Source: a virus
Direction: 5' to 3' (one strand)
Length of the DNA stretch: 37,929 bases
Virus record (IMG/VR): IMGVR_UViG_3300036851_000028
Location: 1 to 37,929 of that record
Part shown: piece by piece, positions 1-37,929 of the stretch
Layout: each line of letters begins with the position of its first letter
Numbering within the stretch: position 1 is the stretch's first letter
The notes under the pieces: model-generated
Told to the model about the DNA's origin: nothing
What the model saw: only the letters and a program-made list of their open reading frames with translations
Database searches by the model: none
Program-made: the position numbers and the translations under genes

Positions 1-127
1 AGCGTTGTCAGAGAGATTGGCGAGAAGATGGTAATTCACGGCTTGTCCAATCCAGAAGTCTTTGACCTTGGAAAAGAAATTAAAGCCGCCCTCGACTCCG
101 AACGCACCCGATACGAGGAGCTTGAGA
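1..127. repeat. Terminal direct repeat, left copy
   Basis: These 127 bases recur exactly at 37744-37870. The two copies diverge at the next base (T at 128, G at 37871). The length equals a common maximum assembly k-mer, so this is most simply a circular-contig overlap rather than a physical terminal repeat. It shows that the genome is circular or circularly permuted at about 37743 bp. Confidence 0.9.
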
Positions 128-585
128 TGGAAGTCGAAACTCTGACCAACGAAGCCCATTGCTACAAGGCTCGTCAATTTCAGGACGCCGAGACGATAAC
201 AAGGCTTAAAACCTCTCTTAAGGAGAAGGAAGCGGAGTGCGCGTCATTGATGCGTTGTATTTCAGGTGATGACCTTAAAATAGATGCGCTTAGTCAGGCT
301 CTCACCCAAAAAGACGCAGAGCTTGAGGTGTGCCGGGAGGCGCTTCAAGTTGCACTCAACAGCATCACCGACAATGACCATATCCAGACGATGCGTGATT
401 GCGTTCGGCCTGTTCTGGAACGCGCATTACAAGCCCTCCACTCTCCCGCACCCTCTAAGGTTGTGGAGACGCACAACAAGACTCATAAGACCGTCATTGT
501 TTTCTATCGTGACGGTGAATACGAGGAGTGCTGTGACTGTGATTGGAAGCAACACTCTAAGGTTGAGGAGGGGAAGGATGAGTGA
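1..585 (+). CDS. Coiled-coil mosaic protein, 5' part lies at the other end of the window
   Basis: Function not recognised. The frame is open from base 1, and the true start is probably the ATG at 37645 across the circular join; the ATG at 28 is internal. The protein is mainly charged alpha-helix with coiled-coil character (the DSERTRYEELE and LTQKDAELE segments), followed by ALHSPAPSKV and a Cys-rich module ending near ECCDCDWKQH. Three DNA blocks are shared with the gene at 1823-2275: 88-127, 299-326 and 430-463. A fourth, 555-576, repeats that gene's last bases. The Cys-rich module therefore looks like an insert between two copies of the CTCTAAGGTTG end block. It overlaps the next start by 8 bases. 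Confidence 0.75.
   Translation, partial: SVVREIGEKMVIHGLSNPEVFDLGKEIKAALDSERTRYEELEMEVETLTNEAHCYKARQFQDAETITRLKTSLKEKEAECASLMRCISGDDLKIDALSQALTQKDAELEVCREALQVALNSITDNDHIQTMRDCVRPVLERALQALHSPAPSKVVETHNKTHKTVIVFYRDGEYEECCDCDWKQHSKVEEGKDE
88..127 (+). repeat. 40-base shared block (crossover site)
   Basis: Identical to 1973-2012 and 37831-37870. It encodes ALDSERTRYEELE in the same frame in all three. It is the point where the right end switches from one gene copy to the other. Confidence 0.9.
299..326 (+). repeat. 28-base shared block
   Basis: Identical to 2115-2142 and encodes LTQKDAELE in both genes. Flanking sequence differs on both sides. Confidence 0.9.
430..463 (+). repeat. 34-base shared block
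   Basis: Identical to 2225-2258 and encodes ALHSPAPSKV. The last part recurs at 555-576 (identical to 2248-2269), so the first gene carries two copies of the 3' end block with a Cys-rich module between them. Confidence 0.9.
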
Positions 586-1102
586 CGATAAGAAGTTTAT
601 TTTAGATGCTTGTTGTTCTGGCCGCATGATGTGGTTCAACAAGACACACCCAAACGCTGTTTATATTGATATTCGTAAAGAGGCCGTCGGGCTTTGCAAA
701 GAGAGACCAGGATTTAGCGTTGAGCCGGATATTGTGATGGATTTTAGAGATTTAAAGTTTAAAGACAAATCCTTTCGGCTGATAGCGTGGGACCCCCCCC
801 ATTTGATGAGTTTGGGAAAGACAAGCATCATGAGAAAGAAGTTCGGCTGTTTGGATCCGTTTACATGGCAAAGCGATATTCGCAAGGGATTTTACGAGCT
901 TTGGCGAGTATTGGATGATTACGGGATACTTGTTTTCAAGTGGAACATCCAGCAAGTGCCGATTGCTAAAGTACTTCGGCTTTTCCCGGTACGGCCGCTA
1001 TTCGGGCATACCACAGGCAGTAAATCTCAAACTAGGTGGATGACATTTATGAAAATACCAGGCGAAAAACAAACTCTACTAGAGTTTAGCACCCATGACT
1101 AA
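578..1102 (+). CDS. SAM-dependent DNA methyltransferase (phage class I family)
   Basis: A 174-residue protein. It matches a small methyltransferase family common in phages, in which a DACCGSRM-like motif begins the SAM-binding fold. Here that motif is DACCSGRMMWF at residues 10-20. The acidic end of strand 2 is DIRKEA, and the catalytic-type motif is DPPH at residues 72-75, followed by the family's ILVFKWN and late WMTFMKIP segments. DPPH resembles the (D/N)PP(Y/F/H) motif of amino-methylating enzymes, so N6-adenine or N4-cytosine modification is inferred; the target sequence is unknown. The start is the ATG at 578, behind GAGGAGGGGAAGG. An 8-C run at 793-800 encodes the DPP core, so slippage there would destroy the active site. 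Confidence 0.88.
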   Translation: MSDDKKFILDACCSGRMMWFNKTHPNAVYIDIRKEAVGLCKERPGFSVEPDIVMDFRDLKFKDKSFRLIAWDPPHLMSLGKTSIMRKKFGCLDPFTWQSDIRKGFYELWRVLDDYGILVFKWNIQQVPIAKVLRLFPVRPLFGHTTGSKSQTRWMTFMKIPGEKQTLLEFSTHD

Positions 1103-1328
1103 AAACCCCATGAACGAGAAGGCTGAGGAATTATACAACAGTTTTTCTATAGCACCAGATCATCACTCTGCCGTCGAATTTCTTGCAGATGCCCTCACCG
1201 ACACCCGCAATCAGGCAATACGAGAGGCGGCTGAGGTGGCAGAAGATAAATACGTGTCGCTTCCAGGTTTAAGATTTGGAGTAAATATCGCTAATGCCAT
1301 CAGAAAGCTAATCGAGGAGAACGCATGA
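1095..1328 (+). CDS. Small acidic hypothetical protein
   Basis: Not recognised. This is a 77-residue, mostly helical, acidic protein with no Cys motif, signal peptide or membrane segment. It starts at the ATG at 1095 inside the last codons of the methyltransferase and ends in an ATGA-type overlap with the YopX-like gene. A second in-frame ATG at 1110 is an alternative start. Tight packing between two recognisable genes supports it as real; function is unknown. Confidence 0.65.
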   Translation: MTKNPMNEKAEELYNSFSIAPDHHSAVEFLADALTDTRNQAIREAAEVAEDKYVSLPGLRFGVNIANAIRKLIEENA

Positions 1329-1678
1329 CAAGGCCGATTAAGTTTAGGGCTTTTGATAAAGAAACTCAGAATATGAAAACTTCTAAGCATTTCAAGGTTG
1401 GATTTAATGGTGATATTTGGGCGCATGATATTGATGAGTACGATGAAGATAGATTTATTCTCATGCAATTCACCGGACTAACTGACGCCAAAGGTAAGGA
1501 GATATGGGAGGGGGATGTTGTCAACTGCGCGGTGACAGATTCCGATGGAAATATTATCGGATGGCAGAAAGACACCGTGAAATTGGAAGGTGCTCATATA
1601 AAGCCGTTCTCATGGCTAAATCCTTCTTTTTGCGAAGTCATAGGAAATATTTATGAAAATCAAAACTTGTTGCAGTGA
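1325..1678 (+). CDS. YopX-family protein
   Basis: A 117-residue protein with the layout of the YopX family, which is widespread in phages and prophages. KFRAFD is near the N-terminus, then MQFTGLTDAKGKEIWEGDVV in the middle, and the closing VIGNIYEN motif. The length is typical for a complete member. YopX proteins have no firmly established molecular function, and the accessory location gives no further clue. The start overlaps the previous stop by 4 bases. The next gene begins inside its C-terminal codons and carries its own diverged copy of the GNIYE tail. Confidence 0.9.
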   Translation: MTRPIKFRAFDKETQNMKTSKHFKVGFNGDIWAHDIDEYDEDRFILMQFTGLTDAKGKEIWEGDVVNCAVTDSDGNIIGWQKDTVKLEGAHIKPFSWLNPSFCEVIGNIYENQNLLQ

Positions 1679-1826
1679 TAGCGAGATTGGGCCAATCAGC
1701 TTTACTTGCGGGACGTGCGGAATGGGCGATTGTCCGCGCAAACCTGAATGTGCTTGTCGGTGTCATCACGAAGTCCTTGGAAACATCTACGAACACCCAT
1801 CCTTACTTGGAGAGAAAGACAGATGA
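1653..1826 (+). CDS. Cys-rich mini-protein with a grafted YopX-like tail
   Basis: A 57-residue product. The first about 38 residues hold eight cysteines (C6, C7, C19, C22, C27, C33, C35, C37) plus H38 and H39, so metal binding is likely. The last residues contain VLGNIYEHPSLL, clearly the same C-terminal motif as the YopX protein just upstream (VIGNIYEN). The DNA of the two tails is similar but not identical, so the duplication is not recent. It overlaps the upstream gene by 26 bases and the downstream gene by ATGA. It may be a fusion of a Cys knuckle to a YopX remnant or a functional mini-domain; function is unknown. Confidence 0.65.
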   Translation: MKIKTCCSDSEIGPISFTCGTCGMGDCPRKPECACRCHHEVLGNIYEHPSLLGEKDR

Positions 1827-2275
1827 CCCAACCTATTAGGCCGACGACGGAGGAGATAGCGAAGGAACTTGTAAAAGAGCTGAACGATTGTATCGAACAG
1901 TTTGATTCTGGCGGTCCAACTGGTGATTGGCATGAAGCAATAAATAGTGATGGATGGGAGTTAATAGAAAAAGCCCTCGACTCCGAACGCACCCGATACG
2001 AGGAGCTTGAGAGGGAGAACGCGAGGTTGAGCAAATGGTTAAACGAGGCTTCAACGGCTTGCGGTTCATGTGACATTGATTCCGTCGCAAATGTCGTTAA
2101 AGACCTCCAAGCCTCTCTCACCCAAAAAGACGCAGAGCTTGAAGCCTTGAGAACGGCGCTTCGGAGAATCGTGTCTATGACAGACCAGTATCCAGACTGC
2201 AAAGACATCGGTGACGTAGCAGACCAAGCCCTCCACTCTCCCGCACCCTCTAAGGTTGAGGAGGGGAAGAAATGA
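1823..2275 (+). CDS. Coiled-coil mosaic protein, second copy
   Basis: A 150-residue protein starting at the ATG at 1823, behind GGAGAGAAAGACAG. The N-terminal about 50 residues (TEEIAKELVKELN onward) are unique. From there it shares blocks with the gene at 1-585: DSERTRYEELE (1973-2012), LTQKDAELE (2115-2142) and ALHSPAPSKV (2225-2258). The middle segment ERENARLSKWLNEASTACGSC is the one the right end of the window reads into. Strong heptad-type charge pattern; no catalytic motif. Its stop overlaps the next start as ATGA. I infer a recombining family of helical phage proteins with exchangeable middles; function is unknown. Confidence 0.75.
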   Translation: MTQPIRPTTEEIAKELVKELNDCIEQFDSGGPTGDWHEAINSDGWELIEKALDSERTRYEELERENARLSKWLNEASTACGSCDIDSVANVVKDLQASLTQKDAELEALRTALRRIVSMTDQYPDCKDIGDVADQALHSPAPSKVEEGKK

Positions 2276-2562
2276 GCCTTCGGTCAAAGTTGGACAAGTA
2301 TCCAAAATGGGGCGAATGGAAACGTCACCCAAAGCCTGAATATGAGAAGGAAGGTCAGGGAAGGCAATGTATATTCTGCTCCAAGTGGACTCTTGGAAAG
2401 CGGTTTATCCAAGTTAATTTCTTCCGTGGTGACGATGAAATTAGGGCAGTTTGCTTCGGCTGTAGGAAGCGGAAAGAGGAAGAAATGAAAGTTATTGAAG
2501 CTGGAATTAATATTGAAAACGGCCACCTCGACTCTCTACGAAAGGATGAGAAGGTCCGATGA
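2272..2562 (+). CDS. Zinc-ribbon-like small protein
   Basis: Not a family I can name. This is a 96-residue basic protein with CIFC at residues 33-36 and CFGC at about 61-64, spaced as in a four-Cys zinc ribbon. The basic stretch RKRKEEE follows. The C-terminal HLDSLRKDEK is echoed at the DNA level near 2704-2726. It starts at ATG 2272 in an ATGA overlap. Nucleic-acid or protein binding is plausible from the ribbon alone. Confidence 0.7.
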   Translation: MSLRSKLDKYPKWGEWKRHPKPEYEKEGQGRQCIFCSKWTLGKRFIQVNFFRGDDEIRAVCFGCRKRKEEEMKVIEAGINIENGHLDSLRKDEKVR

Positions 2563-2696
2563 TTAAAATAACGTATTGGCTTATTGGTGACATCAAAAAT
2601 GGAACTATTCTTTTGGCTAATAGCCTAGAAAAAGCCAAAGAAATAAGAGGTAATGCGGATTACCAAATCAAGGAAGTGCAGGTCATTTTCCCATGA
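2559..2696 (+). CDS. 45-residue hypothetical protein
   Basis: This short reading frame (MIKITYWLIGD onward, ending EVQVIFP) sits in an ATGA overlap with both neighbours and has AAGGTCCG just upstream. The composition (a beta start, a short helix LEKAKEIRG, a beta end) is protein-like. Function is not recognised. A further 13-codon frame follows directly at 2693-2734 and repeats the DSLRKD peptide; I regard that as a remnant. Confidence 0.6.
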   Translation: MIKITYWLIGDIKNGTILLANSLEKAKEIRGNADYQIKEVQVIFP

Positions 2697-2726
2697 AAAT
2701 CACCGATTCTCTCCGAAAGGATGGAC

Positions 2727-3011
2727 ATGCCTAAACATCAAAGACCTAAGCCGTCAGCATTAATAGGCCAGCGTATCCTTGTCCTTAGAAAACAGGCTGG
2801 TATAAGTCAGGCTGCTTTATCTAAAGCTATCGGGTTCAAAAGCCCCACAGCGTTGTTCTACATCGAACATGGAAAACGTCACTTAAAGGTCGATAACTTA
2901 TTCAGGATTGCCAAGGTTCTCAAGGTTAGTCCACAAATGCTATTAGTCGGTCAGTTTGACGATCTGAAGGGTTATGAGGAATTAAACAAAGGAGAATCAA
3001 ATGCAATCTAA
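2727..3011 (+). CDS. XRE-type helix-turn-helix regulator
   Basis: A 94-residue protein with a Cro/C1-type HTH at about residues 12-70. LIGQRILVLRKQAGISQAALS is the first half, then IEHGKRHLKVDNLFRIAKVLKVS, the usual end of the fold. The start is set at ATG 2727, which has AAAGGA at a proper distance; ATG 2721 is too close to it. There is no LexA-type peptidase tail, so it is a Cro-sized or simple repressor-sized protein. It may act on the inverted repeats at 31051-31085 (inference). The stop overlaps the beta-helix gene by 11 bases, so the two are co-expressed. Confidence 0.85.
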   Translation: MPKHQRPKPSALIGQRILVLRKQAGISQAALSKAIGFKSPTALFYIEHGKRHLKVDNLFRIAKVLKVSPQMLLVGQFDDLKGYEELNKGESNAI

Positions 3012-3885
3012 TCCGATCGTATTCTGGGATAAGAATCTAGTTGATAAGACGTATGCCGACCTAGAGTTCAAGGATGTAGTAACGCCTGGGAACGATAAGT
3101 GTATAGCTATACAGGGATTCACTAACCTTAAGTTTGAGCGTATAGCTGCGAATAACTTTGCAAAGGCATTTATTGATGTTCGCAAGGGTTCTAACGTCTC
3201 CATCAAGGACGTCTACTCCAACGCAATGGATAACGCACAGGCTGACTTCAATAAGGGGATATACTTCCAAGAGGTGGTAGGAGGTGTGATTGACGGCTAC
3301 ATCAGCCGAGGCATCAACTACGGCGGGTCGATGGCCTACAGGAATGGGGACGACATCCTCATCGAGTCTGGATGCTCGGGTATTCGCATACGCCGCTTTG
3401 ATCTGGCCGGAACAGACCGTGCTAAGTCAGACTCAGGCATTGACTCCAAAGTGGCCCTGCTTGAAGTCTCCAACGGTAAGGTAGCCAGGCGTCACAGAGG
3501 TATCCGCTTGTGGTCAGGCTTCACACCCATTAAGGACGTCCTGATTGAGGACTGTGATGAGGGGATATGGCTGAATGACGGCGCTACCTGCTCCATCGAG
3601 CGTGTAGGCTTCACCAACTGCACCAGGAACGTCTCAGATGCTAATGGGAACCCAATCAAGACAGATGGCACTGATCCTCGTGTTAAGCTGATTGCTGCAG
3701 GAACCCCAGTCCTCGTGGCCCCTACCTACAAAGGCCCGGCTGTCTCTCAGCCTGTTCCAGCCCCCAGCACGGTAGACCTTAAGCCAGTTCTAGACGCTAT
3801 CGCGGACCTTAAGGCTGCTTCTCATGCAGACTCGCTGGCTATCCTGGCCGCTATCAAGGACGTGAGAGGATTCTTTAGACTATGA
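3001..3885 (+). CDS. Right-handed beta-helix protein (pectate-lyase-like fold)
   Basis: A 294-residue protein. Residues about 20-210 are short repeating beta-strands with turn Asn/Gly/Asp residues and repeats such as GVIDGYISRGINYGG, GIRIRRFDL, VLIEDCDEGIWLNDGA and CSIERVGFTNCTRNV, the pattern of a right-handed beta-helix as in pectate lyases and tailspikes. The C-terminal 80 residues hold a Pro-rich linker and a helix (LDAIADLKAASHADSLAILAAIKDV split over about 25 residues) that could trimerise. There is no signal peptide. The RBS is AAAGGAGAATCA before ATG 3001. It lies in the early arm, away from the tail genes. It could be a tailspike, a capsule enzyme or a host-interaction protein; no catalytic residues can be assigned. 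Confidence 0.75.
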   Translation: MQSNPIVFWDKNLVDKTYADLEFKDVVTPGNDKCIAIQGFTNLKFERIAANNFAKAFIDVRKGSNVSIKDVYSNAMDNAQADFNKGIYFQEVVGGVIDGYISRGINYGGSMAYRNGDDILIESGCSGIRIRRFDLAGTDRAKSDSGIDSKVALLEVSNGKVARRHRGIRLWSGFTPIKDVLIEDCDEGIWLNDGATCSIERVGFTNCTRNVSDANGNPIKTDGTDPRVKLIAAGTPVLVAPTYKGPAVSQPVPAPSTVDLKPVLDAIADLKAASHADSLAILAAIKDVRGFFRL

Positions 3886-4001
3886 GCTTCTCTAGAACAC
3901 TCTGGTGCAAGGCCTGCTTAGGCGGGAAGCACGACAGGTGTACAGAGGACATGTGTGGCTGCTGGCATCAGATGGAGGAAGAAGAGTCGATTACTAGGTG
4001 A
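3882..4001 (+). CDS. 39-residue Cys-rich mini-protein
   Basis: This frame begins in an ATGA overlap with the beta-helix gene. It has CKAC at residues 9-12 and a second cluster C20, C25, C27 with H30, suggesting a small metal-binding fold. It is the last gene of the rightward block and overlaps a leftward reading frame by 34 bases at its 3' end. Function unknown. Confidence 0.6.
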   Translation: MSFSRTLWCKACLGGKHDRCTEDMCGCWHQMEEEESITR

Positions 4002-4192
4002 GTGTTGGAGAAGACAGTCTCCTTCACCTGGGCCTTCTTCCACTCCACATAGACTCTCTCCTGCATAGATGGATCAAATATCCTACCCTGTCCATCCCAG
4101 CCTGTATCTACCCGCCAACCTGTAATAGGGGTTCCGAATGGCCTTAGGAACTCTCCCTTGGTCAGCTTGAATCGGGATGCAAACAGGGCCAG
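3968..4192 (-). CDS. Possible small gene or holin extension without a normal start
   Basis: A reading frame with protein-like content (FKLTKGEFLRPFGTPITGW, then VDTGWDGQGRIFDPSMQERV) runs from inside the holin 3' end down to a TGA at 3968-3970. It has no ATG, GTG or TTG until an internal ATG halfway. The coordinate given assumes a CTG at 4192 behind AGGGATCCGC. Alternatives are a decayed 5' end, or -1 frameshifting of the holin at the CCGGGG two codons before its stop, which would add about 77 residues. Family not recognised. Confidence 0.35.
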   Translation of the reverse strand: MALFASRFKLTKGEFLRPFGTPITGWRVDTGWDGQGRIFDPSMQERVYVEWKKAQVKETVFSNTHLVIDSSSSI

Positions 4193-4200
4193 GCGGATCC

Positions 4201-4713
4201 CTACTGCCCCGGCTTTGGCTGCGCGGGTTGAACTAAAGGGGAGAGAGCTGTAAATGCATCCTGGTAAGCTGCGTTCACAAGCCCTTCTATCAAGCTATCC
4301 AGGTTGGGCGTTTTATCCACAATCGTTGGATCAATCGCAACCAGCCTATCCTTGAGCCACGCTTTAGCCTTAGCCTTCTTCTCTGCCCCTGTCTGCGTAT
4401 CAGGCCCAAAGCTAGTCTCAGCCGCCCTCACAGCCATACCAGCCAGCACAAACGCCATAGAGTACCACTTGCCCTGCTCACTCGTCTTAGCCTCTCTCAG
4501 CTTAGTCGCCACAAACATGGAAATGCGGCCTGATAGCCAAGTTAGGGCACCTAGGAGGATGGGGAATATGGACGCAATGAGTGTCGCATACCAAGGAGAG
4601 CCAGGAGGTGTCGCAATAGAGGACACCGTAATGGCTGTTTCCTCTGCTGCCCAAAGAGGGAGAGCTAAGAGTGATGTAAGCCAAACCAACATACTTATTC
4701 TATAGAATATCAT
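4201..4713 (-). CDS. Holin, LL-H type (superfamily 6)
   Basis: A 170-residue protein. Hydrophobic segments lie at about residues 5-23 (possibly a cleavable signal, ending PLWAAEE) and 43-62 (ATLIASIFPILLGALTWLSG). A cytoplasmic part follows with KWYSMAFVLAGMAVRAAE and GAEKKAKAKAWL. The AVRAAE and EKKxKxxxWL signatures are those of the LL-H holin family, which make membrane pores at the end of infection. The start is ATG 4713, chosen because GGAGG lies 5 bases upstream; an upstream in-frame ATG at 4734 overlaps the previous gene and lacks this site. It is the last clear gene of the late block. The endolysin candidate is far away at 31827-32261. Confidence 0.85.
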   Translation of the reverse strand: MIFYRISMLVWLTSLLALPLWAAEETAITVSSIATPPGSPWYATLIASIFPILLGALTWLSGRISMFVATKLREAKTSEQGKWYSMAFVLAGMAVRAAETSFGPDTQTGAEKKAKAKAWLKDRLVAIDPTIVDKTPNLDSLIEGLVNAAYQDAFTALSPLVQPAQPKPGQ

Positions 4714-4723
4714 TGAATCCTCC

Positions 4724-4858
4724 TTATTTACCAAGCCACATAAGAATGCAGCCTATGACCATTATAACCGCTCCAACCACTTGCACTTGCGGTATACCAT
4801 GAAGGATGGAGCTGCACTGGATCAGTGTAAGCCCTGTCCATAGTAAGTAAATACCCAT
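4724..4858 (-). CDS. 44-residue membrane protein
   Basis: A very small frame with AGGAGG 7 bases before its ATG. The product has two hydrophobic segments (IYLLWTGLTLIQC at residues 3-15 and VVGAVIMVIGCILMWLG at 27-43), so a hairpin membrane protein is likely. It sits directly before the holin, whose ribosome site overlaps its stop. It may be a second holin, an antiholin or a lysis regulator (inference from position and topology). Confidence 0.7.
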   Translation of the reverse strand: MGIYLLWTGLTLIQCSSILHGIPQVQVVGAVIMVIGCILMWLGK

Positions 4859-4872
4859 AAGTTACCTCCTGT

Positions 4873-5238
4873 TTAACCAAACGCAAGCTTGTATAAAGCA
4901 AGCAACAAGCTAACTATAGACACCGCCATCGTGATGAACATAGACTTCTGAGAGGCTTTGCCTTCAAGCACGGCTTTACTGATATTAAGATCATTAATCT
5001 GTTGCACGATAAGCTCATGCTTGGACTCGTACACATCCTTTGTAAGGAACTTTGAGGCCTGATCTTTCAACTGCTCCCTAAACTCATTCATCCCGTCAAG
5101 CCTTCTGTCCATAGCAGCCGTAGCAACCGAGACAGCCTTTTCATATGAATTAAGCCGCTCCTCTAGTCTGGCAATATTAGTCTCTAACTGCCACACATTT
5201 AATGTGCTCTGTTTATTTGAGCCGCCTAGATATTTCAT
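4873..5238 (-). CDS. Coiled-coil protein with C-terminal membrane anchor
   Basis: A 121-residue protein. Residues 15-90 are charged helix (ETNIARLEERLNSYEKAV, then MDRRLDGMNEFREQLKDQAS), followed by EGKASQKS and one membrane helix at about 98-118 (FITMAVSIVSLLLALYKLAFG). This architecture, with the phrases MNEFREQL and EGKASQ, is common in proteins next to phage holins, whose role is not settled. With its N-terminus inside and its C-terminus at the membrane it is not a classical spanin. The first 26 bases overlap the response-regulator gene, so the two are probably translated together. Confidence 0.75.
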   Translation of the reverse strand: MKYLGGSNKQSTLNVWQLETNIARLEERLNSYEKAVSVATAAMDRRLDGMNEFREQLKDQASKFLTKDVYESKHELIVQQINDLNISKAVLEGKASQKSMFITMAVSIVSLLLALYKLAFG

Positions 5239-5677
5239 CGGCCTTTAGACCAAAAAGATTGTGTTTGCGCTTAAGTTCATGCTTGGCTGTTGCGAGAGTC
5301 AGACATACAGGAAGAAACGCTTTATTGATATCTAACTTCATAAAGCACTCATAGGCACCTTCGGCTATTAGCTTAATATTCATCAAGTCATTACTAGCAC
5401 CTGTCAGCACAACGATGGGCGTATCTTTTGAATCTTTTTTGACGCTTAGAAAGGTGTCTATACCATTCGAGTCAGGAAGGTTTAAATCAAGCATGATTAT
5501 ATCAAAGATGTCTTTTTTCAGTAATTCAAGGCTGCTTTCTAATGTGCTCACATTTACAACAAGGAAAGTCTGCCCGTGGCCTTCTTTTTGTAGGAGGTCA
5601 GTAACAATCATTACATCGTCTGCATCATCTTCAACATAAAGGACTTTAATAACACTTGGTACAACTTCACTATTCAT
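5213..5677 (-). CDS. CheY-like response-regulator receiver protein
   Basis: A 154-residue stand-alone receiver domain with an about 30-residue basic helical tail. All key positions of the family are present: the acidic Mg2+ pocket in YVEDDADD (E16, D17, D18), the phospho-acceptor D64 in IIMLDLNLPDSNG, the switch Thr92 in VVLTGAS, and Lys114 in CFMKLD. The usual Pro after that Lys is Leu. There is no output domain. Two-component receivers are normally phosphorylated by a host histidine kinase; none is encoded here. It overlaps both neighbours (a membrane coiled-coil protein on each side) and lies in the lysis end of the late block. A role in sensing or timing is inferred; capture from a bacterial host is likely. 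Confidence 0.92.
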   Translation of the reverse strand: MNSEVVPSVIKVLYVEDDADDVMIVTDLLQKEGHGQTFLVVNVSTLESSLELLKKDIFDIIMLDLNLPDSNGIDTFLSVKKDSKDTPIVVLTGASNDLMNIKLIAEGAYECFMKLDINKAFLPVCLTLATAKHELKRKHNLFGLKADEISRRLK

Positions 5678-5934
5678 TTATTCCTCCTCTCCACGGCCTT
5701 CAGAGCGCTTTCCATGATGTCTGTGAATCTAGACATCACACTACTCTGAGACTTATATATATCCATCTGATCATTAAACATTTTGTTCGTAGTAAGAATA
5801 AGCTTATCATTGGCCTCAGATAGCTTCTTTTGAAGAATAATGTTCTGCCAATAGAATATAGCAGCTAGAGTCAGAAAAGGACTGCTTTCTATGAAGCTGG
5901 GTATTACCTCTTTAAAAATCCAATTAAAGTCCAT
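5674..5934 (-). CDS. Membrane protein with cytoplasmic coiled coil
   Basis: An 86-residue product from ATG 5934 (in-frame ATGs at 5952 and 5961 would add 6 or 9 residues). One hydrophobic helix at about residues 12-34 (SPFLTLAAIFYWQNIIL) is followed by about 50 residues of polar helix with heptad spacing (KKLSEANDKLIL and onward). The stop overlaps the response-regulator start as ATGA. Topology is the mirror image of the protein at 4873-5238. It could be a membrane partner of the receiver or a lysis-associated protein; no family recognised. Confidence 0.7.
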   Translation of the reverse strand: MDFNWIFKEVIPSFIESSPFLTLAAIFYWQNIILQKKLSEANDKLILTTNKMFNDQMDIYKSQSSVMSRFTDIMESALKAVERRNK

Positions 5935-5935
5935 C

Positions 5936-6103
5936 CTATTGTTTGGTCCCATTATCCACAACGTTAGATTTAGCTCTATTGATTAGCTCATTCTCTAGCG
6001 CCTGAATAGTCCTATCAGCGTTAGCCTTAATAACTAACTGATCGTAAATGCAAGACTTGATTTCCATCTCATTCATATCCTGAATCATCTTACTCTCTGA
6101 CAT
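5936..6103 (-). CDS. 55-residue helical hypothetical protein
   Basis: A small frame with AAGGAG 5 bases before the ATG. The product is acidic and helical (MIQDMNEMEIKSC, then ALENELINRAKSN) with no membrane segment. It opens the group of small genes leading to the response regulator and abuts the next start. Function unknown. Confidence 0.65.
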   Translation of the reverse strand: MSESKMIQDMNEMEIKSCIYDQLVIKANADRTIQALENELINRAKSNVVDNGTKQ

Positions 6104-6125
6104 ATAGGCTCCTTATAGTTAATTA

Positions 6126-6956
6126 TCAGTATATCGTCGCAGAGTACAGTGTGCTTGCAAAGATATTTGAGTCATCATCAAATGGTTCAGTGTACCCCTG
6201 TGGAGAATTTGTAGGGGTGCCTGGAAGCTCAGCTGCATAGTTTCTGATAGACGTTGCGCCTGACGCTGTTACACCATTTGCAAAATCATTTAGTTCGCAA
6301 TACAGTTTAAGATTAGATGGGCTGATGAAGCGGCCAACGCCTTTCTTAGGATTGCCTAGTCCATATAGCTTATCAATATCAGAGCTAGTCAAAACATATC
6401 CTGTCCAGATGTAGGTTTCAGTTAGCCTCCCATTCCACCATCCACTGCGCCCACCACTAGAATTAAGCGCAGCCCCAAATCCAAGGTGTTGAATACAGGT
6501 ATCCTCTGGGCTTGCTTGCGCGTTTGTTAAGGCACCAGATAGGATAAGGGTTCCTATAGACGCCCCATTGACATAGCCGTAATAGGTACGGGCTGTTGGT
6601 CCTGTATAGCCTAAGACAAGATGGAACCATGTATTAGCTGTGAGGGTTACTGGTGAGGCTGTAGTCCAAGGACGATTCTGTCCGTTGTTCTCATCCTCCC
6701 AATCAGCAACGAATGTGCCGAGTGCCGTAGACCATCCAATCATGTAGTTGGCATTAAGGTTAGCTGGAGAGTCCGCTTCTCCAGACCCCTTACAAAGGAT
6801 TGGCTCAAGGTTTGTGCCGCCTGTTCCCGTCGAGATAGTAGTCCCATTCCCAGCACGATTAACCCATATAGACACAGCCCATGTGTTTCCGTTAAAGGCT
6901 ATGTTATGGCCGAAGGTAACGTAGGACGTATTTGCGGGTGTAAATGTGATAGCCAT
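6126..6956 (-). CDS. LamG/concanavalin-A-like tail or receptor-binding protein
   Basis: A 276-residue protein. Residues about 5-210 follow the laminin-G/concanavalin-like jelly-roll pattern: WAVSIWVNRAG, then a middle NTWFHLVLGYTG, YYGYVNGASIG and a late WWNGRLTETYIW, the usual order in LamG_3-type domains. These domains bind carbohydrate or mediate assembly in phage tails. It ends the fibre gene group and starts in a TAATG overlap with the gene upstream. No signal peptide. A role in host surface binding is inferred. Confidence 0.8.
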   Translation of the reverse strand: MAITFTPANTSYVTFGHNIAFNGNTWAVSIWVNRAGNGTTISTGTGGTNLEPILCKGSGEADSPANLNANYMIGWSTALGTFVADWEDENNGQNRPWTTASPVTLTANTWFHLVLGYTGPTARTYYGYVNGASIGTLILSGALTNAQASPEDTCIQHLGFGAALNSSGGRSGWWNGRLTETYIWTGYVLTSSDIDKLYGLGNPKKGVGRFISPSNLKLYCELNDFANGVTASGATSIRNYAAELPGTPTNSPQGYTEPFDDDSNIFASTLYSATIY

Positions 6957-7369
6957 TAGAGAAAGTATGTGTCTCGCCGTGGGTTTGGGAGTTTAAAACC
7001 GTTGTCTACAAAATCCTGGTATGTGAATCTAAGATTCCAGTGGCAGTCGTCACGGTTGGAGCAGTTAATTCTGTCAGTCCCGACATGATTTGTAATCATT
7101 ATGTCCGATTCGATAAGCTCCTTCGCCATCGGGTTATCGACATCAAACTGATAGTTGTTGTGCATCTTTCTCACGCAACCTAGTTTCATCAGGTGATCAA
7201 GAGTAAAGCCAAGTTTGTAAAATAGGTCATTGTGGATTTCGTTGTAATCAGTCTGACGAATAGCCATAAAACGCCCATTCGGTAAGATGGTGCCGCTGTG
7301 CCAGGTTTGGCCTTCTGGTAAAACCCTACTTGTGGTCTGAATCTTCTGGAAAATCTCATGCGGCGTCAT
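6956..7369 (-). CDS. Hypothetical protein downstream of the fibre
   Basis: A 137-residue protein beginning MTPHEIFQKI at ATG 7369 in an ATGA overlap with the long fibre gene. The same frame is open further upstream, but that part lies inside the fibre gene and looks like a shadow. The protein contains LPNGRFMAIRQTDYNEIH, LGFTLDHLMKLGCVR and a CSNRDDCHWN segment. It is a soluble alpha/beta-looking protein. The position suggests a fibre chaperone or accessory protein; no family recognised. Confidence 0.65.
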   Translation of the reverse strand: MTPHEIFQKIQTTSRVLPEGQTWHSGTILPNGRFMAIRQTDYNEIHNDLFYKLGFTLDHLMKLGCVRKMHNNYQFDVDNPMAKELIESDIMITNHVGTDRINCSNRDDCHWNLRFTYQDFVDNGFKLPNPRRDTYFL

Positions 7370-9876
7370 AGCCCAACCTCGACTAGCATTTGTGTGACTG
7401 TTAGCGAATCGGCTGAGTGTGTTGCCGCGGCAAACGTGACAGTGACGGATATAGCCTCGGAGTTGGTGCTTATCGTTGCATCGGTTCCAATATTCACGCT
7501 TGATGCAGCCGTTGCCCCATAAATCAATTTTGCTCTGGCTTTTGTAGCCGTTGTGCTTGTCCCAACAATGGGGATCATTCCTGATATCGTTGTACCTGAA
7601 TTGTTGGCCCAACTATAAGCCGCTTGAGCGATAACAGTTGACCCCTTTTTAATCTTGATGGTTGGTGCAGGTGTAAAACTTCCGTTTTGGGCTTGAGCAA
7701 ATGTAATGCTGATACGGAGTACCTTACCAGCTAAGAAAAAGTTGGATGGAAGGATAAGCGTCCCGACGCCTGTAGGTGTTACGGTTTGCTCTGTAGTTAA
7801 GTCACCCGTTGCCGTGGCCCCGTCTGCCGTAGCGACAAATATCGTTCTCCAGTCGTATTGCTTAATCCCGTCCACAAAGTTCGTCATGCACTTTTGCGTT
7901 GAATCGTTCCAATGATCGCCATCAACCGGAGAAGTCGGCGCTGTTCCGGCTGGGACGTTAAAAGACTGGTCTGCCGTCGTAGCGGCGGTGAACGTGATAC
8001 CAAGCGGGATAGTTGCCGATATAGACGGGACGCCAGTGCCAGATGTAACGAGAAGCGCATTATTTGCCGTCGCGAGACCCGCGACGACGTTTGCCGATGA
8101 AGAGTAAAGAATTTGGCTTACTGTCGTGGTCGATGGGTAGGTTGCGGTCGAAAAAGACGGAGCGGCGGCGGCGTTTGATTGGAGGATGTTCCCAGTCGTT
8201 CCAGGTCCGGCCAGAATAGAAGGAACGCCTGTGGCGCTTGTGACAAGAAGCCCGTTGTTGGCTGTGGCTAAACCCGTTATCGTGTTCGTGCCAGACGAAT
8301 AAAGAATCTGGCTAACCGTTGTACTAGCCGGATAGGTCGCACTTGACCATGCGGGATTGGCGTTGTTACCTGAGAGCAGCGCTCGGTTTGTTGCCCCGAC
8401 ATCGGCCACGGCCATGACACGCTGTGCGGCTGTGGAGGTGCTGTAAAAAAGACCTGATGTTGTTGTCCACATATCCCCAGCAACAGGCGATGATTTTGCG
8501 GTTTGGTTCGCGATGTTAATCGCTGCTACCGTGGATGAACCGCCACCGAATTTCGATTTTGATGTGCTGCCAGCGGGTGCGGCGATACCAAAACCTACGG
8601 TGGAATTGGCAGCTGATGTATTAATTAGGTTTGAATCGGCAGAACCCTTCACGATGAATATGTCTGCTGCAGTACTTCCAGAGGCGTTGTTGACGATTAA
8701 GCCTGATGTGATTGTGGATTGCCCGGACTGACCGGATAAGGTAAGACCAGTTGTGCCTGTCATAGACATTTGAGAGCCGCCATATGTCCCGAGCTTGATT
8801 GTACCTATAACTTCGAGAGCTACAGTCGGAATCTGATCGGACCCAATGATTATAGTTCCTGGGATTCTTACACCCTCGTCAGTACCGCCATCTGCCGTAC
8901 CTTGAATTTGAAGCCATGTGCCAACGGCACCAGTCTGGCTTCCTACAAGCTTTGGAAGTGATAGATATTTTGGGCTTGCAGTTGCATTCCATTGGAGGCC
9001 ATCCGCATAGCTTAATGAGACAGCTCCGTTAAAGGAGTTACTTGCCCACGCTGCTATAAATCCTGTCCCACCCGTGTCAGTTGTTGCATAGTCATTTGAT
9101 ACAAGCGACTTGTTACCAAACCCTGCATAGTCGTAATATCTTAGATTTGCGCTGGCTCCAAACGCACCAGCATTATTAAATTGGACTTGTGTATCTGATC
9201 CGGCAGGGGTTCCAGCTACATCAGCAGCATTAGACCATTGTCCTGTAGAGGAGTTATAAGAGAGGACTTGCCCGTTTGTAGGACTAGAAAGGTTTACATC
9301 TGTTAAGGCATTGAGATTCGTTGCGCCTGGGCCACTACCGCCACCCATCTTAGTTATAGTCTTATTGATAGCAACGGGAAGATTCTTAATGTGTACGGCG
9401 TCTATCTTAGGCCCATCTGTGTCCACATCGTTGATCTTGTCAATTATCTGCTCACCTGAATCTGGGCTTCCGTCCTTACCTGGGAGGCCGTCCTTCCCAT
9501 CAACTCCATCCTGCCCATTCAGACCGTTTAACCCATCTTTAGGAGCCGGAATAGAAGCCAACACGCTTGCCTTAATAGCCTCCTCATCAGCATCTTTTCC
9601 ATCAACTCCATCCTTGCCAGGCGGTCCTACAATAGGATCTGGTATATGTGGCAATAGCAGCTCAACCACCTCATTTTTAGTCGGAACAGGTCCGGTCTCC
9701 CCCCTATCCCCTTTCTCACCCTTTGGCCCAATCTCACCTTCCTTGTACTTAACCAGATCAACGACAACCTTAGCAGGAGGAATAGGCTGCATGACTGGCA
9801 CGATACTAGTCGCCTCTCTAAGCTGATACTCTCTGAGTAACTTATCTCTATAAGCCTTAAGCTTATCAATCATCAT
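7366..9876 (-). CDS. Long tail fibre with collagen-like N-terminal region
   Basis: An 836-residue protein. Residues 1-46 are helical. Collagen-type Gly-X-Y runs lie at about 47-62, 84-95 and 115-137. A conserved module at 138-178 (DGPKIDAVHIKNLP) is shared with the protein at 14635-15426. The long middle is Ser/Thr/Ala/Gly-rich beta repeats, including two copies of a TVSQILYSS...LATANN unit. The end is a beta-rich domain closing with QMLVEVGL. This is a typical trimeric fibre layout: virion attachment at the N-terminus, receptor-binding tip at the C-terminus. No signal peptide, unlike the next gene upstream. Start and stop are both ATGA-coupled. Confidence 0.82.
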   Translation of the reverse strand: MMIDKLKAYRDKLLREYQLREATSIVPVMQPIPPAKVVVDLVKYKEGEIGPKGEKGDRGETGPVPTKNEVVELLLPHIPDPIVGPPGKDGVDGKDADEEAIKASVLASIPAPKDGLNGLNGQDGVDGKDGLPGKDGSPDSGEQIIDKINDVDTDGPKIDAVHIKNLPVAINKTITKMGGGSGPGATNLNALTDVNLSSPTNGQVLSYNSSTGQWSNAADVAGTPAGSDTQVQFNNAGAFGASANLRYYDYAGFGNKSLVSNDYATTDTGGTGFIAAWASNSFNGAVSLSYADGLQWNATASPKYLSLPKLVGSQTGAVGTWLQIQGTADGGTDEGVRIPGTIIIGSDQIPTVALEVIGTIKLGTYGGSQMSMTGTTGLTLSGQSGQSTITSGLIVNNASGSTAADIFIVKGSADSNLINTSAANSTVGFGIAAPAGSTSKSKFGGGSSTVAAINIANQTAKSSPVAGDMWTTTSGLFYSTSTAAQRVMAVADVGATNRALLSGNNANPAWSSATYPASTTVSQILYSSGTNTITGLATANNGLLVTSATGVPSILAGPGTTGNILQSNAAAAPSFSTATYPSTTTVSQILYSSSANVVAGLATANNALLVTSGTGVPSISATIPLGITFTAATTADQSFNVPAGTAPTSPVDGDHWNDSTQKCMTNFVDGIKQYDWRTIFVATADGATATGDLTTEQTVTPTGVGTLILPSNFFLAGKVLRISITFAQAQNGSFTPAPTIKIKKGSTVIAQAAYSWANNSGTTISGMIPIVGTSTTATKARAKLIYGATAASSVNIGTDATISTNSEAISVTVTFAAATHSADSLTVTQMLVEVGL
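8012..8342 (-). repeat. Internal duplication in the fibre gene
   Basis: Two diverged units, at about 8207-8342 and 8012-8150, encode ATYPxxTTVSQILYSSxxN followed by GLATANNxLLVTSxTGVPSI. The units are about 60 residues each and joined by a Gly/Ala linker. Boundaries are approximate. The duplication probably lengthens the shaft. Confidence 0.75.
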
Positions 9877-11906
9877 GCTATCTCGGTCTCGATAGTTATC
9901 TGCTGTGAGTTGTCAACTGCCCCATTTCGGTAGTAGCCCTTCGTATTGGTGTATAAGGCAGAGTCATAATCGTTGTTCTCGCCTCTCCAATACTTATTGT
10001 AAATGTTCCCGAATTGAGGGCTAGTGCCGGAGACTCCTTCAACGTATTTGGCTACGTTGGTCTCTGTCAGTGTGTAGGAACAGCCTCCGCACTCCTCTAT
10101 GGCGCTAGTGCTGTAGGAGGTGTGATTCTTGTCCAAGGCTATAATCGAGTCATCTACAATGGCCTTTCCAGGTTCACCTGCAGTGCCATTGCTTGATGTT
10201 GTTGCAGAAAACCCATCTGAAGTCCCTGTGGAAAAGTAAGTACCTGTGATAGTCTCAGGGTTTGTGAATGTTCCACCGTTAAATATATAAAGCGTTCCTG
10301 ATGAGGCGTTACCAGTGAAATCAGCTATTTTGGCCGTGACTCCAGACGTTCCGCCTGTGATTACACTTCCAATAATAGGAACGCTGCCAGTCCCTCCGGT
10401 GTATGTCAGACTCTTTATTGTCTCGTTATCAAAGCGGTAAGGATAAGCACTATTGACCATCGTGGAAAACTCAATGTCTACAGAGCCACCTACCCAGAAT
10501 ACAGCAGGGGAGCCGTCTGAATATTGTGTCAAGTCTCCCTCTTTGACCCATCCACCAAGGACGTTGTAGTAATAGACCTTGCCGTGCCAGTTACGCCAAG
10601 GACGTTGACCGTCACGCATTGAGATTGAATTAATAACTGAGTGTGGCCCACCTTTTAGGTCGAGTGCCCCGTCCTGCGTATCGAAGAATTTACAGCCATC
10701 AAAGTTCATGTTAGAAGTCAATGTTTCTGTAGCCCCTCCATCCCCATTGTCATAAGTCGTGCCACGAGGCATAGCGAACTTCTCAAATGTACAGTTAATG
10801 AACCAGCCGTTATAAATTGGGCTTGTCGTACCGCCAGTCTGAAACCCCATAGCTATCTCATCACCGTTGATGAACTGGCCGTTGAAGTAGGAGTTAGCTA
10901 CTGTGAAGTTATGGATGCCAAGGTCAAGACGAACACCGCGCTTCGAAACATAGTCCCAGTCGCATCCGTCTATGATTAGACCGCGAGAGCCAGTAGCGCA
11001 TCGGTAGCCTGTCGTGCATGTCGCATCACCATGAAAGCGGAAGACCTCACGATTGTGGATGCCATCAACATTCTTGATGTAAATATGGTTATTAGTCCCG
11101 TTCTGTGCAGAGACAGCTAACTCATATCGTGATAGATTTAGATTCATAATCTTTATGCCGTCAACACCTGAGTTGAGCGAGATAAAGGCGTTACCTGTGG
11201 CGAAGTTGTTTCCACCAGTTGTAGCCAGAGCAGGGACTTCTCTATCGCCTACAAATGAGGCGTAAGTAGAAGAACTAGTCTGGTAGGTATATTTCCCATT
11301 CCCTTGATCGTTGAGAGCGGACAGAGACCCATCACCCTTAATGATGGTGTATGTAATCTTCTTGTAGGTCATCGTACCTGTACCATTCGATGTCAGATCA
11401 ATGGCTGGTCCGTTCTCATAACGGGCTATCTTGAAGGTGTTAGTATCCTTATCACGCACAAATACATCTATCTCATTACCAGCTTGAGATCCTATCTGCG
11501 AATCAAAGCTGCGCGTCGTAATACCTCCTATTCCTGCCGGAAGGAGGCCGCCTGAGACTTCAAGCTGGATTGCATCCCCATCTGAGAGGCCATGCGATGT
11601 GGCTGTGAAGCGGTCTGTAGCACTCGATGCTGTGAACGTGACACCAGAGCCAACAGAGCCCTCAGAAGCCGTAGTAACTGTAAGTGGCCCAGTAAATGAC
11701 TCATTGTCTAAGTCAGCCAGGTAAAATGTGTCGCCAGACGCACCAGCCGCCCAAGCCGTCGTGAAGTTGGCACTTGAGAAAGCGGCTGTAGTTGTGCAGA
11801 CTGTTCCATCAGATGGGGCCGCACCTGTGTCGGTCAGACAATGAGTGGCGGCGAGGGTTGGTGCCGATATTGTTAAGAATGTAAACATTAAGTAAATATG
11901 CTTCAT
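9873..11906 (-). CDS. Secreted beta-helix (pectate-lyase-like) protein
   Basis: A 677-residue protein. The N-terminus is a canonical Sec signal peptide (MKHIYLMFTFLTISAPTLAA, cleavage after TLA). Residues about 60-200 are beta-rich. About 220-480 show right-handed beta-helix spacing (KIMNLNLSRYEL, HIYIKNVDGIHN, LIIDGCDWDYVSKRGVRLD, FTVANSYFNGQ, WFINCTFEKF). The C-terminal about 200 residues are mixed beta. It resembles polysaccharide lyases and tailspike depolymerases, but catalytic residues cannot be set. A signal peptide on a gene in a fibre operon is unusual and suggests export from the infected cell. A horizontally acquired bacterial surface protein is the alternative. ATGA overlaps on both sides. 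Confidence 0.78.
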   Translation of the reverse strand: MKHIYLMFTFLTISAPTLAATHCLTDTGAAPSDGTVCTTTAAFSSANFTTAWAAGASGDTFYLADLDNESFTGPLTVTTASEGSVGSGVTFTASSATDRFTATSHGLSDGDAIQLEVSGGLLPAGIGGITTRSFDSQIGSQAGNEIDVFVRDKDTNTFKIARYENGPAIDLTSNGTGTMTYKKITYTIIKGDGSLSALNDQGNGKYTYQTSSSTYASFVGDREVPALATTGGNNFATGNAFISLNSGVDGIKIMNLNLSRYELAVSAQNGTNNHIYIKNVDGIHNREVFRFHGDATCTTGYRCATGSRGLIIDGCDWDYVSKRGVRLDLGIHNFTVANSYFNGQFINGDEIAMGFQTGGTTSPIYNGWFINCTFEKFAMPRGTTYDNGDGGATETLTSNMNFDGCKFFDTQDGALDLKGGPHSVINSISMRDGQRPWRNWHGKVYYYNVLGGWVKEGDLTQYSDGSPAVFWVGGSVDIEFSTMVNSAYPYRFDNETIKSLTYTGGTGSVPIIGSVITGGTSGVTAKIADFTGNASSGTLYIFNGGTFTNPETITGTYFSTGTSDGFSATTSSNGTAGEPGKAIVDDSIIALDKNHTSYSTSAIEECGGCSYTLTETNVAKYVEGVSGTSPQFGNIYNKYWRGENNDYDSALYTNTKGYYRNGAVDNSQQITIETEIA

Positions 11907-12025
11907 CGATACACCTCAATAACTGCCACAGGTGTCGTGTTGCCATTATTACATTGTGGTAACGACTCGGAACGTGATGTCGCAATGAGCGCAAGAAGCA
12001 TTAAAAGACCTATTAGTTTTCTCAT
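11903..12025 (-). CDS. 40-residue secreted mini-protein
   Basis: The product begins MRKLIGLLMLLALIATS, a short Lys/Arg start and hydrophobic core as in a Sec signal peptide, followed by about 23 polar residues with one Cys. AGGAGC precedes the ATG. The stop overlaps the start of the beta-helix gene by ATGA. It is the shortest of four neighbouring genes with export signals. Function unknown. Confidence 0.65.
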   Translation of the reverse strand: MRKLIGLLMLLALIATSRSESLPQCNNGNTTPVAVIEVYR

Positions 12026-12027
12026 TA

Positions 12028-12771
12028 TTATGCTCCTACTAATGTACCTTGACGACGACGGGCTACACTAGCAGCTTTGAATGTTCCAATAGCTGCAGCC
12101 CAATCTCTTATATCGGATCCTGTAGGATCAAACTTAACGGCTGTAGTAGCCGCAACAATCTTGTATCCAGTTGTGGAGTTATTGGCGTCCCTTGTCTCTG
12201 TCCAGCCAGTACCAGGGGTAAATGTAGCAGTTCCACCCGTTTGAGCACCACCGATACAGATTTCATCAGCCTGTGCAAGCGTGGCTGTTAAGCCTGAGTC
12301 TATAGCAGTGCCATTTCCTTCTCCAGTTGATGACTTGTCAAAAGGGGATGACGTAGCTGCTCCAGAGATCTCAAATATCGTCATTCTTACATTCATCGGA
12401 TCTTCACCTGGAGCATGGATGACTACGGCGGTTACTGTACTGATGGAAGCAGCATTAGCCGTATACCTCTGCCAGACATGCTCAGAACCAGATCCAGAGT
12501 TCTGTTTGTATGGATGCCCGATTGAGTAAGTGTTAGTACCGTCTGTACAAGATGAGAATGATGCGGCATCAGTTGAACCAGCCGACAGACCAAACGCTGT
12601 TATCTCAGCAACGATAAGGTTCCCAGCGGTTGTGGGCGCATCAAAAGTTACGGCGAGTGTGTCGTTTGTTGTTGACTGACCATTCTTAGTCTGAACGACA
12701 GCAATGGCTGCGTAGACAGGAGATGTTATGAGAATGAAGACAGCGAGTAAGAGGCCTAGACGCTTAGTCAT
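12028..12771 (-). CDS. Secreted beta-sandwich-like protein
   Basis: A 247-residue protein from ATG 12771, chosen because MTKRLGLLLAVFILITSPVYA is a clear Sec signal peptide (AxA-type site VYA). An upstream in-frame start at 12849 would bury it. The mature part starts AIAVVQTKNGQSTTNDTLAV and is Ser/Thr/Gly-rich beta throughout, with GNLIVAEITAFG, then TVTAVVIHAPG and GWTETRDANNSTTGYKI, as in surface or fibre domains that recur in environmental phages. Start overlaps the previous stop by 8 bases. Role unknown; exported adhesin-like or virion protein. Confidence 0.72.
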   Translation of the reverse strand: MTKRLGLLLAVFILITSPVYAAIAVVQTKNGQSTTNDTLAVTFDAPTTAGNLIVAEITAFGLSAGSTDAASFSSCTDGTNTYSIGHPYKQNSGSGSEHVWQRYTANAASISTVTAVVIHAPGEDPMNVRMTIFEISGAATSSPFDKSSTGEGNGTAIDSGLTATLAQADEICIGGAQTGGTATFTPGTGWTETRDANNSTTGYKIVAATTAVKFDPTGSDIRDWAAAIGTFKAASVARRRQGTLVGA

Positions 12772-14638
12772 CCCATGTCCCAGTAAAGCATATCGTGCAC
12801 CAAGTAGGTGTGCTGGCGACTGATGCAACATCAACGTCAACCCTATCACCTGCTGCTATTGTAGCATCACCATTAAGCGCTGTATCGGTTGCAACGCCTG
12901 CTGCTGGGGCTAGATCAACGCTGTCCATATCTGCTGGGGTGCCGTCATCAACCTGAAGCATGAGTGTCACGGTCTGGTCAGATTCAGCCCAAAGCTTAGT
13001 TACGGTAAACTGGTTAGCAGTGTTATTAATCCATATGCTCTTATCGTCATCTGTGGCAACAGGGCTGGCTGGTAGACGATAACAGATCGTGTGAGTATAG
13101 AGTTCTACATCTGCGTCCATTAGGCCACTAGTCACTGTTAGGCTACGTCCACCCATTGCGTTTATCTCGGTTTGAACAAAGGCTGACGTAGCAAGAGACG
13201 TGTCATTGTCATCTGCTGAAGGCGTGGAAGTGGTTGTCGGACTTGCAAGGCTTAGAACGCCAGAGCTGACTTCTATAACACCGTTTGTGCGGTCATTGTA
13301 GATGTCGATATAGTCCACGCCATCACCCGAAACGATCATCAAATGTGGGTCATCGTCCAATAGTGCGAGACTATATGGGGAAGAGGTTGGTGTCAGAACT
13401 AAATAGCCGCTCTGCGCCGCACTAGAACCTGCAATCACATCGAGTTCAAAGTGGTCGTTGCCAGTTGTTTCCCAGGACAGTTGTGCATCTGCCGACGCCC
13501 CGAGATATACAAAGCGGTCATCTGTGAAGCCAAGATCGCCTGACATTTCATCCGAGGTATTAAGGACGTAAGAATCGGAGATTTCTGTTGTGCCGATGCA
13601 GTCCGTACAAATGAGGTCATCAGCTTCAACTGCGTTACTCGCCGCTGTTATTGTCTTATTTGTGAGCGTGTCAGTCGTGGCTTTGCCTACGAGCGTGTCA
13701 GTTGCATTTGGAAAGGTGATAGTCTTGTCCGTTGAAACTGGATCTGGGATTGCAAAATAGAGTTCAATCGTGTCTGCCGTAGCGCCCTCAGCTACGAATC
13801 CGTTTAAAGCGAATGCAAGTTCATTGGCTGAAAGGGCTATGTCACCAGACGCTGCGTTGTAATTAAACTTAGTCGTTACGTCATCAGGAGTTGAACCAGT
13901 ATCTAATGACCAATCCATGTATATATTATCGAGAAGGTTAGTGTCTGTCGCCGCTGAAGAATTAACTGTGACTGAGTCTCCGCCGCTTCCTAGCGTTTCA
14001 ATCTTATCGCGTACAGCATCTTTGGTCGGAACAGTCAAATCACCATTCCATCCTGTCGCATCGTAAACTTCAGTAGGAACCTTAACATCAATTCCGCTAA
14101 ATTCAACTACCGATACTCCTGTACTAGAGGTCCATATAGCGGTGTTAGAGGTTGTTTCTAGGTCAAGTATCAGGTCTTCAAAGCCAGTTGATAGTATCTT
14201 AAGCGTCGTAGCTGAGGCAAAGTTAAACTTATACCCATTAGAGCCTTTAACCTCAGTTCCAGATACAACAAGAGGATGGGATAGCGTGAAGTCCACTCCA
14301 TCGTATGTAAGAGTGCCATCTCCTCCTGCATTATTATAAGTCTGGACAGTGCCTTGGGTTCCATCAAAGCAGGCTCCTGTGGTACAGTCTCCTACTGATG
14401 TTACATCCCCTGAGCCTCCTACAGCCTGATCAATGAACTCTTCTCCAGCATCCTTTGTATTATCACAATCAGTATCACCGTAGAGCCTATCTCCTGTGAC
14501 TCCTATGCAAGAGGCGCTACCGTCTGTGTTTGAGCCAAGTTGTACTCTAGTCCTAGCAACAACTATGTCGGTATTAGTCCTAGCATAAGCAGGTACGGAC
14601 AGTAGCATGAGCATCACAAATATGGCTAATTTCTTCAT
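12764..14638 (-). CDS. Tail-fibre-like protein with signal peptide
   Basis: A 624-residue protein. The signal peptide is MKKLAIFVMLMLLSVPAYA (site AYA). A Cys-containing segment follows (ASCIGVTGDRLYGDTDCDN), then a long beta-rich shaft of Thr/Ser/Asp/Gly. It includes the phage-fibre phrase TDTLTNKTITAA at about residues 320-335 and YLVLTPTSSPYSL, and ends in a small domain with two Cys (TWCTICFTGTWDD). TDTLTNKTI is a hallmark of phage fibres, so the combination with a Sec signal is the odd feature. ATGA overlap with the collagen-like gene upstream. Confidence 0.75.
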   Translation of the reverse strand: MKKLAIFVMLMLLSVPAYARTNTDIVVARTRVQLGSNTDGSASCIGVTGDRLYGDTDCDNTKDAGEEFIDQAVGGSGDVTSVGDCTTGACFDGTQGTVQTYNNAGGDGTLTYDGVDFTLSHPLVVSGTEVKGSNGYKFNFASATTLKILSTGFEDLILDLETTSNTAIWTSSTGVSVVEFSGIDVKVPTEVYDATGWNGDLTVPTKDAVRDKIETLGSGGDSVTVNSSAATDTNLLDNIYMDWSLDTGSTPDDVTTKFNYNAASGDIALSANELAFALNGFVAEGATADTIELYFAIPDPVSTDKTITFPNATDTLVGKATTDTLTNKTITAASNAVEADDLICTDCIGTTEISDSYVLNTSDEMSGDLGFTDDRFVYLGASADAQLSWETTGNDHFELDVIAGSSAAQSGYLVLTPTSSPYSLALLDDDPHLMIVSGDGVDYIDIYNDRTNGVIEVSSGVLSLASPTTTSTPSADDNDTSLATSAFVQTEINAMGGRSLTVTSGLMDADVELYTHTICYRLPASPVATDDDKSIWINNTANQFTVTKLWAESDQTVTLMLQVDDGTPADMDSVDLAPAAGVATDTALNGDATIAAGDRVDVDVASVASTPTWCTICFTGTWDD

Positions 14639-15426
14639 GGCAGGAAACTCCCCTTCTCAACCCAAGAACTAGATTCTCGTCTCTCTATCAAAAAGTCAGT
14701 CCCATTAACATACATTCTCCAAGAACCGTCTGTTCCTGAATCTCCGAAGTAGAGATAGTTTCCACTGTTTATTGTTACTGTGCTACCAGAGCTAATACCT
14801 CCAAGCACGCCAAGGTTTACACCTTGAAGTCCGCTCATCTTAGTTATTGTACGGTTAACGGCTTGAGGAAGATTCTTGATATGCGAGGCGTCGATCTTCG
14901 GACCGTCTGCATCAAGCTCATTGATCTTAGCTACTATCTCCTCGCCTGTGTCGGGGGAGCCGTCTCTACCGTCTCGACCAGGCATGCCATCTCGTCCATC
15001 AATAGGGACTGGAATGTAGGGAATGAGGTCAGTAAGTATCTCCTCACGACTAGGCGCATCTATGCCATCTCTACCGGGCCTGCCAGGGATAGGGGCAGGG
15101 ATAATGGGCGCTATGATGGCCCTGGCCTCTTCTGGGGTGTATGCAGACTCGCCCTTCGGACCAGGTTCTCCCTTTTCGCCTGTATCCCCTTTAATTGAAG
15201 CCAGGAAGGACGATATGAAGCCATAGGCTTCTCCAGAGCGTTTAAGATCGGGGACTATAGATTTGAGTGTAGATGCCGTATCAGAAGATGATTGGTTTAA
15301 GTCACTAAGTTGTTTATTTGCCAATAGTTCTGAGGTTTCTATAGACTTGAGCGTAGATCCAAGTATGATGTCTTGAGGAGAAGCTTTTTGAGCTTGACGA
15401 GGTTCTATTGGTGCATTAGGATTCAT
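14635..15426 (-). CDS. Collagen-like tail adaptor or short fibre
   Basis: A 263-residue protein. An N-terminal helical region (about 1-78) is followed by Gly-X-Y runs at 80-94, 115-123 and 143-156. A conserved module at 156-197 (DGPKIDASHIKNLPQ) is nearly the same as in the long fibre at 7366-9876. A C-terminal beta domain ends in GTDFLIERRESSSWVEKG, common at the tip of phage fibre proteins. No signal peptide. It probably docks to the tail and carries or competes with other fibres. ATGA coupling on both ends. Confidence 0.8.
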   Translation of the reverse strand: MNPNAPIEPRQAQKASPQDIILGSTLKSIETSELLANKQLSDLNQSSSDTASTLKSIVPDLKRSGEAYGFISSFLASIKGDTGEKGEPGPKGESAYTPEEARAIIAPIIPAPIPGRPGRDGIDAPSREEILTDLIPYIPVPIDGRDGMPGRDGRDGSPDTGEEIVAKINELDADGPKIDASHIKNLPQAVNRTITKMSGLQGVNLGVLGGISSGSTVTINSGNYLYFGDSGTDGSWRMYVNGTDFLIERRESSSWVEKGSFLP

Positions 15427-15536
15427 TTGTGTTCCTGGTGATTATAATCTATAATATCTAACATGTTACTCATATCAATCTCATTCTTCTGTTTCCTTAT
15501 GGCTTGGATCGAACACAGAGACTCAAGATAAGACAT
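15423..15536 (-). CDS. 37-residue hypothetical protein
   Basis: A short frame (MSYLESLCSIQAIRKQKNEI, then a Met-rich helix and HQEHK). It overlaps the ejection-protein stop by 14 bases and the collagen-like start by ATGA. It fills an otherwise empty 96-base gap in a tightly packed operon, which is the main support. Helical; function unknown. Confidence 0.55.
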   Translation of the reverse strand: MSYLESLCSIQAIRKQKNEIDMSNMLDIIDYNHQEHK

Positions 15537-17061
15537 CTGTAGTACCTTTTATAATAGACTTTCCTTTAGTAGATACACCAAGAAGCCCAGCTATAGCCCC
15601 AGCTGCAATCCAGTTTCTTTGACGCTTTAAAGACTCTAGCTTCTGAACCAACACCTTCGTTTCCGATATACCTTTTGTTGACTTAACCTTCCGAACTCTA
15701 AGCTGCTCTATCTGATTATCAAGATTCTTCAATTCATCGGATATCGAGGTAGAGGATTTGCGTAGATTACCAGTCCCTTTGAATCGGCCTGAGCCTTCTT
15801 CTAGAAGCTTGAGGTAATCATAGTCCTTCTGCTGGCCTTGACCCTTCGCAATCCGCTTAAGCACCTGTTCACCAAAGGTAATCTCCTCGTTAGTCTTTGG
15901 CCTAAATACTCTATAAGCCCAGTTCTTAGCCTCGGCATAAGGACGATACTCAGCGTTCATAACAGCAAAATCCTTGTCGATTGAAGCTACCTTATTCCCG
16001 TAGTGCTTAAAATATATGGCACTAGCTACCTCATCAGCAGAATCACCTGACTGCTTAGCTAACTTGTAAATCTCATTCTTAATATTCTTAAGCTCTGAAA
16101 CTGATACAGGCTTATTAGTTACTACTGATTTATTACCAAGAGTAGCATAGTCAAAGACTTCTTCTGAGGTAGGAGATAGTTTCTTCGATAGTTCCTTCAA
16201 CTTATCAACAACTGTTCCTGTGCTAATACCTTCATCAAACGCTTCCTGCAATGCCTCGTCTACCATCTTCTTCACACTAGCCTGATTCTCTGAAAGTTTT
16301 CCTTCAGCTATATCAAGACCTGTCTTATAGACTTTACTATTAGCCTTACTTAATTCTGGTAAGGCTGTCTTATAAGCCTGAGCATCAGTTACGGAAGCGC
16401 CATGGAGAGAGTCCATAGCTTTATCATAAGCGGATTTTGCACGAGCCAAATCTTGTGTGAGTTGTTCTCCTCTGACTTGAAGTGAGCCAATCACACTTTG
16501 GGCATTCTTAAGTTTTCTTCCAGAGGTTATAATGTCGCCCAGCTTCTTTCCACCTTTTGCTATGCCTCGCATACCGTACTTAGCAAGACCAGTACCCATC
16601 TCAGCACCGATATAAGTCCTTGGATCAGTAACAACCCTTCCAGCCACCTCACCTATTTGCTTAGGTGATACTAAACGTGACGCAGCAAGAAGTGGGCTAA
16701 TATCAGCCAGTGTCATAGGGCCTGAGCGAATCTTCTCTTGAGACAGGCCACTAACAAATGGCTCTGCGAATGTCTCATAGGACTTATTGGCTATAGGGTT
16801 GATACCTTCATTGATGGTGGCTCCAGTCTGAGCAACGCCAAGTGGGTCAGCAGTCCTTAAAGCCGCTTGCTTTAGGAGTCCAATTATGTTAGAAGGCTGC
16901 TTAGGTAACATCTGAGCCTGACTCATGGATAGGAACTTGGAGAAGTCCATATGTTGAGGGCCATAGGACTCTGCCGAAGGCACATCAACCCAATCGCTCT
17001 CAGATGATACAGGTGCTATAGGAGCATCCGCTGGAACGTCTACCCAGTCTGACTCATTCAT
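15523..17061 (-). CDS. Probable DNA-ejection (internal virion) protein
   Basis: A 512-residue protein with no sequence family I can name. The N-terminus repeats SDWVDVP at residues 4-10 and 22-28. Then a long helical body is rich in Lys, Glu and Ala with coiled-coil segments (about 180-330 and 420-480). Near the C-terminus there is a Gly/Ala hydrophobic stretch (NWIAAGAIAGLLGVS). Large helical proteins between tail adaptors and fibres are typical internal virion proteins of podoviruses (for example P22 gp16/gp20), which leave the head to form a channel. Start overlaps the previous stop by 4 bases. Confidence 0.62.
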   Translation of the reverse strand: MNESDWVDVPADAPIAPVSSESDWVDVPSAESYGPQHMDFSKFLSMSQAQMLPKQPSNIIGLLKQAALRTADPLGVAQTGATINEGINPIANKSYETFAEPFVSGLSQEKIRSGPMTLADISPLLAASRLVSPKQIGEVAGRVVTDPRTYIGAEMGTGLAKYGMRGIAKGGKKLGDIITSGRKLKNAQSVIGSLQVRGEQLTQDLARAKSAYDKAMDSLHGASVTDAQAYKTALPELSKANSKVYKTGLDIAEGKLSENQASVKKMVDEALQEAFDEGISTGTVVDKLKELSKKLSPTSEEVFDYATLGNKSVVTNKPVSVSELKNIKNEIYKLAKQSGDSADEVASAIYFKHYGNKVASIDKDFAVMNAEYRPYAEAKNWAYRVFRPKTNEEITFGEQVLKRIAKGQGQQKDYDYLKLLEEGSGRFKGTGNLRKSSTSISDELKNLDNQIEQLRVRKVKSTKGISETKVLVQKLESLKRQRNWIAAGAIAGLLGVSTKGKSIIKGTTDVLS

Positions 17062-18041
17062 GCGGGTACAATCCTTTCCTCTCCAGTAACTATATTCCTT
17101 TGTTTCTTAAACCCTGGAGGAACCACCATGTTAGAAGAAGACGCTGTAGGAGCTTGCTGTGTCCCATCAAAAAACTGCTTAAGCTCATCCCATTCTTGTG
17201 GATTCTCTTTATACATCTGTTGATAGCCATTAACCAAGGCACGCTCCTTCGCCTCCATACCTTTTCTATACTTAGCAATGATCGGGAGTAGTCTAGGGAT
17301 ACTGGTTAAGTCATCATTACCTACAGCCGTAGCAAAGAACTTCATCTCGTAGTCAGAAATAGCGCCTTTAGTCCTAGCTACTTTGTCCAACTGAATCTCA
17401 GAGAGCATATCCTTCATATTCTGCCAGCCGCTAAGAACTGGATTATCAGGAGTCATGTTCTTAAAGTAGGCCACAGCAGCTTTACCAGTTAGACCTTTTG
17501 GCACAGTAGATAGGATATTTTCCACATCATTAGCTTGATTCTTCTTAACTCGGTTAAGCTCGAATGTTTCGAATATCTCAGCCGTTCTCTTGTCCTTCAT
17601 GTTCTGGCGAGAAGGAGGAAGATAGTTCTCAAGAGACTTTCTTTCCAAAGCAGCAATCTTTGCCTGATCTAGCATAGCTTTTGAACCACCCGTATAATAA
17701 TCAGTCTGAGCTTTCTTGAGAGCGTTGTCATAAGGTGCATTATCAAGCGTTGAGTAAGTCTTAAGAGCGTCAAGGTTAGGACTTTGGAGACCTAGTAATA
17801 AGTCACCTAATCCGCCAGAACGAGGAACTGGTATCCCTACCTTCCCAAACAATTCATTGTTGTACTGAGCCTCCCTATCAGCCCTCATCCTAGATAATGC
17901 CGCATCTATAAACTGGGTTGCAGGATCAGGACGCTTACCAAAGAGTTGACCTATTGACGCTGCACCGCCTTCAGTTGCTCTCTCGCTAACTGACGGCTGT
18001 GGACCTTGAAAGAGGTTAGATAGTCTCATTGAAAATGCCAT
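17058..18041 (-). CDS. Probable DNA-ejection protein, second
   Basis: A 327-residue soluble protein, mostly helical and basic, with an N-terminal Gly/Pro-rich part (VSERATEGGAASIGQLFGKR) and a C-terminal tail ending TGEERIVPA. No membrane segment or enzyme motif. Its place between two other likely internal virion proteins suggests the same role. The evidence is context only. Confidence 0.55.
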   Translation of the reverse strand: MAFSMRLSNLFQGPQPSVSERATEGGAASIGQLFGKRPDPATQFIDAALSRMRADREAQYNNELFGKVGIPVPRSGGLGDLLLGLQSPNLDALKTYSTLDNAPYDNALKKAQTDYYTGGSKAMLDQAKIAALERKSLENYLPPSRQNMKDKRTAEIFETFELNRVKKNQANDVENILSTVPKGLTGKAAVAYFKNMTPDNPVLSGWQNMKDMLSEIQLDKVARTKGAISDYEMKFFATAVGNDDLTSIPRLLPIIAKYRKGMEAKERALVNGYQQMYKENPQEWDELKQFFDGTQQAPTASSSNMVVPPGFKKQRNIVTGEERIVPA

Positions 18042-18050
18042 GTATGTCTC

Positions 18051-18869
18051 CTAGAATCCTGCTGCTCCGAACAAGTTTGGATACTTTGTAGCTAGATAGT
18101 TACCACCACCATAGTTAGGCATCGAATAGGATGACGGCTGAACCTGTTGTCTGCCACCACCAAATAGATTACTGAAGTTAAATCCTGAAGATTGTGGTTG
18201 CGCCCATCCACCTCCACCGAACTGACTGCCTATTTGAGATCCTACTGCTGCTCCAGCAGGGCCGAATAAGCTTCCCACCGCCATCCCAGCAAGAGAAGTC
18301 CAAGGACTTCCAGACCTACTGCCTTCATAATTCTGCTGTGCAGAGTTCCTAAGATAGTCTTGATTGAACCTAGACATAGCATTGGAGTAGTTAATATTAG
18401 GTTGAATCTGTGCTGTTTCAAACTGAGCAGGATATAGCTGACCCAAGTTGCTATAAGCTGAATCAATATCCTGCCTTTGAAGCCCTTTGGCCTGACCAAA
18501 GAGTTCAGCCAACTGCCTATTCCTATCAGCCTCTATCTGAGCGAGGATGACGCCGGATGTCCCTGCATCGGCTAAACCTCTCTGATTGAGGCCAGCAAGC
18601 GTCCTCTGAAGTGTTCCGCCATATCCAGAGTAAGCATCACCAGGCTGAGCACCTATCCCATACATCCTATTAAGCTCTGCGGCTTGAGGCTCATAGAGAA
18701 ACTTCATGTAGTCGAACATGTCCTCACCGCGAGAGCGGCGTCCGAACAGGTCAATTAGGCTCTGTATCTGGCCTTGATACTGGCCGAGGCTACCAGGTGC
18801 GAGTGAATACTGAGGGGGATCAGGGTAAAGTGCCCCAAAGTTTGGCTTAGACTTACTAAATAGGCCCAT
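18051..18869 (-). CDS. Probable DNA-ejection protein, third
   Basis: A 272-residue protein beginning MGLFSKSKPNFG. The middle is Gln/Tyr/Asn/Leu-rich helix (LYEPQAAELNRMYG, GLADAGTSGVILAQIEADRNRQ). Near residues 195-220 there is a Gly/Ala hydrophobic segment (LAGMAVGSLFGPAGAAVGS), then a Gly/Ser/Gln-rich low-complexity tail. This pattern of an amphipathic body with a membrane-active glycine segment is usual for phage ejection proteins. The gene follows the fibre-like gene at 18882 by 12 bases. No sequence family named. Confidence 0.62.
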   Translation of the reverse strand: MGLFSKSKPNFGALYPDPPQYSLAPGSLGQYQGQIQSLIDLFGRRSRGEDMFDYMKFLYEPQAAELNRMYGIGAQPGDAYSGYGGTLQRTLAGLNQRGLADAGTSGVILAQIEADRNRQLAELFGQAKGLQRQDIDSAYSNLGQLYPAQFETAQIQPNINYSNAMSRFNQDYLRNSAQQNYEGSRSGSPWTSLAGMAVGSLFGPAGAAVGSQIGSQFGGGGWAQPQSSGFNFSNLFGGGRQQVQPSSYSMPNYGGGNYLATKYPNLFGAAGF

Positions 18870-18881
18870 ATTATCTCCTAG

Positions 18882-19796
18882 TTACACTTTAATTTCTTCG
18901 ATTGTTATTGATGAGGCCATGACACCACCGAATTGTCTTGTTCCACCGCTTCCGTTAAATGTAGTCGTTCCGCTATCTGCACCACACCTAAGTTTAAATG
19001 TAGTCGAAGATGTAGTCCCTGAAGTCATGTAGTGGGTAAAAACAACTTGTACATTGTTTGAAGGGCAGAATGTTCTTGAGGCGGCGATTGCATTTGCTGT
19101 GGAATCCTGGAATAACGCTCCGACCATAATGACTGATGAGCCATTGCTTAGATTTGCTACTACAGTAATTTTCAGTTTATTGGTCGCACTTGTCGGGGTA
19201 ATAGCGAGAGTCATAAACTCTCCACCTTCTGTGTTCTGAGGAATAGTGTCATCGTTTGGAATCGCTGTGGAGGTGGTTGAGACAGCACCTGTCTGAGTGT
19301 TTACAGTTTGAACTACACTTCCAGCCAAAGCATTTGATGCTGTAGGAGTATAGGTATTAGGACTTCTTGAGAGTTCATACCAGTTGCTTCCATCAGAGAC
19401 TAGAGTGATGGTGGATTCTGCGGCTGTAACAAAGTTTCCTGCAAGTTTAAGGTTTGAGCCGTCAGTCAGGGTAAGTATTCCATCAAACTGAAGCCTAACG
19501 ACTGTGCCTGCCGCCTTAGAAGCAATGGATGTGATCGTTGTGGTGCCAGTTATATCAAAGAAGTTCCCATCATTCCCAAGCGTCGTGGTTGTTGCGGATG
19601 CGACATCGGCTCCTTTAGACTCCTTGAAGATGTAGGCTCCTAGGTTGAGGTGACTTCCATTTACTGCCAAGGCTGCTATGTTATCTGAACCAATCCCAGC
19701 ATTAAGCAGGTTAATGGCTAGGAGGAAGCGGGAATTGAAGCCTGATGCTTGCGGCTGGTCTCCATCGACTAAGTTGGTATATGAAAGCTGGCTCAA
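18882..19796 (-). CDS. Beta-rich tail or decoration protein
   Basis: A 304-residue protein. The middle holds NFVTAAESTITLVSDGSNWYEL followed by SRSP (split by the length limit), a phrase common in phage fibre and tail proteins. The C-terminal half is a Ser/Thr-rich beta domain ending in SSITIEEIKV. The first 60 residues (SQLSYTNLVDGDQPQASGFN onward) include a helix that may contact the tail. Likely a virion surface protein near the neck; exact role not set. Confidence 0.65.
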   Translation of the reverse strand: MSQLSYTNLVDGDQPQASGFNSRFLLAINLLNAGIGSDNIAALAVNGSHLNLGAYIFKESKGADVASATTTTLGNDGNFFDITGTTTITSIASKAAGTVVRLQFDGILTLTDGSNLKLAGNFVTAAESTITLVSDGSNWYELSRSPNTYTPTASNALAGSVVQTVNTQTGAVSTTSTAIPNDDTIPQNTEGGEFMTLAITPTSATNKLKITVVANLSNGSSVIMVGALFQDSTANAIAASRTFCPSNNVQVVFTHYMTSGTTSSTTFKLRCGADSGTTTFNGSGGTRQFGGVMASSITIEEIKV

Positions 19797-19807
19797 TTTA
19801 TTTCTCC

Positions 19808-20047
19808 TTAAACGGCAGTTGCCGCTATCTTGTACAAGGTTCCATTCTCATTAATTCGTATCTCGTTCAAATCTGAACGCCACCAGATGTAGACTTTGTT
19901 TGAAGCGGCTGTGGGGGCCGGATCAGCCGTGTAGGAATCGACTTCCATCAAGGTCTGCTGCTGGTTAATAGCAGCTTGGATCTCCTGCATATCGTGACGC
20001 AGGATAGGGTCATCTGATTTCGTTGGAGTCATAAGCTTAATCTTCAT
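19808..20047 (-). CDS. Small virion-associated hypothetical protein
   Basis: A 79-residue protein: a helical first half (ILRHDMQEIQAAINQQQTL) and a beta second half (KVYIWWRSDLNEIRINENG). It lies between the propeller-like tail protein and the fibre-like gene and overlaps the former by ATGA. The second half resembles short attachment domains in tail proteins. Function inferred from position only. Confidence 0.6.
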   Translation of the reverse strand: MKIKLMTPTKSDDPILRHDMQEIQAAINQQQTLMEVDSYTADPAPTAASNKVYIWWRSDLNEIRINENGTLYKIAATAV

Positions 20048-21564
20048 CGGCCTGGTAACAGCTGGTATTCGATCTCTAAATCAGAGAAGTTAATTGGGAT
20101 GTCTAACTGATTGTTTGCGAACTTGAGCTGGATATACTTGGCTGTGGTTGCCACATCGTTATAAGTTGCTATCTCCTCTACACCGCCAAGGATGCTTGTG
20201 CCTATGATGAATGCGCCTATCGTTGTGTCTCCAGCGTCCTGCATTAGAGTGATGACTTCGCCGGAAGAAGCTCCGAAGTCTCCATTCACCGTGATTGTGG
20301 TTATGGCAGAGGCGTGATTGTTCGATGTGGACTTGATCTTCCTTATGCGCTTCTTGAGGTTAGGGTGTCCGAAGTTGAACTGCTTGGAGTAGCGGTAGAA
20401 GTCAATGGCTGTAGCGACTCCTGCCACGTAGTCTGAGTTACCAGTGTTGGTGAGATAGATTCTGCCTGTCCTGTCTCCGAAGTATGTCTTGGTTAGGCCG
20501 GAGGAATCGGAGAAGTTAGCTGCATAGTTGCCGCTTATACCATCGTAGAAGAATAGCTCATTGGAGATGTAGTCTAAGGCTATGACGAAATCGTTGGTTG
20601 TAGCTGCGCTGTATGGCACATGGAACCAGAGCTGGGATAGCTCTTTGTGATCGACTGCGACCGCCTTGCTTAAAGAGCCAGAGTTAAGGTTGCTAATTGT
20701 GACAGGGATTGCTTCAGTTACGCGCTTAGGCGTGAAACCCTCTATCTTGTAGACATGATTATCCCCAGCTATCCAGTAGAGTATCCCATTCGACGTGATA
20801 ATGGAGTGAGCGGCCTTGCAGCCTACTGTCGTCTCAAGCTGGGTCCAGTCTAATGGGTTGATGGAGTCGCCTGTGTAGCGGCCTACGTAGATTGAGTTTG
20901 CAGTAAAGGCGAAGAGGGAGTTGTCGGCCTTCCCAAGGCCTGTGCAGGCTCCGTTGAGACGCTTGAAGTTCGCTGCTCCCCAAGTCTCAGGATCGAACAG
21001 GTCTGACCAATAGACTCTCTCAGGGTTGGATGAGGTATTTGCTATAAAGCCGTAGTTTTCGAACTCGATGCAGTATTTGCCAACTGGAGGGGTTCCACCG
21101 AGGCTTGCTACGTTGCCTGATCCTGCCCACTTGAGAGGCGTGTTCCTGGACTCTGTGGTCATAATCAGCTTGTCTGCTACTTGGCAGAAGTCGAAGAGGG
21201 AATCGGATGTGATTGTGGCAGCGCCTATGATATCGACAGGTGAACCGGGAGATGAGATGTCCCAGATGTGCTTGACGAATCCATCATCTCCTGCGACTAC
21301 TTCGAACTCTCCACCTCCAAACATCTTGTATTGGAACATACCTGTGATGAAGGAGGTAGTGGTCAATGCTCCTGCATAGACCGTGTAGCCTTTACGCTTA
21401 ACTATCTTACCCAGCGTATCGGTGTGGCAGTTCTTGAGGGGGAGAGTGGAGTCGTCCTGCCTAGCGGATTGAGAGTCTTGGATCAGATGGCCTGCGAGCT
21501 TCTCATTGGCCCCACCTGCTCCTGGATTCTGAATAACTAGGCTTTGTATCTCTTGGACGCTCAA
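20044..21564 (-). CDS. Probable tail nozzle / packaged-DNA stabilisation protein
   Basis: A 506-residue protein, almost all beta, with repeating blade-like units rich in Gly, Trp, Phe and Asp (for example EVVAGDDGFVKHIWD, NPERVYWSDLFDPETWG, TYFGDRTGRIYLTN). The phrase ERVYWSDLFDPETW is usual in the beta-propeller proteins that close the podovirus tail (P22 gp10 or T7 gp12 type). It begins inside the stop of the adaptor gene, the expected order. The family assignment is by pattern, not by a full alignment. Confidence 0.7.
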   Translation of the reverse strand: MSVQEIQSLVIQNPGAGGANEKLAGHLIQDSQSARQDDSTLPLKNCHTDTLGKIVKRKGYTVYAGALTTTSFITGMFQYKMFGGGEFEVVAGDDGFVKHIWDISSPGSPVDIIGAATITSDSLFDFCQVADKLIMTTESRNTPLKWAGSGNVASLGGTPPVGKYCIEFENYGFIANTSSNPERVYWSDLFDPETWGAANFKRLNGACTGLGKADNSLFAFTANSIYVGRYTGDSINPLDWTQLETTVGCKAAHSIITSNGILYWIAGDNHVYKIEGFTPKRVTEAIPVTISNLNSGSLSKAVAVDHKELSQLWFHVPYSAATTNDFVIALDYISNELFFYDGISGNYAANFSDSSGLTKTYFGDRTGRIYLTNTGNSDYVAGVATAIDFYRYSKQFNFGHPNLKKRIRKIKSTSNNHASAITTITVNGDFGASSGEVITLMQDAGDTTIGAFIIGTSILGGVEEIATYNDVATTAKYIQLKFANNQLDIPINFSDLEIEYQLLPGR

Positions 21565-22616
21565 AGGATGAACCGATCTAGTCTGTCCTCTGAACGACTG
21601 TTTATTGAGACTAGGTTACGGATGACGGATGAGAGTTCGGAGAGTTCTACAGACACGTCCTCATTGTTGTGCTGACGGGCCTTGAGCTTCCCTCCGAGTA
21701 CGAGGAGATAGTGCCAGTTATCTGGCATGAAGGGGATGTCGTAGTCGTCATCAAGAGGTGGAACTATGGCTGCGGCTGTGATGTATAGCGTATTGGCCTC
21801 AGAGGAGTAGTAGTTGAAGTCCAATGTCCACCTGTCCATTACGGCTGTGTAGGTTGTGGCTGAGGCAATCGTGCTTATGATGTTCTTGAAGAGGGTTATG
21901 GACGTGTCTGAGTTGACGGAGTCTACGGTGTAGCTTACTGAGCCGATCTGTATCTCATCAAACTGCTCAATGCCAGATGTTAGCCAAGCTGTTGAGGAGC
22001 CAGTCAGAGTCTTGGTGCCAGACGTCCCAGATACGGTACCTGTCGTATAGAGTGTTCTCTCTCGTGGGCCTGCGACATAAGGCTGAGACGTAGCCGCTGT
22101 CATCCTCTCACTCGGCCTGGTCATGAACTGACGAATCTTATACGGCGTCGTGGTCTCATACGTCCGGCTTATGCCATAGATACGTACAGGATAATCTACC
22201 CAACGAGGAAGCTTATAACGGAACTGGGCTATTGTGTATGATTTGGTTCCCGTATCTCCCTCGTAGGCAGACTCGATGGTGAGAGAAGTTGTGCTTGCTA
22301 CAGCCGTGACCTTATAGTGCCTCTCTCCGTCTACGAAGATGTAGCGGTTGACGTGTGTGGCCGATACCCAAGTTGTGCCTGTTCCTATCACAGTCGTAGA
22401 GCCGTTTGTGAATAGGGCTGTACCAGTTGTATACTGAGCTACCTGAGATATTGAGCCCTCCCTACGCAAGAACTCCCATTCTCGCAAGGGGAGGAAGTTC
22501 AGCCTATAGAACTCATTGATGAACTGCTTAGTTCTACTGTAATTAGTCCCAGTAGACTTAAGCGTTGTATCATTGATCCCATCACCTATGTGGTCTGCTA
22601 TCTCTTTTAAATACAT
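21561..22616 (-). CDS. Head-to-tail adaptor with two inserted beta domains
   Basis: A 351-residue protein. Helical ends (residues 1-50 and about 300-351, with EFYRLNFLPLREWEFLRR and LLVLGGKLKARQHNNED) frame two similar beta domains. The first is at about 62-130 (TGTALFTNGSTTVIGTG), the second at about 190-262 (TGTVSGTSGTKTLTGSS). Helical ends of this type are typical of the adaptor rings that sit below the portal (P22 gp4 / T7 gp11 class). The inserted domains look like an internal duplication. Start and stop overlap neighbours by 1-4 bases. Confidence 0.68.
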   Translation of the reverse strand: MYLKEIADHIGDGINDTTLKSTGTNYSRTKQFINEFYRLNFLPLREWEFLRREGSISQVAQYTTGTALFTNGSTTVIGTGTTWVSATHVNRYIFVDGERHYKVTAVASTTSLTIESAYEGDTGTKSYTIAQFRYKLPRWVDYPVRIYGISRTYETTTPYKIRQFMTRPSERMTAATSQPYVAGPRERTLYTTGTVSGTSGTKTLTGSSTAWLTSGIEQFDEIQIGSVSYTVDSVNSDTSITLFKNIISTIASATTYTAVMDRWTLDFNYYSSEANTLYITAAAIVPPLDDDYDIPFMPDNWHYLLVLGGKLKARQHNNEDVSVELSELSSVIRNLVSINSRSEDRLDRFIL

Positions 22617-22786
22617 CAGCGATCCTTCTTTACCCTACGTCTACGGATATTCTCCATGTGGACAACGCTCATCGGTTTCTTGAACCTACTGCCATCTGGG
22701 GCTTGGCTAGTCGTGGTCTTTATGCCGAATGAGGCGTGTCCATATTGAGAGACTGTTTCTGTGACAGACTTAGGTTTAATACTCAT
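22616..22786 (-). CDS. 56-residue basic hypothetical protein
   Basis: Starts MSIKPKSVTETVSQYGHASF at ATG 22786, with AAGGTC upstream; the frame is open a little further upstream but overlaps the previous gene. Product is strongly basic at the C-terminus (NIRRRRVKKDR). It is coupled to genes on both sides, between the capsid and adaptor genes. DNA or head binding is possible; unknown. Confidence 0.6.
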   Translation of the reverse strand: MSIKPKSVTETVSQYGHASFGIKTTTSQAPDGSRFKKPMSVVHMENIRRRRVKKDR

Positions 22787-22919
22787 TGACCTTATTCTTT
22801 TTAGACATAGGCTTACCAGCCGCAATACCCTTCATGTTGGTACCCGCCATATCACGTCTGCACTGCTCGACGGTCTTACCCTTCTTCGCCTTATTAGCAG
22901 GAACTGTACCTCTAGGCAT
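22776..22919 (-). CDS. 47-residue basic hypothetical protein
   Basis: A small frame starting MPRGTVPANKAKKGKTVEQC, with AAGGAGAACG just before the ATG. It is lysine-rich with one Cys and an MKGIAAGKPMSKKNK tail. It follows the capsid gene after a hairpin and overlaps the next start by 11 bases. Short basic proteins beside capsid genes are common; role unknown. Confidence 0.65.
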   Translation of the reverse strand: MPRGTVPANKAKKGKTVEQCRRDMAGTNMKGIAAGKPMSKKNKVNEY

Positions 22920-22952
22920 GTCGTTCTCCTTATTAATGAACTAGTTTGATAT

Positions 22953-22979
22953 GAGAGTGGAGAGGTTATCTCCACCCTC
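22953..22979 (-). other. Hairpin after the capsid gene
   Basis: An 11-bp stem with one G-U pair and a 5-base loop lies between the capsid stop and the next gene. No U-tract follows, so it is not a classic intrinsic terminator. It may stabilise or process the capsid message, or reduce read-through. Confidence 0.55.
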
Positions 22980-23002
22980 AATATCATTAATAGACCTAAT
23001 TT

Positions 23003-23833
23003 TCAGGTCTTGATCCATACCCCGAACGAGTCGCGGATCTCCGCAACACCGTACAGGCAACTAGACACAACAGCCGTCGCCAAGTGATCGATATTCCGCT
23101 GGGTCTCAGTGGAGATATCTTTCTGCATGGCAAGACCGATCGCGTCACGGTGGAACAGCATGTTATTCGTAACGTCAACGGTAACGTCAGTCACCGAGAT
23201 GTTAGATGTCACATGGATTTCAACACCGTACAACTCGCCAATCTGTCCAGAACGGACAGGGGCACTAGAGCCAACATTCTGGAATAGGACGAACTTATCC
23301 AGAGTGAGGATGTTCTTCTTAACTGACGGCTTGACAACGAGGTGCCTATCATCTTCAGGCGCGTTCGCATCATCAAGGTACTGGATTGCTGTCAGGAGGT
23401 TAGCATCCGTCAGGGCCGTGCCTGCCGTACCAACCGTCTGCGAGAAGCCAGTCGCAAGAGCCGCTATATCCGTATCCACTGCCTTAGCCAGGCTATAGCC
23501 AGACGTCTGAGTGTAGATTTTAATCAGATCGGGCTTAGACTGGATCTGTGCAATGTCCTCAATCAGCACGCCAACATATTTGTGCTTGTTGATCGTGATG
23601 TCCGTGACAGCTTCAGTGTTCGCATCATAGGTTATCGCGGTTGAAGCCGATTTGGAACGGGCCGTGATTTCTGCGACATTCGGAATATGAATGATATCAC
23701 CGAATTTGGCGTCTGCATCAAAGCGCCGTACTAGTTTAGCGAGAACAAGCTTTGCTTCACGGTAGTACAGCACATCAGACGACCAAACTTCGGGAATCAT
23801 ATTCGCGGCTGTCGTAACTGTAATATTCGCCAT
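23003..23833 (-). CDS. Major capsid protein
   Basis: A 276-residue protein of the size and layout of small HK97-fold coat proteins. The start is MANITVTTAANMIPEVWSSD. A middle helix (VDTDIAALATGF), a domain with DDRHLVVKPSVKKNIL, and the late segments GQIGELYGVEIHVTSN and MLFHRDAIGLAMQ are all usual in phage coats. It follows the scaffold gene by 21 bases and the portal two genes back, the standard order. Expected to build the icosahedral head around the scaffold. No decoration domain is seen. The gene is flanked by a 3' hairpin. Confidence 0.88.
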   Translation of the reverse strand: MANITVTTAANMIPEVWSSDVLYYREAKLVLAKLVRRFDADAKFGDIIHIPNVAEITARSKSASTAITYDANTEAVTDITINKHKYVGVLIEDIAQIQSKPDLIKIYTQTSGYSLAKAVDTDIAALATGFSQTVGTAGTALTDANLLTAIQYLDDANAPEDDRHLVVKPSVKKNILTLDKFVLFQNVGSSAPVRSGQIGELYGVEIHVTSNISVTDVTVDVTNNMLFHRDAIGLAMQKDISTETQRNIDHLATAVVSSCLYGVAEIRDSFGVWIKT

Positions 23834-23854
23834 GACTATTTTCCTTGGTTTGGA

Positions 23855-24766
23855 CTATTGAATCTCACCACGGCTCATAGCGGCCATAATCTCAGGACGA
23901 CGCTTCATGTATTCATCAGGGTTGTTACGGGCGAGTTCTTGGATAGACTCTCTCGTCCATTTAACCTGAGGCGTTGGGCGTCCATGTGAGTTACGGCTTG
24001 ACTCTGAAACGGATAGATTCTTTTGATTAACTTTCTCTGCCATCTCTTTTCTACCTTGAGCTTTAGCGGATTCGGGATCACCTTGGGTTAGACGACGAGA
24101 TTCTGCGTAGTAGTAGAGAGGGCCGCGCTTTAAGGCTTTGAGTTCACCATTGGCTTTGATGTCGGCTTCGAGAAGCTCCGTCATCTTCTGCCTATGGCTA
24201 TCCCAATCGGAGAACTCATCCATAGCTTCAGAAGCTTGGGATGCGAACTCTTTAGCGGCTTTCTGTACAGGGTTAAGAGGCTGATTCTCCTGCTTAGGCT
24301 GGCTTATCTTACGGACTGTACGGACGAGCTTCTTTGCAGATTCCTCGTCAACACCTAGTTCCGCTTGAGTCTCCCTGACCTGAGCATCGAACTCTTTATC
24401 GCTGGATACGCTGGATACTGAGGATTCAAGGCGCTCAAGTCTGGCCTTCAACTCCTCTGAGTTCTCACGTTCCCTGCGAAGCCTATCTCTATACTTGAAG
24501 TTATCTTCCTCTAACTCCTTACGCTTCTTTCGAAGCATCTCAATATCATCGTCCTTAGGAGCCTCGACATTCGTGGACTCCTCTTTAGGCGCTTCCTCCG
24601 GCTTTTGCTCAGTCTCCGGCGAGGCGGTTAATTCCGGGGCTACTGGCTTGGGAGTGGTGAGGTCTATACGGCCATTATCCTTTGGGCGAGAGACGTTCTC
24701 AGGCTCCTCATGGAGTGTTGGCGTAGTATCCCTAGTCGGTAACTCTATTCTGTTGTCGTCTGCCAT
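23855..24766 (-). CDS. Scaffolding protein
   Basis: A 303-residue, highly charged protein (Glu, Lys, Arg, Pro, Ser) without hydrophobic core, the usual make-up of scaffolds. The N-terminal 100 residues are disordered (Pro/Glu/Thr rich). A coiled coil at about 80-130 (MLRKKRKELEEDNFKYRDRL) follows, and the C-terminus is helical and basic (WTRESIQELARNNPDEYMKR), where coat binding would be expected. The start is ATG 24766 because GGAG lies 8 bases upstream; an upstream in-frame ATG at 24793 has no such site. Directly upstream of the capsid gene. Confidence 0.83.
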   Translation of the reverse strand: MADDNRIELPTRDTTPTLHEEPENVSRPKDNGRIDLTTPKPVAPELTASPETEQKPEEAPKEESTNVEAPKDDDIEMLRKKRKELEEDNFKYRDRLRRERENSEELKARLERLESSVSSVSSDKEFDAQVRETQAELGVDEESAKKLVRTVRKISQPKQENQPLNPVQKAAKEFASQASEAMDEFSDWDSHRQKMTELLEADIKANGELKALKRGPLYYYAESRRLTQGDPESAKAQGRKEMAEKVNQKNLSVSESSRNSHGRPTPQVKWTRESIQELARNNPDEYMKRRPEIMAAMSRGEIQ

Positions 24767-24807
24767 GCAGGTACTCCTTTGGTTTCCGTCCATGACGGAG
24801 GTTTAGC

Positions 24808-25044
24808 TTAACTCTCGCTTCGAGAGACTACTAGATGTAAAAGTTTTCTTATGCCTGAGATTTCTCCGAGCTTAATGAGGCGGAGTTCGGCGGAGAGATT
24901 CTCTGAGAAGGATGTCTTAAGACTCATCTCTTCCATATCCTTAGCCATCTTCTGAAGGACTTTAAAGCCTTGAGTCTTTGCCATTTGAGCCAGGTGTGTA
25001 TTCTCATCTTCTCTAAGCCTATTCTCATCTTCAAAATTAACCAT
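24808..25044 (-). CDS. 78-residue helical hypothetical protein
   Basis: Charged helical protein (DENRLREDENTHLAQMAK, KVLQKMAKDMEEMS), with a short hydrophobic C-terminal helix. It overlaps the portal stop by 8 bases and precedes the scaffold. Possibly a head-assembly accessory protein. No family recognised. Confidence 0.65.
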   Translation of the reverse strand: MVNFEDENRLREDENTHLAQMAKTQGFKVLQKMAKDMEEMSLKTSFSENLSAELRLIKLGEISGIRKLLHLVVSRSES

Positions 25045-27172
25045 TGGACATCTCCATCATAGGATTCGGGCCTTGAGGAGGGCCGCCATTTGTTCCTTGA
25101 ACAGGGATTCCACCGTTCTGAGCCAACTCATTGAGCTGGGCCTGAGGGTCCATGATAGTCTCATCCTTCTGGCTCATGTAGACATTGTGCTGAGCCATGT
25201 GGCGGAGGAAGGCTTCTCTGGACTGGTCGGTGGATTGACCGCCGTCCCTGAGGCGCAGCCATTCCTGCTGATGACCTGCGTAGTGCTGGAAGTCATCATC
25301 TTGAGGTTTACGGTTAACTGGCTGGCCCATAGAGAGAGCCATGTTCTCATTCTCGATGTCGAGTGTCTGGTCTCTGAGACCTGGGGTCGGAACTATCTCA
25401 TCGGCTTCTGATTCGGGGAAGCCCATCTTAATCCAGACCTTCTTGACCAAGTTGGGTAGGTCAACGCCTGGTATCTTGGCCGCGATAGCTATGAAGTTTG
25501 TCAGCTTATTCGCCATCATAGCGTTGTTCTCAATCTCAGTTGGGCCTTGTGTTATGATGTCGAAGTTTCCCCATATACCTTCAGGGCCGACTCTTACAAG
25601 TTTCGTCCCTTTCTTGCCTAAGACTCTAACTACACGCTCTGCTTCTGCAAACTGCATGTTGTACTCATAGCAACGGTTTAAAAAAGGTTTAAAAAGCTTC
25701 TCATCTATGTACTTGATGCGGTTCTTTAGGCGAACTCCTGCCTGCTGTGCGATACCAGCGAACTCGGTTGCAGATGTGGAGCTATTCATTGGAGTGCCCT
25801 GAATTGACTCAAGAGCGCCTGATGCCCGTCTCATATCATCCTTTATGGCTCCTACCATCTGCCAGCCGTTACGGGAAAAGTCGGAGAGAGGGAGCGGCTT
25901 AATACCGTTTATGTCATCTGCTTTGATGCGGGGATTGGCTATGAGGGAGTTGGCCCTCTGGATGTTTGCTGTGGCGTCCTCAATCATGGGCATGCGGAGC
26001 TGTAGCGTCTTGTTGTCTGAGAGCTGCCGGATTGTCGTGTTTAGCTCATGCCACTTCTCTAGGATGGGCTCAATCATGCCTATGCCGTAGAACTCATCAT
26101 CTACGGGAGTGTAGCCGCAGGAGAGGTAGGGGCGCTCACCTGACCAGAATGGGTTCTCTTGGCAGCGGATAGCGCGTTCTGCTGAGGAGGTCTCAGTTGG
26201 AGAATATATTTCACCTGTCTTCTCGGCATGCTGCCGCTTAGTGTATTCATCAGAATAGTTCTTCATATCCATTATGCAGGTGATGACGCCCTCGAAGTTG
26301 CGGTACTTGTCATCGTCCGAGCCTGTGATGACATGCTTGGGGATTTGGCCCCAGTATTCTACGATGTCGAGCTTAGAGGAGGAGAGGTGGATTCCGTCTA
26401 GGTTGTAGTAGATACCAGTTGTGACCTCCTCACCGTCCACAGACTCTGTCTTGCGCTCATTGGCCTTCAAATCATCGAATGTACGGATGAACTTCTGGGC
26501 GCAGCCGTCTAGGTCTTGGATACTGTTACCGCGACCACATGGGTAGAAGTCGTAGAGGCTGACATACTCCCAGTCGATGTCATCCATCTTAGGGATGTCG
26601 GTCTTCTTCTCCGTCGTCTTGTAGAGTGGCTTTCCATCCTTGCCGACTTTGGGGAGACCGTCCTTGTCCAGCTGCATGGAACGGACTCGGATAAGGCGCT
26701 TCTCACTTTCCTTGCGCCAAGGAGTCTTAACTATGCAGGTGCCCATGACGAGGAGTTGGTGGATGGAGCGCTCAAACTTGTCTCGGATAACTATGCGACG
26801 GAGGTTATCTGCTGTGTAAGATGTCATAATCTCAGCCTGGTCCTCATCTGTCTCATCACCTGGTTTGTATTTGAATGGAGGGTCCTGCGCTAGGAATGCT
26901 TCTACTATGTTGGATTTGAGTGTCTCCACTTCTACCTGCGGCTCAGGGTCAACGACCTTACACTGAAGATACTCTGTTGTCACATTCGCATCAATGAGCC
27001 TGTAGCAATTGTCCCATTCAGCCCACTTGGACTGACGGCTCTGGTGATCGGCCCAGTTCTTATCAAGCTGGTCCTTGACGAACTGATAGGCGCGGCGCAT
27101 AGTGTCTTCGCCTGTGTACACCTTAGGAATTAGCTTCTCTGCCTGGTCTAGTTCGGGATCAAATTCTGCCAT
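25037..27172 (-). CDS. Portal protein
   Basis: A 711-residue protein, the size of portals in P22-like and related podoviruses. It lies directly after the large terminase (4-base gap) and before scaffold and capsid. The helical N-terminal region (QFVKDQLDKNWADHQSRQSK), the WEYVSLYDFYPCG-type core segment, FWSGERPYLSCGYTPVDDEFYG in the middle, a leucine-rich helix with ASGALESIQGTPMNSSTSA near residue 470, and a Gln/Pro/Gly-rich tail (GGPPQGPNPMMEM) match portals of this class. It forms the ring through which DNA enters and leaves the head. Identified by length, context and these segments. Confidence 0.88.
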   Translation of the reverse strand: MAEFDPELDQAEKLIPKVYTGEDTMRRAYQFVKDQLDKNWADHQSRQSKWAEWDNCYRLIDANVTTEYLQCKVVDPEPQVEVETLKSNIVEAFLAQDPPFKYKPGDETDEDQAEIMTSYTADNLRRIVIRDKFERSIHQLLVMGTCIVKTPWRKESEKRLIRVRSMQLDKDGLPKVGKDGKPLYKTTEKKTDIPKMDDIDWEYVSLYDFYPCGRGNSIQDLDGCAQKFIRTFDDLKANERKTESVDGEEVTTGIYYNLDGIHLSSSKLDIVEYWGQIPKHVITGSDDDKYRNFEGVITCIMDMKNYSDEYTKRQHAEKTGEIYSPTETSSAERAIRCQENPFWSGERPYLSCGYTPVDDEFYGIGMIEPILEKWHELNTTIRQLSDNKTLQLRMPMIEDATANIQRANSLIANPRIKADDINGIKPLPLSDFSRNGWQMVGAIKDDMRRASGALESIQGTPMNSSTSATEFAGIAQQAGVRLKNRIKYIDEKLFKPFLNRCYEYNMQFAEAERVVRVLGKKGTKLVRVGPEGIWGNFDIITQGPTEIENNAMMANKLTNFIAIAAKIPGVDLPNLVKKVWIKMGFPESEADEIVPTPGLRDQTLDIENENMALSMGQPVNRKPQDDDFQHYAGHQQEWLRLRDGGQSTDQSREAFLRHMAQHNVYMSQKDETIMDPQAQLNELAQNGGIPVQGTNGGPPQGPNPMMEMSNG

Positions 27173-27176
27173 GTGT

Positions 27177-28748
27177 TTAATATCCTGTTAATTTGTTTGC
27201 TGGCTGATAGACGGCTTCGATAGCCTGCATCTGACCAGAGAGGTGGAACTTCTTCCAAACCTGATAAGCTATCATTGAGGCTATAACCCTATCATCGTTA
27301 CAACCTATTTCTGCGTTGGCGGAGTTGGAATCATCTATAACGTATGTCATAAGCTCCTCTATCAGCTCCTTTGAGCGCACATCACAGACCTTTTCGCGCA
27401 GAACCTTACTGAATTCGCTTATCATGATTGGCTTAGACTTGGAATCTGTCCACCACCCAAGCCTCTTAGTCTTGATATCCGACCTCTCATCTACCTTATA
27501 GTTGAAGTAGAGCTTCTGATACTTCTTCTTGATCTCATTGATTGTGGCTATGCCGAAGGAGTTGGCTTCTATGCCGACCCAGGCAGAGTTGAAGTAGTTG
27601 CCAAGGGAGATAAGTTCTTTGGCGAGGAGGTCAGGGGGGATTTGGCCGTGAAGCTCGGCTACTTGATTCAGGTCATCATCAAACACTATTGCACAGGACG
27701 GGTCTTGGCCTACACCGAGACCGACATCAGCTCCTATGAAGTATTTGCGGCCTTGGACTGGGTGCTTCCATATCTTCAAGTTGCCAGTGGGAGACTCCTT
27801 GAAGTTATACTTGTAGCCGTTTGAGTGAGGAATCAGGAAGCCACGGTATTTTAGCTCAATGGCCTGGGAGTGGAAGAACTGGACCGCATCTGGATCGAAT
27901 ACCATGGAGCCGGATATAAGCTTGAACTCTCCCTTGATGCGGATGTCGTACTCCGTCCCAAAATACTTCTTCTTCTGCTCGGCCTTCTGCTCATCGGTGA
28001 GATATGGGTTATCATCAAGGCTTGCTGTGATGGCGAAGATGCGGACTCCATCGCGCTTGAGGTAGAGGTCCTTGTATGTCCAAGTCATACCAATTCTACG
28101 GCCCCTTCCATCCTCAAATATCGGGGTCATAGCTAGCCACACATCTAGGCCTTGTCCTGCACCGATACGGGCTAAGCACTCATTCCATATCTCTTTGGGA
28201 GGCTCCTCATCGAAGCTTATCCACCGCTTGGCTGCACCTGCGAAGCGAGATGTACCTGAGTCCACAGACTTAAACGTTATGATGCTGCCATTCTTGAGGT
28301 AGATTGTATCTATGATGCCGGACTTCACATGGCTTGGTTCACCCTTTATGGCCGACTTTGGGAGAAGCTCCAGTATACACTTCTGGATAGATTCCTTCTG
28401 AACGTTGTAATCCTTGCTTACAACCCAGCCCTCATTAGGGGTCTCGATTCTCTTATAAGGATGTGTGCCAAGCGCATACCATACGCACTCTGCTGCCTCT
28501 GAGTAGGTCTTACCTGTGCGGTTTCCGCCTGCGAATAGTCTGTAGGGTGCGGTAGATTTGTGAAACTCAACTTGTTTTGGATATGGTTCATAGAACTCTA
28601 TGCCATTCTCGAGCTTGTAGACTTGAAACTCATTAAGGAACCTATAATCTTCCTTAGTGATGTTGAATGTAGCGAGGAACTCCGCATCACTCATCTCAAT
28701 AGGAGTGATAGGCTTCTGCGCTTTGGGGGCTTCTTTAAGCTTTGGCAT
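27177..28748 (-). CDS. terL: Terminase large subunit
   Basis: A 523-residue packaging motor. The ATPase part has Walker A AGGNRTGKT at residues 73-81 and Walker B WISFDEE at 176-182. The nuclease part has the RNase-H-like acidic set: D341 in FIGADVGLG, E394 in VGIEANSFG and D485/D486 in IGCNDDRV. All key residues are present, so it should be active. It cuts concatemeric DNA and pumps it through the portal. It overlaps the small gene upstream by 14 bases. Whether packaging is headful or site-specific cannot be told from sequence alone, though the circular map fits circular permutation. Confidence 0.96.
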   Translation of the reverse strand: MPKLKEAPKAQKPITPIEMSDAEFLATFNITKEDYRFLNEFQVYKLENGIEFYEPYPKQVEFHKSTAPYRLFAGGNRTGKTYSEAAECVWYALGTHPYKRIETPNEGWVVSKDYNVQKESIQKCILELLPKSAIKGEPSHVKSGIIDTIYLKNGSIITFKSVDSGTSRFAGAAKRWISFDEEPPKEIWNECLARIGAGQGLDVWLAMTPIFEDGRGRRIGMTWTYKDLYLKRDGVRIFAITASLDDNPYLTDEQKAEQKKKYFGTEYDIRIKGEFKLISGSMVFDPDAVQFFHSQAIELKYRGFLIPHSNGYKYNFKESPTGNLKIWKHPVQGRKYFIGADVGLGVGQDPSCAIVFDDDLNQVAELHGQIPPDLLAKELISLGNYFNSAWVGIEANSFGIATINEIKKKYQKLYFNYKVDERSDIKTKRLGWWTDSKSKPIMISEFSKVLREKVCDVRSKELIEELMTYVIDDSNSANAEIGCNDDRVIASMIAYQVWKKFHLSGQMQAIEAVYQPANKLTGY

Positions 28749-28923
28749 CTGCCTCAGCAGCTTTCATGTGTCTCTTCAAAGTTGTCCTGTTCACTCCTTT
28801 GGCTGCGACGTATGATGAGTCGCCATTCTTCACTCTAACGATGATCTTGCAGTTCTCCAAGAGGCTGAGAAGCGAGTGTGCCTCCATAAAGTGGTCCACT
28901 TTTATTATGACTGGCTTTGCCAT
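28735..28923 (-). CDS. 62-residue hypothetical protein before terminase
   Basis: Starts MAKPVIIKVDHFMEAHSLLS at ATG 28923, with AAGGA 7 bases upstream; the upstream in-frame ATG lies in a hairpin region and is less likely. The product is an alpha/beta mini-protein with a basic end (TTLKRHMKAAEADAKA). It overlaps terL by 14 bases, implying coupled translation. It may assist packaging; unknown. Confidence 0.65.
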   Translation of the reverse strand: MAKPVIIKVDHFMEAHSLLSLLENCKIIVRVKNGDSSYVAAKGVNRTTLKRHMKAAEADAKA

Positions 28924-28943
28924 GCTGCTATCCTTAGTGTGCG

Positions 28944-28969
28944 GGGGTGGGCTCCAAATGGCCCACCCC
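28944..28969 (-). other. Strong GC-rich hairpin in the packaging operon
   Basis: A perfect 9-bp stem (GGGGTGGGC with GCCCACCCC) and an 8-base loop sits between the genes at 28986 and 28735. No U-tract follows on either strand, so it is a processing, pausing or partial-terminator site rather than a standard terminator. The ribosome site for the next gene follows about 15 bases after it. Confidence 0.65.
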
Positions 28970-28985
28970 AATGGTTCCTAACTCT

Positions 28986-29441
28986 TTAGACGTGCCAGTA
29001 TGGACCTTCCTGATCTTCATAGAGAACGGCTGAATCACGAAGCTTCAAGATATCACGAGCTATAGGGTTCCCATTGTTATCAAGCTCACGGCCATCCTCT
29101 GAAAGCTTTTGTGCTGCTTCACCTTTACCACGGCGGCCACCTTTTCTGGTACGGACCTTGGCTGCGACTTCAGACGTGCCAGCCGTCGTACCCTGCTCGT
29201 GCTTGACCGTATTGGTCGTATCTAGATATGTAACACCTGACTTCTCAACTAACTGACCATCAGGGAGAATGACTTCCAACGTCGCCTTCTCACCGCTAAT
29301 GGACTTCACATGGGCCTCACGGCCAATGCCTTCTTCATTGACATACGTTACCTGGTCGCCAGGCTTAACGGACTTGAGGGCCTGTTCGTGCATGGCCTTC
29401 ACATCCTTGACCTTGGCGGCCATCTGATGTTCGAGTGACAT
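28986..29441 (-). CDS. Hypothetical protein in the packaging operon
   Basis: A 151-residue protein with RBS AAAGGAGACACACT before its ATG. The first 30 residues are helical. A small beta barrel-like part follows (SVKPGDQVTYVNEEGIG, HVKSISGEKATLEVILPDG), similar in pattern to KOW/SH3-like folds. Then comes a basic Gly/Lys/Arg patch (RTRKGGRRGKGEAAQ). DNA or RNA contact is plausible. No family recognised. A hairpin lies just after its stop. Confidence 0.65.
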   Translation of the reverse strand: MSLEHQMAAKVKDVKAMHEQALKSVKPGDQVTYVNEEGIGREAHVKSISGEKATLEVILPDGQLVEKSGVTYLDTTNTVKHEQGTTAGTSEVAAKVRTRKGGRRGKGEAAQKLSEDGRELDNNGNPIARDILKLRDSAVLYEDQEGPYWHV

Positions 29442-29458
29442 AGTGTGTCTCCTTTAGC

Positions 29459-30049
29459 CTACTCGTTGACAGTCTGGGGTATTCCCATACTGTGTCCGGC
29501 TTTGGTGCCGAATGGTTTAAATAATGGTTCGACCTTCATTCCAAACTTGTTTTTAATCCTTTCGATCTCAGCCCACTGGTAGTCAAAGATGTTCCAGTCA
29601 AACTTTGGTCCAGGAAAGAGTGTGGAGTATTCACTTCCACCGTCAATCCCAACTGTGTAGATATCACGATTGCCTAAAAGACCCAAGATGTTAAGAAGGG
29701 CGTGGATACTAAATCCGTCTTGTGTGATAACTGGTGAGTTCACACTTGGGCCTGTGCAGAGGTTGTAGTGGTAGGCGTCTTGTCTGCTGTGGGGTGATAA
29801 AGGACCTGGCTTCTTTCCGATATGTGGGTAGTAGGGGATGAGGACTGGCTTATCTTCTGGGATAGACTCGCCGTGAATAAAAAACGAAAGGTCTACAGGA
29901 ATCTTATCACCAACATCGTTAATACAAATCACGAAAAACTCTTCCAGAGCTACTTCTTTAAACCTCTCAATACTCGGACCCTTTCCAAGAATCAGTATAG
30001 GTTTGTCAATTTCAGGTAAGTGAAGGAAGACGTCAAGTAATACTTTCAC
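29459..30049 (-). CDS. DUF115/MptE-like Rossmann-type protein
   Basis: A 196-residue protein beginning with GTG in a GTGA overlap with the small-terminase stop. It has ILILGKGPSIERF near residue 20, followed by FFVICINDVGD and, at about 130, DIYTVGIDGG. This order (GxGPS loop, INDxG, GIDGG) is seen in DUF115/MptE-like and related sialyltransferase-fold proteins, many of which act on sugar or nucleotide substrates. Full catalytic residues cannot be set. Such an enzyme inside a packaging operon is unexpected; it may modify host surface sugars or virion proteins (inference). Confidence 0.6.
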   Translation of the reverse strand: MKVLLDVFLHLPEIDKPILILGKGPSIERFKEVALEEFFVICINDVGDKIPVDLSFFIHGESIPEDKPVLIPYYPHIGKKPGPLSPHSRQDAYHYNLCTGPSVNSPVITQDGFSIHALLNILGLLGNRDIYTVGIDGGSEYSTLFPGPKFDWNIFDYQWAEIERIKNKFGMKVEPLFKPFGTKAGHSMGIPQTVNE

Positions 30050-30924
30050 GCTGTCTCACCGCATTTAGAGCAAGTCCAAACCAACACAGGGTCCTGGCTT
30101 GTTAGTTTAAGATCGTGCTTGCAGCCTGCCCAAGTCGGCGTGCACTCAAAAGTCTCAACAGGCTCCGGCACTTCCTTATATCCGCGCCCATCGGACTTCC
30201 TTACAACCAGAGCTCCTTCCACATCCTTTTTATCCTCTGCCACAGGCTTGGCGGCCTTGGCGCTGGGTAGTATCCCCTCTTCATGCGAAGCCTCCATGTC
30301 TGTAACTTCTTTATTATCAATAGGTTGTGTAACAGGCGAGTTAATTGAGATGTCAGGAGGGGGGGTCCATTTAGTATTAACCCCCGACTCTATTCCAATC
30401 CCCTGGGACTGGTCCGCCTGACTCAGCCGTAACATGCTGCTATTGCTTAGCTTATGCGTTATGTCGCGCACACGCTGAGCGATTGTGTCTTTGTCCATGT
30501 TGGAGAAGATGAAGGTATTGAGCGTCTGAGGTTCAAGGAATCCCATAATCTTCCCGATCAGCTCAAAATATTTGAATCTGTTTGCGCTATCGAGTGGCAA
30601 TCCCTCATAACTCTTGACCGCTTCAGCTTCATACCTTGACCTATCCCAATGAAGCTTCGAGGCTATGCTAGTCTCTAATTCCTGAATGAATTGCTTTATT
30701 TTTGGACGCAGTAACAGGCGGTAGCCAGCCATCTTAGCGCTTTTGTTACTGAAGCCTGCTTTTTTAGCGGATAATGTAGCGTTCTGGAAGGTTTCTGAAG
30801 CGCAATCAAGATAATTGTAACAAAATCTTGTTTGTTTGTCGCTTAGGTCTACATTGTGGGTTAGATTATTGGATTGCTTAGGAGTACTTTCACTCGGAGA
30901 ATCTGAAACGGGCGTTTCATTCAA
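30046..30924 (-). CDS. terS: Terminase small subunit with zinc-ribbon tail
   Basis: The core segment LSDKQTRFCYNYLDCASETF, then NATLSAKKAGFSNKSAKMAG and RPKIKQFIQELE matches the helix-turn-helix of small terminase subunits that recognise packaging DNA. The frame is open to a TTG at 30984, but that TTG is the start of a TTGACA promoter element. The TTG at 30924, with GGAG 9 bases upstream, is preferred (292 residues). The protein is longer than usual: after the HTH and a Pro/Ser-rich linker it ends in a probable zinc ribbon with four Cys (last pair CSKC). A run of seven C residues encodes PPP in the linker. First gene of the late block. Confidence 0.78.
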   Translation of the reverse strand: MNETPVSDSPSESTPKQSNNLTHNVDLSDKQTRFCYNYLDCASETFQNATLSAKKAGFSNKSAKMAGYRLLLRPKIKQFIQELETSIASKLHWDRSRYEAEAVKSYEGLPLDSANRFKYFELIGKIMGFLEPQTLNTFIFSNMDKDTIAQRVRDITHKLSNSSMLRLSQADQSQGIGIESGVNTKWTPPPDISINSPVTQPIDNKEVTDMEASHEEGILPSAKAAKPVAEDKKDVEGALVVRKSDGRGYKEVPEPVETFECTPTWAGCKHDLKLTSQDPVLVWTCSKCGETA

Positions 30925-30954
30925 AGTGGATGTCTCCAGGTGATTGTTTGAGTT

Positions 30955-30984
30955 ATTACTAGCATAAGTTAGCGGCTCTGTCAA
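30955..30984 (-). promoter_or_regulatory. Leftward promoter for the late block (probable)
   Basis: TTGACA at 30984-30979, then a 17-base spacer ending TGC, then TAGTAAT. The -35 is perfect; the -10 is weak but is helped by the TG-type extension. The predicted start of transcription near 30950 lies 26 bases before the TTG start at 30924. It lies within the longest open frame, which is a reason to reject that frame's first 20 codons. Confidence 0.5.
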
Positions 30985-31089
30985 GTGAAATTTGCTATTA
31001 GAGGCGATTTAAGTGGCCTGAAAATGTGGACGGCTATGTTCCTATGGCTTATTTCGCTAAAGAAATAGTTAATTTCTTTAAAGAATACC
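30985..31089. promoter_or_regulatory. Divergent intergenic control region
   Basis: No gene. The part at 31051-31085 contains linked inverted repeats: ATTTC/GAAAT at 31051-31066, AGAAAT/ATTTCT at 31061-31077, and the perfect 12-base palindrome TTCTTTAAAGAA at 31074-31085, which ends 4 bases before the rightward -35 box. The arms can pair in alternative ways. These are good operator candidates, perhaps for the XRE protein at 2727-3011; an origin role is also possible. Confidence 0.5.
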
Positions 31090-31118
31090 TTGACAGGAAT
31101 TAATTAATACTGTATCTT
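31090..31118 (+). promoter_or_regulatory. Rightward early promoter
   Basis: TTGACA at 31090-31095, 17-base spacer, TATCTT at 31113-31118: a strong match to the sigma-70 type. It drives the small genes starting at 31167. The palindrome at 31074-31085 abuts it. Confidence 0.8.
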
Positions 31119-31166
31119 AGGAGTGTAACAAGTGAGAGTTAACCTAATAACACGGAGGATGCAGAC

Positions 31167-31376
31167 ATGACGAAGAAACACTTTATAGCGTTGGCGGATA
31201 TGATTAAGAAGGCTAATGAAGATTTAAATAGCGCGGAATCTTTTAACACTTCGCAGATTGACTTGCTGGCTAATTTCTGCTCAAGCCAAAATCCAAACTT
31301 CAACGAAGAGAGATGGATTGACTATATCAACGGCGAGTGTGGGAAGAATGGCGGGAAGGTGAAGGTGTCCAAGTGA
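31167..31376 (+). CDS. 69-residue hypothetical early protein
   Basis: First gene of the rightward block, with CGGAGGATGCAGAC before the ATG and a strong promoter about 50 bases upstream. The protein is helical and ends GGKVKVSK. No motif recognised. The position behind the first early promoter suggests host takeover or regulation (inference). Confidence 0.72.
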   Translation: MTKKHFIALADMIKKANEDLNSAESFNTSQIDLLANFCSSQNPNFNEERWIDYINGECGKNGGKVKVSK

Positions 31377-31669
31377 GCGCTAAGCATACGCCTGGGCCGT
31401 GGAAAGCCGATAAAGATTCTGTGAATGGCAGATACTTTGTTGCTTCCTACGTTTCGACAGGAAGCGAGCCGTTCGGTATGGATATTTGCTACGACATTAA
31501 AGACAAAGCCAACGCCGCCCTAATCGCCGCCGCGCCTGAGCTGTTAGAGGCGTGTAAAGAATCTCTCCAGTACTTCCGGCAGATTCCTGAGTATGTGGAT
31601 AGGAGCGTCCACAAATCAATACCGATTACAACACTTGAAAGAGCCATAGCCAAAGCCGAGGGCCGATAA
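31373..31669 (+). CDS. Phage protein with HTPGPW and IAAAPELLEA motifs
   Basis: A 98-residue protein starting with GTG at 31373 in a GTGA overlap (AAGGTG upstream); a longer frame upstream lies in the previous gene. HTPGPW at the N-terminus and ANAALIAAAPELLEACK in the middle are the signature of a very common phage and prophage early protein of unknown function. The C-terminal half is helical. Ends in a 1-base overlap with the next gene. Confidence 0.78.
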   Translation: MSAKHTPGPWKADKDSVNGRYFVASYVSTGSEPFGMDICYDIKDKANAALIAAAPELLEACKESLQYFRQIPEYVDRSVHKSIPITTLERAIAKAEGR

Positions 31670-31830
31670 TGGACACTAAGCTGGTCAATGCCGCTGTTAA
31701 GATTGAGCTAATGTTACAGAGAGGGATTAAGTCTAAGATGACCATAGCTAGGCTTCAGGCTGATTTGGATAGGCTGAATGACTCTATGACGCCGGAAGAG
31801 CGATTCGAGTTTATTAAGAGGACGACATGA
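31669..31830 (+). CDS. 53-residue helical hypothetical protein
   Basis: A small frame (LVNAAVKIELMLQRG, then ARLQADLDRLNDSMTPEER) coupled to both neighbours by overlaps. Strong coiled-coil pattern; no Cys. Function unknown. Confidence 0.65.
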   Translation: MDTKLVNAAVKIELMLQRGIKSKMTIARLQADLDRLNDSMTPEERFEFIKRTT

Positions 31831-32261
31831 GGCGTATAGCTATGGTTGTAATAGCTGTCTGCTGCTTAATGGTGCTGGCTGTATCTGTACATGCTGAGAG
31901 TGAAATAGTTTATCAGACAATTGCTATGGAAGCAGCTGGGGAATCGGATGAAGGACAGGCTATGGTAGCCAGCGTGATACTTAATCGGGCTAAGAAGTCT
32001 AAGAAGACGCTTGAGGCGGTCTGTTTGCAGCCTAAGCAGTTCAGCTGCTGGAATAGCCGTAAATGGGCCCAGGCGTGGCTTTCCCTGCATTATGACGCCC
32101 AGGCTAGGTACAGGGCGGTAAAGGCCCTAGAAACGGCTAGGAATGCAAATCTGGGGCATGCCACACACTATCACACAACCAATATTAAGCCATATTGGTC
32201 TAAAGGACATAAACCAAGCGTGGTTGTAGGTCGCCATGCTTTCTATGAGGGGATAGACTAA
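31827..32261 (+). CDS. SleB-type cell-wall hydrolase, secreted endolysin candidate
   Basis: A 144-residue protein. Residues 1-23 are a Sec signal peptide or SAR-type segment (MRRIAMVVIAVCCLMVLAV, site VHA). The rest is the Hydrolase_2 (SleB/CwlJ) domain: AMEAAGESDEGQAMVASVILNR with the conserved Glu35, PKQFSCWN at 69-76, ATHYHT at 112-117 and PYW, and the end VVGRHAFY. These enzymes cleave peptidoglycan glycan strands. It is the only clear lytic enzyme in the window, yet lies among early genes, on the strand opposite the holin. An alternative role is wall opening at entry. ATGA overlap with the previous gene. Confidence 0.87.
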   Translation: MRRIAMVVIAVCCLMVLAVSVHAESEIVYQTIAMEAAGESDEGQAMVASVILNRAKKSKKTLEAVCLQPKQFSCWNSRKWAQAWLSLHYDAQARYRAVKALETARNANLGHATHYHTTNIKPYWSKGHKPSVVVGRHAFYEGID

Positions 32262-32401
32262 TGGCTTTGAATATGGGCGAGTGTCAGCACGATCGTACAC
32301 GAATATACGGCTTTAAGAATGGCCGATTAAGAGTCTGGTGTCAGGATTGTGAGCAGGAGATTGAATATGATGGGAATGGAGGGGATGGAAATGATGATTA
32401 G
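32261..32401 (+). CDS. 46-residue Cys mini-protein
   Basis: Frame begins in a 1-base overlap with the hydrolase stop. Motifs: CQHDRTR near the start and CQDC at about residues 28-31, suggesting a CxnH...CxxC zinc knuckle; the C-terminus is Gly/Asp-rich. One of several small metal-binding candidates in this block. Confidence 0.62.
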   Translation: MALNMGECQHDRTRIYGFKNGRLRVWCQDCEQEIEYDGNGGDGNDD

Positions 32402-32519
32402 CAACATGATTGATACGCCGTTTATCTGCATCCTCTGTGGTCGGTATGCGGTAGAGCTATTCTGCCCAGATTGTAGACTTGAGTACATTCAACAGATAGG
32501 GGAATCCAATGGGACGTAA
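32391..32519 (+). CDS. 42-residue CxxC mini-protein
   Basis: Starts at ATG 32391 with GGAGG about 8 bases upstream. CILC at residues 13-16 and CPDC at 25-28 form a compact four-Cys ribbon. It overlaps both neighbours by about 11 bases in other frames. Function unknown; possibly a protein-binding mini-ribbon. Confidence 0.62.
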   Translation: MMISNMIDTPFICILCGRYAVELFCPDCRLEYIQQIGESNGT

Positions 32520-32742
32520 GCGCAAGGTATGGACTGATGATGAGCTAAGCAAGGTGACAGGGACGTATAAGCACTATCTTAAGAAGGTACTAGCTGGAAT
32601 CTGTGGGAAGTGTACGAAGCCAGGACACCTGTTTCCTAACGGGGTTAAGGCGGTCCTGTGTACAGAGTGCCTGGCTAAGGCTAGGGAAGCTAGTAAGAGG
32701 CGCTACAGCCTGTTTAAACAGAAAAAGGAGGTATCCCAGTGA
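32509..32742 (+). CDS. Zinc-finger-like basic protein
   Basis: A 77-residue basic protein: MGRKRKVWTDDELSKV, then CGKC at about residues 32-35 and CTEC at 51-54, ending in a Lys/Arg/Ser helix. The four-Cys spacing of about 16 residues fits a zinc ribbon or MYM-type finger. Nucleic-acid binding is likely from its charge. AGGGGAATCC precedes the ATG. Confidence 0.68.
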   Translation: MGRKRKVWTDDELSKVTGTYKHYLKKVLAGICGKCTKPGHLFPNGVKAVLCTECLAKAREASKRRYSLFKQKKEVSQ

Positions 32743-32921
32743 CGACCAAGCACACAGACAACCTACTCAATGAGGCCCAGAGGCTGCATGAGTGGCTACA
32801 GGAGAATGCGCTGGATGTGACGGAGACTCAAGCCAAGCAGGTCCAGAGTATTATCAATGCTGTGTGGCCTATCCTAGAGAGACGCAAGTCTAATGATAGG
32901 AGGGCTAAATCATGGTTCTGA
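32739..32921 (+). CDS. 60-residue helical hypothetical protein
   Basis: GTG start at 32739 behind AAGGAGG, 7 bases upstream, one of the best ribosome sites here. Product is helical (LNEAQRLHEWLQENALDV, then AKQVQSIINAVWPILERR). No Cys, no membrane segment. Overlaps both neighbours. Unknown. Confidence 0.68.
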   Translation: MTTKHTDNLLNEAQRLHEWLQENALDVTETQAKQVQSIINAVWPILERRKSNDRRAKSWF

Positions 32922-33166
32922 CTAACGAGGTGATTAAGCAGAATGCAGAGCTGCTACGCTCTAGGATAGAGAAGGCCGAGTATCTTAACGAGAAGGTAGG
33001 ATTTATTGAGCAAGCACTAGAGTTAAGGGATGCTAAGGCCGACCTTGCCAAGCTTCAGGCTGAGTGTACCCATGAAATTGTAGAAGTCAGGCTTAGTGTA
33101 CGGTGTCAACACAACGAAGACTTTCCAAAGTCGCAGAGGTGTTATTTGTGTTGGAAGTCGCTGTGA
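32912..33166 (+). CDS. Coiled-coil protein with C-terminal zinc knuckle
   Basis: An 84-residue protein: a long charged helix at residues 1-52, then Cys/His positions C52, H54, C65, H67, C77 and C80 (CYLC near the end) that can bind metal. Overlaps the previous gene by 10 bases. It is the last gene before a noncoding leader with its own promoter. Unknown function. Confidence 0.65.
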   Translation: MVLTNEVIKQNAELLRSRIEKAEYLNEKVGFIEQALELRDAKADLAKLQAECTHEIVEVRLSVRCQHNEDFPKSQRCYLCWKSL

Positions 33167-33179
33167 TTGGATAAAGAGC

Positions 33180-33208
33180 TTGACACTTAATTAGTATTTT
33201 GATAGTGT
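33180..33208 (+). promoter_or_regulatory. Promoter before the replication genes
   Basis: TTGACA at 33180-33185, 17-base spacer, TAGTGT at 33203-33208. The -35 is perfect, the -10 is weak. Transcription would begin near 33215 and run through an about 165-base leader before the first replication gene. Confidence 0.6.
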
Positions 33209-33214
33209 CTAATC

Positions 33215-33375
33215 TATGTTCAAAGCCGATGAGAAAGAGCAAGGGATTTTTTGTGTCTACAATAGAAAATAAAATTATAAAGAATGCCCTCAGCAGGCTT
33301 GGGATTATTCCCTTGCACCTTCCAACGGAAGGCAGACTCTCATCGGTCGGGCTTGTTGAGGGCAGTTTTCTTTTG
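33215..33375 (+). ncRNA. Structured leader RNA / attenuator candidate
   Basis: This stretch has no convincing gene but strong pairing. P1: 33226-33234 with 33338-33346 (9 bp). P2: 33239-33246 with 33309-33316 (8 bp). P3: 33318-33323 with 33327-33332 (6 bp, 3-base loop). P4: 33286-33300 with 33349-33363 (15 pairs including four G-U), followed by AGTTTTCTTTT. P4 crosses P1 and P2, so the RNA either forms a pseudoknot or switches between a P1/P2 form and a P4 terminator-like form. The first gene (TTG at 33384) starts just after. A possible 18-codon leader peptide runs from ATG 33216 to 33272. No known riboswitch class recognised. Confidence 0.55.
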
Positions 33376-33383
33376 GAGATAGC

Positions 33384-34025
33384 TTGAAAGACGCTTATTA
33401 CTTTTCGCACGATGCGAACGCTCAACAAGATCCAAAGATAATCCGGTTAGTAATGGACATGAAGATGCACGGCTACGGTATCTTCTGGTCTATTATTGAA
33501 CACCTACGCAATGATAGCGACCACAAACTAAACCTATCCGATTGCAATGCTATCGCATTTACTTCTCATTGCGAAACCAAAGACGTTGAAAAGGTAGTTA
33601 AAGACTTCGGATTGTTTGATATAGACAAACAGGGTAGTTTTTATTCCCCGTCTCTTATTAGGAGAATGGAAGAGATGGAAAAAAGGAGAGCGGTTTTAAG
33701 CGAGGCTGGAAGAAGGGGTGGACTAGCCTCAAGCCAGGCTAAAGCCAGGCTTAAGCAAGCCTCAAGCAGTAAAGGAAAGGAAAGTAAAGTAAATAAAGTA
33801 AATAAAAGAAGTGATAGCGACTTCTTAGAGACTCTAAAAACAAACACAGCCTATAGGCATCTCTCTATAGACTCAGAACTCTCTAAAATGGATGCGTGGC
33901 TCGCGGCGCACCCTGGCCGCAAGAAATCCCGTAAGTTCGTCGTCAACTGGCTAAACCGGATAGAAGCACCATTAGAGACTAAATCTAATGACCAATACGC
34001 CAATCTGCCAAAACAAGTTCTCTGA
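33384..34025 (+). CDS. DUF4373 (Lin1244/Lin1753-like) replication protein
   Basis: A 213-residue protein starting with TTG at 33384 behind GGAGATAGC. The N-terminus (KDAYYFSHDANAQQDPKI, then MKMHGYGIFWSIIEHLRND) is the winged-helix type domain of DUF4373, found in phage replication initiators next to DnaB-like helicases. The middle is a basic Ser/Lys linker (RRGGLASSQAKARLKQ, with KGKESKVNKVNK). The C-terminal part (KMDAWLAAHPGRKKSRKFVV then NWLNRI) is usual in phage DnaD-like or helicase-loading proteins. Expected to bind the origin or load the helicase two genes on. Confidence 0.82.
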   Translation: MKDAYYFSHDANAQQDPKIIRLVMDMKMHGYGIFWSIIEHLRNDSDHKLNLSDCNAIAFTSHCETKDVEKVVKDFGLFDIDKQGSFYSPSLIRRMEEMEKRRAVLSEAGRRGGLASSQAKARLKQASSSKGKESKVNKVNKRSDSDFLETLKTNTAYRHLSIDSELSKMDAWLAAHPGRKKSRKFVVNWLNRIEAPLETKSNDQYANLPKQVL

Positions 34026-34170
34026 AGAGCTAGACATACTGTCTAAGCAGGAGGCTATCTGCCGTAGGCTGGTAAAGAAGTTCTGGAAGGACAAAGACAT
34101 GGTACGTGTTATATCAGATACGCTTCAGTCAACGTTGGACTTAAAAAAAGTATATGAAAACAAAGATTGA
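33988..34170 (+). CDS. 60-residue protein between initiator and helicase
   Basis: A small helical protein (FSEELDILSKQEAICRRLVK, KFWKDKDMVRVISDTLQ). It overlaps the initiator by 38 bases and the helicase by 17, so co-expression is tight. It may be a helicase loader or adaptor (from position only). Confidence 0.6.
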   Translation: MTNTPICQNKFSEELDILSKQEAICRRLVKKFWKDKDMVRVISDTLQSTLDLKKVYENKD

Positions 34171-35023
34171 AGTCTTAGACACACTCATTCAAGACATCCA
34201 GAAGCGTACAGGTACGCCAAAGATGCCTACAGGGATTGAGGCTTTAGACACTCTTACTTGGGGTGTTCATACTGGGGAACTCATGGTTATAGCTGGCAGA
34301 CCATCCCACGGCAAAACGTCTTTATTGCTGAACATGGCTTGGGGTCTGGCTAAGAACGGGGTTCCTACGATCGTAGATTCGCTAGAGATGTCCGTATCAG
34401 CAATCTTAGAGAGGTTGCTTTGTATCGAGTTCGGTATTCATGGATGGAGGCTAAGAACTGGTGATATGAATGAGATTAAAAAAGCCGAAGGATCTCACAT
34501 GAAGATGAACTCTCGTCTTTTGTCGGCTCCTATCGAGATATTCGATAACGTAGGTAAGTCGATCGAATCAGTAGAAAAACAGTTGAACGAAATGAAGCCA
34601 TCAGCCTTGTTCATAGATTATGCACAGAAGATTTCTAAGAAAGGTTACTCAAGTAAGTACGAAGCTCTTTCTGAATACGTTGTAAGACTTCAGTCTCTAG
34701 CGATAGAACACAATTGCGCGATTGTTCTAGCTTCTCAAATATCTCGAGGAGGATCTAAACTTGAAGACGCTACAGACTACATGAAGGGTTCTGGCGAGAT
34801 TGAAGAGAGCGCGGACTGTTTACTACAATGCGAATGGCCTTATAGAAATAAACCTGAAACAGCGGATCCAAAAGAATACATCATAAGAGCTACGAAGCAG
34901 AGACACGGTCCGTGCTCTTATTCTATTCTCAACTTTGACGCAGGGACTTTTCGTATTTACTCAAAAACAGAGCTTCAAAATACTTCTGGCGATTGGATGA
35001 GCAAGGTAAAAATAAGTCCTTGA
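34154..35023 (+). CDS. DnaB-like replicative helicase, RecA-fold only
   Basis: A 289-residue protein. It contains PTGIEALDTLTWGVHTGEL, Walker A GRPSHGKT at residues 48-55, LEMS at about 77-80, Walker B ALFIDYAQ at 151-158, and the later LASQISRGG and ATKQRHGP, all in DnaB/KaiC order. The N-terminal DnaB domain (about 150 residues) is missing, a known form in some phages. It should unwind the fork with host polymerase. No phage DNA polymerase is present. It is ATP-binding competent by sequence. A promoter for the next group overlaps its 3' end. Confidence 0.92.
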   Translation: MKTKIEVLDTLIQDIQKRTGTPKMPTGIEALDTLTWGVHTGELMVIAGRPSHGKTSLLLNMAWGLAKNGVPTIVDSLEMSVSAILERLLCIEFGIHGWRLRTGDMNEIKKAEGSHMKMNSRLLSAPIEIFDNVGKSIESVEKQLNEMKPSALFIDYAQKISKKGYSSKYEALSEYVVRLQSLAIEHNCAIVLASQISRGGSKLEDATDYMKGSGEIEESADCLLQCEWPYRNKPETADPKEYIIRATKQRHGPCSYSILNFDAGTFRIYSKTELQNTSGDWMSKVKISP

Positions 35024-35047
35024 CATGGTTAATACAACGTGTATACT
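35020..35047 (+). promoter_or_regulatory. Promoter before the recombination genes
   Basis: TTGACA at 35020-35025, 16-base spacer, TATACT at 35042-35047. Near-perfect boxes. The -35 box overlaps the helicase stop codon. The genes from 35090 on would be read from it. Confidence 0.8.
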
Positions 35048-35089
35048 AGCCTAGTAATCAATGATAACCAATGAAAGCCATTAAAACTT

Positions 35090-35248
35090 ATGACAAGCTT
35101 ATCAGGCATCAAGGTCTGCGAAAACTGCTTTAAGAAATACGCCCCAAAAACAACATGGCAAGTCTTCTGCACCAAAGAGTGTTTCCACCTTCACAAAGCG
35201 AAAGAAGCAAAGGTAAAAGAAAATGCTAAGAGTAAAAGTAAAGACTAG
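35090..35248 (+). CDS. 52-residue zinc-finger-like protein
   Basis: The pattern CENC at residues 10-13, then KYAPKTTWQVFCTKECFHLH, matches the small DUF2116/MYM-like metal-binding domain (CxxC...FCxxxCxxxH). The tail is Lys-rich. The ribosome site is weak. It is the first gene after a strong promoter. Likely nucleic-acid or protein binding. Confidence 0.65.
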   Translation: MTSLSGIKVCENCFKKYAPKTTWQVFCTKECFHLHKAKEAKVKENAKSKSKD

Positions 35249-35450
35249 GTTCGGTACTGGTCTAATAAGACAGTGTCGTTCATGTGGACATTTTTTTGGG
35301 AAGTTTACTGATCGTTCTGGTCTAGGTGGTATGTTTATCCTAGAAGACTTTGAGCTGAACCTTGCGATGCACGAGGTAGATTGCTTACTGGGGAAATGGA
35401 AAGAACTCAAACACAACCCACTGGTGGGGACTTATGAAAAGAAAGCTTAG
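35223..35450 (+). CDS. 75-residue CxxC hypothetical protein
   Basis: Starts at ATG 35223 inside the previous gene (26-base overlap). CRSCGHFFGKF at residues 18-28 is one half of a zinc ribbon. The partner residues may be H50 and C54 in MHEVDC. Ends inside the start of the nuclease gene. Function unknown; may act with the nuclease. Confidence 0.65.
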   Translation: MLRVKVKTRFGTGLIRQCRSCGHFFGKFTDRSGLGGMFILEDFELNLAMHEVDCLLGKWKELKHNPLVGTYEKKA

Positions 35451-36270
35451 GATAAGCGCGTCGTTCCAAGGAGTTCTACCTACAGGGTCTTACAGCAACA
35501 TGAGGCCAGGGTTTGCGGCAGACATGGAGTTTGAGCAAGAGTTCCAAACTCAAGATGAAGTGAACATGGTGATCGAAACCGCCCAACAGGAACTTCAGTC
35601 GATCTGTTACCAAAACTTCCAGATGGAAGCTAACAAAGCCAAGATACAAAAGATTCAGGAAGATAGGAAAGACTTTAGATTCTACAGGCTGCCTAACGGG
35701 GAAGAAGTCCCTTCGGTGACTTCGATACTAAGTTATGACTCAGAGTTTTTAATGGACTCGGAAGAACTTAAGCAGTACGCAAGCCAAGGGAACATCATCC
35801 ATGCTCAAGTAGCCGATTTCATAAAGACTGGAACTTGGCACAAGCCTCAAGAGATTGAGGGAACTGCGGCAGACTTGTTTATCTTGAAGAAGGGTATGCT
35901 GGGTCTTTCTTTGGATGGTTGGGACTTCCAAGCATTCCTAAAGAAATATCCTATGGAAAATCTTAAGAACGGAGAGGTAGTAATTAATGAGAAAGACAGG
36001 TACGCAGGAACACCGGATGGGTACGCAGTTGTTGGAGGGATACCGACAATATTTGATATTAAACGCACACCGGAGAAGGTTAAGAACTTCATGCAAATGG
36101 CGGCTTACGCGAAAGCGTCAAAGGAAAAGTGCGAGCAGATGATGATAATTCCTTTGAACGATAAAACAGAACAGGGGTTCTCCAAGCCTATAGTCTCTAA
36201 CGATATAGATAAGTACTATGAGCTGTTCTTATACAAACGCAGGGAGTTTAAACGTGTATACGACATATGA
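35434..36270 (+). CDS. PD-(D/E)XK nuclease, RecB/Cas4-like
   Basis: A 278-residue protein. An about 90-residue N-terminal extension comes first. Then SVTSILS, the GxxxH motif in QGNIIHAQVADF (G119, H123), EVVINEKDRYAGTPDGYAV with D195, FDIKRT with D208 and K210, and QMAAYA (Q221), i.e. the full order of PD-(D/E)XK exonucleases. All active-site residues are present. It probably processes double-strand ends for recombination or turns over host DNA. No single-strand annealing protein is obvious beside it. GTG-started small gene overlaps its end by 17 bases. Confidence 0.87.
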   Translation: MKRKLRISASFQGVLPTGSYSNMRPGFAADMEFEQEFQTQDEVNMVIETAQQELQSICYQNFQMEANKAKIQKIQEDRKDFRFYRLPNGEEVPSVTSILSYDSEFLMDSEELKQYASQGNIIHAQVADFIKTGTWHKPQEIEGTAADLFILKKGMLGLSLDGWDFQAFLKKYPMENLKNGEVVINEKDRYAGTPDGYAVVGGIPTIFDIKRTPEKVKNFMQMAAYAKASKEKCEQMMIIPLNDKTEQGFSKPIVSNDIDKYYELFLYKRREFKRVYDI

Positions 36271-36403
36271 GGAGTGGCTTGAATCTTTTAACGCTAAAAG
36301 TGGTGGGTACTCACAGATTGTTAAAGGTATGTTAAACAACATCGACAATGGAGGGGTACTCAAGAGGATGCCCGTTTACTTTGAGATAAAGAAGGAAAAA
36401 TGA
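36254..36403 (+). CDS. 49-residue hypothetical protein
   Basis: GTG start at 36254 with AGGGAG upstream; a longer frame upstream runs inside the nuclease gene. Product: TYEEWLESFNAKSGGY, then a helix and MPVYFEIKKEK. Coupled to both neighbours. Unknown, but the position suggests the recombination set. Confidence 0.6.
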   Translation: MYTTYEEWLESFNAKSGGYSQIVKGMLNNIDNGGVLKRMPVYFEIKKEK

Positions 36404-36741
36404 ACCTAGACTTCCACGATAAATTCAAAGACGTAATAATCAAGATGGAGAAGGCGGGTAACTCTTATGCGGAGGCTAAGGGTCAGTCTTGGCAGGCACA
36501 GGAGCTTAAATACACCGTACTATCCTCGATCATGAACAACATGAAAGACGTAGCGGTAACAGCTAGGGAATCACTCGCTAAAGGACACCCAGATTACGTT
36601 GCTTACGTCAAAGAGACTTCAGAACTCATAAAGGCAGAGCTTAAGTTTAAATGTGAGTACGAGAAGTGGAAGAACTCTTTCGAAGCTCTTCGTTCCTTAA
36701 GTTCACTAGAGAAGTACACACAAAATCAGCTTGGAGACTAA
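36400..36741 (+). CDS. Helical protein of the recombination cluster
   Basis: A 113-residue protein, almost all helix: DFHDKFKDVIIKMEKAGNSY, then ELKYTVLSSIMNNMKD and ELKFKCEYEKWKNSFEALRS. Proteins of this size and pattern often accompany phage exonucleases and may act as partners. GAAGGAAAA upstream of the ATG. Not assigned to a family. Confidence 0.68.
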   Translation: MNLDFHDKFKDVIIKMEKAGNSYAEAKGQSWQAQELKYTVLSSIMNNMKDVAVTARESLAKGHPDYVAYVKETSELIKAELKFKCEYEKWKNSFEALRSLSSLEKYTQNQLGD

Positions 36742-37132
36742 CTGCGTAGTCTGCTACTACAAATGTTCTGTTAAGGATTTCCCAGAAGAACAACACGCTC
36801 TACTAGACGGATTTAAGCTCTGCAAAAAACACAAGGAGGAATTGATGGATTGTTCAGTATGCGGATCACAAGACACGACATTCAAACAAGGTGTTGGTAA
36901 GAAAGGCCCTTGGTCAGCTTATGATTGTAACGAACCTGAGTGTAAGAACGATAAAGGTTACCCCAATAGGACTTTCGTTCCTAGGAAGAAAGCTCCTATG
37001 GCAACTCCAGCACCAAGGCAATCCGTTGACTTGAGTTCAGTTAACAAGAAACTCGACCTCATTATGAAAGCTTTAAACATAAAGACTGAAACAAAACCGG
37101 AGCCAGTTGAAGATGACTCTGCGCCGTTCTAA
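36731..37132 (+). CDS. Double zinc-ribbon protein with SSB-like acidic tip
   Basis: A 133-residue protein from TTG 36731. Metal-binding set one: CVVC (residues 5-8) and CKKH (31-34). Set two: CSVC (41-44), C66 and C71. Then a Pro/Ala linker, a short helix (SVNKKLDLIMKALN) and the acidic end EDDSAPF. This end resembles the DDDIPF tip by which bacterial single-stranded DNA-binding proteins recruit RecO, PriA and ExoI. An internal ATG at 36845 has AAGGAGG just upstream, so a shorter form lacking the first ribbon may also be made. Position between a nuclease and a NinG-like gene supports a recombination role. I do not see an OB-fold. Confidence 0.68.
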   Translation: METNCVVCYYKCSVKDFPEEQHALLDGFKLCKKHKEELMDCSVCGSQDTTFKQGVGKKGPWSAYDCNEPECKNDKGYPNRTFVPRKKAPMATPAPRQSVDLSSVNKKLDLIMKALNIKTETKPEPVEDDSAPF

Positions 37133-37526
37133 ACGCCGTTCCCGTAAGAACTCTCTACCACTAATGAAAAAATTAGCATGGGGAGAGTTCTCTGAATACA
37201 TAAGACGTAAAAACGCAGACTTTTATGGGATAGTGGAATGTTTTACTTGTGGAACAAAACTTCATTGGAAAGACGCTAACGCAGGACACTTCCACCACGG
37301 TAAGTTAGACTTTGATGAAATGAATATTAATGTTCAATGCGTCCAATGCAACAAATGGAATCATGGAAGGCTTGGCATTTACTCTATAAACCTAATAAAA
37401 AAACATGGATTAGACGCTGTAACAGAATTAACTGAAAAAGCCAAAAGAACAACATCCGAGAAGAAGTCCAGACTAGAATTTGAACAGATTTATCTTAAAT
37501 ACAAGGAAATAAATGAACAATCTTAA
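37113..37526 (+). CDS. NinG/Rap-like recombination protein
   Basis: A 137-residue protein from ATG 37113 (a TTG at 37107 is possible). Basic N-terminus, then CFTCG at residues 43-47, NAGHFHHGKLDFDEMNINVQ with the conserved AGHF and F-D-E-N positions, CVQC at 76-79 and NHGRLGIY. This is the pattern of phage lambda NinG (Rap), a zinc-containing Holliday-junction nuclease of HNH type. Usual NinG is about 200 residues; this is a short version. Overlaps the previous stop by 20 bases. Confidence 0.84.
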   Translation: MTLRRSKRRSRKNSLPLMKKLAWGEFSEYIRRKNADFYGIVECFTCGTKLHWKDANAGHFHHGKLDFDEMNINVQCVQCNKWNHGRLGIYSINLIKKHGLDAVTELTEKAKRTTSEKKSRLEFEQIYLKYKEINEQS

Positions 37527-37629
37527 AGTAGTAAACACCTGTAGAGACTGCTCTGTGGAGATAGATGGGAGCTTGTTTATCTGTGATACTTGCTACAGGA
37601 AGAGAAAGCCGAATAATGACCTCCCATAA
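37513..37629 (+). CDS. 38-residue CxxC mini-protein
   Basis: ATG at 37513 behind AAGGAAATAA. CRDC at residues 10-13 and CDTC at 24-27 form a compact four-Cys ribbon; the tail is basic. It overlaps the NinG-like stop. Another member of the mini-ribbon set. Confidence 0.65.
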   Translation: MNNLKVVNTCRDCSVEIDGSLFICDTCYRKRKPNNDLP

Positions 37630-37644
37630 GAGGGGTGAGCGGTA

Positions 37645-37929
37645 ATGGGTGACCACAGAGCAACCATCAAGATTAGCATAGAGTTTCATGGCGTAAAAAA
37701 AGAGCAAGAGTTTTGGATTAATTGGGTTCAGGAAATACCCTCAAGCGTTGTCAGAGAGATTGGCGAGAAGATGGTAATTCACGGCTTGTCCAATCCAGAA
37801 GTCTTTGACCTTGGAAAAGAAATTAAAGCCGCCCTCGACTCCGAACGCACCCGATACGAGGAGCTTGAGAGGGAGAACGCGAGGTTGAGCAAATGGTTAA
37901 ACGAGGCTTCAACGGCTTGCGGTTCATGT
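37645..37929 (+). CDS. Coiled-coil mosaic protein, 3' end cut by the window
   Basis: ATG at 37645. The N-terminal 33 residues (HRATIKISIEFHGVKKEQEF, then WINWVQEIPS) are present only here. From 37744 it equals the gene at 1-127, so it supplies the missing 5' part of that gene. From 37871 it instead continues as the gene at 1823-2275 (ERENARLSKWLNEA) in the same reading frame. The hybrid is open to the window end. It is either a real recombinant variant or an assembly path through the shared 40-base block. Confidence 0.75.
   Translation, partial: MGDHRATIKISIEFHGVKKEQEFWINWVQEIPSSVVREIGEKMVIHGLSNPEVFDLGKEIKAALDSERTRYEELERENARLSKWLNEASTACGSC
37744..37870. repeat. Terminal direct repeat, right copy
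   Basis: Exact copy of 1-127. The following 59 bases (37871-37929) match 2013-2071 rather than 128 onward. Bases 37831-37929 as a whole match 1973-2071. Confidence 0.9.

Follow-up and report, generated by a model that had tools for sequence, protein, structure and literature searches.

Single-domain response regulators of the CheY, Spo0F and DivK type consist of a receiver (PF00072) with no output domain, and phosphorylated receivers act through altered protein contacts. Holin timing, in turn, is usually seen as a phage-intrinsic clock whose input is limited to antiholins or lysis inhibition. Other proteins with a single transmembrane (TM) helix occur in lysis cassettes: in Gordonia phages, extra one-TM, often highly charged proteins are arrayed beside the endolysin and holin (PMC9671378), and the C-terminal coiled coil of the phage D29 holin affects oligomerisation and lysis timing, as cited in the same paper. 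XhlA and BhlA/UviB haemolysin/holin-like proteins also combine a coiled coil with one TM, in both of the orientations seen at the locus described here. A receiver-like fold is known from jumbo phages as well, where the divergent cREC domain is linked to NAD/ADP-ribose enzymes and is described as never taking part in kinase signalling (PMC7824862). Receivers, holins and one-TM lysis-cassette proteins are already known separately, while we did not find their combination described. A literature search, which reached few subscription papers, found none joining receivers to phage lysis cassettes, in agreement with an earlier note on this DNA that knew of no standard phage lysis module of this type.

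The window, that is, the whole stretch of 37,929 nucleotides analysed, comes from IMG/VR as a virus record and encodes a terminase, a portal of the SU10 type and a capsid protein of the N4-gp56 type. Its minus-strand late operon ends with genes for a LamG-like protein, a 55-aa protein, a TM-then-coiled-coil protein, a receiver, a coiled-coil-then-TM protein, a 44-aa protein and a holin. We give about an even chance to the following reading: the receiver would act as a single-domain response regulator with the co-translated pair of membrane-anchored coiled-coil proteins as its output, and phosphorylation of its residue D64 would alter the holin and lysis or another membrane event.

The receiver gene (5213-5677, minus strand) encodes 154 aa and follows a strong ribosome binding site, GGAGAGGAGGAATAAATG, with the Shine-Dalgarno (SD) sequence AGGAGG. 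It matches Pfam PF00072 (Response_reg) with 57.3 bits (E=2.1e-15), above the gathering score of 30.2, and it matches only this family, the search revealing no second or output domain. The earlier note had called it a complete CheY-type receiver without output domain, and Pfam, the alignment and the AlphaFold2 model all bear this out. Of the active-site residues then listed, D64 (the putative phospho-acceptor), T92 and K114 stand, but the acid pair placed at D17/D18 was one residue off: in the pocket E16/D17/D18, the N-terminal acid pair of CheY aligns to E16/D17, and D18 is an additional acid. Among 42 aligned receivers D64 is invariant, and D17 and K114 are kept in at least 90%. The model (pLDDT 93.2, pTM 0.85) shows the (beta-alpha)5 receiver fold, in which the last helix (121-153) is unusually long at 33 residues. 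The heptad positions of this helix (F121, L128, L135, F142, I149) are all hydrophobic, as those of a coiled-coil face would be, and the best Foldseek matches in the PDB, 6oec and 6oap among them, are receivers that run on into a coiled coil or a signalling helix. This predicted extension is a plausible candidate for the contact of the receiver with its membrane partners. A complete receiver that lacks an output domain must exert its effect by binding other proteins; the fold, the active site, the long helix and the Foldseek matches all count in favour of the reading proposed above.

With CheY, Spo0F and DivK the window receiver shares the fold, the acid pocket, D64, T92, K114 and the absence of an output domain. 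In contrast to them, it is encoded in the lysis region of a phage, with translational coupling to membrane coiled-coil proteins, and has a last helix longer by about 20 residues. Its nearest sequence relatives, at 36-44% identity at best, are the N-terminal receivers of large bacterial kinases and GGDEF proteins (for example in Microcoleus, Roseospira and Haloarcula), which share the motif LDLxLPDSxG and a coiled-coil-like extension after the last helix but are domains of big proteins. Identity with the jumbo-phage cREC (PF20274) was rejected, the window receiver matching only PF00072.

Both neighbours overlap the receiver gene. The upstream TM-then-coiled-coil-like protein (5674-5934, minus strand) ends within it by 4 nt, and has 86 aa if translated from ATG 5934 or 95 aa from TTG 5961. 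The former is the likely start, coupled as TAG-G-ATG to the stop of the gene for the 55-aa helical protein (5936-6103, minus strand). This upstream protein has no family match among Pfam and PHROG profiles, and its hydrophobic segment is moderate to weak (best 19-residue Kyte-Doolittle mean 1.38), which counts against a membrane switch. The downstream coiled-coil-then-TM protein (4873-5238, minus strand; 121 aa) overlaps the receiver gene by 26 nt, has a clear C-terminal TM (residues 100-118, Kyte-Doolittle 2.06) and belongs to a phage family with the motif RLDGMNEFREALKDQASRFITR. The overlapping membrane coiled-coil proteins of opposite orientation described in the earlier note are therefore there, with the qualification that the upstream helix is only moderate. 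The holin and the further small membrane protein that it placed after them were also found: a 44-aa protein with two hydrophobic stretches (4724-4858, minus strand; SD AGGAGG), and a probable holin of the LLH (superfamily 6) type (4201-4734, minus strand), which has about 170 aa from its ATG start. The holin scores 23.9 bits with PF09682, just below the cut-off of 24.9, and matches the PHROG holin profiles phrog_2609 and phrog_608 (E=2.4e-4 and 8.1e-4). Directly upstream of the cassette lies the gene for the LamG-like fibre or appendage protein (6126-6956, minus strand; PF13385, 35.3 bits). The G+C content of the receiver gene is 38%, against 47% for the genome, and the stretches 5674-5961 and 5936-6103 are likewise low (37-38%); this shared composition may hint at joint acquisition of the receiver and the two small genes that precede it.

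Several known identities were considered for the flanking proteins and rejected. XhlA (PF10779) reached 12.1 bits against a cut-off of 34.7, and BhlA gave no profile match. For the downstream protein, an Rz-type i-spanin is not supported, as the TM is C-terminal, the PHROG Rz-like match has an E of 0.003 only and no lipoprotein gene was seen. The one-TM proteins of the Gordonia phage cassettes differ as well, in that they have no predicted coiled coils and no receiver is described beside them (PMC9671378).

The only clear endolysin candidate in the window is a SleB-type Hydrolase_2 with an N-terminal signal-like helix (31827-32261, plus strand; PF07486, 69.3 bits; phrog_938 endolysin). It lies about 27 kb from the holin and on the opposite strand, so that the lysis module is split. 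No histidine kinase was found in the window (no PF02518 match). A phage-encoded two-component system was rejected on this ground, and phosphorylation would therefore require a host kinase or a small-molecule donor, such as acetyl phosphate.

Single-protein scans of IMG/VR returned no close relatives of the receiver, the upstream protein or the terminase, and alignment-based scans were therefore used. The scan with the receiver alignment gave 31 loci, and in most of the phage-like ones the receiver abuts or overlaps a small gene for a one-TM coiled-coil-like protein. This partner lies downstream of the receiver in L051, L058/072, L060, L062/068/075, L063, L070 and L071, upstream of it in L059, L067 (with a weak TM), L080, L084 and L086, and one gene away, as a TM-coiled-coil gene, in L069/073. 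In L064-066 and L074, one protein combines the receiver with the coiled coil and TM, and fusions of a receiver with a membrane helix occur in five phage families (L064-066, L074, L199, L215/219 and L240). The AlphaFold2 model of one fused receiver-coiled-coil-TM protein (L065) is confident in the receiver part only. The closest parallel to the window is L210 (4345-5815), where TM-coiled-coil genes flank the receiver on both sides and a 59-aa protein with two TMs precedes the set. In the Mu-like phages L069, L073, L080 and L081, the receiver has a TM-coiled-coil gene on one side and the small terminase on the other, and a small winged-helix-like gene is also adjacent; the small terminase that comes after the receiver/partner pair in L080 is Mu gp27-like (PF11985, 32.0 bits). 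A receiver with an additional hydrophobic helix is encoded in a 618-kb contig labelled viral (L215, 4983-5750). Among the 50,697 named phage records of INPHARED, receiver matches were weak only, mostly in unannotated or host-like contigs, and none was a convincing case. Several records, such as those of 'Listeria phage LM 4-11-1' and 'Acinetobacter phage MD-2021a', carry response regulators annotated as, or resembling, host genes, which suggests host contamination of these phage-labelled assemblies. The profile phrog_731 was discarded as specific evidence, being a generic receiver profile that also matches E. coli and other control genomes.

We quantified this association with a rule made of simple composition thresholds, with no dedicated coiled-coil predictor, which was fixed after the first set had been viewed. 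A partner had to be on the same strand, overlapping or at most 60 nt away, and 60-260 aa long, with exactly one Kyte-Doolittle TM and a remainder low in Pro+Gly and high in charged/polar residues; the background consisted of the remaining genes of these loci that encode at least 100 aa. In the first set, 13 of the 23 receivers had such a partner, compared with 8/185 background genes (p=1e-9). With the rule unchanged, a second set from two scans with other alignments gave 6/20 against 5/141 (p=5e-4), or 5/19 on a stricter count, since L209 shares the partner family of L062. For the combined, de-duplicated viral receivers the figures are 19/43 and 13/326 (p=4e-12, odds 19), and the enrichment persists when the window is left out (p=2e-11). 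Bacterial-looking loci of the OmpR/KdpE/LuxR or hybrid-kinase type (L078, L079, L082, L083, L222, L225 and L229-L233) were kept in these counts as negatives, while the fusions L199, L215/219 and L240 and the sub-threshold loci L206, L224 and L242 stand outside them. At the nearest chromosomal relatives, an adjacent one-TM coiled-coil gene was found in 0/79, a weak control for the standalone class because only 2 of the 79 are standalone receivers. Small membrane coiled-coil proteins are thus recurrent and strongly enriched partners of phage receivers, a coupling that is well supported, and the arrangement pointed out in the window is far beyond chance.

The partners themselves are mostly unrelated in sequence, which counts against a membrane switch. 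An all-against-all comparison grouped only L060 with L063, L062/068/075/206/209/228 with one another, and L069 with L073, and detected no relatedness for the others, both window partners included. Either the coiled coils have diverged past detection or receivers have been recruited repeatedly to such partners, and the sequences suggest recruitment. Repeated recruitment together with repeated fusion would indicate that receiver and membrane coiled coil are functionally tied, and it is likely that the receiver acts through its membrane partner.

Whether lysis is the target is less certain. Of the alternatives, the one that survives best, which we hold to be somewhat unlikely, is that the receiver/membrane unit is real but serves another end, such as a decoy or phosphate sink for a host phosphorelay, motility, envelope stress or superinfection exclusion. 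A PF02518 histidine kinase is present in 16 of the 31 other receiver records, often in the same gene cluster as the receiver. The large uncultured phage contigs L060, L063 and L064-066 encode a PAS-type kinase, an Rcp1-like receiver and a second receiver with a coiled-coil-TM protein after it or fused to it; L204/205, contigs of the same kind, have an Rcp1-like receiver and a second receiver with the same continuation. These sets are apparently complete phage two-component systems, and those of L060, L063 and L064-066 resemble a general signalling system. Moreover, many large phages with a receiver, among them L063-066, have no recognised lysis gene closer than 5 kb to it; L063-066 have their own kinase and count against a role in lysis. 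Nor was any lysis gene recognised near the L058 unit, and lysis enzymes above the Pfam cut-off lie beside only three receiver loci outside the window. However, the unit is inside or beside holin or endolysin genes in the window and in L070, L074, L200 and L240. The order in L070 matches the window, with the receiver, a coiled-coil-TM gene overlapping by 29 nt and a holin (phrog_1129, E=3.7e-5). In L074, the gene for a CHAP endolysin (36.4 bits, above the cut-off) overlaps that of the fused receiver protein by 4 nt, and amidases are encoded near the receiver/partner in L200 (58.6 bits) and L240 (42.5 bits), as is a weak CHAP match in L198 (18.7 bits). At L200 (4992-5969), the neighbours of a receiver-HD protein (HD_5, 111 bits) are the amidase endolysin and a coiled-coil-TM protein. 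An LLH holin had been suspected in the terminal protein of L221, but Pfam, PHROGs and BLAST do not support this.

The family of the downstream partner is also associated with lysis, which argues against a target elsewhere. Relatives of this protein occur in 41 other IMG/VR records; they have the motif RLDGMNEFREALKDQASRFITR and the C-terminal TM, and R46, N51 and R54 are invariant in 26 aligned sequences. After the homologue, L002 encodes a TM-coiled-coil protein and an SLT lysozyme (SLT_3, 31.9 bits, above the cut-off), while L006 continues with a second coiled-coil-TM protein and a GH25 endolysin (61.8 bits); because of these contexts, we regard the downstream protein as a recurrent lysis-cassette protein. 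Homologues of the window genes, which the earlier note proposed to look for together, gave a divided answer: most phage receivers adjoin a membrane coiled-coil protein, though a different one, whereas in none of the 41 other records with a relative of the downstream protein does a receiver lie next to that relative. Only one of these records contains receivers anywhere, a 273-kb contig (L051) in which another coiled-coil-TM gene overlaps a receiver-GAF gene. Within this family, the receiver of the window is thus an uncommon addition, at most an optional regulator.

These same phages without a receiver favour a second alternative, namely that the receiver is a passenger, small genes being easily gained in the variable late part of the genome that follows the tail-fibre genes, and that its membrane neighbours are incidental. 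The G+C of 38% in the receiver gene, against 47% for most of the genome, and the low values of the two genes before it fit this idea. We nevertheless consider it improbable, given the enrichment over genes of the same loci, the overlaps of few bases, the repeated in-frame fusions and the retained active site. Bacterial single-domain receivers often serve as phosphorelay intermediates, and several Rcp1-type phage receivers adjoin kinases, but an ordinary response regulator of this sort, acting on host gene expression or a host partner and placed here only for late expression, is very improbable, as a late lysis-cassette position is poor for control of gene expression and the membrane-anchor fusions indicate a membrane output.

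We therefore return to the receiver as a switch at the membrane. This reading draws on the complete active site, the overlaps with both membrane genes and the position at the end of the late operon beside the holin, together with the lack of a phage kinase and the same coupling, including fusions, in many phages. A host histidine kinase or a small phosphodonor would phosphorylate D64, and this could change how the long last helix packs with the coiled coils of the neighbours at the inner face of the membrane. The changed packing may then alter the assembly or triggering of the holin, and the time of lysis, or another membrane event, would thereby follow the state of the host. Our best single guess is that the receiver sets lysis timing in the window phage, in view of the lysis setting here and in L070, L074, L200 and L240, set against L063-066 with no lysis gene. 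It is tempting to speculate further, and here we are distinctly more tentative, that many phage lineages independently built a switch, or a fusion, of a receiver that reads a host or phage kinase and a one-TM coiled-coil protein that times lysis.

If true, a phosphorylatable receiver tied to membrane proteins of the lysis cassette would connect the sensory kinases of bacteria directly with the timing of lysis or with other events at the membrane, and phages may thus tap bacterial signalling to control such events. Because the association is recurrent and partly fused, several systems could be tested at once. It would also provide an entry point to the numerous one-TM coiled-coil proteins that are encoded in phage lysis regions and to which no role has been assigned.
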